Assembly (NCBI RefSeq): GCF_000325665.1
Contig: NC_019908.1
Coordinates: 1,674,001-1,738,000, forward strand
Origin: Brachyspira pilosicoli P43/6/78
Lineage (GTDB): Bacteria; Spirochaetota; Brachyspiria; Brachyspirales; Brachyspiraceae
Length of the DNA stretch: 64,000 nt
Direction of reading: 5' to 3'
The notes beneath the pieces are model-generated. The model was not told where the DNA came from. It made no database searches and saw only the letters and a program-made list of their open reading frames with translations. The translations under genes were made by a program, and so were the position numbers. Positions 1 through 64,000 of the stretch are shown here, piece after piece. Position 1 is the stretch's first letter. Every line of letters begins with the position of its first letter.

Positions 1-282
1 ACAAACATAATCATAATGAGTAGTAGAACCTCTTATAACAGCACCCAAACATATAACAGCATCATATTTTTTTGATTTAGCCATTTTAGAAGCTATTAGA
101 GGTATCTCAAAAGCACCAGGCACCCAAGCTACAGTAATATCATCGTCTTTAATATCATGACGAGATAAAGCGTCCAAAGCACCGCCCAAAAGTTTAGAAA
201 CAATAAATTCATTGAATCTAGCACATACTATACCAATTTTAATTTTTTTCTCGCTAACGAGTTTTCCTTCAAAAGTTTTCAT
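1..282 (-). CDS. ribH: 6,7-dimethyl-8-ribityllumazine synthase (partial, C-terminus off the window)
   Basis: Lumazine synthase condenses the ribityl-aminopyrimidine with 3,4-dihydroxy-2-butanone 4-phosphate in the penultimate step of riboflavin synthesis. The 94 visible residues start [13 protein letters not shown] and contain the family signatures ARFNEF near residue 21, VPGAFEIP near 55 and [14 protein letters not shown] near 80-93, whose His is the usual catalytic base. The ATG at 282-280 is the only start that gives the family N-terminus. The gene is the last of the minus-strand rib operon; the rest lies before base 1. Identification is by motif and gene order. Confidence 0.95.
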
Positions 283-313
283 AATTGTATTAATTCCTTA
301 ATTGTATTTTTTT

Positions 314-369
314 TCAACTTTTTCCCGCATTCACTCTGTGGGTTTCACCAAAAGTTGCAAAAAGTGCAT
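314..369. repeat. Type A intergenic repeat (CAACTTT/AAAGTTG hairpin)
   Basis: AACTTTTTCCCGC on one arm and AAAAGTTGCAAAAAGTGCA on the other flank a short G+C-richer centre. The same arms recur near 7766, 22670, 48250 and 57125. The copy sits between ribBA and ribH inside the riboflavin operon. The rest of the 283-550 gap holds two AGGAGG motifs (424-429 and 442-447 on the minus strand) and no convincing gene. Confidence 0.6.
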
Positions 370-550
370 ATTAAAAATTATAAGATATAATTATTCTCAT
401 AATCTTTATCTCGTTTCATAAACCTCCTAATAATTAATAAACCTCCTGAAATTGTTAATTATTACATATATAAAAAAACAACTACACCAACAACTTTTAT
501 CTATATGTTAAATTATATTTTAGTAATATAATTCAAACAGCTTTTTTATA

Positions 551-1751
551 TTAATCTAAAATATGTCCCATACGCTCCTTTTTTGTTTGCAAATAAAATA
601 AATCATACTCTGTTGCTTCTATCTGTATAGGTATTCTCTCTTCTATTTCAAGTCCGTAATTTTCTAAATGTTTTATTTTCTCTGGGTTATTAGTCATTAT
701 CCTTACACTCTTAATGCCTAATTTTTTTTAGCATCTGATAAGCCTCATAATATTCACGCATATCATCTCTAAAACCTAAAGCTCTATTAGCATCAACTGT
801 ATCTAGCCCTTTATCTTGAAGCTCATAAGCTTTTAGTTTGTTAACAAGTCCTATTCCTCTGCCCTCTTGACGCATATAAACCATTATGCCTCTGCCCTCT
901 TCAGCAATAGCACGCATAGCATAATTATACTGCTCTCCGCAATCGCATCTTCTAGAGCCTAATGCATCGCCTGTCAAACATTCTGAATGCACCCTGCATA
1001 AAACATCTTCACCGTCGCTAATATCTCCCATAGTAAGTACAACATGATGCTGTTTTGTTATTTTATTTACGAATGTTAATATTTCAAACTCGCCGTATTT
1101 TGTAGGCATTTTAGCCTTAGCATAAAGCTCCATCAAATCTTCATTTTTCTTTCTATAGTCTATTAAAGCAGATACTGTTATCATTTTGAGATTATGCTTT
1201 TTAGAGAATTCAATTAAATCATTTTTTCTCATCATATCGCCGTCATCTTTCATAATCTCGCAGCATAAACCGCATTCTTTAAGTCCTGCAAGTCTCATCA
1301 AATCAACAGTAGCCTCAGTGTGCCCCATTCTCACCAACACTCCGCCTTCTTTTGCAAGTAATGGAAACATATGACCAGGACGTCTGAAATCTTCTGGTTT
1401 AGAATTCTCATCAATAACTTTTAAAGCAGTGATAGACCTTTCAACTGCAGATATTCCTGTAGTAGTATCAACATGGTCAATAGATACTGTAAAAGCTGTT
1501 TCATGATTATCAGTATTTTTTGTAACCATTTGATTTAAGTTTAACTTGTTTGTAATCTCTTTGCTCATAGGCATACATATTAAGCCCTTAGCATAAGTAG
1601 CCATAAAGTTAATATTTTCTGTAGTAGCAAACTCTGCCGCACAGATTAAATCTCCTTCGTTTTCTCTATCTTCATCATCAGAAACAATTATAATCTTACC
1701 GTTTCTTAAATCTTCTAAAGCCTCATCAATAGTGCTGTAAATATTTTCCAT
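551..1751 (-). CDS. ribBA: Bifunctional DHBP synthase / GTP cyclohydrolase II, frameshifted in this sequence
   Basis: RibB (residues about 1-200, with [11 protein letters not shown] near 25-35) makes 3,4-dihydroxy-2-butanone 4-phosphate from ribulose 5-phosphate. RibA (about 205 onward, with the zinc-site cysteines in [17 protein letters not shown] and the RQEGRGIGL segment) opens GTP. The uninterrupted frame ends at 711 after 346 codons. Removing one A from the A8 run (minus strand, 722-729) restores the normal end: [16 protein letters not shown] and on to KERMGHILD, stop at 551. That gives about 400 residues, the usual family length. The break therefore looks like a single-base insertion late in a housekeeping gene. 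Upstream is ribE, downstream ribH. Confidence 0.93.
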
Positions 1752-1807
1752 TTTAAACTCTCCTTTTTATTTTTTATAATATAGTAAAAATTTTTAATTT
1801 TAATATT

Positions 1808-1873
1808 TGCAGGGCTTTGCCCCGCACCCCAGTTCTTTTATTGGTATAAAAGAACCAAAAGAACTGCATTTTT
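1808..1873. repeat. Type B intergenic repeat between ribE and ribBA
   Basis: GGGCTTTGCCCCGCACCCC is followed by the inverted pair AGTTCTTTT ... AAAAGAACT and the shared junction ACTGCATTTTT. The short centre ATTGGTAT is also present in the copy near 18175. It lies inside the riboflavin operon. Confidence 0.7.
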
Positions 1874-1986
1874 AAGATAACCTTATCGTATTCTATATTT
1901 AACACATATTATATACATACAAACTACTATAATTATGTTTTTTGTAAAATGTAAATATTTCCGTATAAATCTCAAAAAACAATATT

Positions 1987-2628
1987 TTAAAACCCATTCT
2001 TAAATAAAAACTCCATTGTAATATTAGATTTTTTACTGTCATTATTATCTTCTTTAAATGTTAAAAGCCTTTCAACATATTTGCCTATAACATCATTTTC
2101 AATATTAACCTTGTCCCCTTCTTTTTTATAATATAAAACAGTCTCTTTTAATGTATGAGGAATAACAGCTATAGAAAAACTATTATCTGTTAAACTAGCA
2201 ACCGTTAAACTTATACCATCAACAGCAACAGAACCTTTTTCTACAATGTACTTCATTAAATGTTTAGGCACTTCAATAGTAAGTATTATAGCATTGTCAT
2301 CTTTCTTCATAGACTTAATGCTTCCTACTCCATCAATATGCCCGCTTACTATATGCCCTCCAAATCTTCCACTTAAAGTCATAGCACGCTCAAGATTAAC
2401 TTTACTTCCGTTTTTTAAACTTCCCAAATTAGTACGATTTAAAGTCTCTTGAGTAACATCTGCATTAAATATTTTATTATCAAAACTAGACACAGTTAAA
2501 CAAGTACCATTAACAGCAACGCTATCACCCAAATGCAAATCATCAAATATTTTACTTGCTTCTATTGTAATAACTTTGCTTTGTACCGATTTAACAGTTC
2601 CTATCTCTTCAACTATACCAGTAAACAT
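1987..2628 (-). CDS. ribE: Riboflavin synthase alpha subunit
   Basis: Dismutates two lumazine molecules to riboflavin. The protein has 213 residues, usual for the family, begins with the invariant MFTGIVEEIG, and shows the expected internal duplication of the lumazine-binding fold: SVAVNGTCLTV at 36-46 and SVAVDGISLTV at 133-143, with SGRFGGHIVSGHIDG between them. It is intact, unlike its neighbours ribD and ribBA. It is second in the operon driven by the FMN riboswitch; intergenic repeats lie on both sides of it. Confidence 0.96.
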   Translation of the reverse strand: MFTGIVEEIGTVKSVQSKVITIEASKIFDDLHLGDSVAVNGTCLTVSSFDNKIFNADVTQETLNRTNLGSLKNGSKVNLERAMTLSGRFGGHIVSGHIDGVGSIKSMKKDDNAIILTIEVPKHLMKYIVEKGSVAVDGISLTVASLTDNSFSIAVIPHTLKETVLYYKKEGDKVNIENDVIGKYVERLLTFKEDNNDSKKSNITMEFLFKNGF

Positions 2629-2691
2629 TATTAAGTAATCCTATAATAAAATTATAATTTCTTTGATGACATTGAATGCAAAATAATACAA

Positions 2692-2753
2692 ATGCAGTCC
2701 TTTTGCTTCTTTGGGTCACCAAAAGAAGTAGGGGTCTGGGGACTAGTCCCCAA
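2692..2753. repeat. Type B intergenic repeat between ribD and ribE
   Basis: This is an inverted copy: ATGCAGTCCTTTTGCTTCTT, a short centre, AAAAGAAG, then GGGGACTAGTCCCC. The arms CTTTTGCTTCTTT/AAAAGAAG can pair, and GGGGACTAGTCCCC is itself a palindrome. It is the second repeat inside the riboflavin operon. Confidence 0.7.
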
Positions 2754-2767
2754 TAATCAAGTATTAT

Positions 2768-3876
<1,109 letters not shown>

Positions 3877-3935
3877 CTAAAAAAATATTTATATTAATCT
3901 TTGGTATATTTTGGTAGGATACTATGAACTATAAA

Positions 3936-3968
3936 CAAAAAAACTCTAAATGTTTACACACTTAGAGC
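3936..3968 (-). terminator. Intrinsic terminator of the FMN riboswitch expression platform
   Basis: On the minus strand CTCTAA, a loop, and TTAGAG are followed by TTTTTTT. The hairpin lies between the riboswitch aptamer and ribD, where a transcription-attenuating platform is expected. I did not find a convincing antiterminator pairing by eye. Confidence 0.75.
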
Positions 3969-4005
3969 ATTATTTTTTGACATGTAGTTAAGTTTACATT
4001 AAAAA

Positions 4006-4137
4006 CATCTTCTACCATCCAGACTTTAACTGTCGGTTTTGGAATCGCACCAAATCTGCCATTTTTGAATGAAAGAAACATCAAAAAGGCTCGCGGACTT
4101 TACCGCCGGTATGGAATTTCACCTAGCCCCGAAGATT
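4006..4137 (-). promoter_or_regulatory. FMN riboswitch (RFN element)
   Basis: The conserved RFN blocks appear in order on the minus strand: ATCTTCGGGGC, GGTGAAATTCC, TACCGGCGGTAAAG, CCGCGAGCC, then GATTTGGTGCGATTCCAAAA, CCGACAGTTAAAGTCTGGAT and the closing GAAGATG, which pairs with AATCTTC at the 5' end. It senses FMN and controls the rib operon that begins at ribD. The terminator hairpin downstream suggests control by premature termination. Confidence 0.96.
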
Positions 4138-4149
4138 TATATATTAATT

Positions 4150-4177
4150 AGTATACACAATTTTTTTTTATTGTCAA
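4150..4177 (-). promoter_or_regulatory. Promoter of the riboflavin operon
   Basis: TTGACA (4177-4172), a 16-base spacer and TATACT (4155-4150) form a near-consensus sigma-70-type promoter. Its predicted start near 4142 lies just before the riboswitch. Confidence 0.8.
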
Positions 4178-4187
4178 GCATTGTGTA

Positions 4188-4823
4188 TTAATCGTTTCTG
4201 TTGAACTCTAAATCTTTTAATTCTCTTAATTTTGGTAAATCATCTAAACTGTTTATACCAAAATGCATTAAGAATTTATCTGTTGTTCCGTATGTTTGTC
4301 TTTTGTCAAGATAATCTTTTCTGCCTTTCCAAGCTATAAAACCATCTTCCATAAGCATTCTAAGATGATAAGAACTGTCGCTTTGTCTTATATCATCAAT
4401 CTCTGCTTTTGTAAGAGGCTGTTTGTAGGCTATAATAGAAAGTGTTTGAAGCATAGCTTTTGATATTTTCTTCTTACGTTTTCTATCATATATTGCAGAT
4501 AAAGTACCAAATGTAGAAGGTATTATAGTCATCATTACACTATCACCAATCTCCAATATTTCTATGGCACTTCCTACACTTTTATATCTATTGTTAATAT
4601 TTTCTATATAGTTTCTTATGTCAGTATTTTCACACTTAAAAAGATTTCTTAATCTAGATATAGAAACTGTACCCTCTACATATATAACAGCTTCTAATAC
4701 CCTCTCAAGCTCCTCCTGATTCTCTAATACATTTTCATCTATTGTAAAATTGCTCTCTGCCTTTACTTCACTATTATTATTAGCTTCAATAGTCTCTTGA
4801 TTAGATAATTCCTCTAAACTCAT
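4188..4823 (-). CDS. scpB: Segregation and condensation protein B
   Basis: ScpB is the winged-helix subunit of the SMC-ScpA condensin that compacts and segregates the chromosome. The 211 residues match the family: an N-terminal acidic tail (1-35), the helix ELERVLEAVIYVEGTVS near 38, the core KISKAMLQTLSIIAYKQPLTKAEID near 122-146 and the C-terminal winged helix ending YGTTDKFLMHFGINSLDDLP. scpA and smc are not in the window. It ends 11 bases before the riboflavin promoter and is transcribed in the same direction. Confidence 0.93.
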   Translation of the reverse strand: MSLEELSNQETIEANNNSEVKAESNFTIDENVLENQEELERVLEAVIYVEGTVSISRLRNLFKCENTDIRNYIENINNRYKSVGSAIEILEIGDSVMMTIIPSTFGTLSAIYDRKRKKKISKAMLQTLSIIAYKQPLTKAEIDDIRQSDSSYHLRMLMEDGFIAWKGRKDYLDKRQTYGTTDKFLMHFGINSLDDLPKLRELKDLEFNRND

Positions 4824-4915
4824 TTAAGAAAATCCTTTTTCATTTTTAGTTTTGTAGTATTATAACATATAAATTCTTTTTTTCAATCTAAAAAAAATTT
4901 AGAAGAATTTTTGTA

Positions 4916-5410
4916 TTATTTTTTATATAAATCATAAAAATACATTAAAGACTCAACAACCTCTCCGCTTCTACACATCTCTCTATACACTTTTTCATCA
5001 ACAATTTTTGCCTCACTAACCTCATTTTCTTGCAAGATTAAATCATTTATATCAACATCTCTCTTAAACACATAAGAATCAATTATAGTATTAGAAAAAT
5101 CAAGAACAAACGAAGTAAAAAATGTAGCCTCATCAACTTTAAAAGATAGCCCTATCTCTTCTTTTAGCTCCCTAATAGCTCCATCAACACTACTCTCACC
5201 CGCAACTATAGAGCCCTCAGTGCATTCCCACATGTTAGGACATATATTTTTACTGCTATGCCTTTTGGTTAATATCACTTCATCATTACTATTAACCACC
5301 CAAGCATGTATCACTATATGATAATCGCCATATTCTAAAGGTAAGCCTCTTTTATGCAGCTTATTCTTTTTATTCTTATTTATATCATATACGTCCCAAA
5401 TCTCAGCCAT
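4916..5410 (-). CDS. Nudix hydrolase (YfcD/IPP-isomerase-like branch)
   Basis: A complete 23-residue Nudix box spans residues 66-88, from GSIVAGE to RELKEEIGL, so a metal-dependent nucleoside-diphosphate-type hydrolase is expected. The N-terminus WDVYDINKNKKNKLHKRG and the segment YGDYHIVIHAWVVNSNDEVI resemble the Nudix branch related to isopentenyl-diphosphate isomerase. The substrate cannot be read from the sequence. It is the last gene of a tight three-gene operon, 18 bases after the radical-SAM-like gene, so its substrate may be linked to that protein. Confidence 0.88.
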   Translation of the reverse strand: MAEIWDVYDINKNKKNKLHKRGLPLEYGDYHIVIHAWVVNSNDEVILTKRHSSKNICPNMWECTEGSIVAGESSVDGAIRELKEEIGLSFKVDEATFFTSFVLDFSNTIIDSYVFKRDVDINDLILQENEVSEAKIVDEKVYREMCRSGEVVESLMYFYDLYKK

Positions 5411-5428
5411 AATATTTTTTTGATTCTA

Positions 5429-6889
5429 TTACTCCCTATTGATATACGATGACACAACATTTCTAAAAGAGTTTATATGATGCTTAATATCATATATATC
5501 TCTAATGCTTAAAATTTTATGTAAAACATACATAGGATTAAATGATAAATTATAAAAATATTCTACATACTGAAAAATATCATCAACTTCCAATTTGAGT
5601 ACACTGCTGCGCATATCATATTCAAACCAATTATCAGTATTAATATAATTATTCTCTTTGCAATAATTAAATATATTGGTACCAGGATATGGCACAAAGA
5701 TTGAAGTATTCATTGTATTAATATAACCGCTAGTCATTAAATATTTTATTACATCGAAGGTAGCAATAATATCGTCTTCATTCTCCCAAGGATATCCAAT
5801 CTTTACCATCATATCTATAAATAAACCAGCCTTCCTTGCCATTTTAATAGACTCAATAACAGAATCTATACTAGTATATGAAGGAAAAAGTTTTTCTAAT
5901 GTCTTAGTATTTGCAGAAGGAAAAGTAACTATTAATGTTTTAAAACCAGCTTTTTTCATCATTTTATAATAATGATAATCCAAATCAGTAAAATACATGT
6001 GGCAATCAATATAAACTTTTTTGTTTAATTTTCTCTCTATCATAGTTTGACAAAAAAGTGAAAGCCATTCTCCCATAGGAAAAGATACTGTAACATCAAC
6101 AAACTCTTTTATACCATATCTTTTATATAAATATTCTATTTCATCAACAACATTAATAGGGTTTCTTAATCTAACATTATTAAATAATATATTGGAAGCT
6201 GCACAACTATAATTACTAAAAACAGCACCCCTTCCAGACATAATAAATGTAGCCGGAGTTTTTTTATAATACTCATTTTCTTTGGAATATAATTTCCAGT
6301 TAGTAAGATTTCTATCTATAAATGGAAGGCGGTCTAGAGGATAGTCAAGTTTACATTTGCCGGTATTTCTAATATTTCCTTGAGAAGTTCTATAATATAT
6401 ACCTTCTTTTAATTTTTCACCGTTATTAATATGATTTACAATGCTTAAAAGAAGTATATCATAATCTCCTCCTGTAATAACAAAATCTACTTCAGATTTA
6501 TCAAAACTCTCTTCAGGCAATGCTGTAACATGGTCGCCTGCCAAAACTATATAAGCATTTTTATATTTATCTTTAATAGCATCAATAGTATCCCAAGTAT
6601 AATTTATAGTAGCAGTAGTAGCTTCAAAAAATATTAATTGCGGATTTATTTTGTCTATCTGTATAAGCCAATCTATTATATCCATCTTTCTTGCTACAGT
6701 ATCTATAAAAAAAACATCATATCCGTTATTTTTTAATAAAGTAGCAGCATAGGCAGGAAGTATTGGATAATTGCAGCTAAAATTCCTCACCCATTGAAAT
6801 TGCCTATTTAAAGACATTAATGGAAAACCTTTATTATATTCAAAAGGAGGATATGTTATACATACTCTATTAATTTTTTCTTTTTTCAT
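5429..6889 (-). CDS. Radical-SAM/cobalamin-binding-like protein with a degenerate Fe-S cluster motif
   Basis: 486 residues. The N-terminal part (about 1-175) resembles the B12-binding Rossmann domain of BchE-like enzymes (PILPAYAATLLKNNGYDVFFID, then LAGDHVTALPEE and VDFVITGGD). The C-terminal part resembles the radical SAM barrel (MARKAGLFIDMMVKIGYPWE, then FVPYPGTNIF). At the place of the cluster loop, where family members read RGCxxxCxxC, this protein reads RGAVFSNYSC: the first two cysteines are Ala222 and Asn226, and only Cys229 remains. No other CxxxCxxC is present, so it probably cannot hold the catalytic 4Fe-4S cluster in the usual way. The frame is intact and long, which argues against decay. 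It lies 17 bases after the YkgJ-type gene and 18 before the Nudix gene. Confidence 0.8.
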   Translation of the reverse strand: MKKEKINRVCITYPPFEYNKGFPLMSLNRQFQWVRNFSCNYPILPAYAATLLKNNGYDVFFIDTVARKMDIIDWLIQIDKINPQLIFFEATTATINYTWDTIDAIKDKYKNAYIVLAGDHVTALPEESFDKSEVDFVITGGDYDILLLSIVNHINNGEKLKEGIYYRTSQGNIRNTGKCKLDYPLDRLPFIDRNLTNWKLYSKENEYYKKTPATFIMSGRGAVFSNYSCAASNILFNNVRLRNPINVVDEIEYLYKRYGIKEFVDVTVSFPMGEWLSLFCQTMIERKLNKKVYIDCHMYFTDLDYHYYKMMKKAGFKTLIVTFPSANTKTLEKLFPSYTSIDSVIESIKMARKAGLFIDMMVKIGYPWENEDDIIATFDVIKYLMTSGYINTMNTSIFVPYPGTNIFNYCKENNYINTDNWFEYDMRSSVLKLEVDDIFQYVEYFYNLSFNPMYVLHKILSIRDIYDIKHHINSFRNVVSSYINRE

Positions 6890-6906
6890 TGCTTATATAT
6901 ATTTTT

Positions 6907-7350
6907 TTATTTTACTTTTTTAGCTATTTTTTTAGGAGATTTAGAAGATTTCTTTTTAATTATTTTTTTCTCATAAACATATTTTTCTAATTCATACTGG
7001 TCATCAAATATTACATCATACCACTCTTCATATCTCTCACATTTAGGCGGACTATGCTTAGTACATATATCATGTCTATTCTCATAATTTTTACACAAAT
7101 AAGTTTTTTTATCTAAATACCTGCACTCGCTTCTTATCATATGGTACCAAGTATCCTGATATATAAATATAAATGAATGCTTAAAATAAAGATACCATTT
7201 CAAAGTTTTTAATTCTTCTTCATTTTTAGGCTTAGATATTTCCATTACCAAATCATGACAGCATAAAGAATTACAATCTGCACATAATTTATCTGTAACT
7301 TTCTCTTTTCTATCTTTAAAAATTTTATCAGACGGTATCACTTTCATCAA
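6907..7350 (-). CDS. YkgJ-family cysteine-cluster protein
   Basis: 147 residues with eight cysteines spaced as in the YkgJ (putative zinc- or iron-chelating) family: Cys23, Cys26, Cys30, Cys31, then SECRYLD, YLCKNY, DICTKH and PPKCERY. The C-terminal 25 residues are Lys/Ser-rich (KKIIKKKSSKSPKKIAKK). The family is thought to bind a metal or cluster; a methyltransferase role is known only for the related FliB. It is the first gene of the operon with the degenerate radical-SAM-like and Nudix genes. The start is the double Met after AAGGTGATTT on the minus strand; the second Met is equally possible. Confidence 0.75.
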   Translation of the reverse strand: MMKVIPSDKIFKDRKEKVTDKLCADCNSLCCHDLVMEISKPKNEEELKTLKWYLYFKHSFIFIYQDTWYHMIRSECRYLDKKTYLCKNYENRHDICTKHSPPKCERYEEWYDVIFDDQYELEKYVYEKKIIKKKSSKSPKKIAKKVK

Positions 7351-7465
7351 TAAATCACCTTATAAAAAATAAAACAATTGTTTAATTATACTAAAGTGAT
7401 TGTATTTTGTCAATTTGATATTTTTTATTCTCATGTACTATCCTATAACCCACAGTTATTTTTGC

Positions 7466-7790
7466 TATTGGAAAAAGTTGAATAAAAAAACTTATTATAT
7501 ATTTAAAAACTTTTAAGTTTACTAAAAATATTTTTATGTTTTTGTTGTTTTGGGAGCTAGCCCCCTTGCGAAGCGTGCCCTTAGGGTACATACCACCAGT
7601 TCTTTTGCCGACGCTCTGCGTGCCTGCGGCAAGGCACCTACTCGGTGCGACCGTAGGAAGTGCCCTTGCGGCGTGCCACAAAGAACCAAAAAGGCTGCAT
7701 TGTTTAGCTTAAAATGTTGGTATTATCTTAATATATATTCCTAAAATATTAGCTATAGTATTTGTACTTTTTGCAACTTTTTGTTGATAT
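7466..7790. repeat. Composite intergenic repeat: type A arm, spacer, expanded type B, spacer, type A arm
   Basis: Fills the 7351-7844 gap. GGAAAAAGTTGAATAAAA (7470 onward) leads into a spacer with CTTATTATATATTT that recurs near 22760. An expanded type B element (7549-7701) has a centre of about 90 bases built from short G+C-rich pieces (GCGAAGCGTGCCC, GGCACCTACTCGG, GCGACCGTAGGAAGTGCC). After it comes the spacer TTAGCT...ATATATTCCTAAAATATTAG, which recurs near 22650, and CTTTTTGCAACTTTTTG. Short reading frames on both strands across it are made by the repeat and are not genes. Confidence 0.75.
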
Positions 7791-7844
7791 TTTTATATGA
7801 AAATATATAATACATTCTATACAAAATAGATTAGGAGAACAAAA

Positions 7845-8480
7845 ATGAAATTAAAAATATTTATAATTTCTTTTATATTTATTTTTTCAAGTATGCTATT
7901 TCCTGCTTTTGAATTAGGTTTTGCTGGAAAATTTGGATTTGCCAACAGTTTTACTGATTTAACAGGTGGAGTTTTTGAGCCAAGATTAGATTTAAATTTA
8001 CAATTAGGCTATAACTTTCCTATAAATAAATCTTCTTTCAGAAGTATGAGTTTATTATTTGATACAGGAATAGATGCAAGAACTATATCTTTAAAAAATG
8101 ATAATTATAAAATAAATCAATTAGAGGCAGGCGGAATAACAACTGGTTTGGCATTAAAATTTATATTTACTCCAGTTTTAAATTCAAAAATAGATTTAGT
8201 TTTCGGTTTATCTTCAGGTGTTAAATTTATAGCTATAATAGATGATTTAAATATAAAACCAAATAAAGTTCCAATATCTCCATACGTTAATTTATTTTTA
8301 GAAGATAGAATATATAATATTAATGAAACGTTGGCTTTTGTATACGGTATTAATATTTTTTACGAATATATGATATTTGATAAGAGTGATATAAACAACT
8401 TATTTGGAGGCTATAATATAAATCAGCATCATTCAATAGGAGCTATGCTTTCTCTAGGTATTCATTTTGGAAAGCGTTAA
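7845..8480 (+). CDS. Putative outer-membrane beta-barrel protein
   Basis: 211 residues with a signal peptide (MKLKIFIISFIFIFSSMLFP, cleavage near 21-22) followed by alternating hydrophobic and aromatic strands (FELGFAGKFGFA, LDLNLQLGYNF, GGITTGLALKFIF, LVFGLSSGVKF) and a C-terminal strand SIGAMLSLGIHFG ending in KR. This pattern fits a small porin-like barrel of the outer membrane; no family is recognised. AGGAG lies 8 bases before the ATG. It stands alone and is followed by a hairpin terminator. Confidence 0.75.
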   Translation: MKLKIFIISFIFIFSSMLFPAFELGFAGKFGFANSFTDLTGGVFEPRLDLNLQLGYNFPINKSSFRSMSLLFDTGIDARTISLKNDNYKINQLEAGGITTGLALKFIFTPVLNSKIDLVFGLSSGVKFIAIIDDLNIKPNKVPISPYVNLFLEDRIYNINETLAFVYGINIFYEYMIFDKSDINNLFGGYNINQHHSIGAMLSLGIHFGKR

Positions 8481-8507
8481 AGCTTATAATTATTAACATG
8501 AAATATT

Positions 8508-8552
8508 GGGCTTATGATGAATGAATATATTTATCATAAGCCTTATATATTT
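8508..8552 (+). terminator. Hairpin terminator after the beta-barrel gene
   Basis: The perfect 10-base inverted repeat GGCTTATGAT/ATCATAAGCC (8509-8518 and 8533-8542) with a 14-base loop is followed by TTATATATTTATA. The T-tract is interrupted, so efficiency is uncertain. Confidence 0.55.
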
Positions 8553-8580
8553 ATAATGATTATTGTATTAAAATAACTTT

Positions 8581-8755
8581 ATCCTTTCGTATACGCTTCG
8601 CGAATAACTGCATTTTTATTATAAATTTTATAATTTAATTGTACATTAAAATGCACTCCCCCGCACGACTAAGAAGTTATAATAAAAGCATAGCATTACC
8701 GTGCGGCAAGGTGGTACAGCTCGTACGCGGGAAAAAGTTGAATAAAAACAAAAAC
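8581..8755 (-). repeat. Type E repeat, copy 1
   Basis: Inverted relative to the copies at 32463 and 34567. It shares with them CTGCATTTTTATTATAAAT, AATTGTACATTAAAATGCACT, CCCCCGCACG, a variable centre, ACCGTGCGGCAAGGTGGTAC and AGCTCGTACGCGGG, then AAAAAGTTG. CCGCACG/CGTGCGG arms enclose about 30 A+T-rich bases. It fills the 8481-8784 gap. Confidence 0.75.
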
Positions 8756-8784
8756 TTAGTTGTTTAGCTATGAAATACTAAAAC

Positions 8785-9225
8785 TCAATCTTTAGAATAA
8801 TTCTCCATAAACTTAATCAGCTCTTTTAAACAATTCGTATACTTCACTATATCCTCATCTTTTAATGAAGCAAGCATATCTGTATCAAGCTTTTCAAGTT
8901 TTTCTAATATAGGCTCGGCAAACTTAATACCCTTTTTGGTGAGAGTAATAATTTTGTTTCTTTTGTCTTTGGCATTAATTTTCCTTGTAATGTAGCCCTT
9001 TTTCTCAAGACCATTAAGAAGAGAACAGCTAGTTTGTTTTGGTATGCATAATTTCTCTGTAACCATATTCTGCGGACATTCTTTATTATAATAAATTAAC
9101 CCTAGTGTAAACAAAGTTAAATCTGTTATACCATACTGTTTTGCCCATATATGATAAAACCTATTAGTTTCATACCAATGGTCGTATATAATGTCTATAT
9201 GCTTCTTTAACTCTTCTTCTTTCAT
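8785..9225 (-). CDS. MarR-family transcriptional regulator
   Basis: 146 residues with the MarR winged-helix layout: N-terminal dimer helix, recognition region MVTEKLCIPKQTSCSLLNGL near residues 54-73, the wing KINAKDKRNKIITLT near 82-96 and C-terminal dimerisation helices. MarR proteins bind palindromes as dimers and often respond to small ligands. It starts 11 bases after the end of the NSS transporter gene, so it is probably co-transcribed with it and may regulate it. The ligand is unknown. Confidence 0.88.
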   Translation of the reverse strand: MKEEELKKHIDIIYDHWYETNRFYHIWAKQYGITDLTLFTLGLIYYNKECPQNMVTEKLCIPKQTSCSLLNGLEKKGYITRKINAKDKRNKIITLTKKGIKFAEPILEKLEKLDTDMLASLKDEDIVKYTNCLKELIKFMENYSKD

Positions 9226-9236
9226 TTAATAGCCTA

Positions 9237-10625
9237 TTATTTTAGAAAAAACTTATTAATATAGTCTACAACAAAAATTGTAAGCACTATAAGAGGAAGT
9301 ATATAACTAACATAGAATCTAGACCATTTAGGGAATTTCAAACCCTTACCAGTATCAGCTTCTTTAAGGAAGTTATTCCAACCCCAGCCAAGCTCTCTAG
9401 TACAGAATATTAATATTATTATACCGCCCAAAGGAAGGAAGTTGTTAGAAACTAAGAAGTCTAAACCGTCTATTATGCTAGTTCCTTCACCCAAAGGTTT
9501 AATAAATGATAATACATTAGAACCTAAAGCAGCAGGCAAGCTTAATATAAATATAGATATAGAAACAACTATTGTAGTTTTTTTACGGTTCCATTTAGTT
9601 TCAGACATAGTGAAAGCTATAATATTTTCAAATACAGCAATAATAGTAGTTAATGCCGCAATAGATAAGAATAAGAAGAATAATGCTCCCCATAATCTGC
9701 CCAAAACCATAGAATTAAATATATTAGGCAAAGTAAGAAAAACTAAACCAGCACCCTGACCAGGATTTACTCCAAAAGAGAAAGTAGTAGGGAATATTAC
9801 AAGACCAGATAATAATGCTATTAAAGTATCTAGTATAACAACCATTATAGATTCGCCAGTTAATGAATAATTTTTATCTATATAGCTTCCAAATATAGTC
9901 ATAGCACCAATACCCAAACTCAAAGTAAAGAAAGCCTGACCTATAGCAGCATAAGCTACCTTAGAAAAACCAGCAATTCCATCGCCAAACATATTTTTGA
10001 AATTTGGAAGCAAGTAGAATTTAAGACCCTCTTTAGCATTAGGCAAAGTAACAGCTCTCACTATAAGAATAAGAAGTACAAAGAAAAGTAAAGTCATCAT
10101 AATTTTACTTACTCTCTCAACTCCATTTTCAAGCCCCTTAAAACAAACAACTGTAGCAACAACAACAGCAACAAACATCCAAAATATTAATGTTTTAGGT
10201 GAAGCAAGCATATTGCCAAAAAATGCCTGAACTTGCTCAGGGCTTAATCCGTCCATATAACCCATAGCCATAGAATAACAGAAATATAAACACCAACCAG
10301 CTATAGTAGTATAAAACATTAAAAGTAAAACACAGCCAAAAATCTGCACATAACCAATTATGTGCCACTTATGACCTTTTTTCTCCAAGTTTCTGTAAGA
10401 ACCAGCTAAATCCCTTCCGCCGGCACGTCCAACAGTAAACTCCATTATAAGTATTGGAAGCCCTAATATAACTAATGATATTAAATACAAAACAACAAAA
10501 GCAGCTCCGCCGTATTGACCTGTAATATATGGAAATCTCCACACATTACCTAAACCTATAGCACAGCCTGCTGATACTAATAAGAATCCTAGTCTGCTTG
10601 AAAGCTTTTCTCTCTTCTCATTCAT
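9237..10625 (-). CDS. Sodium-dependent transporter of the NSS (SNF) family
   Basis: 462 residues with the NSS layout of about 11-12 membrane helices. Helix 1 carries the sodium-site signature CAIGLGNVWRFPY (residues about 18-30), followed by GGAAFVVLYL. NSS proteins carry amino acids or related solutes with Na+. Unlike the second NSS gene at 40274 it has no MetS-like small subunit nearby. It is followed after 11 bases by the MarR gene. The substrate cannot be assigned from sequence. Confidence 0.9.
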   Translation of the reverse strand: MNEKREKLSSRLGFLLVSAGCAIGLGNVWRFPYITGQYGGAAFVVLYLISLVILGLPILIMEFTVGRAGGRDLAGSYRNLEKKGHKWHIIGYVQIFGCVLLLMFYTTIAGWCLYFCYSMAMGYMDGLSPEQVQAFFGNMLASPKTLIFWMFVAVVVATVVCFKGLENGVERVSKIMMTLLFFVLLILIVRAVTLPNAKEGLKFYLLPNFKNMFGDGIAGFSKVAYAAIGQAFFTLSLGIGAMTIFGSYIDKNYSLTGESIMVVILDTLIALLSGLVIFPTTFSFGVNPGQGAGLVFLTLPNIFNSMVLGRLWGALFFLFLSIAALTTIIAVFENIIAFTMSETKWNRKKTTIVVSISIFILSLPAALGSNVLSFIKPLGEGTSIIDGLDFLVSNNFLPLGGIIILIFCTRELGWGWNNFLKEADTGKGLKFPKWSRFYVSYILPLIVLTIFVVDYINKFFLK

Positions 10626-10802
10626 AAATAATCACCTATACACTATTTTTTATATTTCTATTTATAATAATCACAAATATAAAAATTGTCAAGGATAAAT
10701 AAAAAATTATATACAATCATTAAATAATAAAAATAATATAATTTAAATTTTTTAATTATTAATTTATAATACAGCAAATATTTTCTATGATTAAGGATAA
10801 TT

Positions 10803-11661
10803 ATGACTGAATTAAAATCTCCTTGCAAAGTAAACTTATTTTTGGATATCACATCAAAAAGAGAAGACGGATATCATTTAATAGAATCTTTATTTCACAC
10901 TGTTGACCTTTATGATATTATAGAAATAAAAGAATCAAACTCTTTCAAAATTACAACCTCTGGAAAATATAAACTAAATGATAATAATGAAGATAATATA
11001 CTTTCAAGAATATTTTTCTTTTTTAAAGTATAATATGAATCTAAAAAAAAGTTATAAAATAAATATAGAAAAAAACATACCAAACGGTGCTGGTCTTGGA
11101 GGAGGTTCTTCTAATGCCGGACTATTTATTAAGTTTATATTAAAAGAACTTGAAATAAAAGAAAATGAACAGCTAATAAAATCTTTTTCTAAGTTTGGAG
11201 CAGATATTCCATTTTTTATTAAAAGAGGTATGAGTTGGGTTAATGGCATAGGTGAAAATATTTCACATTATAACTACATACTTCCATATAAAATAATAAT
11301 AATATACCCAAATATACATGTATCTACAAAAGTTGCTTATTCAAATTTTAAAACAGAAGATTTTAACAAAGCAAACTTTTTATCTTTTAAATCTATATTT
11401 GATAATAAAGAATTAGATTTTAATAATATTTATAATAATTTATATAATGTTTTTGAAAACAATGTATTTAGTCTTGAGCCAAAAATAAAAGAATATAAAG
11501 AACAAATAGAAAACAAAATAAATAAAAAAATAGTAATGAGCGGTTCTGGTTCTTCTTTATTTACTTTGTATGATAATGATGATAAAAAAATAGAAAATGA
11601 TTACAACATATTAAAAGAAGAATTTCCTCATTTAGATGTATTTAAATTAGCATTAATATAG
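10803..11661 (+). CDS. ispE: 4-diphosphocytidyl-2-C-methyl-D-erythritol kinase, frameshifted in this sequence
   Basis: GHMP kinase that phosphorylates CDP-ME in the non-mevalonate isoprenoid pathway. The N-terminal part (10803-11033) has SPCKVNLFLDITSKREDGYH and the C-terminal part (to 11661) has the ATP loop IPNGAGLGGGSSNAG, the segment GADIPFF and GSGSSLF. The frames meet at a T6 run (11019-11024). Dropping one T gives a continuous protein reading FFLKYNMNLKKSYK, about 285 residues, normal for the family. The pathway is usually essential, which favours a sequence error. The nitrilase-like gene follows after 17 bases. Confidence 0.93.
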
Positions 11662-11678
11662 TTATAAAGGATAATAAA

Positions 11679-12477
11679 TTGAAGGTTTCTTTTATTCAAT
11701 TTAACGTAAAAAAAGATAAAAAAGAAAATATAAAAAAAATAGAAGAATATATTAAAATAAATGATGCTAGTTTAATAGTACTACCAGAGCTTTCTTCTTC
11801 TGGTTATTTATTTGAAAATAGAGAAGAATTATTAAGCGTATCTGAAAGTATAAATAATGAAGATGAAATAAATAAAAAATCAATATTCATAAACTCTATA
11901 ATAGAAATATCTAAAAAATACAACAAAGCCATAATAGCAGGATTTGCTGAAAAGTTTAAAAGATAAAATTTACAATTCAGCATTAATAGCAGAAAGCGGA
12001 TATTTGAAAGGAGTATACAGAAAGGTTCATTTATCAGATTTTGAAAAGAAGTTTTTTGATGCTGGAGATATAAAGGAATCCTACAATGTATTTGAAGTTT
12101 GTAAAGAAAAAGTATCTATACAAATTTGCTTTGATGTATGGTTTAGTGAAATATCTAGAAATCAAATATTAAACGGAAGCAATTTAATATGCATTCTTGC
12201 AAACTTTGGAGGAGAAAATACTTTAGATATAGCAAGAGTAAGAGCCATTGAAAACATCACTCCTATAATATTATGCAATAGAGTTGGAAGAGAAAAGACA
12301 AAAGATATTGATGCGTACTTTATTGGTAAAAGTTTTATAGTTGATAAAGACGGAAGTTTTTTGGCAAATGCTGATAAAGATGAAACAACATCATTAAATG
12401 CAAATATAGAAATTAATAATTCAAAATCTAATATAATATGCTCAAACTTTTATGATGAAATAAAAAAGCATTATTAA
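11679..12477 (+). CDS. Carbon-nitrogen hydrolase (nitrilase superfamily), frameshifted in this sequence
   Basis: The catalytic triad is complete across two phases: Glu37 in LPELSSSGY (TTG start at 11679), Lys in VYRKVHL and Cys in SIQICFDVWF. Phase changes at TTTAAAAGA (11955-11962); removing one A gives the continuous stretch AEKFKDKIYNSALIAESG and a protein of about 265 residues, typical of amidases of this superfamily. The substrate is unknown; cytoplasmic omega-amidase-like enzymes are the nearest guess. It is probably co-transcribed with ispE. The last 4 bases overlap the convergent gene at 12474. Confidence 0.88.
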
Positions 12478-12947
12478 CTCTTTATAAACTTTTCATCTAA
12501 TTCTTTTCTATTAGCTTTATAATATTTTATAATCTCTTTCCACCTATTAATAAATAATTTGCTTCCATTTACTGTATCTGTAATATTAGCTATATTAAGT
12601 TTATAAAAGTTCATAAAACATAAATCATATTCTAAATTAGTAAAATTATCATCTCTATATGAAACTTTTTTATCTATGGTATTAAAACGCATAGTTATTA
12701 TAAGATTATCATTATTAATATTTTTAAGTATCTCATCTAATATTAAGCAATGATACAAATTATCCCAATCTTCTTTTGTTCTTCGCTCTAATATACCATA
12801 AAAAAATGATATATAAGGATTATAATTGAACCCTATTTTCTGATAACTATGCCCAACACAGCTTTTATTGGTAATGAATCCGAGCTTGTTAAGCTCTGTT
12901 ATAATGCCAACAAGCTCTTCATCAATTTCTATTTTTTTACTATCCAA
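12474..12947 (-). CDS. Hypothetical protein with a SCVGH motif
   Basis: 157 residues, no signal peptide and no membrane helix. The N-terminus reads ELNKLGFITNKSCVGHSYQK and continues to PYISFFYG. The order (helix, GF-I-T, C-x-GH, beta strand) recalls small proteins with a Cys/His site, but I cannot name a family. It lies 17 bases after the DegT aminotransferase gene on the same strand and may be co-transcribed. It overlaps the nitrilase-like gene tail to tail by 4 bases. Confidence 0.65.
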   Translation of the reverse strand: MDSKKIEIDEELVGIITELNKLGFITNKSCVGHSYQKIGFNYNPYISFFYGILERRTKEDWDNLYHCLILDEILKNINNDNLIITMRFNTIDKKVSYRDDNFTNLEYDLCFMNFYKLNIANITDTVNGSKLFINRWKEIIKYYKANRKELDEKFIKS

Positions 12948-12964
12948 AATAAAAACCTTAAAAA

Positions 12965-14083
12965 TTATTTATTTATAACTTTTTTTAAAGCTTCTATTAC
13001 CATATCTTGTTCTTCTTTAAGAATATCGTTATCTATAGGAAGAGCCAAATTGTGCTTAGAAGCATATTCAGACACAGGCATATCTCCTTCTTTATAACCT
13101 AACTTTTTAACAAGAACAGGTGCTAAATGTATAGGGTGAGGATAATAAAGTGCTGTAGGTATTCCAAGTTCATTTAATTTAGTTCTTACCTCATCTCTAT
13201 TATCTTCAACTTGTATAACATATTGAGCATGAACACTCTCAGTATATTCTGCCACTTGAGGTACTTTTACTATATCTTTTAAATTATCATTATAATATTT
13301 AGCAGCATTTCTTCTGTGCTTCATATCATCATCAAAGCCCTTAAACTTCTCTAATAAAATGCCAGCTTGTAAATTATCTAATCTTCCAGTAGTACCAAGC
13401 TTAACATGTATCATTCCGCCCTCATCACCATGATGACGAAGCTGTTTTAAGTTTTTGTATATATTTTCATCATTAGTAAATACCATTCCGCCATCACCAA
13501 AACAACCTAAAGGCTTAGCAGGGAAAAATGAAGTAACAGCAATATCACCCAACTTTCCAGAACAAGATTTTATATTCTTATAGCTAGCACCAAAAGACTG
13601 ACAAGCATCTTCTATTACAAATAAATTATGCTTTTTAGCTATGTTTAATATCACATCATAATTAGCACATTGTCCAAATAAGTTTACAGGTATAATAGCA
13701 ACAGTATTTTTATTAATAAGGCTTTCTAATTTGTTTACGTCCATATTAAAATACTCATCAATATCGCAAACAACAACCTTCATGCCTAAAAAAGCAGGTG
13801 CCTCAGCAGTAGAGAAAAATGTCATAGCAGGAACTATTACTTCTTTTGTAGAGTGGTCTTCTCCGGCATTAAAACCTAATGCTAAAAGTGAAAGCACTAA
13901 TCCAACGTGTCCAGATGAAACACCAACAGCATATTTAGCTCCTGTATAATTTGCTAATTCATGCTCTAAACTCTCTAGCTCTTCGCCAAATACAAATTGA
14001 CTTCTCTCTATAATAGAAGCTATTTTTTTATCTATACTCTCTTTTCTCTTCTCATAACCTCTGTAAAGATTCATATATTTCAT
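12965..14083 (-). CDS. DegT/DnrJ/EryC1/StrS-type aminotransferase
   Basis: PLP-dependent enzyme of the family that aminates nucleotide-linked ketosugars for surface polysaccharides or sugars of antibiotics. 372 residues, the normal length. The cofactor residues are visible: GVSSGHVGL near 54-62, EDACQSFGA with Asp159 near 158-166, and the Schiff-base Lys190 in SFFPAKPLGCFGDGG. The C-terminal substrate-binding part contains YPHPIHLAP. No sugar-nucleotide gene lies beside it; the capD-type dehydratase at 45096 could supply a 4-keto substrate but this is only a possibility. Confidence 0.9.
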   Translation of the reverse strand: MKYMNLYRGYEKRKESIDKKIASIIERSQFVFGEELESLEHELANYTGAKYAVGVSSGHVGLVLSLLALGFNAGEDHSTKEVIVPAMTFFSTAEAPAFLGMKVVVCDIDEYFNMDVNKLESLINKNTVAIIPVNLFGQCANYDVILNIAKKHNLFVIEDACQSFGASYKNIKSCSGKLGDIAVTSFFPAKPLGCFGDGGMVFTNDENIYKNLKQLRHHGDEGGMIHVKLGTTGRLDNLQAGILLEKFKGFDDDMKHRRNAAKYYNDNLKDIVKVPQVAEYTESVHAQYVIQVEDNRDEVRTKLNELGIPTALYYPHPIHLAPVLVKKLGYKEGDMPVSEYASKHNLALPIDNDILKEEQDMVIEALKKVINK

Positions 14084-14225
14084 TGCAATAACTCCATAAC
14101 GAAAATTAAATTTTTGAATATATTTTATAAAAATTAATTACTATTGTCAATAAAAAATATTCTTGATTTTTTAATGAAAATGCTATACCGTAATATTATA
14201 TATTAATTTTATAAAGGAATATATT

Positions 14226-14751
14226 ATGAATAAAAATATTCCAATAATAGTTTTAGGTTCAGCAGTTGTAGGTGCTGCTTCTTCTTATTTAATTTTTAAA
14301 CAAATACAAAAATCATATTTTTACATTAAAAGCTATGATAAAAAATTTGAGATGAAGTTCTCTAATAAATGGCATGTTTCAAAAGAAAAAAATGAACTTA
14401 ATGAAAACTCAAACCTTGAATTAATTAACAATAAAGACTCTCTTTGTCTTATAATGTTTTCAAAAAAGAAAAGCGAAGTTAATAATATCACTTTAGAAGA
14501 ATATAATAAAAATACTGTTAATGGCATTAGAGAAAATAATATAATACTAGGAAACTAAAAAAAGCATAATATCTAAAAAAAATGTTTATATTACAGAGTT
14601 TTATTCTAATTATAAAGATGTTGATGTGCATTATTCTATATATGTAATAGAAACAAATAATTATTATCATCAGTTTATGATAGCTTCTATGAGCGGTAAA
14701 AATTATTATAATAAAATAAAAAATATATTATCTACTTTGAAAGAAATATAA
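14226..14751 (+). CDS. Hypothetical membrane-anchored protein, frameshifted in this sequence
   Basis: The first part (14226-14558) starts MNKNIPIIVLGSAVVGAASSYLIF, a membrane anchor with AxxA-like small residues, then KFEMKFSNKWHVSK. The second phase continues without stop to 14751 (KKNVYITEFYSNYKDVDVHYSIY ... NILSTLKEI, read in separate pieces). The phases join if one G of the GG at 14550-14551 is removed, giving about 175 residues. The fold pattern (short strands KFEMKF, LCLIMFSK, YYHQFMIAS) recalls PsbP/DUF1795-like modules, weakly. The next gene starts 8 bases downstream. Confidence 0.6.
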
Positions 14752-14759
14752 TTATTACT

Positions 14760-15191
14760 ATGAAAAATAAATTAAAGTATTTATTTATATTATTACTCTT
14801 ATTTGTAAATAATTTATTTTCAGAACAAAAAATATTTTTATCGTCAAATTTGATAGGCGATGATTTGAGAAAAAAAATTGTTAATTGGGTAAAAGAAAGT
14901 TCAATAAATGAAGAAAATTATAAAATATTAGATAATGGTTTTATATATTTTTTTTATGTGTCAAATATAGATGATGAAAATAAGTTTTTATGTTTCGATA
15001 TCACTTTTAATTTGCAATATGATAAGTTTATAGTAGATTTCTCCAACCCTAAAATATTTGATAAAGAAAAAAATGAAATAAAAGATTTAGAGTTTAGTAC
15101 TTTAAGCAAATTAACCAAAACAGGCTGGTTTAAATCCTACAACGAAGAGATAGATAAGATAGTAGAAGAACTTGAAAATATAATAAATTAA
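14760..15191 (+). CDS. Hypothetical exported protein
   Basis: 143 residues with a signal peptide (MKNKLKYLFILLLLFVNNLFS, cleavage about 21-22 before EQKIF). The mature part is charged and mixed alpha/beta, with paired strands near residues 58-85. No family is recognised. It sits 8 bases after the frameshifted membrane-anchored gene, so the two are probably one transcript and both face the periplasm. Confidence 0.6.
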   Translation: MKNKLKYLFILLLLFVNNLFSEQKIFLSSNLIGDDLRKKIVNWVKESSINEENYKILDNGFIYFFYVSNIDDENKFLCFDITFNLQYDKFIVDFSNPKIFDKEKNEIKDLEFSTLSKLTKTGWFKSYNEEIDKIVEELENIIN

Positions 15192-15270
15192 ATTTATTAG
15201 TATGTTGACAAAAAGAGTAATTACATTTAATATTTTGTATTATATATCATAAAATCAGGAGGATATTTTT

Positions 15271-15555
15271 ATGACTAAAGGAATATTTTCTTTTATACTT
15301 GGAGTAAGTGCAGGTGTTGCATTAGGTTTATTATTTGCCCCAAAAGCTGGTGAAGAGACTAGAGAAGATATTAAAGAAACTATGGATAATATCAAATATA
15401 AAGTAGATGATTTATATCATAGAGGAGTTATTAAAACTTCTGAGTTATATGAAAAAGGCAGAGAAAAAACTTCTGAACTATATGAAAAAGGTAAAGAAAA
15501 AACTACAGATTTTTTAGACAAAAGAAAAAAGAAATCTGAAGAAGCTAATGCTTAA
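15271..15555 (+). CDS. YtxH-domain protein
   Basis: 94 residues. The N-terminal glycine-rich helix GIFSFILGVSAGVALGLLFA followed by PKAGEETREDIKE is the YtxH (gas-vesicle-like) signature. The C-terminal half is amphipathic with an internal duplication: TSELYEKGREK then TSELYEKGKEK (residues about 55-76). AGGAGG lies 7 bases before the ATG. The next gene encodes a YtxG/DUF948-like protein, the same pairing as in the Bacillus ytxG-ytxH stress operon, which supports both names. Confidence 0.85.
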   Translation: MTKGIFSFILGVSAGVALGLLFAPKAGEETREDIKETMDNIKYKVDDLYHRGVIKTSELYEKGREKTSELYEKGKEKTTDFLDKRKKKSEEANA

Positions 15556-15581
15556 TTTTTAATAGTTATACTTAAAACAAT

Positions 15582-15974
15582 ATGAATGATATTACTTTTC
15601 AATTAAATGTTATTGCTATATCATTAGCTTTTATAGCTATAGCAATATTGATATTATCTTTGGCTATATTTTTTATATTGCTTGCTACGCATTTTAGATT
15701 TAACAGCAGATTCGATAAGATATTAGACAATATAGAATCTATTAGTGAAAAAGTTAATAATATAGCATTATTTGTAGAATCTGAGGCTGATAGAACAAAA
15801 AAAAGTTTATCAGATGTGCATGATGCTATAGACAATGTTACTAGCAGTTTTTATGGTATTACAAGCTCTTTAAGAGATTTAACTGCTAATTTTAGCATTA
15901 TGAATATAATAAACTCTATTATTGGTTTGTTTAAAAGTAAGAATAAGCCTGATGATGATGAATTAAATTTTTAA
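15582..15974 (+). CDS. DUF948/YtxG-like membrane protein
   Basis: 130 residues. One strong membrane helix (about 10-37, AISLAFIAIAILILSLAIFF) is followed by a long coiled region (40-105) with regular hydrophobic spacing (ILDNIESISEKVNNIALFVE). This is the layout of DUF948 proteins, which are neighbours of YtxH genes elsewhere. It is 26 bases after the YtxH gene. The role of the pair is unknown; a stress or envelope function is usual for the family. Confidence 0.7.
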   Translation: MNDITFQLNVIAISLAFIAIAILILSLAIFFILLATHFRFNSRFDKILDNIESISEKVNNIALFVESEADRTKKSLSDVHDAIDNVTSSFYGITSSLRDLTANFSIMNIINSIIGLFKSKNKPDDDELNF

Positions 15975-15996
15975 TTTGCGGGAAATTGATTGTATT

Positions 15997-17043
15997 ATGA
16001 AAAAAATTTTGTTAATAACCTCTATACTATTTATTTTTGTATGCTCTTTATATTCTAATGATAACTTTGCTATAAGAATAAAAGATTCTCAAGGAAATGT
16101 AAAAAAACTTATAACTAAAGATGAGTTTCTTAATGATGTAAGTAATTTAGTAACATTAAGAGGCGGAAATGAAGAAGCTCTTAATATAATTATTACTAAT
16201 GAACTTCAATTATGGCAAATTGCTAATCAAATAATAGAGCAAGAAGTTTTATATATTAAAGCTGTAGAAGAAGGTTATGACAAAGATAATGATTTGATGG
16301 CTAGAATAGAAAAAGAAAGAGATAATCAAATTGTTCAATTATATATGCAAAAAAAAGTTCCTAAAGATTTTAGTGTTGTAACAGAAGCTGAAAAGAGAAG
16401 TTTTTATAATACTAATAAAAATCGTTTACCGCCAAATGTTACTTATGACCAGTTATCTCTTCAAATAGAATATGCTATTATTCAAGAGCGTATGCGTAAT
16501 GAATATAATAAAATATTACAGAATGCTAAAACTAATTATACAAAATTTGAATATTCTGCTGCTAAAGACCCTTGTATTATAATAGAAGAAACTACTATAC
16601 CACTATCTAGATTTAATGAAATGTTTAATGAAAACTTAAAACAGGCAGGCGACAATATACCTCCTGCATTAAAAGCACAGGCAAGAGACAGTATGTTTAA
16701 TGCTTTTGCTGCTATGGAAGTTATGCTTTATGATGCTAAAAAAACAGGTTTTTATGATACACCAGAGGCTAAATCTTTAGATAATCTAATAACAAGAAAT
16801 GCTGTTACTGCAAACTATATAGATAAAACAATAAGAGCAAAAATACCAAAACCTACTGAAGAAGAAATTAATCAAGCTTACAAACAATATGGAGCAATAT
16901 ATAAAATAGACTCTCTTCCATATCAGGAAGCTCAAAAGGCATTAGAAACTTTGGTAATAGAGGCTAAAACTCAGCAAGTATATCAAGTATTAATTGCTCA
17001 GTTAAGATATGGTTACAGTATAGAAAAAGACTTATCTTTATAA
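15997..17043 (+). CDS. Putative periplasmic SurA-like chaperone (no PPIase domain seen)
   Basis: From the ATG at 15997 the protein has 348 residues with a clean signal peptide (MKKILLITSILFIFVCSLYS); an upstream TTG at 15976 would add seven unlikely residues. The helical part (IIEQEVLYIKAVEEGYDKD, then RIEKERDNQIVQLYMQKKVP) resembles the SurA/trigger-factor N-terminal domain. A second similar unit occurs at about 200-300 (ARDSMFNAFAAMEVMLYDAK). I see no parvulin core. It precedes a beta-barrel gene by 10 bases, a sensible place for an outer-membrane chaperone. Family assignment is tentative. Confidence 0.6.
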   Translation: MKKILLITSILFIFVCSLYSNDNFAIRIKDSQGNVKKLITKDEFLNDVSNLVTLRGGNEEALNIIITNELQLWQIANQIIEQEVLYIKAVEEGYDKDNDLMARIEKERDNQIVQLYMQKKVPKDFSVVTEAEKRSFYNTNKNRLPPNVTYDQLSLQIEYAIIQERMRNEYNKILQNAKTNYTKFEYSAAKDPCIIIEETTIPLSRFNEMFNENLKQAGDNIPPALKAQARDSMFNAFAAMEVMLYDAKKTGFYDTPEAKSLDNLITRNAVTANYIDKTIRAKIPKPTEEEINQAYKQYGAIYKIDSLPYQEAQKALETLVIEAKTQQVYQVLIAQLRYGYSIEKDLSL

Positions 17044-17053
17044 TACTTGAAGA

Positions 17054-17962
17054 ATGAAAATAAGAATATTTTTTATATCAATAATATTAGTTGCCGTTAG
17101 CCAATTATCTTATGCTATAAGAAATGATTTTTATTTTGATATATCTCCTTTAATAGAAAAAAATAAAATGTTTTCTGTTGGTATAGGAGGAATATATTAT
17201 GAGTATAACTCTTGGTTTCAGGATTACAAATTATATATAAATGACCCGCTAGACCAAAATATCAGTAAAAGAAATTTATCATTTACATTTATGCCGTATT
17301 TTATGGTAAGACCAATTAATTTTGTAGAGTTAGGAGTATCTGCAAGCTTTTTATATCAAAGGCAAGATTCAAGACAAGATTTAACAGGGCTTACAAATAT
17401 GACTGATTCTTTTAGTTTTGACGCCATTAATGCCACAGCTAAAGTAACATTTTTAGATTGGTATTTATCATTGGGTGCTAAAGTTGGAATGAGCTATAAT
17501 TTTTCTAAAAGTATTCTTGGTGAAAATAGAGATGCTTTTAATTTTAATGGTGCTTTTTTACTTGGAATAGTTCCTAAAGTAATACCTATTAATATATTAT
17601 TTGCTTATGTATTTGATACTAGAGATAATTTACAAAGGGATATATTGGAATTGGGAGAGATAATTGGAGGCATTGAGATAATAACATCTCCTTTTATAAC
17701 ATTATATACAGGAGTAAGTTATGTTTTTCCGTATCAGCCTAAAAAGAGAAATTATAGTTATTTAGAGCCTTTTGTAAAGTTTAAAGCTACAATATCAGAT
17801 TTTTTGTATATGACCATTACATATAGAAAAGTTGTACTTGGTACTGGAAATACCCCAAACACATCAACAGTTGATTTTTCTATAGAGTATATGTTCTATG
17901 GACCTGGGGATTGGTGGTATTTAGGAAGACCAAAAGAAAAAAGAAGACAATACGACTACTAA
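17054..17962 (+). CDS. Putative outer-membrane beta-barrel protein
   Basis: 302 residues with a signal peptide (MKIRIFFISIILVAVSQLSYA) and many alternating strands (FYFDISPLIEKNKMFSVGIG, FVELGVSASFLYQ, WYLSLGAKVGMSYNF, ITLYTGVSYVF, VDFSIEYMFYG). Aromatic residues cluster at strand ends, as in outer-membrane barrels. The C-terminus WWYLGRPKEKRRQYDY is unusual for a barrel and hydrophilic. It lies 10 bases after the SurA-like gene and is probably co-transcribed with it. The following 17963-18040 holds nothing else. Confidence 0.75.
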   Translation: MKIRIFFISIILVAVSQLSYAIRNDFYFDISPLIEKNKMFSVGIGGIYYEYNSWFQDYKLYINDPLDQNISKRNLSFTFMPYFMVRPINFVELGVSASFLYQRQDSRQDLTGLTNMTDSFSFDAINATAKVTFLDWYLSLGAKVGMSYNFSKSILGENRDAFNFNGAFLLGIVPKVIPINILFAYVFDTRDNLQRDILELGEIIGGIEIITSPFITLYTGVSYVFPYQPKKRNYSYLEPFVKFKATISDFLYMTITYRKVVLGTGNTPNTSTVDFSIEYMFYGPGDWWYLGRPKEKRRQYDY

Positions 17963-18040
17963 TTTTCAAGTTTTTTATTAGATTTTAAGCAATCCAAAAT
18001 ACAGATATTATTTTATATTAGTATATATTCTAACATATAG

Positions 18041-18345
18041 AGTGCCCTTTTTGCTTCGGTAAAAAGTTGACAGAAAATATTTTTATGTTTTTTATTCTCG
18101 TGGGCTAGCCACCCTGTGAAGCGTGCCCGTAGGGTAGCACCCCCAGTTCTTTTGCCGATAGGCACCTACTCGGTATTGGTATAAAAGAACCAAAAGAACT
18201 GCATTAAAAAATAGCTTTTAAGCATATCAAAAATATAGATATTATTTTATATTAACACATATTCCAAAGATATAAAGCTAAAACATTTGCACTTTTTGGT
18301 TCTTTTGACGAAGTCCGCACAGCAAGCTGCGGGAAAAAGAACGAT
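18041..18345. repeat. Composite intergenic repeat (A-B-A)
   Basis: Most of the 17963-18420 gap. It begins with GTGCCCTTTTTGCTTCGG and AAAAAGTTG. The type B element at 18100-18204 has TGGGCTAGCCACCC, GCGTGCCCGTAGGGTAGC, AGTTCTTTTGCC, GGCACCTACTCGG and AAAAGAACCAAAAGAACTGC. A spacer with ATATTCCAAAGATATAAAGC leads to a type A hairpin, GGTTCTTTTGACGAAGTCC ... GCGGGAAAAAGAAC, whose arms here carry GTTCTTT/AAAGAAC instead of CAACTTT/AAAGTTG. Confidence 0.72.
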
Positions 18346-18420
18346 AAAAAAATTATATAAAATAATCGTTTTAATAATGCATCAATTAAAAATAAATACA
18401 TTCTTAAATATATATAGTAA

Positions 18421-19158
18421 TTATATAGAAAATAATGCATTAATAGAATTGCCCAATATATATGTTGCTATAGTTTGTATGAATGAAAGTATAGTTCTTA
18501 ATATTCCAAAGAAAAGCAAAGCATACAATATTAAAAAACCATAAGGGTATATTCTGTCATAAGTATTTTTGCCTTTGTTTGATAAGAAAAACCTCAATAT
18601 CCAACCGCCGTCTAATGGTGGAAAAGGAAGTAAATTAAAAAACATTAGCATTATATTAATCATATAAAACATTATAAGCATTGTAATTACTATTGGCAAT
18701 GCATTTGAAAATATATTAGTAAGCATATTTGAATTCTCTTGTAATGCCATTATTAACTTATATATTACAAAAGTGCCGTCCACAGGAAAAGCTAAAATCT
18801 TTATTATTATAAAAGAAACACTAGCAAGCATTAAATTAGCAAAAGGCCCCGCAAAAGACACTAAAGCTTGGTCTCTCTCAAAATTAGAAAAATTCCTTGA
18901 ATCTACAGGAACAGCCTTCATCCAGCCTATAACAGGTATGCCAGTAACAGCAGCAAGCAAAGGCAATATAACACTTCCAAGTATATCTATATGAGCAAAT
19001 GGGTTTAATGTTAATCTTCCTAAACTTTTAGCAGTATTATCCCCAAAAAAATAAGCAACCCTAGCATGAGAATATTCATGCATACTAGCTGATATTATAA
19101 AAACAACATAGGATATTATTCCTATTGATAATCTATTTGCAAATATTTCACTTACCAT
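18421..19158 (-). CDS. Site-2 protease family (M50) membrane metalloprotease
   Basis: 245 residues, all hydrophobic helices. The zinc motif HEYSH (His27, Glu28, His31) lies in the first membrane region and the third ligand in LPFPPLDGGWIL near 175-186. This is the short, PDZ-less YwhC-type group, not RseP. Members cut within the membrane; the substrate here is unknown. The neighbour upstream is trmD on the same strand, 102 bases away, probably a separate unit. Confidence 0.9.
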   Translation of the reverse strand: MVSEIFANRLSIGIISYVVFIISASMHEYSHARVAYFFGDNTAKSLGRLTLNPFAHIDILGSVILPLLAAVTGIPVIGWMKAVPVDSRNFSNFERDQALVSFAGPFANLMLASVSFIIIKILAFPVDGTFVIYKLIMALQENSNMLTNIFSNALPIVITMLIMFYMINIMLMFFNLLPFPPLDGGWILRFFLSNKGKNTYDRIYPYGFLILYALLFFGILRTILSFIQTIATYILGNSINALFSI

Positions 19159-19260
19159 TTTTTATTATATTCTCTCTCTATTTATTTTGTTTAAATTCTT
19201 TTTTAGTAAATTTTCTTAATAATAATATATAAAAAACAATATAAATGTCAAAAAGAAAAA

Positions 19261-20004
19261 TTATAATATTTTGTTAGTTTTATCTATTAAATAATTAAAT
19301 ATAGTTTTTATGTCTTTTTTTGTTAAATCAATATTTTTAAACATATCAGAACGATTAATAAAAGTTTTTATAATGCTTCTCTCTCTTCTATATTCTTCTA
19401 TAAGTTTATGATTGCCGGAAATTAAAACATCAGGCACTTTCATATTATCTATTTCAAAGGGTCTAGTATATTGTTCATATTCTAAAAGACCATTAGCATT
19501 CTCTTCAAAAGTATCATTTACCACAGATTCGCTATTGTTAAGCACTCCTTTATACCTACATATTGCATCTACAAGCAAAAGTGCAGGTATCTCCCCTCCG
19601 CTTAAAACATAATCTCCTATGCTTATAGCTTCATCAGCATATTTTTTTTCAACTCTATAATCTATGCCTTCATAGTGCCCAAGTATTAATGTGAGATGTT
19701 CTTTTTGTGATAGTTCTTTTATCTTTTGCTGCGTTAAAGTTTTTCCAGACGGAGAAAATATTATAGTGTGTCCTTTGCTATTGCTCTCAAAATATTTTTT
19801 AAAGATAGTGTAAGTCATAATCATACCAGGACCACCTCCATAGGTATAATCATCACATTTTTTATAATTACCCTCTCCAAACTCACGCATATTAACTATA
19901 TTAATATCAACAGCATTCATTTCTTTTGCCATGGATATTACTCCGCTATTTAAAGGGCTTTGATAAAAGTCTTCAAAAAGTGTAAGTATATCAATTATCA
20001 TCAA
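19261..20004 (-). CDS. trmD: tRNA (guanine-37-N1)-methyltransferase
   Basis: Methylates G37 next to the anticodon and so prevents frameshifting in translation; essential in most bacteria. 247 residues, normal for the family. The SPOUT knot is visible: YGGGPGMIMT near 76-85, LILGHYEGIDYRVE near 106-119 and SIGDYVLSGGEIPAL near 128-142. The usual neighbours rpsP, rimM and rplS are absent. The gene is intact. Confidence 0.96.
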   Translation of the reverse strand: MMIIDILTLFEDFYQSPLNSGVISMAKEMNAVDINIVNMREFGEGNYKKCDDYTYGGGPGMIMTYTIFKKYFESNSKGHTIIFSPSGKTLTQQKIKELSQKEHLTLILGHYEGIDYRVEKKYADEAISIGDYVLSGGEIPALLLVDAICRYKGVLNNSESVVNDTFEENANGLLEYEQYTRPFEIDNMKVPDVLISGNHKLIEEYRRERSIIKTFINRSDMFKNIDLTKKDIKTIFNYLIDKTNKIL

Positions 20005-20122
20005 ATAAAATCCAACACATATATTATATTTTTAGTATATTATAAATGGTTTTTTTATAAAAATATATAGATAATTATTTTTTAAAGCCGAAAATTAGTA
20101 ATGTAATATTATAATCTTTTTT

Positions 20123-21148
20123 ATGAAAAATGGTAGAAAAATGAAAATATTTATTAATGACAAAGAATTATCATTTACATTAGAAAATGAACAAAACGCT
20201 TATGATGTATTAAAGGGTGTAGAAGAATGGTGCAATTCTAATAATTTTCTTATTAATAAAATAATAATAGACAACAATGAACTTCACCCATATATAGACG
20301 AAGAATATGAGAAAATACTTATAGAAAATATTGATAACATATATATAGAAGCTCTTAGCAATAGCGAATATTATTTATCAAGCCTTAATTCTATAATGGA
20401 TTATATTAAAAATATTTCTGTTACAGATTCTGCTATTTTAAATGAAAGAGATATAGAAGATTTAAAAGACGGTTTTGCTTGGATATTGGATTCTATACCT
20501 AGAGTAATATTTCTTTGCAATATGAGTTTAGAAAGCCATAATTCTATGCATTTACTAAAAATGCTTGAAGTAAAATTAGAAAGACTAACATCATTAACAG
20601 AAAAAAAAGAAGATATAGAAAAAATAAGAGATTATTTTAATGATGATATTAAACCTTTTATTAATGATAAGTTAATTCCTGCAATGGAACTTATTATGGA
20701 AGATGCTAAAATTAATACTATAATAATGTTTTCAAGCAATATTAATTCTGATAATGCATTATATAAAATAGGTACTCTTCCTAAGTTTTATGATTTTATA
20801 ATAGAGTTATTAGATAAAATTGTTGGTAAGCTTCAAACAGGAAATGATAAAGAAGCATTTTTGTATGCAGAAAAATTTTCAAGAGTGGTGAGTTTTTCTT
20901 TTACAATACTTTCAAAAGTGGCAGATATATGCTCTATAGATTATAACAATATAAAAATAAATAAAATAAGTCTTTATGATTCAATAGAAGATTTTAACAG
21001 CATGATGAATAATGTTTTAGAAGCATTTTCTAATGAAGACTATATATCCATAGCAGACATATTAGAATACGAAATAAAAGATAAATTAAAAGACATTATT
21101 AATTATATACCTGTTGTAGAGGAATACATTGAAAAGCTCAATGTTTGA
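20123..21148 (+). CDS. Hypothetical protein translationally linked to rarA
   Basis: 341 residues, acidic, mostly helical after about residue 85, without membrane segments. The N-terminal 80 residues form a possible small alpha/beta domain (MKIFINDKELSFTLENE at 7-23 if the second Met, at 20141, is the start). No family recognised. Its last 20 bases overlap the start of rarA, so the products are made together and may work together in replication repair; that is inference only. Confidence 0.65.
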   Translation: MKNGRKMKIFINDKELSFTLENEQNAYDVLKGVEEWCNSNNFLINKIIIDNNELHPYIDEEYEKILIENIDNIYIEALSNSEYYLSSLNSIMDYIKNISVTDSAILNERDIEDLKDGFAWILDSIPRVIFLCNMSLESHNSMHLLKMLEVKLERLTSLTEKKEDIEKIRDYFNDDIKPFINDKLIPAMELIMEDAKINTIIMFSSNINSDNALYKIGTLPKFYDFIIELLDKIVGKLQTGNDKEAFLYAEKFSRVVSFSFTILSKVADICSIDYNNIKINKISLYDSIEDFNSMMNNVLEAFSNEDYISIADILEYEIKDKLKDIINYIPVVEEYIEKLNV

Positions 21149-22442
21149 TTTTACAGAAGAAGACAACTCTTTTCTTCCAATGGCAGAGCGTATGCGTCCT
21201 ACTTCTATAGAGGAAGTTTATGGGCAAAAGCATATACTATCAGAAAATAAAACTCTAAGAAAAATGATTGATAAAGATAAAATCACTTCTATGGTTTTTT
21301 TTGGTCCTCCGGGAGTTGGAAAATCAACTGTTGCTTCTATAATTGCAAAAAAGACTAAAAGAGAATATATAAAATTAAATGCTGTACTTTCTAATGTTTC
21401 AGAAATTAGAGAAGCTATTAAAAAGGCAGAAAAAAATCTATCCAACGAAAAAAAGACAATACTTTTTATTGATGAGATACATAGGTTTAATAAATCTCAG
21501 CAAGATGCTTTACTTCCTGCTGTAGAAAATGGAACAATTATTCTTATTGGAAGCACAACTCAAAATCCTTATTTTTATTTAACTAATGCACTTCTTTCAC
21601 GCATAATGCTTTTTGAGTTTAAAAACCTCGAAGATGAAGACATTAGAGAGGCTGTTGTTAATGCCATAAAAGATAAAAGAGGACTTGGCGAAGAAGATAT
21701 TGATGTGGAAGAGAAAGCGATAGATTTAATAGTAAAGTTTTCGCATGGAGATGTGAGAAAGGCTTTAACATATCTTGAAACATCATACTTAGCCACACAA
21801 ATAGATGAAACAAAAGAAAGACTCACAATCACAGAAGAGATAGTAAAAGATGTTACAACAAAGCAAGCATTAAACTTTGACGAAGATGAACATTACAACA
21901 CTATTAGTGCATTTATAAAGAGTGTAAGAGGAAGCGACCCAAATGCAGCAATTTATTATTTGGCAAGAATGCTTGAATCAGGAGAAGACCCTAGATATAT
22001 AGCAAGACGCCTTTGTATATTGGCTGCTGAAGATATAGGGCTAGCAGACCCTAATGCACTTAATATAGCATCATCGCTTCTTAATATAGTGGAGTTTATA
22101 GGAATGCCGGAAGGAAGAATACCGCTTGCAGAGGTTACTATATATTTGGCACTTTGCCCGAAATCTAATTCAGCATATAACGCTATTAACAAAGCATTAA
22201 AAGATGTGAGAAACGGAGAGCTTTATTCTATACCGAATTATTTGAAAGATAACAACTCAGCATCATTCGACAGAAAAAGCAATGAAGATTATAAATATCC
22301 TCATGATTATCCTTATCATATAATAAAGCAGGACTATTTAGAAAAAGGCATTAGAAAAAATTATTATGAAGCGGTAGAGATTGGAGAGGAAAGAGAGCTT
22401 AAGAAAAGATATGAATGGATAATTAAGCATATATATGATTAG
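21129..22442 (+). CDS. rarA: Replication-associated recombination protein A (AAA+ ATPase)
   Basis: RarA (MgsA) is a clamp-loader-like AAA+ ATPase acting at stalled replication forks. Walker A GPPGVGKST lies near 60-68, Walker B TILFIDEIHRFNKSQQDALL near 110-129, and sensor residues follow in GSTTQNPYF. The C-terminal RarA domain includes SDPNAAIYYLARMLESGEDP and ENAKDIGLADP-like AAEDIGLADPNAL. A TTG at 21129 has AGAGGA five bases before it; the ATG at 21141 lacks a well-placed site, so the TTG start is preferred. 433-437 residues, normal. Confidence 0.94.
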   Translation: MKSSMFDFTEEDNSFLPMAERMRPTSIEEVYGQKHILSENKTLRKMIDKDKITSMVFFGPPGVGKSTVASIIAKKTKREYIKLNAVLSNVSEIREAIKKAEKNLSNEKKTILFIDEIHRFNKSQQDALLPAVENGTIILIGSTTQNPYFYLTNALLSRIMLFEFKNLEDEDIREAVVNAIKDKRGLGEEDIDVEEKAIDLIVKFSHGDVRKALTYLETSYLATQIDETKERLTITEEIVKDVTTKQALNFDEDEHYNTISAFIKSVRGSDPNAAIYYLARMLESGEDPRYIARRLCILAAEDIGLADPNALNIASSLLNIVEFIGMPEGRIPLAEVTIYLALCPKSNSAYNAINKALKDVRNGELYSIPNYLKDNNSASFDRKSNEDYKYPHDYPYHIIKQDYLEKGIRKNYYEAVEIGEERELKKRYEWIIKHIYD

Positions 22443-22492
22443 TAGTATTCAGTAAAGTTATTATTTTTTAATATGATATTTTAAGTTTTTTG

Positions 22493-22880
22493 TTTATGGT
22501 GGATTTGCCCCCATACCCCCACTTCTTTTGCGACCGAAGGAAGTGCCTGCGACTGAAAGAAGTACCTTTAGGTATGGTAGTGACCCAAAGAAGCAAAAGG
22601 ACTGCAATTTTTTAGCTAAAATATTTGTATTATCTTATTATATATTCCTAAAATATTAGCTATAGTATTTGCACTTTTTGCAACTTTGACGAAGTACGCA
22701 CCGCGACCGAAGGAAGTACCTGTGGGTGCGAAGGCGGGAAAAAGTTGAATAAAAGAACTTATTATATATTTGAAAACTTTTAAGTTTATCAATTTTTATT
22801 TTTATATTTTGGGGACTAGTCCCCAACCCCCTACTTCTTTTGGTGGCCCAAAGAAGCAAAAGGACTGCATTTTTATACAA
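22493..22880. repeat. Composite intergenic repeat (B-A-B), the longest chain in the window
   Basis: Fills the 22443-22950 gap. First type B element 22498-22612 contains two tandem pieces, GCGACCGAAGGAAGTGCCT and GCGACTGAAAGAAGTACCT. The spacer 22613-22670 (TATATATTCCTAAAATATTA) matches that near 7735. Type A follows at 22670-22760: TTTGCACTTTTTGCAACTTT, GACGAAGTACGCACCGCGAC, GCGGGAAAAAGTTG. A second conserved spacer leads to another type B, GGGGACTAGTCCCC to CAAAAGGACTGCATTTTT (22812-22877). Confidence 0.8.
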
Positions 22881-22950
22881 AGATACATCTACTATTTTAT
22901 ACTTTATAATATATAATAATCTAAACAACAATATTAAAGGAAAATACAAT

Positions 22951-23442
22951 ATGACTATAAGAAAAACAACTGCTAATGATATAGATAAACTCTTAGAAAT
23001 ATTCGATTATGCCAGAGAATATATGAAAGCAAATAATAATCCAAATCAATGGTCAGACGGCTACCCTTCAAGAGAAAATATAGAACAAGATATTCAAAAA
23101 AATGAAAGTTATGTATGTTTAGATGATGATAATAATATAATAGCAACATTTTGTTTTTTTGTGGGCATTGAAGAAGATTATAATGAAATATACGAAGGCA
23201 AATGGCTTAATAACAATAAATACGGAGTTATACACAGAATAGCAACTTTAAAAAATCAAAAAGGAGTAGGTTCTTTCTGCATGAAATACTGTTTTGATAT
23301 ATGCAAAAATATGAGAGTAGATACACATAAAGACAATATACCAATGCAAAGGCTTTTAGAGAAAGAAGGTTTTACAAAGTGCGGCATAATAAAATTAAGA
23401 AGAAACAAAGCAGAGAGAATAGCTTTTCAGAAGAGTGAATAA
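22951..23442 (+). CDS. GNAT-family N-acetyltransferase
   Basis: 163 residues from the ATG at 22951, which has AAAGGAAA upstream; a longer frame from 22840 runs through repeat DNA and is not credible. GNAT features: N-terminal IRKTTANDIDKLLEIF, a central strand IIATFCFFVG, the acetyl-CoA strand VIHRIATLKNQKGVGSFCM with the Q/R-x-x-G-x-G-like QKGVGS, and the C-terminal DTHKDNIPMQRLLEKEGF. The substrate is unknown. It stands alone between repeats. Confidence 0.85.
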   Translation: MTIRKTTANDIDKLLEIFDYAREYMKANNNPNQWSDGYPSRENIEQDIQKNESYVCLDDDNNIIATFCFFVGIEEDYNEIYEGKWLNNNKYGVIHRIATLKNQKGVGSFCMKYCFDICKNMRVDTHKDNIPMQRLLEKEGFTKCGIIKLRRNKAERIAFQKSE

Positions 23443-23444
23443 AG

Positions 23445-23620
23445 TTAATTTTCTATTTCTTTATCGTACCATTCTGTATCGCCAAGATTTTCTTTTAATA
23501 CTTCTTGTAAACCATATAAATCATAGTATGCTAATAGCACATTCTTATAATGTAATTCAACATATACTAAAAAAATTTTAACTTTGTCAAAAATTATATT
23601 TTTTAATTTTAAATATTCAT
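23445..23620 (-). pseudogene. 3' remnant of an unknown gene cut off by a repeat
   Basis: On the minus strand an open frame of about 57 codons without an ATG runs out of the repeat at 23620 and ends at the stop 23447-23445. It reads like real protein: YKNVLLAYYDLYGLQEVLKE, then NLGDTEWYDKEIEN. No start codon with a ribosome site is present, and the frame enters the GGGGCTTTGCCCC repeat. I read it as the surviving tail of a gene. A chance frame is possible in A+T-rich DNA, though the composition is protein-like. Confidence 0.35.
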
Positions 23621-23760
23621 GGGGCTTTGCCCCACACCCCAGTTCTTTTGCTGCCGCAAAGAACCAAAAAGGCTGTATTTTTAGCTAAAATTTAGGTTTT
23701 ATTTTATAGATATTTTTAAATATAAAGCTATAGTAATTGCATTTTTCGCAAAACATATCC
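23617..23760. repeat. Type B repeat with adjoining type A-like spacer
   Basis: GGGGCTTTGCCCCACACCCC, then AGTTCTTTTGCTGCCGCAAAGAAC forming a clean hairpin (in pieces of the common family arms), then AAAAAGGCTGTATTTTTAGC. The spacer ATATAAAGCTATAGTAATTG and GCATTTTTCGCAA follow, matching the order seen at 22613-22690. From 23760 to 23861 I see no gene. Confidence 0.68.
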
Positions 23761-23861
23761 GTAGTGTAAAAACTTTTTAACGAATTTTATAGAACGACTG
23801 AATGGAGTGTATGTGAGTACGAGAGATTCAAAAAAGTTGCTAAAAAACATTCTAATAAAAT

Positions 23862-24211
23862 TGGAGATGGCGGGACTCGAACCCGCGTCCTACGAAGCGC
23901 CCCATATTCGTCTACATAGCATATCTTATCTTTGAAGTTTCACTCTACAGGTAAAAGACAAGCAGAAAAACTATAAAGCTAGTTTGAGTATACGTAATAT
24001 TAGGCTCAAACGGCACCTAATACAAGTTCTATGTGTTTCGACACCGATAAAGCAACCCATAGACAAATCACTAAACCAGTGACAGCTTCAATTAAGCTGC
24101 AAGTGCGTATTCGTCTGCACTTATATTTTTAGTATGATATTTACGTGCATATACCAAGCACGGCTATGCAAAATATGACTCAACCATCGCAGTCGAAGCC
24201 GGAGCATCCCC
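23862..24211 (-). ncRNA. ssrA: tmRNA
   Basis: Rescues stalled ribosomes. The 5' end GGGGATGCTCCGGCTTCGAC and the 3' end GGGTTCGAGTCCCGCCATCT with TCCA form the tRNA-like part, with acceptor GGGGATG/CATCTCC and discriminator A; CCA is not encoded. The tag reading frame ends ADEYALAA followed by TAA (24118-24092). In-frame sense codons continue upstream to GCA CGT AAA, so the resume codon is not certain. Length 350, normal for a standard one-piece tmRNA. Transcribed from its own promoter. Confidence 0.97.
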
Positions 24212-24233
24212 TTTCAAAGAACATATATACATT

Positions 24234-24261
24234 ATTATAATATTTTTTTTTATATAGTCAA
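24234..24261 (-). promoter_or_regulatory. tmRNA promoter
   Basis: TTGACT (24261-24256), 16-base spacer and TATAAT (24239-24234) on the minus strand. The expected start lies about 15 bases before the mature 5' end, leaving a short leader for RNase P. Confidence 0.75.
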
Positions 24262-24311
24262 CTCTTTTGTATGCTTTACTTTTATAGTAATTTAAGTATA
24301 ATTTAATAACT

Positions 24312-24869
24312 ATGAAATATGTATTAACATTATTTATTATAATAAGCTTTCAATTATATCCATATGAATTAAGACTTTATTTTGCAAGAGCAAATATATA
24401 TAATAATACTTTATATGCTAATGTATATATTGGAAATGATATGGTTTTTTATAATAATATTAAAAGATACTTAGATAATGGTATTATAACTACATTTAAT
24501 TTTAGAGTTAATCTATTTAAAGAAAATTTATTATTAGATGACAGTATAAAAGACGCACATTTCTTTAGAAGAATGTATTATGACTTTTTTACTAAAGAAT
24601 ATGTTATATATAATTCACAAACTATGGCAGAAACAAGAAATACTAACTTTTATGAATTAATTAGAAATACAAGCCAAATAAATAGAGTAGATATTATCAA
24701 TACAAATAACCTTGATATAAACAGTAAATATTATTTTAAAACAAGACTGTCAATACAATTTGAAAACGCCTATCCATATTTAAATGCATTCTTTAATATG
24801 ATAACCCCATTACAATATAGAATAAAATGGTTAAAATCTAATAATTTTTATTTAGATGAATTGTCATAA
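24312..24869 (+). CDS. Hypothetical exported protein, DUF4390-like
   Basis: 185 residues with a signal peptide (MKYVLTLFIIISFQLYPY). The mature part follows the DUF4390 pattern: short strands LYFARANIYNNTLYANVYIG, a helix NNIKRYLDNGIITTFNF, then RRMYYDFFTKEYVIYNS with the Tyr-Asp...Lys-Glu-Tyr core, and a late segment IKWLKSNNFY. The family's role is unknown. It is not closely linked to its neighbours (110 bases to the next gene). Confidence 0.5.
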   Translation: MKYVLTLFIIISFQLYPYELRLYFARANIYNNTLYANVYIGNDMVFYNNIKRYLDNGIITTFNFRVNLFKENLLLDDSIKDAHFFRRMYYDFFTKEYVIYNSQTMAETRNTNFYELIRNTSQINRVDIINTNNLDINSKYYFKTRLSIQFENAYPYLNAFFNMITPLQYRIKWLKSNNFYLDELS

Positions 24870-24980
24870 TAATTTATATTTTCTTATATTATTTATAGGT
24901 AAAAATCCGATTTTGTATTAAATAAAGTACCTTGACTTTTTGTAAATATTTTATAAAATTATTTTTTAATTAGAGGAATT

Positions 24981-25664
24981 ATGCATTTTTTTATTAGTAT
25001 ATTAATTGCTTTAATGTTTTCAAGCTATTCATTTGCACAAAATTATGGTTATGATAAGAATTATCAATCATATTTAGATGAAAATGGCGTAGAAATTGAT
25101 GATAAACAAAAAGATAAAGTTAGAGAAGACATAAAAAAGTGGGCTAACTTTTATTTGCAAAAGCACTATAAATATAATGAAAGAGTTGAATTAACTCACC
25201 CAACTACAAAAGAGAAGAAAAAATTCAATTTTGATTGTTCTGGTTTTGTAACTGCTGTTTATTGGAGTTCTAATATAGCGGTATTTGAAAAACAAGCTAT
25301 AATGGACTCAAGCGGCGTAAAAACAATATATTCAACACTTTCAAAATATAAAAAGATATACAATGACGGCATGCCAAACATTGGCGATATAGTGATGTTT
25401 GACAGAACTACATCAGATACGAAAAAACTTACACATGCTGGAATAGTTGTTGATGTAGATAGAGAAGAAGGAACTGTAACTTATGTACATGCCTCTACAA
25501 GTAAAGGGCTTGTTGAAGGCTATATAAATTTAAAATATCCTGATTTAGCTAGAAAAGACGGTAAAGTTATTAATAGCTATCTTAGAAGAGGAGGAGGCGT
25601 AGATTCACTTGCATCAAAATGTTTTAATAGTTATGGTACTATTTTAGATATACCTTTAGAATAA
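24981..25664 (+). CDS. Exported NlpC/P60-family peptidase
   Basis: 227 residues with a signal peptide (MHFFISILIALMFSSYSFAQ). The papain-like NlpC/P60 triad is visible: Cys86 in FDCSGFV, His152 in LTHAGIVV and His170 in VTYVHAS; GDIVMFDR is the usual strand before the His. These enzymes cut stem peptides in peptidoglycan. AGAGGAAT lies before the ATG. It is 28 bases before ftsH and probably shares its transcript. Confidence 0.88.
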   Translation: MHFFISILIALMFSSYSFAQNYGYDKNYQSYLDENGVEIDDKQKDKVREDIKKWANFYLQKHYKYNERVELTHPTTKEKKKFNFDCSGFVTAVYWSSNIAVFEKQAIMDSSGVKTIYSTLSKYKKIYNDGMPNIGDIVMFDRTTSDTKKLTHAGIVVDVDREEGTVTYVHASTSKGLVEGYINLKYPDLARKDGKVINSYLRRGGGVDSLASKCFNSYGTILDIPLE

Positions 25665-25692
25665 ATTAAAAGAGATTTTTTTTGGAGAATAT

Positions 25693-27789
25693 ATGGCTAA
25701 CAATAAAAAAAAGAACATGAATAGAAGAAATAACATTCCTCAAAGCGGAGGCGGAAATCAGATTATTATAATATTGCTTCTTACTATGGTAGTAGTAATG
25801 GCAATAATGTACTTTCAGAAAACACCTCAAGTTAAGGCTCAGGAATGGGATTATTCTACAGTTGTACAAAAAGTAAAAGATGGTGTTGTTAAAGAAGTTA
25901 CTATAGTTGACCAATACATAAAAAATGGTAAAGCTGTAGAGACTGTTAATGGTAAAATTACAGAGATAGATTTTTATTCTTATATACCTTTTACTGCAAG
26001 CGGTTTTGCAGATTTCCTTATAGAAAATAATGTAAAGGTTCGCGGAGAAGCTGAAAAACCTAGTTATTTTAGCATAATACTTGTAAACTTGCTTCCTATA
26101 CTTGCTATAGGATTTTTGCTTTGGTTCTTTATGTTTAGACAGGTTCAAGGTTCAAATAACAGAGCTATGAACTTTGGAAAAAGCAGAGCAAGACTATTAA
26201 CAAAAGAAGATGTAAAAGTAACTTTCAAAGATGTTGAGGGCTGTAAAGAGGCTAAAGAAGAGCTTCAAGAGGTTGTTCAATTCTTAAAAGATGCTAGTAA
26301 ATTCACTAGACTTGGTGCTAAGATACCAAAGGGAGTATTATTAGTAGGCCCTCCAGGTACTGGTAAAACTTTACTTGCTAAAGCTGTTGCTGGTGAAGCT
26401 AATGTACCTTTCTTTAGTATGTCTGGTTCTGAGTTTGTTGAGATGTTTGTAGGTGTGGGTGCTTCAAGGGTAAGAGATTTATTTGAACAAGGTAAAAGGT
26501 CTGCTCCTTGTATTATATTTATAGATGAGCTTGATGCTGTGGGTAGAACTAGAGGAGCTGGATACGGCGGCGGTCATGATGAAAGAGAGCAAACTCTAAA
26601 CCAAATGCTCGTTGAAATGGACGGTTTTAATACTGACACTAGAATTATAATATTTGCTGCTACTAACAGACCTGATGTACTTGACCCTGCATTGCTTCGT
26701 CCTGGAAGATTTGACAGACAGGTTGTTGTTGATTTACCTGATGTTAAAGGAAGAGAGGGTATATTTAAAGTGCATGTTGCTAAAATACAGCATGATCCTT
26801 CTATAGATTTGTATCATTTAGCTAGAGCTACTCCTGGTTTTTCTGGTGCTGATATAGCTAATATGGTTAATGAAGCTGCTTTGATTGCTGCTAGAAATGA
26901 CAAGGAAAGAGTTGAGCTTAAAGATTTTGAAGAGGCTCGCGATAAAGTTATGATGGGTCCTGAAAGAAGAAGCATTCTTATAAGCGAAAAAGAAAAGCTT
27001 AATACTGCTTACCACGAGGCTGGACACACTTTAATGGCAGTGCTACTTCAAAATACTGATGCTTTACATAAAGTAACAATTGTACCTCGTGGAAGAAGCT
27101 TGGGTGCTACTTGGACGCTTCCTTCAGACGGCAGATATACACTTCAAAGAAAAAAGGCCATTGATGAAATGTCTTTACTTCTTGGAGGACGTGTTGCTGA
27201 AGAGTTTAAGTTTGGTGAAGATTCTGTTACTACTGGTGCTTCTAATGATATAGAGAGAGTTACTGAACTTGCTAGAAGAATGGTTTGCGAATGGGGTATG
27301 AGTAAGCTTGGTCCTATTGCTTTCGGTCAAAAAGAACAGCCTATATTCTTGGGTAAAGAAATTGCACGCCACAAAGACTATAGTGAAGAAACTGCTCAAA
27401 AAATTGATGAGGAAGTACATAAGTTTGTAATAAAAGCTTATGAAAGAACTAAAAAATTAATAGCTGAAAATGCTGATAAGTTTGAGGCATTATCTAGAGA
27501 GTTATTTGAAAAAGAATCTCTTGATATAGAAGATATTGAAAGAATATGTGAAGTTAAACTTGATAGAGTAAAAGACAAATTAGTTTATGCTGGTAAAGAC
27601 CCTAAAAGAGGTACAGATGAACTTGAAGACCCTTCTGCTTATCAAGATGGAGAAGTAAAGAGTGTTAAAGATGAAGTATTTTCTACTCCTATAAAACCTC
27701 TTAAAGACGAAAAATCTTCTAAGAAAACTTCTTCTATTAATAAAAAAATCTCTTCTCCTAGCAGAAAAAAGAAAAGCGAAGAAGAATAA
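25693..27789 (+). CDS. ftsH: ATP-dependent zinc metalloprotease FtsH
   Basis: Membrane-bound AAA+ protease that degrades unassembled membrane proteins and regulators. 698 residues. Two membrane helices (about 18-36 and 112-134) flank a periplasmic domain. The AAA module has Walker A GPPGTGKT near 217, Walker [11 protein letters not shown] near 275 and the region [21 protein letters not shown]. The protease motif HEAGH is near 441 with the third zinc ligand Asp further on. The C-terminal 60 residues are Lys/Ser-rich and look unstructured. GGAG lies 7 bases before the ATG. An intrinsic terminator follows. Confidence 0.97.
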
Positions 27790-27816
27790 ATTATAAAATA
27801 ATTAAATAAAACATAT

Positions 27817-27854
27817 AAAAACTACGGTATAATTTCTTATATCGTAGTTTTTTT
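27817..27854 (+). terminator. Intrinsic terminator after ftsH
   Basis: AAAACTACGGTATAA and TTATATCGTAGTTTT pair over about 15 bases with one G-U, a TTC-type loop, and a run of T. The strongest terminator in the window. Confidence 0.88.
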
Positions 27855-27945
27855 ATTACTACTTATAATATGTAGAAAATGTATTACATATATAATAATA
27901 TAGAAAGATAAAAACCAAAAATAAAACTTTTAGTAAAATAATTAA

Positions 27946-27975
27946 TTGATTGTATAAAAAAAATTTTCCTATACT
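27946..27975 (+). promoter_or_regulatory. Promoter of the first symporter gene
   Basis: TTGATT (27946-27951), 18-base spacer and TATACT (27970-27975), 33 bases before the ATG at 28008. It follows the ftsH terminator, so a new promoter is expected here. Confidence 0.5.
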
Positions 27976-28007
27976 GTACTCATAACACTTACTTATGGAG
28001 TTTTAAA

Positions 28008-29191
28008 ATGAAAAAAATTGGTTTGCTGCCTAGAATTATCATTGGTATAATTCTAGGTATTTTAGTAGGCATGTATCTTCCTGGTCCTGTAGTAAGAATA
28101 TTTGTAACTTTCAGTTCTATATTTAGTTTATTTTTAAACTTTATTATACCTCTTATGATAGTTGCTTTTATAGGATACGGTATTGCTAGCCTTACAGAGG
28201 GTGCTTCAAAACTTATTGGAATTACTGTAGCTATATCTTATGGTTCTACATTATTAGCTGGAAGTATCGCTTTTTTAGTAGCTTCAAATCTCTTCCCTAC
28301 TCTTTTGGGTTCTGCTGCTTTAAGCAGTGTAAAAATAGAGTCTGGTTTAGACAGCTACTTTACTATACCTCTTAAACCATTATTTGATGTTACATCTGCT
28401 GTAGTATTTGCATTTATACTTGGTATTGGTATTACAATGCTAAGACCTAAGAAACAAGGTGAGGAATTATTTTCTATAGTAAGAGACTCTGAAGAGGTTA
28501 TACAGGCTGTTCTTAAAAATATAATAATACCTTTATTGCCTATACACATTTTAGGTACTTTTGCTAATTTAGCTTATGCAGGAAGCATACAGCATATACT
28601 TGTAATATTTGGTAAAGTATTTGCTGTTGTTATTACTTTACATATACTTTATATCACTGCTTTATTTATAATATCTGGAATTATAGGAAAAAATCTCCTT
28701 TAATGCTTATAAAAAACCAAATTCCGCCTTATTTTACTGCTGTAGGTACTCAAAGTAGTGCTGCTACTATACCTGTTAGCTTGATAGCTGCTGAAAAAAA
28801 TGGTGTTAGCGAACAAATTAGAAATTTTGTTATACCGCTTTGTGCTACTATACACTTAGCTGGTTCTATGATTACTTTGACTTGCTGTTCTACTGCTGTT
28901 ATACTCATACTTGGTCAAAACCCAACTTATAGCTCAATACTTCCTTTCATACTTATGTTAGGTATTGCTATGGTTGCTGCTCCTGGTGCTCCTGGTGGTG
29001 CTGTTATGAGTGCTTTGCCTTTCTTCTATATGATTGGTATTACTGGAGAAGAGTTACAAGGTTTAATGATTGCTTTATACTTAACTCAAGACTCTTTCGG
29101 TACTGCTGCTAATGTATCTGGAGACAATGCTATAGCTGTATTTGTTGATTGGTTCTACAAGACTAAAATTAAAAAAGAGGCTGTTGCTTAA
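28008..29191 (+). CDS. Dicarboxylate/amino acid:cation symporter (DAACS), split by a frameshift
   Basis: Two frames together make one DAACS transporter of about 393 residues. The first (28008-28703) covers helices 1 to about 6; the second (to 29191) has the substrate hairpin motif GTQSSAATIPVSL, then CATIHLAGS, and APGAPGGAVM. Alignment by eye with the intact paralogue at 29566 (IVSKKNPARVFKHYGPAY against IIGKN-PLMLIKNQIPPY) shows that AATCTCCTTT (28693-28702) carries two extra bases. The second ATG overlaps the first stop as TAATG, so coupled translation of two halves is possible. DAACS members carry glutamate, aspartate, serine or dicarboxylates with Na+ or H+. Confidence 0.9.
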
Positions 29192-29217
29192 AATAAAATT
29201 ATTTATAATCAATTATG

Positions 29218-29254
29218 TAAAGGGTGGTTTCAAAGAGAAGCTGCCCTTTTTGTT
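29218..29254 (+). terminator. Intrinsic terminator after the first symporter gene
   Basis: AAAGGGTGGTTTC and GAAGCTGCCCTTT pair with G-U wobbles, followed by TTTGTTT. Confidence 0.7.
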
Positions 29255-29293
29255 TATATGAATTTCTTATATAATTAAAGTTTAGTTTTTTAA

Positions 29294-29500
29294 CGCACGG
29301 TAAACAATCACTTGTATATTATAAAAATTATATTGTTAATTTTATTATATTTTAAATTTAGCTTACCGTGCGATGAATTAAGTATAAATTTAAAAAACAA
29401 CTTGGGCGGGTGTGCTTTTTTAAATAAGTAACAAGATTAATAAAAACTGAATATTTTAAATAAGCATATGAATATAAAGGGCGGGGTTTTAAGAAAAATT
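29294..29500. repeat. Type C palindrome pair with type D GGGCGGG motifs
   Basis: CGCACGGTAA at 29294 and TTACCGTGCG at 29363-29372 are exact inverted copies about 60 A+T-rich bases apart. CTTGGGCGGGTG follows at 29401 and AAAGGGCGGGG near 29478. The same order of parts is seen at 52363-52812. The 29192-29565 gap holds this and two terminators. Confidence 0.7.
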
Positions 29501-29510
29501 TTTAATACAT

Positions 29511-29553
29511 AAAAAAAGAGGCCCAAATATTTATTTAAGCCCCTTTTATTTTA
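29511..29553 (-). terminator. Intrinsic terminator after the second symporter gene
   Basis: On the minus strand AAAAGGGGC, an A+T loop, and GCCTCTTTT are followed by TTT. One A-C mismatch in the stem. It can work in both directions. Confidence 0.75.
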
Positions 29554-29565
29554 TAAATTAATAAT

Positions 29566-30741
29566 TTAACTATTCTTTCTAAATATACCTTGAAGTATTA
29601 AAGCCAAAGCACCGTCTCCTGTAACATTACAAGCAGTACCAAAACTATCTTGTAAAGCAAATATAGCAAGTATCAAAGCAGTACCGTCATCATTAAAACC
29701 AAGTACAGATATAATAATACCCAAAGAAGCAACAACAGTACCTCCAGGAACACCAGGAGCACCTACAGCAAATATACCAAGTAATATTACAAATAAAATC
29801 ATAGTTCCAACAGGAGGCAAGCTTCCATATAGTATTTTAGATATAGTCATAACAAAGAAAGTTTCAGTTAATACAGAACCGCATAAGTGTATAGTTGAAC
29901 CCATTGGTATAGCAAAATCAACAATGTCTTTATCTAAAGCATCAGACTTGCTTGCACATTTTAATGCAACAGGTAAAGTAGCCGCAGATGACATAGTACC
30001 AACAGCAGTAAGATAAGCAGGTCCATAATGCTTAAATACTCTTGCAGGATTTTTCTTTGATACAATACCAGCTATAGTATATAATAATGTAAGCCATATA
30101 AAGTGTCCAACTATTGCTATAAGTATGATTATTAAGAATATTGGTATGCTTTTAATAACTGTACCCTCATAAGCTAAAGTAGCAAATGTGCTTCCAATAT
30201 AAAATGGCAATATAGGTACTACTACTGTATTTACCAAAAATAGTATTATATTATTAAGCTCATCTAATAAGTTTTCAAAATACTGAGATTTAGTTTTTAC
30301 AACTGCCACACCTCCGCATATTGCTAAAAATAATGCAGTAATTACTGGAAATACAGGGTTAATATCTAATTTAAATATTATCTCTGGCAACTCTTTTCCT
30401 CCTGCAACATTTGAAGCTATATTCAAATTAGGTATTATTGCATATCCTGCAACAGTAGAAAATAAAGCAGCTCCCACAGAAGAGAAATAAGCCAAAGCAA
30501 GCATCACTCCCAACATCTTATTAGCTTTATTACCCATTCTTGTTATAGCAGGAGCAATAAATCCTAATACTATTAAAGGTACCATAAACGATATCACTTG
30601 ATTAAGTACATATTTTATAGATTGTATTACATTGATTAAACCTTCATTAGAATATGTACCTATTAGAATTCCTACAACTATTCCTATAAACAGTTTTATC
30701 AGCAAATAGTCTTTTTTGCCTTTTTTGATAGACTCTTCCAT
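29566..30741 (-). CDS. Dicarboxylate/amino acid:cation symporter (DAACS)
   Basis: 391 residues and intact. Substrate hairpin GTMSSAATLPVALK lies near 245, then GSTIHLCGSVL and GAPGVPGGTVVASLG, followed by the Na+/substrate helix LQDSFGTACNVTGDGALAL. It is a clear paralogue of the gene at 28008, on the opposite strand and convergent with it, which suggests an old inverted duplication. The substrate is not decidable; the SSAATLP type is common among serine/threonine and dicarboxylate carriers. Confidence 0.92.
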   Translation of the reverse strand: MEESIKKGKKDYLLIKLFIGIVVGILIGTYSNEGLINVIQSIKYVLNQVISFMVPLIVLGFIAPAITRMGNKANKMLGVMLALAYFSSVGAALFSTVAGYAIIPNLNIASNVAGGKELPEIIFKLDINPVFPVITALFLAICGGVAVVKTKSQYFENLLDELNNIILFLVNTVVVPILPFYIGSTFATLAYEGTVIKSIPIFLIIILIAIVGHFIWLTLLYTIAGIVSKKNPARVFKHYGPAYLTAVGTMSSAATLPVALKCASKSDALDKDIVDFAIPMGSTIHLCGSVLTETFFVMTISKILYGSLPPVGTMILFVILLGIFAVGAPGVPGGTVVASLGIIISVLGFNDDGTALILAIFALQDSFGTACNVTGDGALALILQGIFRKNS

Positions 30742-30883
30742 AAATATTCTCCTAAAATAATTTCATACATATAAGTATAGTAATTTTTTCTTATATGTAT
30801 ATAAAAATTCATAAATAAATATATAAGATTTAATAAAAAATTATACGATATATTATAAATATGTTTATTTAAGGATATATTAT

Positions 30884-31318
30884 ATGTCGATTGTTTATGC
30901 ACTATTATCATCAATATTCGCTTCACTCACAGCAATACTAATAAAAATTGGTCTTAAAGATATTAATTCAAACCTAGCTACCGCAATAAGAACCATTATA
31001 ATATTATTCATGTCTTGGATAATAGTATTTTATACAAATAAAGTAAACTCTATAAATACATTAGAAACTCTAAAAAATATAAATAATAAAACTTTAATAT
31101 TCATAATACTTTCTGGTGTAGCAACAGGACTATCTTGGCTATTTTATTTCAAAGCACTTCAAATTGGAAATGTTAATAAAGTTATTGTAATAGATAAGCT
31201 CTCTATAGTTTTTACAATTATATTAGCAAGTTTATTTTTAAAAGAAGTTATATCATTAAAAATTATAATAGGTGTTATACTAATAGTAGCGGGTACATTG
31301 ATAATAAGCTTCTCTTAA
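30884..31318 (+). CDS. EamA-like (DMT superfamily) small transporter
   Basis: 144 residues with four to five membrane helices: SIVYALLSSIFASLTAILIK (2-21), then about 35-50, 70-90, 100-118 and 122-141 (LKIIIGVILIVAGTLIIS). The motif FYFKALQIGNVNKVIVIDKL is typical of single EamA units, which work as dimers. The substrate is unknown. It follows a divergent symporter by 142 bases. The DUF2157 gene follows after 85 bases. Confidence 0.82.
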   Translation: MSIVYALLSSIFASLTAILIKIGLKDINSNLATAIRTIIILFMSWIIVFYTNKVNSINTLETLKNINNKTLIFIILSGVATGLSWLFYFKALQIGNVNKVIVIDKLSIVFTIILASLFLKEVISLKIIIGVILIVAGTLIISFS

Positions 31319-31403
31319 TAATTATCATATAAATTATTAAATAACTGCTAATTTAAAAAAATTATAAATATGTTAAAATTAATGATAAAAATAATTATTA
31401 ATT

Positions 31404-32402
31404 ATGAGCAGTAAAGAAAGATTTATATTAAAAGAAATAAAAAAATGGTATAAAGATAGCCTCATATCTGAAGAACAATTAAAAACATTATCTTCAAAAT
31501 ATAGTAACAATATATATTTAAACTGGCAGCCTATAATAAAATCAATAATGATAACTGGAATAGTATTAGTTATGATTGGTTTTATAGCTTTTATTAGTTT
31601 TTATATATTCTCTCTTTATTTTATAGCATTTTTATTTACGCTTCTTTTTGTATCAGGATTTATAATTAATGAAGTAATGATAAGAAAAGAAATAAACCTT
31701 CCAAAGACTTCAGCTGTAATAATTGCATTATCTTCTATATTTTTAGCCTGCGACATATTTACAATTTATTATATAATATTTGGAAACAAACATAATTATA
31801 CAATACTATTTTTAATAACTATTATAATATTTTTTATCATAGCTTATATTAAAAAAAATTATATAGTGCTTTCAATAGCATTAGTATCAGCAATTACATG
31901 GTATGGTTTTGAAGGATTTGATTTTCCTTATATTGATTCTTATATTTTTAATATTAATAATTATATAAGAGTTATTTTAATGAGTACTGCCATATTTTTA
32001 TTAGGCATTACAGATGTTAATATAAAGATATTTGGAAATAAATATTATCTATTTTCAAAAATATTTTATAGTGTTGGAATATTATATTTAAACATTGTAT
32101 TAGCAATTATGAGTATATTCGGAACTTATGATACAGTGATATTATTTAAAGACAACAAAACAGAAACTATAACATACAGTATAATATTTTTAATCACAAA
32201 TATTATAATGCTTAGTTTGGGTATAAAAATAAAAAAGATGTCTATAATAAAATATTCTATATTTTTTATATTAGCTAATATGTATATAAGATATTTTGAA
32301 TATTTTTATTTATCTATGAACAGTTGGATATTTTTTATAATACTTGGGGTTATTACGATTTTAATAGGAATAGTGATAGAGCGAATAATACAAAACAGTT
32401 AG
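31404..32402 (+). CDS. DUF2157-like polytopic membrane protein
   Basis: 332 residues. The soluble start KERFILKEIKKWYKDSLISE (4-23), with the helix-turn EEQLKTLSSKY, is the DUF2157 signature; about nine membrane helices follow from residue 47. The function of the family is unknown. The C-terminus IIERIIQNS ends just before a repeat block. The start follows AATTATTAATT with no clear Shine-Dalgarno. Confidence 0.72.
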   Translation: MSSKERFILKEIKKWYKDSLISEEQLKTLSSKYSNNIYLNWQPIIKSIMITGIVLVMIGFIAFISFYIFSLYFIAFLFTLLFVSGFIINEVMIRKEINLPKTSAVIIALSSIFLACDIFTIYYIIFGNKHNYTILFLITIIIFFIIAYIKKNYIVLSIALVSAITWYGFEGFDFPYIDSYIFNINNYIRVILMSTAIFLLGITDVNIKIFGNKYYLFSKIFYSVGILYLNIVLAIMSIFGTYDTVILFKDNKTETITYSIIFLITNIIMLSLGIKIKKMSIIKYSIFFILANMYIRYFEYFYLSMNSWIFFIILGVITILIGIVIERIIQNS

Positions 32403-32462
32403 TAGCTTATATTAAGTATTTTTAATATATTTATAAACGGCTATATTTTATTATTTTTTATT

Positions 32463-32655
32463 GTTCTTTTTCCCGCGTACGAGCTGTACCACCTTGCCGC
32501 ACAACAATGCTTTGTTTTAATTATAACCTTTCAGGCGTGCGGGGGAGTGCATTTTAATGTACAATTAAATTATAAAATAAAAATGCAGTTCTTTTGCTTC
32601 TTTTATATCAATAAAAGAAGTGGGAGGTCGGGGGCTAGTCCCCGAAATTAACAAA
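32463..32655. repeat. Type E repeat, copy 2, joined to a type B element
   Basis: CCCGCGTACGAGCTGTACC, CACCTTGCCGCAC, a variable A+T part, GCGTGCGGGGGAGTGCATTT and TAATGTACAATTAAAT match the copies at 8581 and 34567. At the shared AAAAATGCAG junction it continues into a type B hairpin (TTCTTTTGCTTCTTTTA, AAAAGAAG) and GGGGGCTAGTCCCC. It occupies most of the gap between 32402 and 32688. Confidence 0.75.
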
Positions 32656-32687
32656 ACATAAAAACTAAATTTTAATAAGCTTAAAAA

Positions 32688-33110
32688 TTATTTTTTTACT
32701 AAATTCAAAATTTCTAATATAGTGTAAAAATGACTATCATAGTTAAATGTAAAAGGCTCTCTATATGGAAAATCATTCATAAACCTAAAAATATACACAC
32801 CTATAAAAATAATTATTAAACAAGTTATTAAAAAATTATTATTATATATACTATCAAATATTTTTATTTTTTTTCTAAAAGCTATTATAACAAATAAAAA
32901 TGCAGGCAAAGGAAACAGAGGGTGATATTTTAATGCATTTTTAAAATCTAAATTAAGTGCATGTATATAAGCTCTTGTCATGCCGCAGCTTGGACATGGA
33001 AAACCAGTAGTTGCTCTAAATAAGCACAAATTTTCTACAGGCAAATTTTTATTAAAATTAACACAAAATATTAAAACTAATAATATACAAAATTTTAAAA
33101 ATCTATCCAT
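32688..33110 (-). CDS. DUF2752 membrane protein
   Basis: 140 residues from the ATG at 33110 (MDRFLKFCILLVLIFCV); the frame is open further up but that part overlaps batA. The DUF2752 core is clear: CLFRATTGFPCPSCGMTRAY near 34-53, then ALNLDFKNALKYHPLF and two more helices. The PCPSCGMTR motif suggests a metal or redox role, unproven. The ATG overlaps the batA stop as TAATG, so the two are translationally coupled. Confidence 0.85.
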   Translation of the reverse strand: MDRFLKFCILLVLIFCVNFNKNLPVENLCLFRATTGFPCPSCGMTRAYIHALNLDFKNALKYHPLFPLPAFLFVIIAFRKKIKIFDSIYNNNFLITCLIIIFIGVYIFRFMNDFPYREPFTFNYDSHFYTILEILNLVKK

Positions 33111-34096
33111 TATGGTACAATCAAAAATCTTGTAGAAGATAATATAATACTTAATGCAATACATATTAAAGCTATTATAATAAAAGGCTTATATAATTCA
33201 TTGTACTGAATAAGATTATCATCTGTAATTGGCTTTTTTTCTAATCTGTCTATTGTATTATAAACATTATCTAATGCAGAACTTGTTTTGGCATTGAAAT
33301 ATTTTCCGCCTGTTATACTTGCTATTTCAATTAATGCTTTTTCATTAAGTGTAAAATCTGCTCTAATTCTTCTTTTGCCATAATTAGGGTCTGTATATGT
33401 TACCCAAGCATGACTTCCAGCAGCATCACCAATACCTATTGTATAAATTTTAATATTAAAATTGGAAGCTATCTCTGAAGCAAGTTTAGGGTCTATCTCT
33501 CCAGAATTATTTTCTCCGTCTGTAAGAAGTATTATCACTTTTTCAGCATCATCTTTTACACTTCTAAGCATATCAACCGCAGTAGCAATGCCAAGACCAA
33601 TAGAAGTAGAACCCTCTTCATCAATTTTTATATTGCCGATTTCTTTTTCTAATGAAGTATAATCAAAAGTAGAAGGCGAAAGCACAGAAGCCCTTAATGC
33701 AAAAGCAACTAAACTTATTTTATCGAAATTTCTTTTTTTTATAAAATCAGCCATAGTCTTTTTTGAAGCCTCAAGCCTTGTAGGAAGCATATCCTCGGCC
33801 ATCATAGAAGGAGATATATCAACCACCATAGATATATATATACCCTCTCCATTAATATTAGCACTGCTGTCTACCGTAGCAGGACGAGCTAAGCCTATTA
33901 TTGAAAAAGTTAATCCTAGCATTAAAAGTATAAACGGTATATCTTTAGCATAATACTTTGACTTTAAAGTATGAGCCATACTTACACGCGGGTGCTTTAC
34001 AGAATAGAGATGATTTTTTCTAGTTTTTATATATATAAAAGTGATAATAGGTACAATCAATAATAATAATAAAAATTGCGGATTAACAAACAACAT
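33110..34096 (-). CDS. batA: BatA-like von Willebrand factor A protein
   Basis: 328 residues: N-terminal helices (3-25 and 53-70), a VWA domain with the MIDAS motif DISPSM near 92-97, the second MIDAS Thr/Asp in LLTDGENN near 190, and a C-terminal membrane helix (about 303-322). This is the layout of BatA from Bacteroides/Leptospira aerotolerance operons. The usual partners (moxR, DUF58, batB, batC) are absent here; only the coupled DUF2752 gene follows. The name is therefore by architecture and not by operon. Confidence 0.8.
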   Translation of the reverse strand: MLFVNPQFLLLLLIVPIITFIYIKTRKNHLYSVKHPRVSMAHTLKSKYYAKDIPFILLMLGLTFSIIGLARPATVDSSANINGEGIYISMVVDISPSMMAEDMLPTRLEASKKTMADFIKKRNFDKISLVAFALRASVLSPSTFDYTSLEKEIGNIKIDEEGSTSIGLGIATAVDMLRSVKDDAEKVIILLTDGENNSGEIDPKLASEIASNFNIKIYTIGIGDAAGSHAWVTYTDPNYGKRRIRADFTLNEKALIEIASITGGKYFNAKTSSALDNVYNTIDRLEKKPITDDNLIQYNELYKPFIIIALICIALSIILSSTRFLIVP

Positions 34097-34164
34097 TAAG
34101 CACTTCCATTTTTAATATTTCAATTATTATATATTAGAATGTATAATAAATCTATATGATTTTT

Positions 34165-34365
34165 TTAGGAATTAGCTTTGTATAGAAAACCTGTTACTAT
34201 TGTTATGATTCCTATTAGCATAGTAAAAGGAGCAAGGAAACCCAATATACCTTCAGGATTTTTGCCTACTAATGCTATTAGAAGGAAACTGAAAGCAAAA
34301 ATTATAAGACCTATAACTAGTATAATAATATTTTTTTTAGAAAGTTTATCTTGATTATTTACCAT
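34165..34365 (-). CDS. Small two-helix membrane protein
   Basis: 66 residues from the ATG at 34365 (MVNNQDKLSKKNIIILVIGL). Two membrane helices (about 13-34 and 42-62) are joined by the short loop GKNPEGILG. The frame is open upstream through tRNA-Leu, but that stretch is tRNA and not coding. It lies 38 bases downstream of the tRNA and is probably read from the tRNA promoter. No family recognised. Confidence 0.6.
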   Translation of the reverse strand: MVNNQDKLSKKNIIILVIGLIIFAFSFLLIALVGKNPEGILGFLAPFTMLIGIITIVTGFLYKANS

Positions 34366-34403
34366 AAAAATTATTAATGAGTTTCTCGAGTTATTTGGTA
34401 TTT

Positions 34404-34488
34404 TGCTCGGAGCCGGAATCGAACCGGCACGGTCGCAAGGACCAGCAGATTTTAAATCTGCTATGTCTACCAATTCCATCATCCGAGC
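34404..34488 (-). tRNA. tRNA-Leu (anticodon UAA)
   Basis: 85 bases. Acceptor GCTCGGA/TCCGAGC, discriminator A, anticodon stem GCAGA/TCTGC around TTTAAAA (anticodon TAA), long variable arm TGGTCCTTGCGACC and T arm GCCGGTTCGATTCCGGC. CCA is not encoded. Confidence 0.95.
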
Positions 34489-34500
34489 TAGTTGCTAAGT

Positions 34501-34529
34501 ATTATAGCATAACACAAAAAAAAATGCAA
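34501..34529 (-). promoter_or_regulatory. Promoter of tRNA-Leu(UAA)
   Basis: TTGCAT (34529-34524), 17-base spacer and TATAAT (34506-34501) on the minus strand, 12 bases before the mature tRNA. Confidence 0.7.
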
Positions 34530-34566
34530 ATTTATTTTTGTATTTTTATAGCTAAACAATTATATT

Positions 34567-34860
34567 TTGTACGAGCTGTACCACCTTTCCGCACGGTAAT
34601 GCTATGCTTTAATTATAACTTCTTAAACGTGCTGGGGAGTACTTTTTAATGTATAATTAAATTATCAAATTTATCATAAAAATGCAGCTATTCGCAAGCG
34701 TATCCAAATGATATAAAATTATTTTATACCAATACCATAGGACTTCCTTAAGTCGTACTGAAGTCCTCCATTTGGTTGCTGTGCAGGATTAGTCAAAAGT
34801 TTTCGCCATTCTGGCACGCTTTGCGAAAATGCAAGTATTATAACTAATATCTTAGAAATA
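34567..34860. repeat. Type E repeat, copy 3, with appended variable modules
   Basis: GTACGAGCTGTACCACCTT, TCCGCACGGTAATGC, ACGTGCTGGGGAGTACTTTT and AATGTATAATTAAAT match the other type E copies. After AAAAATGCAG it continues with CTATTCGCAAGCGTATCC as in copy 1, then with short G+C pieces (GACTTCCTTAAGTCGTACTG, GAAGTCCTCCATTTGG) and AAAGTTTTCGCCATTCTGGC up to 34830. It fills most of the 34489-34963 gap. Confidence 0.7.
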
Positions 34861-34910
34861 TTTATCAATATTATTATTAACTTTTATATAATGCATAATT
34901 TAATATAATA

Positions 34911-34946
34911 AAAAAGGGAATGTTTATTAACACTCCCTTTCATTAT
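34911..34946 (-). terminator. Intrinsic terminator after the GH57 gene
   Basis: AAAGGGA-TGTT and AACA-TCCCTTT form a stem with one internal mismatch and a TATT loop, flanked by A and T runs on both sides, so it can act in both directions. Confidence 0.75.
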
Positions 34947-34963
34947 TTCTATATCTAATTTTA

Positions 34964-36553
34964 TTAACTGTATATTCTGAAATCCATCTCTGGGAATATA
35001 TCATCACGCCATTCTAATTTACTGAGCCACTCTTCATTTAAATCTCTGTTTTTTATAGCGTAATAGAGGTCGGTAAATCTCTTTATATATAATTTTGTAG
35101 TATTAACAGCATAATCAACCATAGTGCCTGTATGCATAATGAAAGCCCAGTCACTGCTTTGTGCCAATAACAATTCACGTGCAGCCTGATTCAATGCTCT
35201 CTCATAAAGACCTGTTTCATTATAATAATCATGAGCAAGCTCTATCATACGTTCTGCAGCTTTATGTAAATGTCTGTAAATCCAGCCATTAGTACCGTTA
35301 AGCCAAACTTCACCATAGCCATTAGCTCCCCAGCTAGACATTGAAGGCATAGATATTTGATTTATTGGGTGTCTTTCTAAATATTCTTTTGGTGTGATTG
35401 TCTCTATAGTATTTTGGTCATGATGAATCTTTCTCATTAAGAACTCTATAAACATAGGTCCTTCATACCACCAGTGTCCGAATAACTCAGCATCATAAGG
35501 TGATACTACTATAGGAGGTCTGTCGTCCATCACTGAAGCTAAATACTCTATTTGCTTTTCTCTGTTAAACATAAAATTACCAGAATGCTCACCTGCAGCC
35601 TCCATAGCCCATTCTGGATTATAAGGCTCTTTAGCACAATCTTTACCAGTAATTCTATAATATTTTATGCCTGTATTTTTTCTAAGACCATTGCTTTGTA
35701 TAAACTCTTTTATATATTCAAAAGGCAAATCATATCCAATGTCTCTGTAAAACTCTCTATATCTTGGATCACCTGGATAACCAACTTCAGCACTCCAAAC
35801 GCTTCTAGAACTCTCAATATCACGTCCGAAAGCAGCAACTCTACTCTCTCTAGAACAATATAAAGGAGCATAAACACCATATTTTGGCACTCTGTCGGCA
35901 TACATTATACCATGTGTATCAACAAAGAAATATTTAATTCCGTTGTTTGCAAGATGTTTTTCAAGTCCTGGGAAAAATCCGCATTCTCCAAGCCATATGC
36001 CTGTAGGTTTTCTTCCTAAATGCTTCTCATGAGTTTTTACAGCCATTTTTAACTGTGCTTCTATTGCTTTAGGATATTCCTGCATAAATGGGAAAAAGCC
36101 ATGCGTAGCTCCGCAAGTTATTATCTCTAAATTTCCTCTCTCCAAGAAATACCTAAAACCATTAAGCAAGTTTTTATTATACTTATAAACAAATATATCT
36201 CTTATCTTTATAAACTTATCTCTATAAAACTCAGCAGTATGATGAAAATTAGGGTCTAATGAAGTTCTTTCAACTTCCATCTCTGCTAGTTTTATCAATT
36301 TTTCTATATAATTAACATATCTATTTTGAAGAAGCTCATTTGCAAGCATATTCATAAGAGGAGGCGTTACGCTCATAGTGATTTTGAAATTTATTCCATC
36401 ATTAACCATTCTATCATAAGCGTCAAGAAGAGGTATATATGTTTCTGTAATAGCCTCGTATAACCATTCTTCCTCTAAAAAGTTTTCATGCTCTGGGTGT
36501 CTGACATAAGGGAGATGAGCATGAAGCACTAAAGCTAAATAGCCTTTTGACAT
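34964..36553 (-). CDS. Glycoside hydrolase family 57 protein (1,4-alpha-glucan branching type)
   Basis: 529 residues. The N-terminus YLALVLHAHLPYVRHPEH is the GH57 start (HAHLPY). The nucleophile region GIWLGECGFFPGLE is near 183-196 and the second acidic residue lies in SPYDAELFGHWWYEGP near 352-367; SWGANGYGEVWLNG follows. Length and motifs fit the GH57 branching enzyme group, which introduces alpha-1,6 bonds in glycogen. No other glycogen gene lies in the window. Related 4-alpha-glucanotransferases cannot be fully excluded. Confidence 0.88.
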   Translation of the reverse strand: MSKGYLALVLHAHLPYVRHPEHENFLEEEWLYEAITETYIPLLDAYDRMVNDGINFKITMSVTPPLMNMLANELLQNRYVNYIEKLIKLAEMEVERTSLDPNFHHTAEFYRDKFIKIRDIFVYKYNKNLLNGFRYFLERGNLEIITCGATHGFFPFMQEYPKAIEAQLKMAVKTHEKHLGRKPTGIWLGECGFFPGLEKHLANNGIKYFFVDTHGIMYADRVPKYGVYAPLYCSRESRVAAFGRDIESSRSVWSAEVGYPGDPRYREFYRDIGYDLPFEYIKEFIQSNGLRKNTGIKYYRITGKDCAKEPYNPEWAMEAAGEHSGNFMFNREKQIEYLASVMDDRPPIVVSPYDAELFGHWWYEGPMFIEFLMRKIHHDQNTIETITPKEYLERHPINQISMPSMSSWGANGYGEVWLNGTNGWIYRHLHKAAERMIELAHDYYNETGLYERALNQAARELLLAQSSDWAFIMHTGTMVDYAVNTTKLYIKRFTDLYYAIKNRDLNEEWLSKLEWRDDIFPEMDFRIYS

Positions 36554-36789
36554 AAAACATTCCTTAATATATTTTATTTTTTCTATAATAATATTATATA
36601 AAATTATATTCTGAAAATCAAGACTAATACTATATTAAAAAAATCAAATTTTCATATAAAATAACTATTTATAAAATAATGATTTTTTAAAAAAATACAA
36701 CTTTTAAATCTATTATATTAATAAACTTGAAAAAAATATTTTTGCCTGTAAAATATAAAAAATATAAAAATTAAGGAATGTGAAATAAT

Positions 36790-37524
36790 ATGGATATTTT
36801 CTCTTTTACAAATAAATCTAACAATAATAAAACAAATACTGATACTATACTTTTTAACAGCGAAGCAATACTTGGAAGACCATTAATAATAAATGAACAA
36901 AACAATTACAGTCATTTTATAAACTCTATGGAAGGCACTTGTATATCATTAGTTGCTGATGGTTTGGGAGATACTTTTGCTTCAAAGCTTGCTATAGATG
37001 TTTTTAATGAGAACTTTTTGGATTTAGTAGAACTTGTTGGAGAGCAAGAAGTGATAAACTGGATAATGCATAACTTCATCAAATTAGAAGTTAATGCTGC
37101 TAGAGAATCTGCTGATGATGTTCAAAAATCTATGGCAGGTGCTTCTATTGCGGGAGTATTATATCATAAGTTTGCTGGTGTATTTGTGTTTCATGCGGGG
37201 GACGCTAAAGTGTTTTGCATAGACAAAAATAAGGCTACTCAAATAACAAGAGACCATGTTAATGGATATGCACTTGAAAACTGTGCTTGTGCAGGCGGAG
37301 GACACTACATTACAATAGAAGGCTCTAGAAGAAACAAAAGTCAAAACTATTTTATTGCTACTAATTCTATGTGTGAGGCTATAGCATCTAATTTTAGCTC
37401 ATTAGAAGAGGGTGTTTACAATATAATGAGTTTATCCACAGAAGAGGCTATAAACAAATTAAAAGCCATTAACAGCAATGACAATATAACAGCCTTTGGA
37501 TTAAAAAACCTTTATAGTATTTAA
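36790..37524 (+). CDS. PP2C-type protein serine phosphatase
   Basis: 244 residues with the PP2C/SpoIIE metal motifs in order: SLVADGLGD near 55-63 (Asp), AGASIAGVLYHKF near 117-129, FHAGDAKVF near 135-143 (Asp) and SNDNITAFGL near 230-239 (Asp-Asn). In partner-switching systems such phosphatases remove phosphate from an anti-sigma antagonist. The next gene, 83 bases on, is an RsbW-like kinase, which supports that role. No STAS antagonist or sigma factor gene is adjacent. Confidence 0.82.
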   Translation: MDIFSFTNKSNNNKTNTDTILFNSEAILGRPLIINEQNNYSHFINSMEGTCISLVADGLGDTFASKLAIDVFNENFLDLVELVGEQEVINWIMHNFIKLEVNAARESADDVQKSMAGASIAGVLYHKFAGVFVFHAGDAKVFCIDKNKATQITRDHVNGYALENCACAGGGHYITIEGSRRNKSQNYFIATNSMCEAIASNFSSLEEGVYNIMSLSTEEAINKLKAINSNDNITAFGLKNLYSI

Positions 37525-37607
37525 TAATTTGTATATAAAATCTTGACAATGCATATTATTTAACTATACTTTATTTATATCGTATAAAAAATACTATATA
37601 CAATAAT

Positions 37608-37991
37608 ATGCTGAAGATGGAAATACCAAGTAATAAAACATTAATACCATATATATCTGAAATCTTTATTCAGTATTTGCATTCACATGATATAAAAGAC
37701 GCTGATGCCATGCAAATAGCCTTTGAAGAAGCTTTAACTAATGCTATAGTTCACGGCAACAATAATGATTATAGCAAAAATGTAAATATATCATTTAATA
37801 TAAAACAAAACATGCTTGAAATCAGCATAGAAGATGAGGGCAGCGGATTCAATTACAAAGCTATAAAAATAAATAATGATGACGTATACCGCAAAAACGG
37901 ACGAGGCATACTTTTAATATCACTCTACACAGACAGTTTTCACTTTGAAGACTACGGCCGAAAAATAGTAATGAACAAGTACATAAGTTAG
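37608..37991 (+). CDS. RsbW-like ATP-binding protein (anti-sigma-factor kinase type)
   Basis: 127 residues of the HATPase_c fold without a dimerisation domain. N box FEEALTNAIVHGNNND near 42-57, G1 box EDEGSGFNY near 78-86 and the G2-like GRGILLIS near 100-107. These are the boxes of RsbW/SpoIIAB-type kinases that bind a sigma factor or target and phosphorylate a STAS antagonist. It follows the PP2C gene. The target is unknown. Confidence 0.85.
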   Translation: MLKMEIPSNKTLIPYISEIFIQYLHSHDIKDADAMQIAFEEALTNAIVHGNNNDYSKNVNISFNIKQNMLEISIEDEGSGFNYKAIKINNDDVYRKNGRGILLISLYTDSFHFEDYGRKIVMNKYIS

Positions 37992-38031
37992 GAATAATTA
38001 AACCAAATATCAAAGAAGTTTTAATAGTATT

Positions 38032-40092
38032 ATGACCGAAGAATTAAAATCAAAAATACAAAAATTAATAGTAGAAAAAAAATTTGAAGAAGCAATAAAA
38101 CTATCCAATGAAGCAATTGAAAAAGACAATAAAAATTATGAATTATATGTTGGAAGAGCATCATTAAAAAACGTAATAGGTCTATATGAAGATGCTATAA
38201 AAGATTATAATATAGCTATAGAATTAAACAATAAAGACCCAAAAATTTATTGGCAAAGAGGTTATATAAAATCAATTTTAATAGATTATAAAGGAGCAAT
38301 AGAAGATTTTGATACAGCTATAAAATTAGGTATTAATGCCCCAAGAATATTTTTAGATAGAGGCGTTATAAAATCAAATTTACATGATCATACGGATGCT
38401 ATAAATGATTTTAATATAGCAATAAAATTAAATCCATATTATGCAGAAGCTTATAATTTTAGAGCTTTATCAAAAATAGAATTAGGATTATACGAAGATT
38501 CTAATAGTGATTTTAATACAGCTATAAAATTAAACCCAAACTATTATTTTGCTTATACTAATAGGGGGTTATTAAATTTATTTTTAAAAAATTATGATCA
38601 AGCTTTAAAAGATTATGATTACGCTTTAAAAATAGATAAAAATAGTATCATCAGTTACAGATATAGAGCACAAATAAAATATATATTAGGAATGTATGAA
38701 GATGCTATAAAAGATGCTGAAAATGCTATTAACATATATAATAATTACATGGATGCTCATTATATAAAAATATTATCAAAAGCTAAATTAAAAAGATATA
38801 TAGAAATAATTGATGATTTAAATATAGTGGCAAAAATTAATACAAATTTTGAAAACAATTTTATCAGTGATATTCTGAATTTATTAGAAACATATTCTAA
38901 TATAGAAAAAATATTTCAACTATTAATCAAAACTGAAAATATTTTGCTATGGAGAAATGAACCAATAACAAATTTAATTTTTCATTTTTATAAAAGAAAA
39001 AATTTTGATGATGAATTAAAAAAAAATATAAAATATCTTTTACTATATGAATATTTTTTACTTAAAATATTAACTTTTGATAGTGAAAAAGAAAATGATA
39101 AAATAGAAATATCTCATTATACTTCTTTAGATATTTTACCATTATTATTAAATATTAATGGCAATATAAAAGAAAGCGGAAAAATGAGAATAAATAATAT
39201 AACAACTGCTAATGACCCTAAAGAAGGGAAAATTTTAGAAAGAATTCTAAATAAAAATAATATAGATATAAAAATAGAAAATGATGAAAAAGCTTTAACA
39301 TTACAAACATCATATTCAAGAAATAAAGATTCTCTTACAATGTTTAGACTTTATGGTAAAAAAGAAAATAAAGAAGCTACAGGTATATGCTTAGTTTTAG
39401 ATAATAAATATTTTAATAATTTATATACTTCCCCTTATTCTTATGAATTTAAATTTAAGATGGAAAATAATAAAATTGAAATAGACGAAAAAATTAATGA
39501 AGAAAAATCAGAAGAAAATAAAAGAAATCTATATTGGGTACTTTATTATAATGAAAAAGAAAATCAGCTTATATACAATAAAGAGAAGTCCAAATATGCA
39601 AGTAATATTATTGATTTAAATGATTTGAATAATCCTAATTATAAAGCAGAGTTAAAAGAAGATGATACAAAAGAAAATATGATTAAATATGCATTTGCAA
39701 AAATATTTTATTATACAAAAGAGATAAAAAAGGAAGTAGATAAAAATTATCAAAATATAAAAAATCAACTATACAGCTATTTGTTTGAAAATATAAAATA
39801 TATAATAAAACATGAAGCATTCTTTGAAGAGCAGGAACTTAGAATGCTTGTAACAAATGATTATAAATCTGATGAAATATTAATTGATAATGATAAGAAA
39901 AAACTCTATATTGATTATATAAAACTTTTTGATGAAAGGACTAATTATATAAAAGAAATAATAATAGGCTCTAAAGTAGAAAACAATGAAGCAGTTGCAG
40001 AATATATAAGAAAAGTACTTCATACAAAAAATACAGAAATGAATAAATTAGATGATATAAAAGTGAGTATATCTGAAGCCCCATTAAGATAA
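38032..40092 (+). CDS. TPR protein with a C-terminal DUF2971-like domain
   Basis: 686 residues. About seven tetratricopeptide repeats fill residues 1-245 (LYEDAIKDYNIAIELN, LYEDSNSDFNTAIKLNPNY, NYDQALKDYDYALKID and others). A helical linker follows. From about 362 the sequence has DUF2971 traits: HYTSLDILPLLL, MRINNITTANDPKEGK, SYSRNKDSLTMFRLYG, TGICLVLD, and late EEQELRMLV and KEIIIGSK. DUF2971 has no assigned reaction. It is 40 bases after the RsbW-like gene and may belong to the same unit. No signal peptide, so cytoplasmic. Confidence 0.75.
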   Translation: MTEELKSKIQKLIVEKKFEEAIKLSNEAIEKDNKNYELYVGRASLKNVIGLYEDAIKDYNIAIELNNKDPKIYWQRGYIKSILIDYKGAIEDFDTAIKLGINAPRIFLDRGVIKSNLHDHTDAINDFNIAIKLNPYYAEAYNFRALSKIELGLYEDSNSDFNTAIKLNPNYYFAYTNRGLLNLFLKNYDQALKDYDYALKIDKNSIISYRYRAQIKYILGMYEDAIKDAENAINIYNNYMDAHYIKILSKAKLKRYIEIIDDLNIVAKINTNFENNFISDILNLLETYSNIEKIFQLLIKTENILLWRNEPITNLIFHFYKRKNFDDELKKNIKYLLLYEYFLLKILTFDSEKENDKIEISHYTSLDILPLLLNINGNIKESGKMRINNITTANDPKEGKILERILNKNNIDIKIENDEKALTLQTSYSRNKDSLTMFRLYGKKENKEATGICLVLDNKYFNNLYTSPYSYEFKFKMENNKIEIDEKINEEKSEENKRNLYWVLYYNEKENQLIYNKEKSKYASNIIDLNDLNNPNYKAELKEDDTKENMIKYAFAKIFYYTKEIKKEVDKNYQNIKNQLYSYLFENIKYIIKHEAFFEEQELRMLVTNDYKSDEILIDNDKKKLYIDYIKLFDERTNYIKEIIIGSKVENNEAVAEYIRKVLHTKNTEMNKLDDIKVSISEAPLR

Positions 40093-40112
40093 TAATTTTT
40101 TATGTTTGTTAA

Positions 40113-40150
40113 CAAAAAAAGGGGGATTTTGTCTCCCCCTATTATTTTTA
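40113..40150. terminator. Bidirectional intrinsic terminator between convergent genes
   Basis: AAAAAAAGGGGG, a loop and CCCCCTATTATTTTT. It can stop the TPR gene on the plus strand and the metS-like gene on the minus strand. Confidence 0.82.
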
Positions 40151-40161
40151 ATTATTTCTTT

Positions 40162-40257
40162 TTATTTCTTTCTAGCACCTATGCTTACAAAAAATATAAA
40201 CCCGCCCCATATTACTATAAGGCTAAGTGCCATAAATATTGCAGAATCTGGACTCAT
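40162..40257 (-). CDS. MetS-like small subunit of an NSS transporter
   Basis: 31 residues: MSPDSAIFMALSLIVIWGGF then IFFVSIGARKK. One membrane helix with the WGGF/L core typical of the MetS small subunits that accompany methionine/alanine-importing NSS carriers. The start is fixed by AGGAGG (40271-40266) eight bases before the ATG. It begins 16 bases after the stop of the NSS gene at 40274 on the same strand, exactly where metS genes occur. Too short for usual gene callers. Confidence 0.85.
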   Translation of the reverse strand: MSPDSAIFMALSLIVIWGGFIFFVSIGARKK

Positions 40258-40273
40258 ATATCAATACCTCCTA

Positions 40274-41761
40274 TTAACTATTTAAAGTTCTGTCTTTAAG
40301 TTTGGCTAGTATAATACCAACTATAAAAGCCAATATAGGCATAGACCAACCTAATATTATTAAAGCAGCTTGAGGATAGTTTCCATAAGGTTTTTGGAAA
40401 TCGTTTATAAGTTTTAAAGCCAACATTATAGCTAAGAATATTGGAGTTAAAAACTTCAAACAGAAATCCCACCATAATCCAACTTTAAACTCACTTACTT
40501 TATTAATAAGCTCTTTGAAATCGCCCAATTTGTATACCCAAGCAACTAATACTATCTCTATAAGACCGCTTACTACTATGTTATAATTATTAAGGAAAGC
40601 ATCTACTATATCAAGTATGTTCAAACCGCTTCCTGTAGCATAAACCATAGAAATTAAGCCCTGTATTAATATTACTATAACAGCAACTTTTTTTCTGTTG
40701 AAATGGAACTTATCTATAAAAGAAGATATAACAACCTCAGCAAGTGATATAGCAGAAGTAAGTCCTGCAAAAGAAAGTACTAAGAAGAATACTAAACCAA
40801 ATATTCCATTTAAACCAGGTAAAGCATTAATAGCCTCAGGGAATACCATGAAAGCCAAACCTATACCACCGCTTCCAGCAACCTCAGCAACTTCTTTACC
40901 TTGAGAATAAGCCATATAACCCATTATGCTAAATACAGTTAAACCAGCAAATAAACTAAAGCTAGTATCAGCAAAACCAGTCATAAAAGCGTTATTAGCA
41001 ATATCAGAATCATCAGGCAAATAACTAGAATATGTAATCATTATACCAAAAGCAACAGACATACTATAAAATACTTGACCATAAGCAGCAATCCATACTT
41101 GAGGATTAAGCAATTTAGAAAAATCAGGCTTAAACATATAATCAAGTCCTGCTAAAGCACCAGGTAAAGTAATACCTCTAATAAGTATAATTACTACAAG
41201 TATAGCAAGCAAAGGCATAAAAATTTTATTAGCTTTTTCTATACCATCTTTAACCCCGCCTATAACAGAAGCAAATATTATTACCCAAACAATAATTAAA
41301 GGAATAGCCACACTTAAATTAAAACTTCCAAGAGAAAAACCGCTTTCTAATTTTAAATATTCACCAGTGAAAAAAGCAGCAGTATCAGTTCCCCATTTTA
41401 ATCCTTGAAGTGAAAATAATCCATAAGATAATGACCAAGCTATAATAACAGAATAATAAATAACTATAGCAAAACAAGTAAATACTTGAAGCCAACCTAA
41501 CCATTCCCATTTTGTATTAAGGAATTTTAAAGCTCCAGGTGCACTCCTATGTGTTTTATGACCAATAGAAAACTCTAATATCATAATAGGTATACCAGCA
41601 GTAAGCATAGCAATGAGGAATACTATCATAAATGCTCCGCCGCCATTAGATGCTACCATATATGGGAAACGCCATATATTACCCAAACCAACAGCAGAAC
41701 CTATAGCAGCTAATATAAATCCTGCACGAGTACCCCACTGCCCTCTGTGTTGATGACTCAT
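40274..41761 (-). CDS. Sodium-dependent NSS-family transporter (MetP-like)
   Basis: 495 residues, about 12 membrane helices. Helix 1 has GSAVGLGNIWRFPYMVA near 16-32, followed by GGGAFMIVFL. The C-terminus extends beyond helix 11 as in MetP-like members. The 31-residue MetS-like partner directly downstream suggests methionine or alanine uptake with Na+; this is inference from the pair. It differs from the NSS gene at 9237, which has a MarR neighbour and no small subunit. Confidence 0.92.
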   Translation of the reverse strand: MSHQHRGQWGTRAGFILAAIGSAVGLGNIWRFPYMVASNGGGAFMIVFLIAMLTAGIPIMILEFSIGHKTHRSAPGALKFLNTKWEWLGWLQVFTCFAIVIYYSVIIAWSLSYGLFSLQGLKWGTDTAAFFTGEYLKLESGFSLGSFNLSVAIPLIIVWVIIFASVIGGVKDGIEKANKIFMPLLAILVVIILIRGITLPGALAGLDYMFKPDFSKLLNPQVWIAAYGQVFYSMSVAFGIMITYSSYLPDDSDIANNAFMTGFADTSFSLFAGLTVFSIMGYMAYSQGKEVAEVAGSGGIGLAFMVFPEAINALPGLNGIFGLVFFLVLSFAGLTSAISLAEVVISSFIDKFHFNRKKVAVIVILIQGLISMVYATGSGLNILDIVDAFLNNYNIVVSGLIEIVLVAWVYKLGDFKELINKVSEFKVGLWWDFCLKFLTPIFLAIMLALKLINDFQKPYGNYPQAALIILGWSMPILAFIVGIILAKLKDRTLNS

Positions 41762-41934
41762 AATCGACTCCTTTAATCTTTTTTATATAAAATTTATTAT
41801 AATATACAATTTTCTTATAAATATCAATACTTATTGTAGAATTTTTTTAAATCCTAAATATATATAATAAACAACATATTGTGTTATTTATCACATTAAT
41901 ATATAAGTCTACATTAGCAAACATAAAAATATAC

Positions 41935-41963
41935 TTGATTTTTATATAATTATATACTATAAT
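41935..41963 (+). promoter_or_regulatory. Promoter of tRNA-Leu(CAA)
   Basis: TTGATT (41935-41940), 17-base spacer and TATAAT (41958-41963), 15 bases before the tRNA. Confidence 0.72.
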
Positions 41964-41978
41964 GTAACTGTTTTTTAA

Positions 41979-42062
41979 GCCGAGATGGTGAAATTGGTAG
42001 ACACGTCAGACTCAAAATCTGATTGGGGCAACTCAGTGAGGGTTCGATTCCCTCTCTCGGTA
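41979..42062 (+). tRNA. tRNA-Leu (anticodon CAA)
   Basis: 84 bases. Acceptor GCCGAGA/TCTCGGT (first pair G-U), anticodon stem TCAGA/TCTGA around CTCAAAA (anticodon CAA), long variable arm TTGGGGCAACTCAGT region, T arm GAGGGTTCGATTCCCTC, discriminator A, CCA not encoded. The response-regulator-like gene begins 29 bases later and may share the transcript. Confidence 0.95.
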
Positions 42063-42091
42063 AATGTAATTCCTAATTCCTCGGATTATTT

Positions 42092-42448
42092 ATGAAAGAA
42101 AATACTGTTATACTAGTAGATGATGATGGTATTACCCTAAATAAAACCAAAGCCTTACTTGAAAGTTCTTCTATAAAAGTATTAACTGCAGAAAATTTAT
42201 ATGAACTTATGAGTAAAATATATAAGTATAATATAGATACTTTAATATTTAATCCTAATTTAGTATGGATTAATGTTATAGAGTTTATTACTGAATTAAA
42301 AAAAGTAAATAATGAATTGGATTTCAAAATATTCTTCATATCAGAAAATATAGATAAAAGCTTAAAAGAAGAAGCAAAGAAGTTAAATATAAAATACATT
42401 AATAACAATTCTAATATTAATAAAATAATACAAGATTTAGTTAAATAA
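42092..42448 (+). CDS. Receiver-like protein lacking the phosphoacceptor Asp
   Basis: 118 residues, a lone receiver (CheY-like) fold. The acidic pocket VDDDG is present at residues 9-13, but the position of the phosphoacceptor is Asn54 (LIFNPNL in place of LILLDxxM), and the conserved Lys near the end is missing (IKYINNN). It probably signals without phosphorylation or is decaying. It converges with the histidine kinase at 42454, ends 6 bases from it and cannot be its classical partner. Confidence 0.72.
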   Translation: MKENTVILVDDDGITLNKTKALLESSSIKVLTAENLYELMSKIYKYNIDTLIFNPNLVWINVIEFITELKKVNNELDFKIFFISENIDKSLKEEAKKLNIKYINNNSNINKIIQDLVK

Positions 42449-42453
42449 AAATT

Positions 42454-44223
42454 TTACACTTCAAATCTAATAAAAAATGTAGTACCTTCTCCAATTATAG
42501 AATCAACATCTATTCTGCCATTATGTTCGCTAATAATTTTTTCTACTATAGCAAGACCTATACCAGTACCTTTATCTTTGGAAGTAAAATATGGTTCAAA
42601 TATTCTTCTCAAATCTTTTTTTTCTATACCATTGCCAGTATCTGTAACACTGACAGTAAAAAACTCTTCTCCATCTAAAACTTCATGATAGCTAGATAAA
42701 TATATTAAAGATTCTTTATTATTATTATCCATAGCCTCTATAGCATTTTTTATTAAATTTCTAAAAGCAATAAGAAGCTTATCTCTATCCATATTAATAA
42801 AACAATCTATTTTAGAAAATGATGTTTGAAACTTAACATTTTGCATATTTTTAAAAGAATCAAAAACTTCAATAAGAACATCGTTAATAGATTCTTTTTC
42901 ATCTGAGAGTTTAATATTAAAAGAAAACTCTGAAAATGATTTTACCAGAGATAAAATGCTATTAGAATTTTTAATAATAGTATTAACATACTTTCTTATT
43001 TTATCCAAATCATCATCAGACATATTATTTTTTAATCTCTTTTCAATTAACTCAGCATTCATCATAATAGGCATAAGCGGATTTTTTATTTCATGTGCAA
43101 CCTTAATAGCAGCTTCCTTCCAAGTCTCTAATGACACTCTTATTTTCTCTTTATCCCTATGATATTTCAAAGCCCTTGCCATAACATTAAATCTATATAT
43201 CAAGTTTCTAAGGTCATGAACCCCAGAAAATTTCATCTCTATATTAAAATCTGAATTAATAATAGAGTTTGTAGCATTAAGAAGCAAACTTATAGGTCTT
43301 GTTATAAAACTAGAAAATATTATACCAAAAATAATAGATATAAATGTTGATATACCCAATATAAAAACATACAAAAGTTTTAAAACTATAGAAAACTCTC
43401 CGGTAAACATGTTAATAGAGTTGTATATTCTAAAAGCATTTAAAGCATTGTTTCTAACATTAATATAATTGCTAGGCATACTATCAAAAATAATAGCATA
43501 ATGATTTACATCTCTTAAAGGAACTATAGCATTAATATAAAATAGTCCATTGTATTCACTATTTGCAAATGTAATTTTATCTAGAGAAAATCTATAATTA
43601 ATATCAAGAGGAACATAGTTTTGAGAATTAAATAAAATAGTACTATAGCCGTAATATGAATTAGAAACAAAAATTATATTAGTAAAAATATTATCTCTAT
43701 ATATTATATTACTTATTTTGGCAGTATCAGACAAATCTATATTATTTAAATAATTCATAGAAACATTTGATATACTATTTAATATGCTATTTTGTTTATT
43801 AATTATATCATCATTAGAAACCTCTATTATATATGAAAGAGAATCATTAATACTCTTATTTGTAAATAGGTTTAGATTAGACTCTATAATATAATATGAC
43901 ATCTTACTAATAACTAAACTTGTAATAACAGTCATAAAAGCCATGATTGATACCATAGCAAGCTTGAGATGAGAGCCTTCTTTTTTTTTGAGAGCTTCTA
44001 ATACAAATTTAATAATTGTTATTATACCAACTATAATGCTTGATGAAGGCACAAATAGTGTAAAAAACATATACAGCAAATTGCTAGTATTAGGCTCATA
44101 TACAAAACTGCTTATATATAAAGAAGCAATTAAATCTAACAATATAAATATAGAAACTATTGATAAATATAAACCGCCATAGCGATTTTTTATTTTGAAA
44201 AAAAGCTCTTTAATTATTTTCAT
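42454..44223 (-). CDS. Membrane sensor histidine kinase (NtrY-like)
   Basis: 589 residues. Membrane helices at about 20-40, 50-78, 88-112 and 280-306; the stretch 113-279 is an external sensing domain; HAMP about 307-360. The H box EAAIKVAHEIKNPLMP puts the phospho-His at 377. The ATP-binding domain has the N box near 470 and DTGNGIEKKDLRRIFEPYF, then GTGIGLAIVEKII. The kinase is complete. No true receiver or regulator is adjacent, so it may be an orphan. Its first 14 bases overlap the end of the HAD gene. Confidence 0.9.
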   Translation of the reverse strand: MKIIKELFFKIKNRYGGLYLSIVSIFILLDLIASLYISSFVYEPNTSNLLYMFFTLFVPSSSIIVGIITIIKFVLEALKKKEGSHLKLAMVSIMAFMTVITSLVISKMSYYIIESNLNLFTNKSINDSLSYIIEVSNDDIINKQNSILNSISNVSMNYLNNIDLSDTAKISNIIYRDNIFTNIIFVSNSYYGYSTILFNSQNYVPLDINYRFSLDKITFANSEYNGLFYINAIVPLRDVNHYAIIFDSMPSNYINVRNNALNAFRIYNSINMFTGEFSIVLKLLYVFILGISTFISIIFGIIFSSFITRPISLLLNATNSIINSDFNIEMKFSGVHDLRNLIYRFNVMARALKYHRDKEKIRVSLETWKEAAIKVAHEIKNPLMPIMMNAELIEKRLKNNMSDDDLDKIRKYVNTIIKNSNSILSLVKSFSEFSFNIKLSDEKESINDVLIEVFDSFKNMQNVKFQTSFSKIDCFINMDRDKLLIAFRNLIKNAIEAMDNNNKESLIYLSSYHEVLDGEEFFTVSVTDTGNGIEKKDLRRIFEPYFTSKDKGTGIGLAIVEKIISEHNGRIDVDSIIGEGTTFFIRFEV

Positions 44224-44824
44224 AATACTCTATATTTTTTAATTCCAAAGATAAATCATCTATATTTTTTAAATGTATAGATTTTATTCCTACTTGCTCA
44301 GCTGCTGCAACATTATCAAAATTATCATCTATAAATAAACATTCTTTTGCATTTAATTTGTATTTTCTAAGTAATAATTCATATATAGCCTTGGTTGGTT
44401 TAATAATTTTTACATCAGCAGAAATTATACCGCCAGAACATGTTTTATCAAAAAAATCAGTTTTTTTTCTTATTGTATTAAAAGTTTCAACCGGCATATT
44501 TGATAAATAATATATATTATATCCTTTTAACTTATACTCTTTCAATAATTCTATATTATGATGTATAGATAATACAGCAGATAAATTGGAATCAAATATT
44601 TCTTTTAATATAAATTTATATTTTGGACAAGCATGTAAAAAATAGTCTTTGGCATTATTGAATGATAAATCTCCTTTATCCATTAAGCTCCAATTTTTAT
44701 CTCTTATGGTATTATCTAAAAACTCATCTACATCATCTACTCTATTAGTATGTTTATAAAGAAAATCAACTACATCAAATTTAAACAGTACGTTTCCTAT
44801 ATCTGATATAATATTTTTTATCAT
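44210..44824 (-). CDS. HAD-superfamily hydrolase
   Basis: 204 residues. Motif I is SDIGNVLF with Asp8 as nucleophile, as in the HAD group that reads D-x-G-N/G-V; motif II is YYLSNM near 105 (Ser/Thr), motif III IKPTKAIY near 143 (Lys) and motif IV CLFIDDNFDNV near 162 (Asp-Asp). The alpha-helical cap between motifs I and II is of C1 type. Such enzymes dephosphorylate small metabolites or cut haloacids. It overlaps the kinase gene by 14 bases, suggesting a common transcript. Confidence 0.85.
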   Translation of the reverse strand: MIKNIISDIGNVLFKFDVVDFLYKHTNRVDDVDEFLDNTIRDKNWSLMDKGDLSFNNAKDYFLHACPKYKFILKEIFDSNLSAVLSIHHNIELLKEYKLKGYNIYYLSNMPVETFNTIRKKTDFFDKTCSGGIISADVKIIKPTKAIYELLLRKYKLNAKECLFIDDNFDNVAAAEQVGIKSIHLKNIDDLSLELKNIEYYENN

Positions 44825-44934
44825 TCTATGTCCTTATAATATAATACACTCATTATATTTTTATAGTGGTATTTGTCAAGTTTTTGTACAGTTTAAATTA
44901 ATATATTTTACAAACAATTAAAAACAGAATAAAC

Positions 44935-45030
44935 ACTACGCACGCTAAATTTACACATAAATATAAATGAAATTAAAATACAACTTTTATTATATTATTA
45001 AAAATCTTTCACCGTGCGGTAAATAAATTA
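44935..45030. repeat. Type C-like repeat with CGCACG and CCGTGCGGTAA
   Basis: ACGCACGCTAAATTTACAC at 44939 and CACCGTGCGGTAAATAAATT at 45010 are diverged inverted copies separated by about 55 A+T-rich bases, like the pair at 29294-29372. It lies upstream of the capD-type operon. Confidence 0.55.
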
Positions 45031-45095
45031 AATAACTTGTATAATAACAAATATATACTATAATTAATTATTAAAAAATAATTTTGGGATACTTA

Positions 45096-46544
45096 ATGGA
45101 TAAAAAAAATATTGTTATTATCGGAGCTGGCAATGCTGGAGAGACTCTTGCTTCTGAAATATTGACATCAGACGAAAATAATGAATATAATATACTATGC
45201 TTTTTAGATGATGATGAAAATAAAAAAGAAATTAATATTTATAATCATACTATAAAAGTTGAAGGCAAAGTTAAAGACATAGAAAAAATTATAAACAAAT
45301 ATAAAAATGACAATATAGAACTAGAAGAAATTATTATAGCAATACCTACACTTAAACAAAAAGAACTTCTTGAAATACTAGATATAATATATCCTACAGG
45401 CATAAAATATAAAATACTCCCTTGTTTTTTTGAGATAATAAAAGGAAATGCTTCTATTAAAGATATTAGAAACATTGAACCATCAGATTTACTTGGAAGA
45501 GAAGAGATTGGTTTTGATGAAAAAGAGATATCGGATTATTATAAAGATAAAACAATACTAGTTACAGGAGGTGGGGGCTCTATAGGAAGCGAGCTTGTAA
45601 GACAGTTAGTAACTCTTCCTGTAAAAAAAGTAATGGCTTTAGATAATTCTGAAGGTGCAATACATAGCCTTATAATGTCTTTAAATGATAGAAAAAATGA
45701 AAAAAACAAACATAAGTTTAAATATATTATATCTAATGTTAGAGATTATGTAAAAGTAGATAAAATATTAAAACAAGAAAATCCAGATATAATATTTCAT
45801 GCAGCAGCACATAAGCATCTGCCATTTATGGAAGAATATCCGGAAGAAGCAATAAAAAATAATATATTAGCAACAGAAAATATAGCTACATTAGCAATCA
45901 AAAACAATATTAAAAACTTTATATTTATATCAACAGATAAAGCCGTTCGTCCAACATCACTTATGGGGGCAAGCAAAAGAATATGCGAAAGAATGATAAT
46001 GTCACTCTCGCATGAACAAAATATAACTAAGTTTAAGATAACAAGGTTTGGTAATGTTCTTGGAAGCAGCGGAAGTGTAATACCAGTATTTGAAAGGCAG
46101 ATTAGAGAAGGAAAACCTCTAACAGTTACGCACCCAGAAATGGTTAGATTTTTTATGTCAATAAGAGAAGCAGCAAGACTAGTAATAAAAGCTTGTACGC
46201 TTAATGATGGAGTTATATTTACTTTGGATATGGGTAAGCCTGTAAAAATATTAGATTTGGCAAAAAATATGCTTAAGATGTATGGTCTTACAGAAAAAGA
46301 TATTCCTATAATATTTACAGGTATAAGAGAAGGTGAAAAATTATACGAAGAGATTCTTATGGACGATGAAACTCTAATACCTTCACAGTATAAAAAATTA
46401 TTTATAGCTAAAGACCCTGTACAATGTTTAACACCAGAAGAGCGTAAAATAATGATTGATGCATTCGATATAGCCTCACTCGATGCCGATAAAGATACAA
46501 TAAAATTGCTGATGAAAAGATATATAGAAGAATATACAGGATAA
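45096..46544 (+). CDS. CapD/FlaA1-type nucleotide-sugar 4,6-dehydratase
   Basis: 482 residues from the ATG at 45096, which has GGGA seven bases upstream; an in-frame TTG at 45084 is less likely. N-terminal Rossmann fold VIIGAGNAGETLASEI, then the catalytic SDR domain with TGGGGSIGSELV, HAAAHKHLPFMEEYP, STDKAVRPTSLMGASKR (the M-x3-K form of the active site) and RFGNVLGSSGSVIP. The family makes 4-keto-6-deoxy sugars from UDP-GlcNAc. The membrane helices common in CapD are missing, so it is soluble. aroE follows after 7 bases. Confidence 0.9.
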   Translation: MDKKNIVIIGAGNAGETLASEILTSDENNEYNILCFLDDDENKKEINIYNHTIKVEGKVKDIEKIINKYKNDNIELEEIIIAIPTLKQKELLEILDIIYPTGIKYKILPCFFEIIKGNASIKDIRNIEPSDLLGREEIGFDEKEISDYYKDKTILVTGGGGSIGSELVRQLVTLPVKKVMALDNSEGAIHSLIMSLNDRKNEKNKHKFKYIISNVRDYVKVDKILKQENPDIIFHAAAHKHLPFMEEYPEEAIKNNILATENIATLAIKNNIKNFIFISTDKAVRPTSLMGASKRICERMIMSLSHEQNITKFKITRFGNVLGSSGSVIPVFERQIREGKPLTVTHPEMVRFFMSIREAARLVIKACTLNDGVIFTLDMGKPVKILDLAKNMLKMYGLTEKDIPIIFTGIREGEKLYEEILMDDETLIPSQYKKLFIAKDPVQCLTPEERKIMIDAFDIASLDADKDTIKLLMKRYIEEYTG

Positions 46545-46551
46545 TTAAAAA

Positions 46552-47403
46552 ATGAATATAACAGCAAAAACAACATTAACAGCACTTTTTGCTTCACCTT
46601 GCAAACACAGTTTATCCCCAATCATGCATAATAAATCTTTTGAAAAACTATCATTAGATTATGTATATTTAGCTTTTGAAGTAGATAAAAATAATTTAAA
46701 AGAAGCTGTAGCCTCTATAAAAACTCTTAATATGAGAGGCGTTAATTTATCTATGCCAAATAAAAAAGAAGTTATACAGTATTTGGATAATATTTCAGAA
46801 TCTGCAAGACTCTCTCAAAGCGTAAACACTATAGTTAATGATAATGGAGTTTTAACAGGTCATTCTACAGATGGAAAAGGTTTTATAAAATCGCTTGAAG
46901 AAGAAAATGTTAATATAAAAAATAGCGATGTTACAATACTTGGCATTGGAGGAGCTTCTATTTCTATAATTACAGAGTTTGCTCTTTACGGTGTAAAAGA
47001 AATATCTGTTTTTAAAAGAGATAATAATTGGACTGAACAAAAAAAGATAATAGACAATATTCAAGATAAAACTAATTGCAAAATAGAGCTTTATACTTTG
47101 GATAATAAAAAAGAATTAAAAAAACAAATAGACAAAAGTAAATTATTAATTAATGCTACAAGTGTTGGTATGAAAGAAGATGCTTCAATTATAGAAGATA
47201 AAACATTTTTTAGAGATGATTTAATTGTTGCCGATTGTATATATAGCCCAGCAAAAACAAAATTGCTGCAAATAGCAGAAAAAGAAAATTGTAAAATAAT
47301 TAATGGAATGGGTATGCTTTTATATCAGGGGGCATTGGCTTTTGAGATGTGGACTTCTAAAAAGATGCCTGTAGATTATATAAAAAATATAATATTTAAT
47401 TAA
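46552..47403 (+). CDS. aroE: Shikimate dehydrogenase
   Basis: Reduces 3-dehydroshikimate with NADPH. 283 residues. Substrate site SPCKHSLSPIMHN near 14-26, catalytic Lys in NLSMPNKKE near 63-71, catalytic Asp in TGHSTDGKGF near 103-112, and LGIGGASISI as the dinucleotide loop (diverged from GAGGA). C-terminal NGMGMLLYQGALAFEMWT is the usual ending. It follows the capD-type gene after 7 bases and precedes aroD by 20, an operon of two shikimate enzymes with a sugar enzyme. Confidence 0.93.
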   Translation: MNITAKTTLTALFASPCKHSLSPIMHNKSFEKLSLDYVYLAFEVDKNNLKEAVASIKTLNMRGVNLSMPNKKEVIQYLDNISESARLSQSVNTIVNDNGVLTGHSTDGKGFIKSLEEENVNIKNSDVTILGIGGASISIITEFALYGVKEISVFKRDNNWTEQKKIIDNIQDKTNCKIELYTLDNKKELKKQIDKSKLLINATSVGMKEDASIIEDKTFFRDDLIVADCIYSPAKTKLLQIAEKENCKIINGMGMLLYQGALAFEMWTSKKMPVDYIKNIIFN

Positions 47404-47423
47404 AAAATATTAGCGGAGTTATT

Positions 47424-48155
47424 ATGATTAAAGTAAAAAATCTTAATATTGGTGATGGTGTTCCTAAAATATGTATTCCTGTTATAGAGAAACATAAAAA
47501 GGATGTTATAAAATATATAAAAGATATAGATAAACTTCCAATAGATTTAATAGAATGGCGTGCAGACTTTTATGAAGACAGTGACAACAATATAGAAGAG
47601 CTTTCTAAAGAGATAAAAAAATGCACAACAAAACCTATAATATTTACTTTAAGAAGTGTTAAAGAAGGCGGAAATCTAAATATAAAATCTAATACATATG
47701 ACAGTATGATTAATATTTATAAAACAATCATAGATAAAAAATTATTCTCAATTATAGATATAGAATTATTAACTATAAAAGAAAATGATATAAAAGAATT
47801 AATAAAACTATCAAAAAAAGAAAATATAAAAACCATTCTTTCTAATCATGACTTTAATAAAACTCCAAATAAGCTTGAAATAATTCATAGAATAAAAAAA
47901 ATGATAAAATTAAAAGCTGATATAGCAAAAGTAGCCTACACTCCAAAAAAACAAAAAGATGTATTAACATTATTAGAGCTTCATAATGAAATAAACAATA
48001 TACCGATCATAACAATATCAATGGGAGAAGAAGGAGTTATAACAAGACTATTCTACTCTGTAATTACATTTGCTTCCGCTAAAAGAGCATCGGCACCAGG
48101 ACAAATAGAAGCAACAAAATTAAAATATATGATAGACAATATTTATAAAAATTAA
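47424..48155 (+). CDS. aroD: Type I 3-dehydroquinate dehydratase
   Basis: Forms 3-dehydroshikimate through a Schiff base. 243 residues. Active-site residues are visible in IEWRADFYED (Glu, Arg), ILSNHDFNKTP (His near 142) and DIAKVAYTPK (Schiff-base Lys near 170). The lid SMGEEGVITRLF and SAPGQIE at the C-terminus are typical. GCGGAG precedes the ATG. Last gene of the capD-aroE-aroD unit. Confidence 0.94.
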   Translation: MIKVKNLNIGDGVPKICIPVIEKHKKDVIKYIKDIDKLPIDLIEWRADFYEDSDNNIEELSKEIKKCTTKPIIFTLRSVKEGGNLNIKSNTYDSMINIYKTIIDKKLFSIIDIELLTIKENDIKELIKLSKKENIKTILSNHDFNKTPNKLEIIHRIKKMIKLKADIAKVAYTPKKQKDVLTLLELHNEINNIPIITISMGEEGVITRLFYSVITFASAKRASAPGQIEATKLKYMIDNIYKN

Positions 48156-48171
48156 TTAACTTTTTTATTGT

Positions 48172-48275
48172 TATTTTTCCAACCTTTGTACCCATACCTA
48201 CAGGCACTCCTTTCAGTCGCCCTGAAGGACTCCTTTCAGTCGCTGTGCGGACTTCGTCAAAGTTGCAAAACTGCT
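48172..48275. repeat. Type A repeat with tandem CTCCTTTCAGTCGC modules
   Basis: TTTTTCCAACCTTTG and CCATACCTACAGGCA start the element, then CTCCTTTCAGTCGC occurs twice (about 48208 and 48230) with CCTGAAGGA between, followed by GGACTTCGTCAAAGTTGCAA. It shows the tandem building blocks of the repeat centres most clearly. It occupies the gap 48156-48299. Confidence 0.7.
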
Positions 48276-48299
48276 AATTTATGAAATCTAAATAACTTA

Positions 48300-48797
48300 T
48301 TATTGAGCAGCATATATAAACTTAAGAGTTATACCTACATTTGATATAAATTTAGAATCTTCTGAAAATATAACTTTACTCTCATCGTTAGATTTTATAG
48401 TAAATGTTAACTCTGTAAGTTTTTCATTAGAAGTTTCAGTGTTAATAGGCTCTATATAACTAACACTAATATAACTATATTTAGCTATCAATATAGATGA
48501 AATATGTATTACAATTGATGACATCAAATCTGAAACATTCTGAACACCTGTTCCTGTAACATTTATATTTACAGCGGTATTATTAGCTGATAAATCATTA
48601 AACTCATCTTTAAATACAAATGTATAGCCTTGTTCAGTAAAATCTGCAACCGAGTTTAATGTAGTTTTTACATCATTCAAAGTAACAGTTTTATTAGTGC
48701 TGTTATTATTTTTTTCATTTGGACTATTTGGATTATTCGCACTACAGCTTATAAAGCTAAGAATTATTAAAAGATATATTACAATATTCTTAAACAT
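48300..48797 (-). CDS. Putative lipoprotein
   Basis: 165 residues. Signal peptide MFKNIVIYLLIILSFISC with lipobox FISC, Cys18 being the lipidated residue, then an Asn/Ser-rich linker (about 19-36). The mature part has strands and a helix (KTTLNSVADFTEQGYTFVF, VSDLMSSIVIHISSILIAKY). No family recognised. It is likely anchored in the periplasm or the outer membrane. Confidence 0.7.
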   Translation of the reverse strand: MFKNIVIYLLIILSFISCSANNPNSPNEKNNNSTNKTVTLNDVKTTLNSVADFTEQGYTFVFKDEFNDLSANNTAVNINVTGTGVQNVSDLMSSIVIHISSILIAKYSYISVSYIEPINTETSNEKLTELTFTIKSNDESKVIFSEDSKFISNVGITLKFIYAAQ

Positions 48798-48921
48798 AAA
48801 CTAAAATCCTTAATTATATTTAACAAAGTTAATTACAATATGATATTATAATTTTTTAATATCATTCCTACATTTATTTACAAAATTATAATACTGTTAA
48901 AAAACATTTTTTTAAAATAAA

Positions 48922-48964
48922 AAAGCATAAAGTATAATATTAACCAGTACACTTTATGCTTTGC
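48922..48964 (-). terminator. Intrinsic terminator after the PIN-PhoH gene
   Basis: AAAGCATAAAGT and ACTTTATGCTTT form a perfect 12-base stem; on the minus strand it continues TTTTATTTT. Confidence 0.82.
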
Positions 48965-48979
48965 TATTATTTAATATTT

Positions 48980-50335
48980 TTATAATACGTTCGCAGCAAG
49001 CTCGGCAAGTTTTGAACGCTCTCCTTTTTCAAGCGTTACAGTTCCGCTTAAAACTTCTCCTTTGGTTCTGTCTATCAAATAAGTAAGTCCATTGTTTCTT
49101 TCGTCCAAATAAGGAGTATCTATCTGGTGAATGTCTCCTGTGAAAACTATTTTTGTTCCTTCGCCTGCTCTTGTAATAATAGTTTTTATTTCATGAGGAG
49201 TGAGGTTTTGTGCTTCATCTACTATAAAATATATTCTATTTAAACTTCTTCCTCTAATATATGCTAAAGGAGAAATTACTATCTTTTCATTTTCAAGCAT
49301 TTTTTTAATGTTCTTGCTTTCATCACTATCATCAGAATGTATATGCTGTATTACTGAAAGGTTATCAAATAAAGGCTGCATATAAGGGTCTAATTTGCTG
49401 TTAACATCTCCAGGTAAAAAACCTAAATCTTTATTAGAAAGTGCAACTATTGGACGGGCTAAAAGTATTTGCCTGTACTCTCTTCTTTTTTCTAAAGCAG
49501 CAGCAAGAGCTAAAAGTGTTTTACCAGTACCAGCTTTACCCATTATTGTAACTAAAGGTATATCATTATCAAGTAAAACATCTAAAGCCATAGCTTGCTC
49601 TTCATTTCTTGGCTTTATTCCATAAGCATTAATATCACTATCAACATAAACTATTGTATTAGTATCATCTTTATATTTACCTATCACAGCTTCATCTTCT
49701 TCATTTACTCTATAACAAAAATATGTGTTAGGATAAATTGAATGCTCTTCTTTAACGCCTATTTGTTTATTATCTTTAAGCTCTTTTATATAAACACGTG
49801 CATTGTCACCAGAGATACTTTCTATACCAGTAAACAATGAAGATAATTTATCAATTTTATCAGTGTTATAATCTTGAGTATCTATACCTAAACTTCTTGC
49901 CTTCATTCTCATATTGATATCTTTTGTAATGAGAACTACTCTATGATTTTCAGATTTCAAATTGTATGCACAAGATAGTATTTTATGGTCAGGTATGTTT
50001 CCTGCAAATATCTTTTTAAAATCTTCTTTCTCTTCGTTATTAACATCAACAAATACCTTACTTTTATTATCAAGCAAAGCACCTTTTTTGAATATATCTT
50101 TTACCCCTTCAGTTTTTTCATTTTTTTCAACTATAGCATCAAGCTCTCTTATAAACTCTCTCGCATTAAAATTAATTGTATCGCTTCCTTTTTTGAACTT
50201 ATCAACCTCTTCCAAAACTGTAATAGGTATAACAATATTAGTTTCTTCAAAAGAAAATATTGACTTAAAATCATGCAGTATAACATTTGTATCAAATACG
50301 AATACTTTTTTATTAGGTATAAAATTTTCTATCAT
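48980..50335 (-). CDS. PIN-PhoH fusion protein (PhoH2-like ATPase/RNase)
   Basis: 451 residues. An N-terminal PIN domain (about 8-135) starts with VFDTNVILHDF, whose Asp is a metal ligand, and continues with VLEEVDKFK and HKILSCA. The C-terminal PhoH ATPase has [18 protein letters not shown] near 263-280, LPGDVNSKLDPYMQPL near 310 and the Walker B YFIVDEAQNL near 368, then FTGDIHQIDTPYLD. PhoH2 proteins are RNA helicase/RNases in known cases. The gene stands alone. Confidence 0.92.
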   Translation of the reverse strand: MIENFIPNKKVFVFDTNVILHDFKSIFSFEETNIVIPITVLEEVDKFKKGSDTINFNAREFIRELDAIVEKNEKTEGVKDIFKKGALLDNKSKVFVDVNNEEKEDFKKIFAGNIPDHKILSCAYNLKSENHRVVLITKDINMRMKARSLGIDTQDYNTDKIDKLSSLFTGIESISGDNARVYIKELKDNKQIGVKEEHSIYPNTYFCYRVNEEDEAVIGKYKDDTNTIVYVDSDINAYGIKPRNEEQAMALDVLLDNDIPLVTIMGKAGTGKTLLALAAALEKRREYRQILLARPIVALSNKDLGFLPGDVNSKLDPYMQPLFDNLSVIQHIHSDDSDESKNIKKMLENEKIVISPLAYIRGRSLNRIYFIVDEAQNLTPHEIKTIITRAGEGTKIVFTGDIHQIDTPYLDERNNGLTYLIDRTKGEVLSGTVTLEKGERSKLAELAANVL

Positions 50336-50579
50336 CGCAAATCCTTATTTTTAAGATAATTTATTACATTCAACATTTAAATATAATAAACGCTATATAA
50401 TAAGTATTATACAAAAGAGATAAAAAAGCAAATTCATTTAATAAAATGAATATCAAAGTTTAATATAACTACTATACCTTTTAGGCATAAAAAGATATAA
50501 CTCATAAATATTTGATATAATACATTTTCTTTATAAAATAAAATCAATTAATATAAATATCAAAATAAGGAATAAACAC

Positions 50580-51147
50580 ATGAATATCGAAGAGTTTATA
50601 AAATACTGCAAAGAAGGAAATCCTGTATCGAGCATTGATAAAGAGCTATCACCATTTTTGCATGAATGTGCACAAAATGCAATAAAAACATGTATGGAAA
50701 TTAATAATAGTTATCACACTCCAGAAGAAGTAAGAAAATTATTTGAAAAGCTAACAGGTGAAAATATAGATGAAAGTTTTTACATGCTTCCCGCCATTTT
50801 ACAGCGACTTTGGAAGAAACATTAAAATTGGAAAGAATGTATTTTTTAATTGCGGCTGCTCATTTCAAGACAGAGGAGGAATAACTATAGGAGACAATGT
50901 ATTTCTTGGAATGAATGTTACTATATCAACTTTAAATCATGGTTTTGATTTAGAGCATAGAAGCACAACATATCCGTCAAAAGTAGTGATAGGAAATAAT
51001 GTTTGGATAGGGTCTGGAGTGAATATACTTGGTGGAGTAACTATAGGAGACAACTCAATAATAGCTGCTGGTGCTTTGGTTAATAAAGATGTGCCTTCTA
51101 ATGTGATAGTTGGAGGAGTGCCTGCTAAAATTATAAGAAATTTATAA
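50580..51147 (+). CDS. Maltose O-acetyltransferase-type sugar acetyltransferase, frameshifted in this sequence
   Basis: Hexapeptide-repeat (left-handed beta-helix) acetyltransferase of the Maa/LacA group. The first phase (50580-50825) gives the N-terminal helical part; the second gives [20 protein letters not shown], then [16 protein letters not shown] with the catalytic His, and [18 protein letters not shown]. Removing the C at 50788 joins the phases as [13 protein letters not shown] and gives 188 residues, the family's normal size. The indel is not in a homopolymer. The lipoprotein hydrolase gene follows after 33 bases. Confidence 0.9.
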
Positions 51148-51180
51148 TAAAGATTTAAATAAAAAAATAAGGAGTGTTAA

Positions 51181-52275
51181 ATGAAAAAAATAATATTATC
51201 AGTAACTTTGATACTAGCTTTTTTAATATCTTGTAATCAATCACAAAATAACCAAAATAATCAATCTAAAGGAGGAGATGAAATGGATACAAGAGTATTT
51301 AAAATTTACACAAACATAGAAATGAAAAAAGTAAAATTTAAAAATCGTTATGGTATAGAAATAGCAGGAGATTTATATTTACCAGAAAATTATACTAATC
51401 AAAAAAATCCTGCAATAGTTGTATCTGGACCATTTGGAGCAGTTAAAGAACAAGCTTCAGGATTATATGCTCAAGAAATGGCTACTTATGGTTTTGTTGC
51501 TTTAGCATTTGACCCATCTTTTACAGGTGAAAGCGGAGGCGATGTAAGAAACACTTCTTCCCCTGATATATTTACAGAAGATTATAGTGCTGCTATAGAT
51601 TATTTGGGTTTACTTGATTATGTAGATAGAAACCGCATTGGTGTAATAGGTATTTGCGGACTTTCTGGAATGGCCATAACTGCTGCTGGAACTGACACTA
51701 GAATAAAAGCTGTTGCAACTCTTTCAATGTATGATATGTCAAGAGATATGAGTAAAGGACATCAAGACTATTATACACCTGAACAAAGAAGAATAATAAG
51801 AGAATATTTAAGCGAACAGCGTTGGAAAGATGCAGAAAGCAAAACTTATGCTTTAGGAAATCATGAACCTACTTTTGATGCTAATAATAATATACAAGCT
51901 TCTGCTATGGTTGTGCCTGAAGAGCTTCCAGAAAATGCTGACCCAGTATTTGCTGCATTTTACAACTATTATGCTAAAAGAGCTTATCACCCTCGTGCTA
52001 TAAACTTTGTTACTTCTTGGACTGCTACAATGCCTATATCATTTTGGAATTTCCCTTTAATGGCTAATATTAAAGATGTTTCTCCTACTCCTATACTTTT
52101 GGTAGCGGGTGACAAAGCACATTCAAGATACTATTCTGAAGATGTTTATAAAGAAGCATTAGAGCCAAAAGAATTAGTAATAGTAGAAGATGCTGACCAT
52201 GTTGATTTATATGATAATATGGAGAAAATTCCTTTTGAAAAATTATCACAATTCTTTACTGAAAATCTAAAATAA
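51181..52275 (+). CDS. Alpha/beta-hydrolase lipoprotein
   Basis: 364 residues. Lipoprotein signal MKKIILSVTLILAFLISC with lipobox LISC (Cys18) and a Gln/Asn linker. The hydrolase domain has VSGPFGAVKEQ, the elbow GVIGICGLSG near 160 with Cys in the usual nucleophile place (G-x-C-x, as in dienelactone hydrolases), VAGDKAHSRYY near 320 (Asp) and EDADHVDLYD near 341 (His). The substrate is unknown. AAGGAG lies 6-7 bases before the ATG. Strong terminator downstream. Confidence 0.85.
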   Translation: MKKIILSVTLILAFLISCNQSQNNQNNQSKGGDEMDTRVFKIYTNIEMKKVKFKNRYGIEIAGDLYLPENYTNQKNPAIVVSGPFGAVKEQASGLYAQEMATYGFVALAFDPSFTGESGGDVRNTSSPDIFTEDYSAAIDYLGLLDYVDRNRIGVIGICGLSGMAITAAGTDTRIKAVATLSMYDMSRDMSKGHQDYYTPEQRRIIREYLSEQRWKDAESKTYALGNHEPTFDANNNIQASAMVVPEELPENADPVFAAFYNYYAKRAYHPRAINFVTSWTATMPISFWNFPLMANIKDVSPTPILLVAGDKAHSRYYSEDVYKEALEPKELVIVEDADHVDLYDNMEKIPFEKLSQFFTENLK

Positions 52276-52306
52276 TTAATAGACCTTTATAACTAATTTT
52301 CTCTTT

Positions 52307-52340
52307 AATCCAAGTGTTATTTTATAATACTTGGATTTTT
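52307..52340 (+). terminator. Intrinsic terminator after the hydrolase gene
   Basis: AATCCAAGT, a loop of about 16 bases and ACTTGGATT followed by TTTT. Confidence 0.83.
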
Positions 52341-52362
52341 TATTTGTAATTATAATCAAATA

Positions 52363-53040
52363 ACGCACGGTAAACAAACACTTATTTATAATAAAAATTA
52401 TAATTATTAATTAATCTATTTCTTATAATTTTACTCACCGTGCGGTATGTTAATCATAAATTAAAATAATGCCTTGACAAGTTCTATATTTTCAGTATTT
52501 ATTTTATATAAAGATAAATTATTAAAACTAAACTAAAATTAGCCTTTTTGCTTCTTTGTGGCAACAAAAGAAGTGGGGTGCGGGGCAAAGCCCTGCAAAT
52601 ATTAAAAATAAAAAACATAAATTTTAACAAACTAAAAATTTTTCGCTATAAATTAGAATTATATTTTTATAATTTTTCTCACCGCACGGTGTAGTGAATT
52701 TTGAGTTTAAATAAAACTTGGGCGGGCGTTATATTTTCAGTTTAAACTCTTAGATAAATAAAAATAAAAAATAACTATTTAAACAATAAAGCATAAAGGG
52801 CGGGCAAGCGTAAATAAATTTTAAAATTTTATTTTCTCTCCCCACCCTCTAGATTTTATAATTTAATTTTATATTAGAAATTTTTTTATATTTTTTGTTT
52901 AATTAGAATTTGTTAGCACCCACCCAAGCGTTTTTTAAATTTGCTGTATTGTACACCGCACGTTTTAACAGTTTTAATTTTATAACTATATAAAAAATAG
53001 AAATTGACTTATATTTTATAATTTTTTCTACCGTGCATTA
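52363..53040. repeat. Cluster of type C, B and D repeats
   Basis: Fills the 52276-53044 gap. CGCACGGTAAACAA (52363) pairs with CACCGTGCGG (52437); a type B copy lies at 52545-52606 (GCTTCTTTGTGGCAACAAAAGA in pieces, then GGGGCAAAGCCCTGC); CACCGCACGGTG (52680-52691) is a palindrome; CTTGGGCGGGCG follows at 52728, AAAGGGCGGGCAAGCG at 52797, the inverted CACCCACCCAAGCG at 52920 and TACCGTGC at 53030. I see no gene in it. Confidence 0.72.
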
Positions 53041-53044
53041 TAGA

Positions 53045-53938
53045 TTAAATTTTAAATTTATTTGTAAGTCTATCCAAAAATATTTTTGATGCCCTTGAAA
53101 ACTCCTGATTCTTCTTCCATACAATATTAATACCAGATTCTAATTTTGGTTTTAAAGGTATAAAACATATATTTTGATGATACATATTGTCTATTAACTT
53201 GTCCAAACATAAAGCATAACCCATACCTTCACTAACCATAATCAAAGCATTATAAATTAGGTTATAAGTTGCCGTTATATTAAGATTATCAAAAGTATCA
53301 GAAAACCACCTTGAAAAATCATTATCCTCTATTTCTGTTTCTATTACTTGCCTTGAAATTATCAAAGGAATATTCAATAAATCTCTTTTTGTTATATTCT
53401 TTTTATTTGATAAAGGAGAATCTTTTCTCATAGCTAATCCCCAAGTATCTTTTAGAGGAATTTTTAAATAATCATATTTAGATAAATCAGCAGGGTCAAT
53501 TAATAATCCAAAATCAAGTAACCCCTTATCAAGCTTTTCTGTAATGTCTTGAAAATTACCGCTGTAAATATTATATCTTATATGCGAATAATCACTTTGC
53601 ACATCTTTCATCACTGATGCAACTAAACTCATAGCCCAAGTCTCACCAGCACCAATAAATATATCCCCCGCTATCACCTTATCAGTAAAATTAAACTCTG
53701 CTCTGGTTTTATCTACCATGTTTATTATTTCTTCTGCTCTCTTTTTTAGTAAAATGCCCTCAGGTGTGAGAATAATATTGTTATGCTTTCTTTCAAAAAG
53801 TTTATGACCAATATCTCTTTCAAGCATGTTTATCTGTCTGGATAAATTAGGCTGAGTGAGATTAAGATATTTTGCCGCTTTAGTAATGTTTCCCTCTCTT
53901 ATAGTTGTTAAAAAATATTTTAATACCCTAATTTCCAT
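53045..53938 (-). CDS. LysR-family transcriptional regulator
   Basis: 297 residues. The N-terminal winged helix MEIRVLKYFLTTIREGNITK with AAKYLNLTQPNLSRQI (about 1-60) is the LysR signature, followed by the linker helix and an inducer-binding domain from about 90 (GDIFIGAGETWAMSL ... GLLIDPADLSKYDYLKIPL). The ligand and target are unknown; no divergent gene lies within 100 bases upstream, so the target is not obvious. Confidence 0.92.
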   Translation of the reverse strand: MEIRVLKYFLTTIREGNITKAAKYLNLTQPNLSRQINMLERDIGHKLFERKHNNIILTPEGILLKKRAEEIINMVDKTRAEFNFTDKVIAGDIFIGAGETWAMSLVASVMKDVQSDYSHIRYNIYSGNFQDITEKLDKGLLDFGLLIDPADLSKYDYLKIPLKDTWGLAMRKDSPLSNKKNITKRDLLNIPLIISRQVIETEIEDNDFSRWFSDTFDNLNITATYNLIYNALIMVSEGMGYALCLDKLIDNMYHQNICFIPLKPKLESGINIVWKKNQEFSRASKIFLDRLTNKFKI

Positions 53939-54047
53939 AACTTAAGCCTTAAGAAATAATTTTTTATGATAGATTATTAATTATATAAGTTTTTATAAAA
54001 TAATTATATATTTAATTTTCAATAATTAAGAATAATAAAAAATAAGA

Positions 54048-54597
54048 TTAATTTGATTTGCTTTGTAAATAATTATATATATCTTCAAAACCTTCAAACT
54101 CTGCTATGTCTATTGGTTTTAATGAAAGATTGTCTTTAATGTTAATGTCTGCTCCTAATTCTACAAGCGTTGCAACGGCTTCATATTTTCCATATTGTGC
54201 TGCTAAATGCAAAGCTGTTCTTCCATCATTATCTTTTTCATTAATATTATCAATTTGTTTTGCAATGTCTTTTATAATATCACTGTCCCCATAAAACACA
54301 GCATACATCAAAATGTTTCTTCCGTTACTGTCTTTTAATGTATAATCAATTTTTTTTCTGTTATCTAATATTAGTTTTTTTATTTCGTTTTTATTTAAAT
54401 TATTATCAGATAAAGCATGCATCAAAACTGTAAGCCCTTCATTGTCTTTTTTGTTTATATCAAAAGAAGAATTTTTTAAATTATAAAACATAAATAGTAA
54501 ATAAAATAACACTGCTATTAAAATTATAGTGCCTATATAATAATATGTTTTTTTATTTTTTTGTTTAACTTTCTTTTTGTTTTTTGTTTTTGTTCAT
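54048..54597 (-). CDS. Membrane-anchored ankyrin-repeat protein, start likely frameshifted
   Basis: Three to four ankyrin repeats: DNEGLTVLMHALSDNN, DSNGRNILMYAVFYGD, DNDGRTALHLAAQYGKYEAV and the degenerate LSLKPIDIAEFEGF. They are preceded by a membrane helix, GTIILIAVLFYLLFMF. The frame is open from a GTG at 54512, but this cuts the helix. The ATG at 54597, 13 bases after the previous gene, reads MNKNKKQKES and stops; a one-base indel in the A-rich stretch 54565-54590 would join it to the helix. It lies downstream of the flagellar genes on the same strand. Confidence 0.72.
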
Positions 54598-54610
54598 TAT
54601 ATTATCCAAA

Positions 54611-55381
54611 TTATAAAGAAAATATATCTTTTATTATATAAACAAAATCTTGTTTTGGGAATTTTTGAATTGTTATAACATCTTCTACTTTTTCTGCATA
54701 ATACAATTTATTTTCTGAGGGTATATAAGAAATTGAAAATATTTGTGCATTAGAGTTAAGAAGTTTTTCTTTAGTGTATCCTTCTTTTGATATATTAATT
54801 ATTCTATCAGAAACATTATCACCAAAGAAAATAAATACCGCATGATTATAGAGCTTTGCTTTTAATATTTTTTGTTTCTCATTTTCTGTTTTAAATAACT
54901 TTTGATTATCATCTATATATAAATCTAATATTTCATTTAATTCATTTTTTACAGTTGTAAGCACTGCCTCTGTATCTTTATCTATATCCAAAAGCAAAAA
55001 ATAGTAAGCATGTATAGTTATAGATTTTTTATTTTTTACAACATCTATATTAATAAAAACCCTAGAAGAGTTTATAGAATACATACTATATCCAAAATAT
55101 TTAAGTCTTTCTATGATATGCTCTTTTGTAACATTTGTTTTTATGTTATGTTCCAAAATTGAATTATATCTAATAAAGTTTAAATATCTTTTGTTAATGT
55201 TTGATATATATAAATAAGCAAAAATTATTGTTATTATTTCTAATACTATTAAAGTTATAGTGATATATATTTTATTATTGTTATAAATAGATAAGAATAT
55301 TAAGTTGGCAAACGCTATGGCGATTAAACCATAAACGCTTGCCCTTAATAACTCTTTTTTGAAGGAGAACTTTTTTTCCAT
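54611..55381 (-). CDS. Hypothetical membrane protein downstream of fliE
   Basis: 256 residues. Two membrane helices (about 14-31 and 36-57), then a soluble part with a mixed alpha/beta pattern (IIERLKYFGYSMYSINSSRV, IHAYYFLLLDIDKDTEAV, NHAVFIFFGDNVSDRI). No family recognised. It starts 27 bases after fliE and precedes the ankyrin gene by 13, so it is probably part of the flagellar transcript, where fliF would stand in many spirochaetes. Confidence 0.65.
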   Translation of the reverse strand: MEKKFSFKKELLRASVYGLIAIAFANLIFLSIYNNNKIYITITLIVLEIITIIFAYLYISNINKRYLNFIRYNSILEHNIKTNVTKEHIIERLKYFGYSMYSINSSRVFINIDVVKNKKSITIHAYYFLLLDIDKDTEAVLTTVKNELNEILDLYIDDNQKLFKTENEKQKILKAKLYNHAVFIFFGDNVSDRIINISKEGYTKEKLLNSNAQIFSISYIPSENKLYYAEKVEDVITIQKFPKQDFVYIIKDIFSL

Positions 55382-55408
55382 TATTTGTTTAATTAAAAAA
55401 ATTATTTA

Positions 55409-55768
55409 TTATCTATATGAAGTTACTTCCTGATAAGCTCTTACAGCTCTATCAACTACAGCTTTAGTGAAACTGAGTGATAATTCAGCCTCAGCAATAG
55501 CGTTCATTACATCAGAAACATCAACCTGATCAGGTCTAATTCCAGCCTGAACTATAATATTATCTTTATCAACTTGCTTTTGATTAACAGATTCTATTGC
55601 ATCGCTAAGCATAGTACCGAAATTACTTATCAAATCATTGTTAGAACTTCTTCTCAACATTTGAGCTGGTCCATAATGACGAGGGTCTGTAGTTTTTAAT
55701 ACAAATCCATAATTATCGCCAACATTTCCTGTTTTAGAATAAGCACTCATTACGCTATTAATATCCAT
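55409..55768 (-). CDS. fliE: Flagellar hook-basal body protein FliE
   Basis: FliE joins the MS ring to the rod in the periplasmic flagellum. 119 residues. The C-terminal half is characteristic: SDAIESVNQKQVDKDNIIVQ, DVSDVMNAIAEAELSLSFTK and AVVDRAVRAYQEV. The N-terminus is longer than the minimum and contains TDPRHYG, the same TDPRH element seen in FlgB. Third gene of flgB-flgC-fliE; 20 bases after flgC. Confidence 0.93.
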   Translation of the reverse strand: MDINSVMSAYSKTGNVGDNYGFVLKTTDPRHYGPAQMLRRSSNNDLISNFGTMLSDAIESVNQKQVDKDNIIVQAGIRPDQVDVSDVMNAIAEAELSLSFTKAVVDRAVRAYQEVTSYR

Positions 55769-55788
55769 AAAAATATCCTTATATATAA

Positions 55789-56250
55789 TTAATATCTAAT
55801 AATATTCAAAGCACTTCCAAACATAGTTTTAGCCGATTGAATCATAGTAGAGTTAGCCTCATAAGCCCTAGAAGCTTCCATCATATCAACCATCTCTGTA
55901 ACAGGATTAACATTTGGCATCTCTACATATCCAGCCTTCTCACCATATTTTATAGCATCAGGGTGTGAAGGGTCATAAACAAATCTTGTTGCAGTTTCCA
56001 TATCTTTCTCTATGCTGAATACTCTTACACCTGTACCAACATTAGGCTGCAAAGCTTCTGGTAAAAAAGGGCTTCTATATTTATTGCCGTCATCTCTTGG
56101 CTTAAATACTACTCTGCTTCTTCTAAAAGCTCCGCCCTCTGTAGTGCGTGTTGTATTAACATTAGCTATGTTGTCTGCTATTACATCAAGTCTTGTTCTT
56201 TGTGCAGTTAAACCGCTTCCAGATGTATTAATTATTGAAAATATTCCCAT
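55789..56250 (-). CDS. flgC: Flagellar basal-body rod protein FlgC
   Basis: 153 residues. N-terminal rod signature NTSGSGLTAQRTRLDVIADN with IANVNTTRT, middle segment GYVEMPNVNPVTEMVDMMEA and C-terminal SRAYEANSTMIQSAKTMF, all typical of FlgC. It lies between flgB (30 bases upstream) and fliE. Confidence 0.96.
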   Translation of the reverse strand: MGIFSIINTSGSGLTAQRTRLDVIADNIANVNTTRTTEGGAFRRSRVVFKPRDDGNKYRSPFLPEALQPNVGTGVRVFSIEKDMETATRFVYDPSHPDAIKYGEKAGYVEMPNVNPVTEMVDMMEASRAYEANSTMIQSAKTMFGSALNIIRY

Positions 56251-56280
56251 TTACTCACTCCTTAAAATGACTAACAATAT

Positions 56281-56709
56281 TTAAGCATTGCCTATCATTC
56301 TTCTAATGTCTCTATATTGAGCATTCACTATTTGAGAAAACATTTGATAGCGTAAAGTGTTTTTAGCTTCTTCAGCCATTTCTTTATCTATATCAACATT
56401 GTTTTTATCGTTTCTGTAGTTGGTATCATAATCTACTGTAATTGTAGGAGATACTTCACTATAATCCATAGGCATATTAAAAGGAAAATGTCTTGGGTCA
56501 GTTCTTTTTGCCTCAATACCGTCATATTTCTCACTGTCTAAAGCTCTTGCTAATTGATATTCAAAAGTAACATCGCTTCTTTTGAAATTTGGTGTAGAAA
56601 CATTGGCTATATTGTCTGCTATCACTTCTGCTCTAAGCCCATAAACATTTAATAGCTTTTTAGCAATAGTCATAGTTTTTGCATATGTTGTATCTGCAAA
56701 CATACTCAT
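56281..56709 (-). CDS. flgB: Flagellar basal-body rod protein FlgB
   Basis: 142 residues. N-terminal rod motif LRAEVIADNIANVSTPNFKR, the middle TDPRHFPF and the C-terminal EEAKNTLRYQMFSQIVNAQ typical of FlgB. It is the first gene of the flagellar set here; repeats precede it. The start MSMFADTTYAKT may use the first or the second Met. Confidence 0.96.
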   Translation of the reverse strand: MSMFADTTYAKTMTIAKKLLNVYGLRAEVIADNIANVSTPNFKRSDVTFEYQLARALDSEKYDGIEAKRTDPRHFPFNMPMDYSEVSPTITVDYDTNYRNDKNNVDIDKEMAEEAKNTLRYQMFSQIVNAQYRDIRRMIGNA

Positions 56710-56814
56710 AATTATATATCCTAATAAAATAATACTTATGTTAAGTTTCGGTTTAATAAAAAAAGGCTTTAGTAATTTTTTAGCATTATTTTAATTAAAA
56801 ATATTTTTAATTTT

Positions 56815-57180
56815 GTTCAACTTTTCCAATGGCTCGAGGTGTAGACTTTGTCAAAGTTTTAGCCATTCGGGCACGCTTCACGAAAGTGCAAATATTTAAT
56901 TTTTATATCTAAAAAATATATAATAATACATTATATTTTTTGAATATATTTAACTATTCCTTTTAACAAATGCAGTCTTTTTGGTTCTTTTGGCCACAAA
57001 AAGAACTGGGGGCGTGTACCCTGAGGGCACGCTTCGCAGGGGGCTAGTCCCCACAAGCAAAAAACTTTAAAATTTTTAGTATACAGCAAAGAATTATATT
57101 TTATCATGTAAGTTTTTATTTTATTTAACTTTTTCCCGCAGCACACGGTGTGGACTTCGTCAAAGTTGCAAAAGCACACA
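56815..57180. repeat. Row of three intergenic repeats upstream of flgB
   Basis: 56815-56895: GTTCAACTTTTCCAATGGC, GACTTTGTCAAAGTTTTAGC, GGGCACGCTTCACG (type A variant). 56968-57055: ATGCAGTCTTTTTGGTTCTT, AAAAAGAACTGGGGGCG, CTGAGGGCACGCTTCGC and GGGGGCTAGTCCCC (type B). 57118-57180: AACTTTTTCCCGCAGCAC, GGACTTCGTCAAAGTTGCAA (type A). Open frames across it are artefacts. It fills the 56710-57271 gap with one terminator. Confidence 0.72.
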
Positions 57181-57218
57181 TTTAATTTTCAAATTTTTAA
57201 TTATTTCTATTTTAAAAT

Positions 57219-57244
57219 AAAACAGGCGGCTTCATCGCCGCCCT
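57219..57244 (-). terminator. Intrinsic terminator after the aminotransferase gene
   Basis: GGCGGC, TTCATC-type loop and GCCGCC, G+C-rich and perfect; on the minus strand it is followed by TGTTTTATTTT. Confidence 0.8.
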
Positions 57245-57271
57245 TTAAATATATTATAATAATAAGGAAAA

Positions 57272-58477
57272 TTATTGAGATTTTTTCATGTCTTCTATTA
57301 CTTTTGCAAGTATTGATATACCTTTATCTATATTCTCAAAAGAAGAGTTAGTATAATTCAATCTAAAAGTACCCTCTCCTCTTTTTCTCTCATAGAAAGG
57401 CTCTCCTGCTGTAACTGCAACTCCTGCCTCTGCTGCTTTCTTACCTAATTCTATAGCATCTAAACCTTTAGGCAATGTAGCCCATATAAACATACCGCCT
57501 TCAGGGTGTGTCCAATGCATATCTTTAGGCATGTATTTATCTAAACATTCAAGCATACAGTTACACTGCTTGCCATATAAATCTATAATAGTTTTTATAT
57601 GCTCATCATAATCATTATTTTTTAAATATTCAGCAACAACCATTTGAGAGAATATATTAGTATGCATATCTACAAGCTGTTTATACTCTTTCATTTTTGT
57701 AACAAGCTCTTTTACAGGTGAAGCAATCCAGCCTAATCTTAAACCAGGGGCAACTGTTTTTGAGAAAGTACCAAGAAGTATAGCTTGCTCTCCTAACAAT
57801 TTACCAAAAGAATTTTGATGCTCGCCTTTAAATCTTAATTCTCCATAAGGGTTATCTTCTACAAAGAAAGTATCGCTCTTCTTTACTATATTAGCTATCT
57901 TTTCTCTAACTTCATTAGTATATGTTATACCAGTTGGGTTTTGAAAAGTAGGAATAGAATAGAAGAACTTAGGATTATATTTTTCTATTACATTTTTTAC
58001 CTCTTCAACATCAGCACCATCTTCTTTAAGATTTACTGTTTGAATATTAGCATTATATAGGTGAAAAGTTTGTAAAGCAGCCAAATATGAAGGGTCTTCA
58101 AGCATAATATTATCACCTGCATCCACTAATACAGAAGATATAATATCCAATGCCTGCTGAGAACCATTTGTAATGACTATATCTTTAGCCTCTAAATTAA
58201 TACCGCTTTTTTTGTACCTGTTGGCAATAAACTCTCTTAAAGGCAAATAACCATCAACACTGTTATACTGTAAAGCACCAGCACCATTATTTGACAGCAC
58301 TTTAATACAAGCCTCTTTTACAGCCTCCACAGGAAATGATGAAGGATTAGGAAGTCCGCCTGCAAATGATATTAAATTACCCTTCGCAGCAACCTCTAGC
58401 ATCATCTTAACAAAATCGCCCTGAAAATCTTCTTGTAATGCTCTTTTAGATAATCTTAATTTCATAAATATATCCAT
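57272..58477 (-). CDS. PLP-dependent aminotransferase (class I/II, 2-aminoadipate-type subgroup)
   Basis: 401 residues; the Met at residue 5 (58465) is an equal start. Fold-type I motifs: ISFAGGLPNPSSFPVE near 36-51, TNGSQQALDIISSVL near 103, DNPYGELRF near 205 and the Schiff-base Lys in LGTFSKTVAPGLRLGWI near 235. The close pattern is that of LysN/2-aminoadipate and valine-pyruvate-like MocR-type free aminotransferases. The amino-acid substrate is not decidable. No biosynthetic neighbours. Terminator follows. Confidence 0.9.
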   Translation of the reverse strand: MDIFMKLRLSKRALQEDFQGDFVKMMLEVAAKGNLISFAGGLPNPSSFPVEAVKEACIKVLSNNGAGALQYNSVDGYLPLREFIANRYKKSGINLEAKDIVITNGSQQALDIISSVLVDAGDNIMLEDPSYLAALQTFHLYNANIQTVNLKEDGADVEEVKNVIEKYNPKFFYSIPTFQNPTGITYTNEVREKIANIVKKSDTFFVEDNPYGELRFKGEHQNSFGKLLGEQAILLGTFSKTVAPGLRLGWIASPVKELVTKMKEYKQLVDMHTNIFSQMVVAEYLKNNDYDEHIKTIIDLYGKQCNCMLECLDKYMPKDMHWTHPEGGMFIWATLPKGLDAIELGKKAAEAGVAVTAGEPFYERKRGEGTFRLNYTNSSFENIDKGISILAKVIEDMKKSQ

Positions 58478-58542
58478 AAATAAAATTTTCTGTATTATAC
58501 AATACTATTAACAATAATGCTATAGCTATACTATAAAATTTT

Positions 58543-59065
58543 TTATATTTTTACAATATCTCCTATCAAAACCTTTTTCTCCCAATTTATATCATTTTCT
58601 CTTGGAGAAGGAAATGTTTTCCAATTAACTTTCTTATTTGCTACCCATACTTCCTTAGACTCAAAAACACCATTATTATTCATCCAATCATTTAGCTTTT
58701 TATAATACGATGCTTTATAAGCATAAGTATAATAAAGCTTATTATTGTCTATAATATATCCTTCCATAAAAGTAACTTTAACAGAAGTATAAGCAGAAAA
58801 TACAAGCATAAACTTATTAATAAAATCACTGTTGCTATAAACAGCCATCTTATTATTTTTAGTCTTTTATTAAAGTAAGTTTTTTTTTATTATCTATAAT
58901 AATATCGCCATTCTCTTCAAACACATATTTTTTATCAGCATTTACAACTTTTCTTTTAACTGCTTTAATCCAATCTTTATCATAAGATATAACTCTGCTA
59001 TTAGTGATAAAAAATAAAACAGCAATGACAATAAATATTACAGCTATAATAAATATATATTGCAC
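58543..59065 (-). CDS. Unknown membrane-anchored protein, paralogue of the next gene, split by a frameshift
   Basis: Two frames (59065-58859 and 58848-58543) together align with the intact gene at 59078-59608. YDKDWIKAVKRKVVNADKK matches YSQNWASFINRKTIDMQG, LIKD matches LIKEY, and the end WKTFPSPRENDINW matches WTEYPIPQPEDVNW. Removing one A of the AAAA at 58868-58865 joins them as LIKTKNNKMAVYS. The joined product has about 173 residues with an N-terminal helix (MQYIFIIAVIFIVIAVLFFI). Function unknown. Confidence 0.6.
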
Positions 59066-59077
59066 TCTGCTAAAACC

Positions 59078-59608
59078 TTAATACAATTCTCCCGCATAAG
59101 AACCATCTGCCCAGTTAACATCTTCAGGCTGCGGTATAGGATATTCTGTCCATTTAGCATCTGGTTTTGCAACTTTTGTATTATTGCTTGATATAATATT
59201 ATTATCTTCCCATTTTTTTAATTTTGATTGATAACTATCCACATAATTTATATATCTAGTTAATTTAGAACCCTCTAGAGAATATCCCTCAACCAATACC
59301 ACTCCAAGAGCAGGAGCAGATTCATAAAAATAACTTAAAGGTACTTGGTGAGTATAATAAACTTGAGTATCTGACCTAGCACCCAAAAAATGATATTCTT
59401 TTATTAATGAAAAAGGAGAATTACCAGAAATTAATACTAAATTTCCTCCCGGTATTCCTTCATATAAAGCCCCTTGCATATCTATTGTTTTTCTGTTAAT
59501 AAAGCTAGCCCAATTCTGTGAATATTGACTTCCTTTAGTAATATTTTGGGCATTTAAGAAATTAAATAAACCAATAGAAATTAATAAACAAAATAATACT
59601 TTTCTCAT
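59078..59608 (-). CDS. Unknown exported protein, intact copy of a tandem pair
   Basis: 176 residues with a signal peptide (MRKVLFCLLISIGLFNFLNA). The mature part carries a repeated theme: YSQNWASFINRK, GNLVLISGNSPFSLIKEY, a central strand APALGVVLVEGYSLEG, a helix YQSKLKKWEDNN and the C-terminal WTEYPIPQPEDVNWADG. No family recognised. The frameshifted paralogue lies 12 bases downstream, so the pair arose by tandem duplication. Confidence 0.68.
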   Translation of the reverse strand: MRKVLFCLLISIGLFNFLNAQNITKGSQYSQNWASFINRKTIDMQGALYEGIPGGNLVLISGNSPFSLIKEYHFLGARSDTQVYYTHQVPLSYFYESAPALGVVLVEGYSLEGSKLTRYINYVDSYQSKLKKWEDNNIISSNNTKVAKPDAKWTEYPIPQPEDVNWADGSYAGELY

Positions 59609-59723
59609 AATACATACTCCATAATATACTCATACTAATTAAAATAAATAAAATTAGCAAAAGTAAAAACATTATGTAAATATTATCGTAAATTATTTGC
59701 TTATTTATTAAAGAATATGATAT

Positions 59724-60326
59724 TTATTCATACACAAAAATTCTTTGCATAATAATATCAGATATACACTCAGCAAGTTCCTGAGGTTTTATAGTACAAT
59801 CATTTAAAATCCATTCACTAATTACAGTAATAAAAGCTCCAGAATAAAAAGCACCCATCACATTAAAGAAATAAGGTTTATCAGGTTTAGCAAGCTTCAT
59901 ATCCTTTACACCCTCTATAACATAAGCTTCTAAATACTTTTGTAATATCTTTGTAATGCTGTTATCTTTATTGTTTTGAAAAATAATCTTTAAATATTTT
60001 CTGTTAAAATAAAAATACTGCAAAATCTTTATCATTATATCTATATGGAAATCTTTTAATTTATCTTCTATTTTGTATCTTTGTAAATCTTCCAAAAACT
60101 TTGCTTCATACTCATCTAATTTTGATTTTAAAAGTTCATATTTATCATTAAAATAAGTATAAAAAGTACTTCTATGCATATTAGCTTTTGAACATATATC
60201 TATAACTCTAATTTCTTCAAACGGTTTTTCTTCGAGCAAGGCACCTAGAGCATCTTCTAATATTTTCTTTGTCTTATTTACTTTGATAGTAGATTTATTG
60301 TTCAAAGTTTTCATAGATTTACCCAA
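59724..60326 (-). CDS. TetR-family transcriptional regulator
   Basis: 200 residues. The N-terminal helix-turn-helix reads TKKILEDALGALLEEKPFEE, IRVIDICSKANMHRSTFYTY and FNDKYELL (about 20-65), as in TetR. The C-terminal all-helical part binds an unknown ligand. A 16-base palindrome lies 64 bases upstream in the gap shared with the divergent lipoprotein gene and is a candidate operator. Confidence 0.9.
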   Translation of the reverse strand: MGKSMKTLNNKSTIKVNKTKKILEDALGALLEEKPFEEIRVIDICSKANMHRSTFYTYFNDKYELLKSKLDEYEAKFLEDLQRYKIEDKLKDFHIDIMIKILQYFYFNRKYLKIIFQNNKDNSITKILQKYLEAYVIEGVKDMKLAKPDKPYFFNVMGAFYSGAFITVISEWILNDCTIKPQELAECISDIIMQRIFVYE

Positions 60327-60389
60327 AACATAATTATTTTTACTATATTATTATATATATAAATTAAATAATGTAAACTTTTAAATTAA

Positions 60390-60405
60390 AAAATATCGAT
60401 ATTTT
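60390..60405. promoter_or_regulatory. Candidate TetR operator
   Basis: AAAATATCGATATTTT is a perfect 16-base palindrome in the 146-base gap between the divergent tetR-type gene (start 60326) and the lipoprotein gene (start 60473). In A+T-rich DNA palindromes are common, so this is only a candidate. Confidence 0.35.
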
Positions 60406-60472
60406 ATTATAATTATATTATTATTATTTTTTTAGTTATAAAAATTATAAGGCTGCAAAAAAAAAATAAGTT

Positions 60473-61195
60473 ATGAGAAAAATAATATACACATTAATAT
60501 TTTGTTTAATAATATCTTGCTCATCTCCAAATAATCCAAATTATTATAAAGGAACATATTCAAGCAAGTATGGAAATATATATTTAGAAAATGGAAATAT
60601 ATTATGCTATGAACTTGGAGTAAATACTGCATCAACTGAAGCACAAATATATAATGCAGCAATAAACTTTGATATAAGCGAAGATAAAATTATTGTAAAT
60701 GTATATCAAAATGGAAATATAAAAGAAACTTTTGAAGCAAACAAAATATCTGACACTATAGATTATAAAGACTACAAAGATTATACAAACGGCACTTATA
60801 ATCCTCCAACTTCTTTCAAAGAGGAAGACTATGCATTATACATATATGACCCTTTAATACCGCAAAATGGTGAATATTATAGAGTATTATTAAATGAGTA
60901 TAGGGCTTATTTTCCAAATTACGGTGAGTATATACCAAGAACTGTGAGGGTAGGATATTATAAAACAGATGTTGGATATAAAGCCTACATATTAAACGAC
61001 CATAATATAGGAAGCGGTCCTGGGTCTGCAAGAAGAGATTATAGAATATTTTTTACTTCTTCTTTTTTAGCTATATCTGATTTAATAAATGGGGATATTC
61101 CTGTATTTGCTGTTTATAGCCCAACAGAAGTTCAAAAGGTATTACAAAAATTATCTGAGATTTATATGATATTTCCAGAAGACGGCATAAAATAA
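60473..61195 (+). CDS. Putative lipoprotein divergent from a TetR regulator
   Basis: 240 residues. Signal peptide MRKIIYTLIFCLIISC with lipobox IISC (Cys16), then SSPNNPNYYKGTYSS. The mature part begins with a short beta pattern (GTYSSKYGNIYLENGNI, IIVNVYQNGNIKETF) reminiscent of lipocalin-like strands, followed by a Tyr-rich stretch. No family recognised. Possibly controlled by the divergent TetR protein. Confidence 0.68.
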   Translation: MRKIIYTLIFCLIISCSSPNNPNYYKGTYSSKYGNIYLENGNILCYELGVNTASTEAQIYNAAINFDISEDKIIVNVYQNGNIKETFEANKISDTIDYKDYKDYTNGTYNPPTSFKEEDYALYIYDPLIPQNGEYYRVLLNEYRAYFPNYGEYIPRTVRVGYYKTDVGYKAYILNDHNIGSGPGSARRDYRIFFTSSFLAISDLINGDIPVFAVYSPTEVQKVLQKLSEIYMIFPEDGIK

Positions 61196-61251
61196 AAATT
61201 ATCCTTTCAAAAAAAAGTGTTTTAGGTTATAATTTTATAAAAGGGACTATT

Positions 61252-61512
61252 GTGAATATTATATTTATTATATTTATTATTATTGTATTTATTATATTTA
61301 TTTCTATGTTTGGAATACTATTTTTTGTATCAGGTATTGGTAAAATAGTTGATGTTATATCTTCTATAGTGTTTAGAAATCATGAAGATTGTCCTTTTTG
61401 CAATACTAAGAATTCTATGAGAATAATAAAGACTTATAATGGATATAAAAAGGTATGTAATAAATGTAAATTTTCTATAGAAGTTGAAGATAAAGACGAA
61501 GAGAAAAAATAG
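61252..61512 (+). CDS. Small membrane protein with a zinc-ribbon tail
   Basis: 86 residues from a GTG start. One or two membrane helices (about 2-40, very Ile/Phe-rich), then a zinc ribbon CPFCNTKNSMRII and VCNKCKFSIE with two CxxC pairs about 21 residues apart. Function unknown. The GTG follows AAAAGGGACTATT, with GGGA seven bases upstream. Confidence 0.65.
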   Translation: MNIIFIIFIIIVFIIFISMFGILFFVSGIGKIVDVISSIVFRNHEDCPFCNTKNSMRIIKTYNGYKKVCNKCKFSIEVEDKDEEKK

Positions 61513-61519
61513 AGATATT

Positions 61520-61600
61520 TGCGAGGGGAGGGAATCGAACCCTCATGCCTAGGGCGCTAGATCCTAAGTCTAGTGCGTCTGCCAGTTCCGCCACCCTCGC
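61520..61600 (-). tRNA. tRNA-Leu (anticodon UAG)
   Basis: 81 bases. Acceptor GCGAGGG/CCCTCGC, anticodon stem CTAGA/TCTAG around CTTAGGA (anticodon TAG), variable arm CGCCCTAGGCATG region, T arm GAGGGTTCGATTCCCTC, discriminator A, CCA not encoded. Confidence 0.95.
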
Positions 61601-61613
61601 TTTTGTATCATTA

Positions 61614-61641
61614 ATTATACATTAAAAAATATTTTTTGCAA
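61614..61641 (-). promoter_or_regulatory. Promoter of tRNA-Leu(UAG)
   Basis: TTGCAA (61641-61636), 16-base spacer and TATAAT (61619-61614) on the minus strand, 13 bases before the tRNA. It lies just upstream of the divergent yihY-like gene. Confidence 0.68.
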
Positions 61642-61651
61642 GAAGTGTTTT

Positions 61652-63271
61652 ATGGCTAAAATCAAAATTTTTACTAACAAAATCAAAACTTTTTTTCAAA
61701 AGGAAATTTATTCTATAGATACAGCAAATGTAAACCCTGCATATAGATTCTTTATAAATTTATATAGAGTTATAACTTTTGCAATAACAGACTTTTTTAA
61801 AGATGACTGTACTATAAGAGCAGCATCATTAACATATCTTGTTACACTTTCTTTTATACCAGCATTAATAGTTGGTTTGTTTGTACTTAGAATATTTAAT
61901 ATTTATCAAAATATATTTATTTTAATATTTGATTGGATGGAAAAAAACGCTCCTTTCTATGAACCTATGGTAAGGCAAATTTTAAATATTGCTGATAATA
62001 CAGATTTAGCAAGCTTCGGTATTATAGGTGTAATATCTACTTTAATAAGTGCTAGTTTAATACTTCATAATATTCAAAAATCACTCATTAAAATTTGGCG
62101 TGTAAAAATAAGAACTTCTATACCAAGGGTAGCTGTAAACTATATTGCTCTTTTAATATTAATTCCTGTTTCTATTGGTATATCTTTTACTTTAATAACT
62201 TATTCTTCTATAGCTTTATATTATTTGCCTGCTATTGTAAGAATATTAATATCTTGGGTTACACCTGTTATTGCTATGAGTTTGCTTGTATTATTTTCTT
62301 ATGTATTAGTACCGCAAACTAAAGTTAATTGGTCTAATGCTTTAATATCTTCTGTGCTTGTGGCTATTGCTATTATCACTTTATTTAGTGTATATTTTAA
62401 ATTAAATATAAACGTAAAAAATTATAAACAAATATTTGACAGCGATAAATATAAAACTGAATATATTGTAAGAGAAGTAAATCTTTTAAATAATAAAAAT
62501 GAATTAGCAGACATAAAATTAGATAGAATAAGTTATAGGATAATAGAAGATGAAGGAACTGGAATATCTGCTGCTACATATGAAAGAGAAGTAATATCCA
62601 GCAATGCTTTATTTTTTACAAACTTTGCTCCTAATATATATGAACAGGTGAGAAAATATAATTTCCAATTAGATGATATAGTAACTATCACAAGCGAAAA
62701 CTCTCTTCTAACAAGCATAGAACCTGCAGAGTTATCATCAGCAAGTGCATTTGCTCAAATACCAGTGCTTTTACTATTGCTTTATATTGTATGGATAATT
62801 ATATTATTTGGTGCAGAGTTAACTTATTCGCTTCAATATTTCAGGTCTTATGGAGTAGATGTAACAAACATAAAATTATCTTTTGCAGAAAAAGAAATGA
62901 TAGCTTTAGAGTTTATGCATACAATAGCCTACAGATTTATAAATAATAAAAAATGCATGTCTATGTATGATTTGGCAAGAGATTTAAGAGTTGCCCCTTC
63001 TGTATTAAACGATATAGCAGATTCTTTAGAAGAAGCTCAATATATAGTAAAAATAGTAAATGGCTCTACAACTTCATATACATTAGCATGCCCTCCAGAA
63101 CATATAACTATTGGAGATATTTTATATAAACTAAAAATGACAGGCGGTTTTAGAGCTAAACACTTTAACAGAAATGATAAATACAAAAATATTATATATC
63201 AAAATAAAGCAATATCTGCTAAAGATTATAACACAACACTTTTAGCATTAGTTGAAAGCAAGAAGAAATAA
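61652..63271 (+). CDS. YihY/BrkB-family membrane protein with an inserted soluble domain
   Basis: 539 residues. The YihY core is clear: DDCTIRAASLTYLVTLSFIP near 50-69, LASFGIIGVISTLISASLIL near 114-133, WRVKIRTSIPRVAVNYI near 149-165, and the last helix VWIIILFGAELTYSLQYF near 375-392. Between the fifth and sixth helices is an unusual soluble insert (about 248-363). After residue 400 a winged-helix-like domain follows (SMYDLARDLRVAPSVLNDIA). The family was once called RNase BN; the transport or other role is unproven. Confidence 0.85.
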   Translation: MAKIKIFTNKIKTFFQKEIYSIDTANVNPAYRFFINLYRVITFAITDFFKDDCTIRAASLTYLVTLSFIPALIVGLFVLRIFNIYQNIFILIFDWMEKNAPFYEPMVRQILNIADNTDLASFGIIGVISTLISASLILHNIQKSLIKIWRVKIRTSIPRVAVNYIALLILIPVSIGISFTLITYSSIALYYLPAIVRILISWVTPVIAMSLLVLFSYVLVPQTKVNWSNALISSVLVAIAIITLFSVYFKLNINVKNYKQIFDSDKYKTEYIVREVNLLNNKNELADIKLDRISYRIIEDEGTGISAATYEREVISSNALFFTNFAPNIYEQVRKYNFQLDDIVTITSENSLLTSIEPAELSSASAFAQIPVLLLLLYIVWIIILFGAELTYSLQYFRSYGVDVTNIKLSFAEKEMIALEFMHTIAYRFINNKKCMSMYDLARDLRVAPSVLNDIADSLEEAQYIVKIVNGSTTSYTLACPPEHITIGDILYKLKMTGGFRAKHFNRNDKYKNIIYQNKAISAKDYNTTLLALVESKKK

Positions 63272-63273
63272 TA

Positions 63274-63888
63274 TTATTTATGAATTATTAATTTATTATC
63301 TAAACAGAATTTAATAAATTCATGCATATTTGAAATATTTTTGACTTTTAAAAGTTTTTGATAGAATTCTTCTATTTGAATAGTATCACTTTTAGTATAT
63401 TTATCATCTGTAGGAAATATCTTTATATAATCCTTTTTATCTCTTTTATTTTTTATAGTATTTTTATTAATAACTTCAGACTTAACTAATACATCTTCTA
63501 AATTTGTAATGTTATATATTGGTACTATATACTTATGAGCCCAATAATTTTTAAACATATTCTTATTGATAAAATTATTTTTTTCTTCTTCTTTACAGTC
63601 ATCTGTATCCATTATTATAAAAATTCTAAAATCTTTATCTATTATTATTTTATTATCTTTAATTTCTAAATCATCTTTATATGTATTCTTAAAATTATCT
63701 AATGTATCAATATCTTTACCCTTTAATCTTTTCATTATACTTGATATTTGTATAGAATTTGCACCTTTGTTTTTTGATACTATCTCAATTTTTAGTTTTA
63801 ACTTTCTTTTTATAAAATCACACATTTGAAACTCAGATTTACCATGAACAATAACTATTGCTTTTAGATAATTTCCTTTATAAAACAT
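63274..63888 (-). CDS. TOPRIM-like protein of unknown function
   Basis: 204 residues. Two traits point to a TOPRIM-type fold: a first strand with an acidic turn, AIVIVHGKSEFQMCDFIKRK near 11-30, and RIFIIMDTDDCKEEE near 88-102 with the D-x-D pair. The rest is helical and charged. It begins 5 bases after the stop of an ATPase-like gene, so the two form an operon. ATPase-TOPRIM and ATPase-RloB pairs occur in phage defence (AbiL, RloAB, PARIS); whether this is one is open. Confidence 0.55.
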   Translation of the reverse strand: MFYKGNYLKAIVIVHGKSEFQMCDFIKRKLKLKIEIVSKNKGANSIQISSIMKRLKGKDIDTLDNFKNTYKDDLEIKDNKIIIDKDFRIFIIMDTDDCKEEEKNNFINKNMFKNYWAHKYIVPIYNITNLEDVLVKSEVINKNTIKNKRDKKDYIKIFPTDDKYTKSDTIQIEEFYQKLLKVKNISNMHEFIKFCLDNKLIIHK

Positions 63889-63893
63889 AGTTA

Positions 63894-64000
63894 TTATTCC
63901 TCTAATATATCTGTAAAATCTAAACTTGAAACGATTGGAATTCCATAGTAAATACCTTTCAAATATCTTTTTCTAAAATTAATATTTGGATGTTCTTTTT
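63894..64000 (-). CDS. C-terminal end of a probable AAA15/ABC-type ATPase (partial)
   Basis: Only the last 35 codons are in the window: KEHPNINFRKRYLKG, IYYGIPIVSSLDFTDILEE, stop 63896-63894. The R-x-RYLKG-x-Y-G-x-P pattern is typical of the end of AAA15-type (COG1106-like) ATPases. It is directly upstream of the TOPRIM-like gene (5-base gap). The identification rests on a short tail. Confidence 0.35.
   Translation of the reverse strand, partial: KEHPNINFRKRYLKGIYYGIPIVSSLDFTDILEE

Follow-up and report, generated by a model that had tools for sequence, protein, structure and literature searches.

Radical SAM enzymes hold a [4Fe-4S] cluster through three cysteines, arranged as CX3CX2C or a variant of it, and we asked what has become of a radical-SAM-like (rSAM-like) protein of Brachyspira that carries no such cysteines. 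Its gene lies in a window of 64,000 nucleotides, the whole stretch of DNA analysed here, from Brachyspira pilosicoli P43/6/78, whose genome (G000) is one contig of 2,555,556 bases and shows 96% protein identity to strain T010. As the initial annotation had described, three genes follow one another on the minus strand with gaps of 17 and 18 bases: a YkgJ-type CxxCxxCC gene (6907-7350; 147 aa with a TTG start), the rSAM-like gene (5429-6889; 486 aa), whose intact frame of 486 codons was confirmed, and a Nudix hydrolase gene (4916-5410; 164 aa). The YkgJ-type product is a member of the Pfam family CxxCxxCC (PF03692; 5.1e-7, 30.7 bits against a gathering cut-off of 23) with its cysteine cluster present, and the Nudix product matched Pfam NUDIX at 1.1e-12. 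In the rSAM-like protein, residues 46-140 matched B12-binding (PF02310; 1.7e-9, 38 bits against a cut-off of 32.1), the N-terminal Rossmann domain of class-B members, and residues 231-379 matched Radical_SAM at 2e-6 and 28.5 bits, just under the cut-off of 29.5. The latter match begins at profile position 16 and thus skips the cysteine loop.

Loss of the cluster ligands and of SAM-site residues

The degenerate cluster loop spans residues 220-236 (RGAVFSNYSCAASNILF; 6182-6232, minus strand), and the sequence RGAVFSNYSC begins at residue 220. The nearest intact relatives carry CX4CX2C (RDCWHHRCTFCSW) and not CX3CX2C, and the alignment to them, ungapped from residue 220, places the cysteine-equivalent positions at Ala222, Tyr227 and Ala230, none of which is Cys in any of the 25 Brachyspira copies. 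The initial annotation was thus right that the motif is gone and that Ala222 has replaced a cysteine, but its second position has to be moved from Asn226 to Tyr227, and the CxxxCxxC spacing it assumed is not that of the relatives. Cys229 occurs in the pilosicoli group only and aligns with the Phe of CTFC, so no cluster cysteine survives; the version found in most other Brachyspira, RGS.YNNYNSNSSN, is entirely free of cysteine. A re-sited cluster was rejected, since none of the residues that set the cysteine-less clade apart is a cysteine.

The spacing of the intact relatives has been described before in GenD1, a cobalamin-dependent radical SAM methylase (PMC4340712), and departures from the standard spacing are reported as not unusual (PMC8992657). 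Among distant rSAM-like relatives (L003:4015-5487, L025:1174-2688, L125 and L127), the cluster loop is greatly lengthened: instead of the CX3-4CX2C arrangement, the first two cysteines are separated by some 10 to 30 residues, e.g. RGCGGSNSYKNFKSNKKLKGQYDTKMPGLCTFC.

The losses extend to the SAM site. Gly268 (DDTG), Asn297 and Arg299 (CNMR), and Gly322 and Glu324 (GLES), all of them invariant or nearly so among intact relatives, are replaced, so that the barrel lacks the SAM-site motifs of its close relatives; residues 322-327 read TFPSAN (5909-5926, minus strand) where intact relatives have GLESAN. GYPWE and PYPGT are retained. Of the 13 loop positions that are invariant in canonical proteins 10 are lost, and of the 56 such positions of the B12 domain 39 are retained, including G118, D119, H120, G140, G141 and D142. 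This concentration of losses at the cofactor site counts in favour of a non-radical derivative. In the superfamily, reductive SAM cleavage relies on both the cluster ligands and the SAM site; with the former absent and the latter altered, such cleavage by the rSAM-like protein is, as judged from its residues, very unlikely. In an order-level relative (G030; L055:4240-5700), the three cysteines are kept but LCIFSAN stands in place of the FGLESAN found elsewhere, possibly another step away from SAM binding.

Retention of the two-domain fold

The structure model of the rSAM-like protein, built from a five-sequence alignment, is of moderate confidence (pTM 0.72, mean pLDDT 66), with the cluster loop below a pLDDT of 50. 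A Foldseek search of the PDB gave TsrM, MgmA, OxsB, AprD4, CysS and TokK as the best matches, with E values of 1e-14 to 1e-18 for TsrM, MgmA, OxsB and AprD4. Together with the Pfam match below the cut-off, these matches assign the protein to the radical SAM fold, a partial TIM barrel. The overall two-domain fold that the initial annotation proposed to look for is retained in the model, which supports, at this confidence, a preserved class-B architecture. The B12-binding-type Rossmann domain (residues 46-140; 6470-6754, minus strand) has the conserved GDH at 118-120 and GGD at 140-142 at its end. However, AprD4, among the closest folds, has a similar domain yet is not known to need cobalamin, and the presence of the domain alone therefore leaves cobalamin binding putative.

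These features bear on whether the protein could be a non-radical cobalamin enzyme, its B12 domain carrying a corrinoid for polar methyl transfer in the manner of TsrM but without a cluster. Most conserved residues of the B12-type domain are kept, and TsrM, the best fold match, is itself a non-radical methylase (PMC8992657). TsrM, however, keeps CX3CX2C and its cluster, the loss of SAM-site residues puts the methyl donor of the rSAM-like protein in doubt, and a search for a cobalamin riboswitch gave only a sub-threshold match in the genome. We consider this reading unlikely.

Distribution and history of the loss

The rSAM-like gene was found in 25 of 26 Brachyspira genomes, with the three cysteines absent and the frame free of in-frame stops in every copy. 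The sole exception is G006 (990 contigs, 88% complete), in which neither the rSAM-like gene nor YkgJ was found. Homologues with normal cysteines, which the initial annotation took as a sign of local mutation or error, are indeed present, both in other genera and within Brachyspira in the form of a paralogue, but the loss is fixed genus-wide. Sequencing error or local mutation was rejected, as the same change is present in 25 genomes.

In a tree built without the loop, the cysteine-less copies form one clade (100/100) that groups with the genes of G028, G027 and G026; the intact Brachyspira paralogue falls elsewhere. G028 and G027 represent two other Brachyspiraceae genera in which the same YkgJ gene adjoins an rSAM gene with normal cysteines, indicating that the YkgJ/rSAM pairing is older than the cysteine loss, which argues against YkgJ having come in as a replacement for the cluster. 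In G026, a congener of G028, the rSAM-type gene is also cysteine-less and is the only copy, with no intact one. YkgJ of the same subfamily was not detected in G026, where the contig stops 238 bases upstream of the gene and holds no YkgJ remnant in that stretch. The gene tree is compatible with a single loss common to G026 and Brachyspira (AU p = 0.37). Nevertheless, the congener G028 is intact and has its gene at the same place as G026, beside a MazG-type gene (named from sequence), and the two losses were therefore probably independent. Fourteen further loci were read, and the cysteines are kept in all of them except the G026 copy, which was included as a check.

Selection on the cysteine-less gene

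Within the pilosicoli group, dN/dS of the rSAM-like gene is 0.08-0.12. YkgJ (0-0.04) and the intact paralogue (0.02-0.04) lie below this range, and Nudix spans 0.10-0.25. Relative to its intact paralogue, the rSAM-like protein evolves about 4.5 times faster, so that partial relaxation is possible. On the other hand, its distances follow those of the species marker RarA (r = 0.98), indicating that the gene is vertically inherited and constrained. With catalytic residues lost and the gene conserved under purifying selection, it has the hallmarks of a pseudoenzyme gene.

These data weigh on the view that the gene is a relaxed, slowly decaying relic, or that the window sequence contains an error. 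The faster evolution would fit, and further frames in the window look interrupted. Against this stand the intact frame, the same loss in 25 genomes, a dN/dS of about 0.1 and a conserved promoter-like site, from which we conclude that the gene is not decaying; a relic or an error is highly improbable. Among the interrupted frames, a ribD-like gene (2768-3864, minus strand) is apparently split into a deaminase part (3565-3864) and a reductase part (2768-3559), possibly by a frameshift or a sequencing error, and a nitrilase-like gene (11679-12477, plus strand) is apparently split into the overlapping frames 11679-11966 and 11944-12477.

The YkgJ-type partner and the promoter region

YkgJ lies directly upstream of the rSAM-like gene in all 25 Brachyspira genomes that have the latter, and its eight cysteines are invariant among six aligned sequences. 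The three-gene order of the initial annotation holds for this pair only: Nudix adjoins the rSAM-like gene in the five pilosicoli-group genomes only and lies elsewhere in every other Brachyspira in which it was found. Nudix was therefore rejected as a third functional member, the idea that it processes a nucleotide product is not supported, and the functional unit probably consists of YkgJ and the rSAM-like gene.

A perfect TTGACA-17-TATAAT sequence, the predicted promoter, precedes the pair at 7413-7385 (minus strand), and the other Brachyspira genomes examined have TTGA...TATAAT at the same place, even with a different upstream neighbour. In most other Brachyspira a MarR-family gene is directly upstream of YkgJ; in the window, an outer-membrane-like ORF and a repeat separate the MarR-family gene (8785-9225, minus strand) from YkgJ. 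A G+C-rich dispersed repeat (TTGCGAAGCGTGCCCTTAGGGTAC...) occupies intergenic positions 7552-7700, upstream of the pair, and its 24-base core has 20 genome copies at up to two mismatches, against 0 for a reversed control.

We also compared evolutionary rates. The raw covariation between the rSAM-like protein and YkgJ looked strong (partial r 0.91 when controlled for the paralogue) but dropped to a residual correlation of 0.32-0.44 under control for two species markers, RarA and FtsH, and was for this reason counted as modest only. This residual is small, and linkage can produce such covariation between neighbouring genes. The corresponding value for the intact paralogue, after species control, is -0.06 to 0.17. 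Taken together, the residual covariation leans towards YkgJ as the partner rather than the intact paralogue, though linkage may explain part of it.

The paralogue enters a further explanation, in which the rSAM-like protein, as the inactive chain of a heterodimer, has a regulatory or structural role alongside the intact, active chain. Such pairs commonly arise after duplication, and the genomes with the cysteine-less gene also hold the intact paralogue, 45% identical to it. But the two genes are about 0.7 Mb apart in G000, their residual covariation is near zero, and G026 holds a cysteine-less copy alone, so that we rate a heterodimer as quite improbable. As a separate observation, the intact paralogue is unusually conserved across species: that of the pilosicoli group is 94-97% identical to those of G016 and G012, where RarA is 85% identical, and the position of the group in the paralogue tree differs from that given by the cysteine-less gene; an exchange of the paralogue between this group and other species is possible.

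Could YkgJ restore the missing chemistry? In a split enzyme, YkgJ would dock on the rSAM-like barrel and provide in trans either a [4Fe-4S] cluster or the chemistry of methyl transfer, and the pair would stay catalytic. The constant pairing, the eight retained cysteines and the catalytic [4Fe-4S] cluster bound by the related motif of FliB (PMC8598068) are consistent with this. However, the pairing predates the loss, SAM-site residues are lost beyond the cluster ligands, and in G026 the cysteines are gone with no YkgJ of the same subfamily found. The suggestion of the initial annotation that the protein obtains a metal from YkgJ is weakened by the intact rSAM genes beside YkgJ in G028 and G027 and by a Brachyspira loop without obvious metal ligands. 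We regard a split enzyme as distinctly unlikely, and the particular form in which a barrel without its own cluster and SAM site, on a B12-carrying scaffold, receives Fe-S chemistry from YkgJ as a second subunit has a low probability.

Most plausible role of the protein

The rSAM-like protein derives from class-B radical SAM proteins; its lack of a cluster is real and conserved, and the protein has probably been repurposed, as opposed to reflecting gene decay or faulty sequencing. The proposal of a retooled, non-radical member has thus gained good support: cluster cysteines and SAM-site residues are lost genus-wide while purifying selection maintains the gene. Given the conservation of the gene, of its pairing and of the promoter-like site, a non-radical partner of YkgJ is the most likely role. 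We therefore favour, as moderately likely, a class-B homologue that has permanently lost radical chemistry but has been preserved in Brachyspira for a non-radical function, as a scaffold or pseudoenzyme subunit that works with YkgJ. The ancestor would have given up radical chemistry when the three ligands of the cluster and several residues of the SAM site were lost; the gene would be transcribed together with YkgJ from the pair's own promoter, and the product, non-catalytic itself, would form a complex with YkgJ as its subunit or scaffold. The retained Rossmann and C-terminal domains may bind a ligand or substrate. Fe-S or metal chemistry, if any, would sit in YkgJ, given that motifs resembling PF03692 are able to bind a catalytic [4Fe-4S] cluster, as in FliB.

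No description of a cluster-less class-B radical SAM member was found in full-text literature searches. The locus is a clean natural experiment in which a radical-SAM protein has lost cluster and SAM site yet is still selected across one genus. Intact counterparts for comparison are available as the paralogue within the same genomes and as YkgJ-paired orthologues in sister genera. This makes the locus suitable for asking which functions the B12-domain/barrel scaffold and the poorly understood YkgJ family have outside radical chemistry.

Comparison with known systems

The intact paralogue (G000:C1:960381-961832) has the same two-domain architecture and length as the window protein. The orthologues of G028 and G027 (49% and 43% identical) share architecture, length and the YkgJ partner. 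All three differ in having the cluster cysteines (RDCWHHRCTFCSW, RDCWHHKCTFCSW and RGCFHNKCTFCRS, respectively) and a GLES/GIES SAM-site motif. The best NCBIfam matches, over nearly the full length, are HpnJ (TIGR03471) and BchE (TIGR02026), which form a subgroup of class-B radical SAM proteins, but the scores (101.2 bits against a curated cut-off of 577.6, and 85.6 against 481.35) place the rSAM-like protein outside both equivalogs, and it lacks their cluster cysteines. TsrM (6WTE/6WTF; E 1.2e-18), a cobalamin/SAM methylase, shows that this scaffold can support non-radical chemistry; it is 14% identical to the rSAM-like protein and, unlike it, retains CX3CX2C and the [4Fe-4S] cluster (PMC8992657). 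A PDB search with the YkgJ profile gave no match. FliB has a similar cysteine motif, CX4CX3CC, whose cluster mediates methyl transfer and which was compared to PF03692 (PMC8598068), the family of the YkgJ-type partner; the partner differs in its CX2CX3CC motif, its length of 147 aa and in having no known methylase activity.
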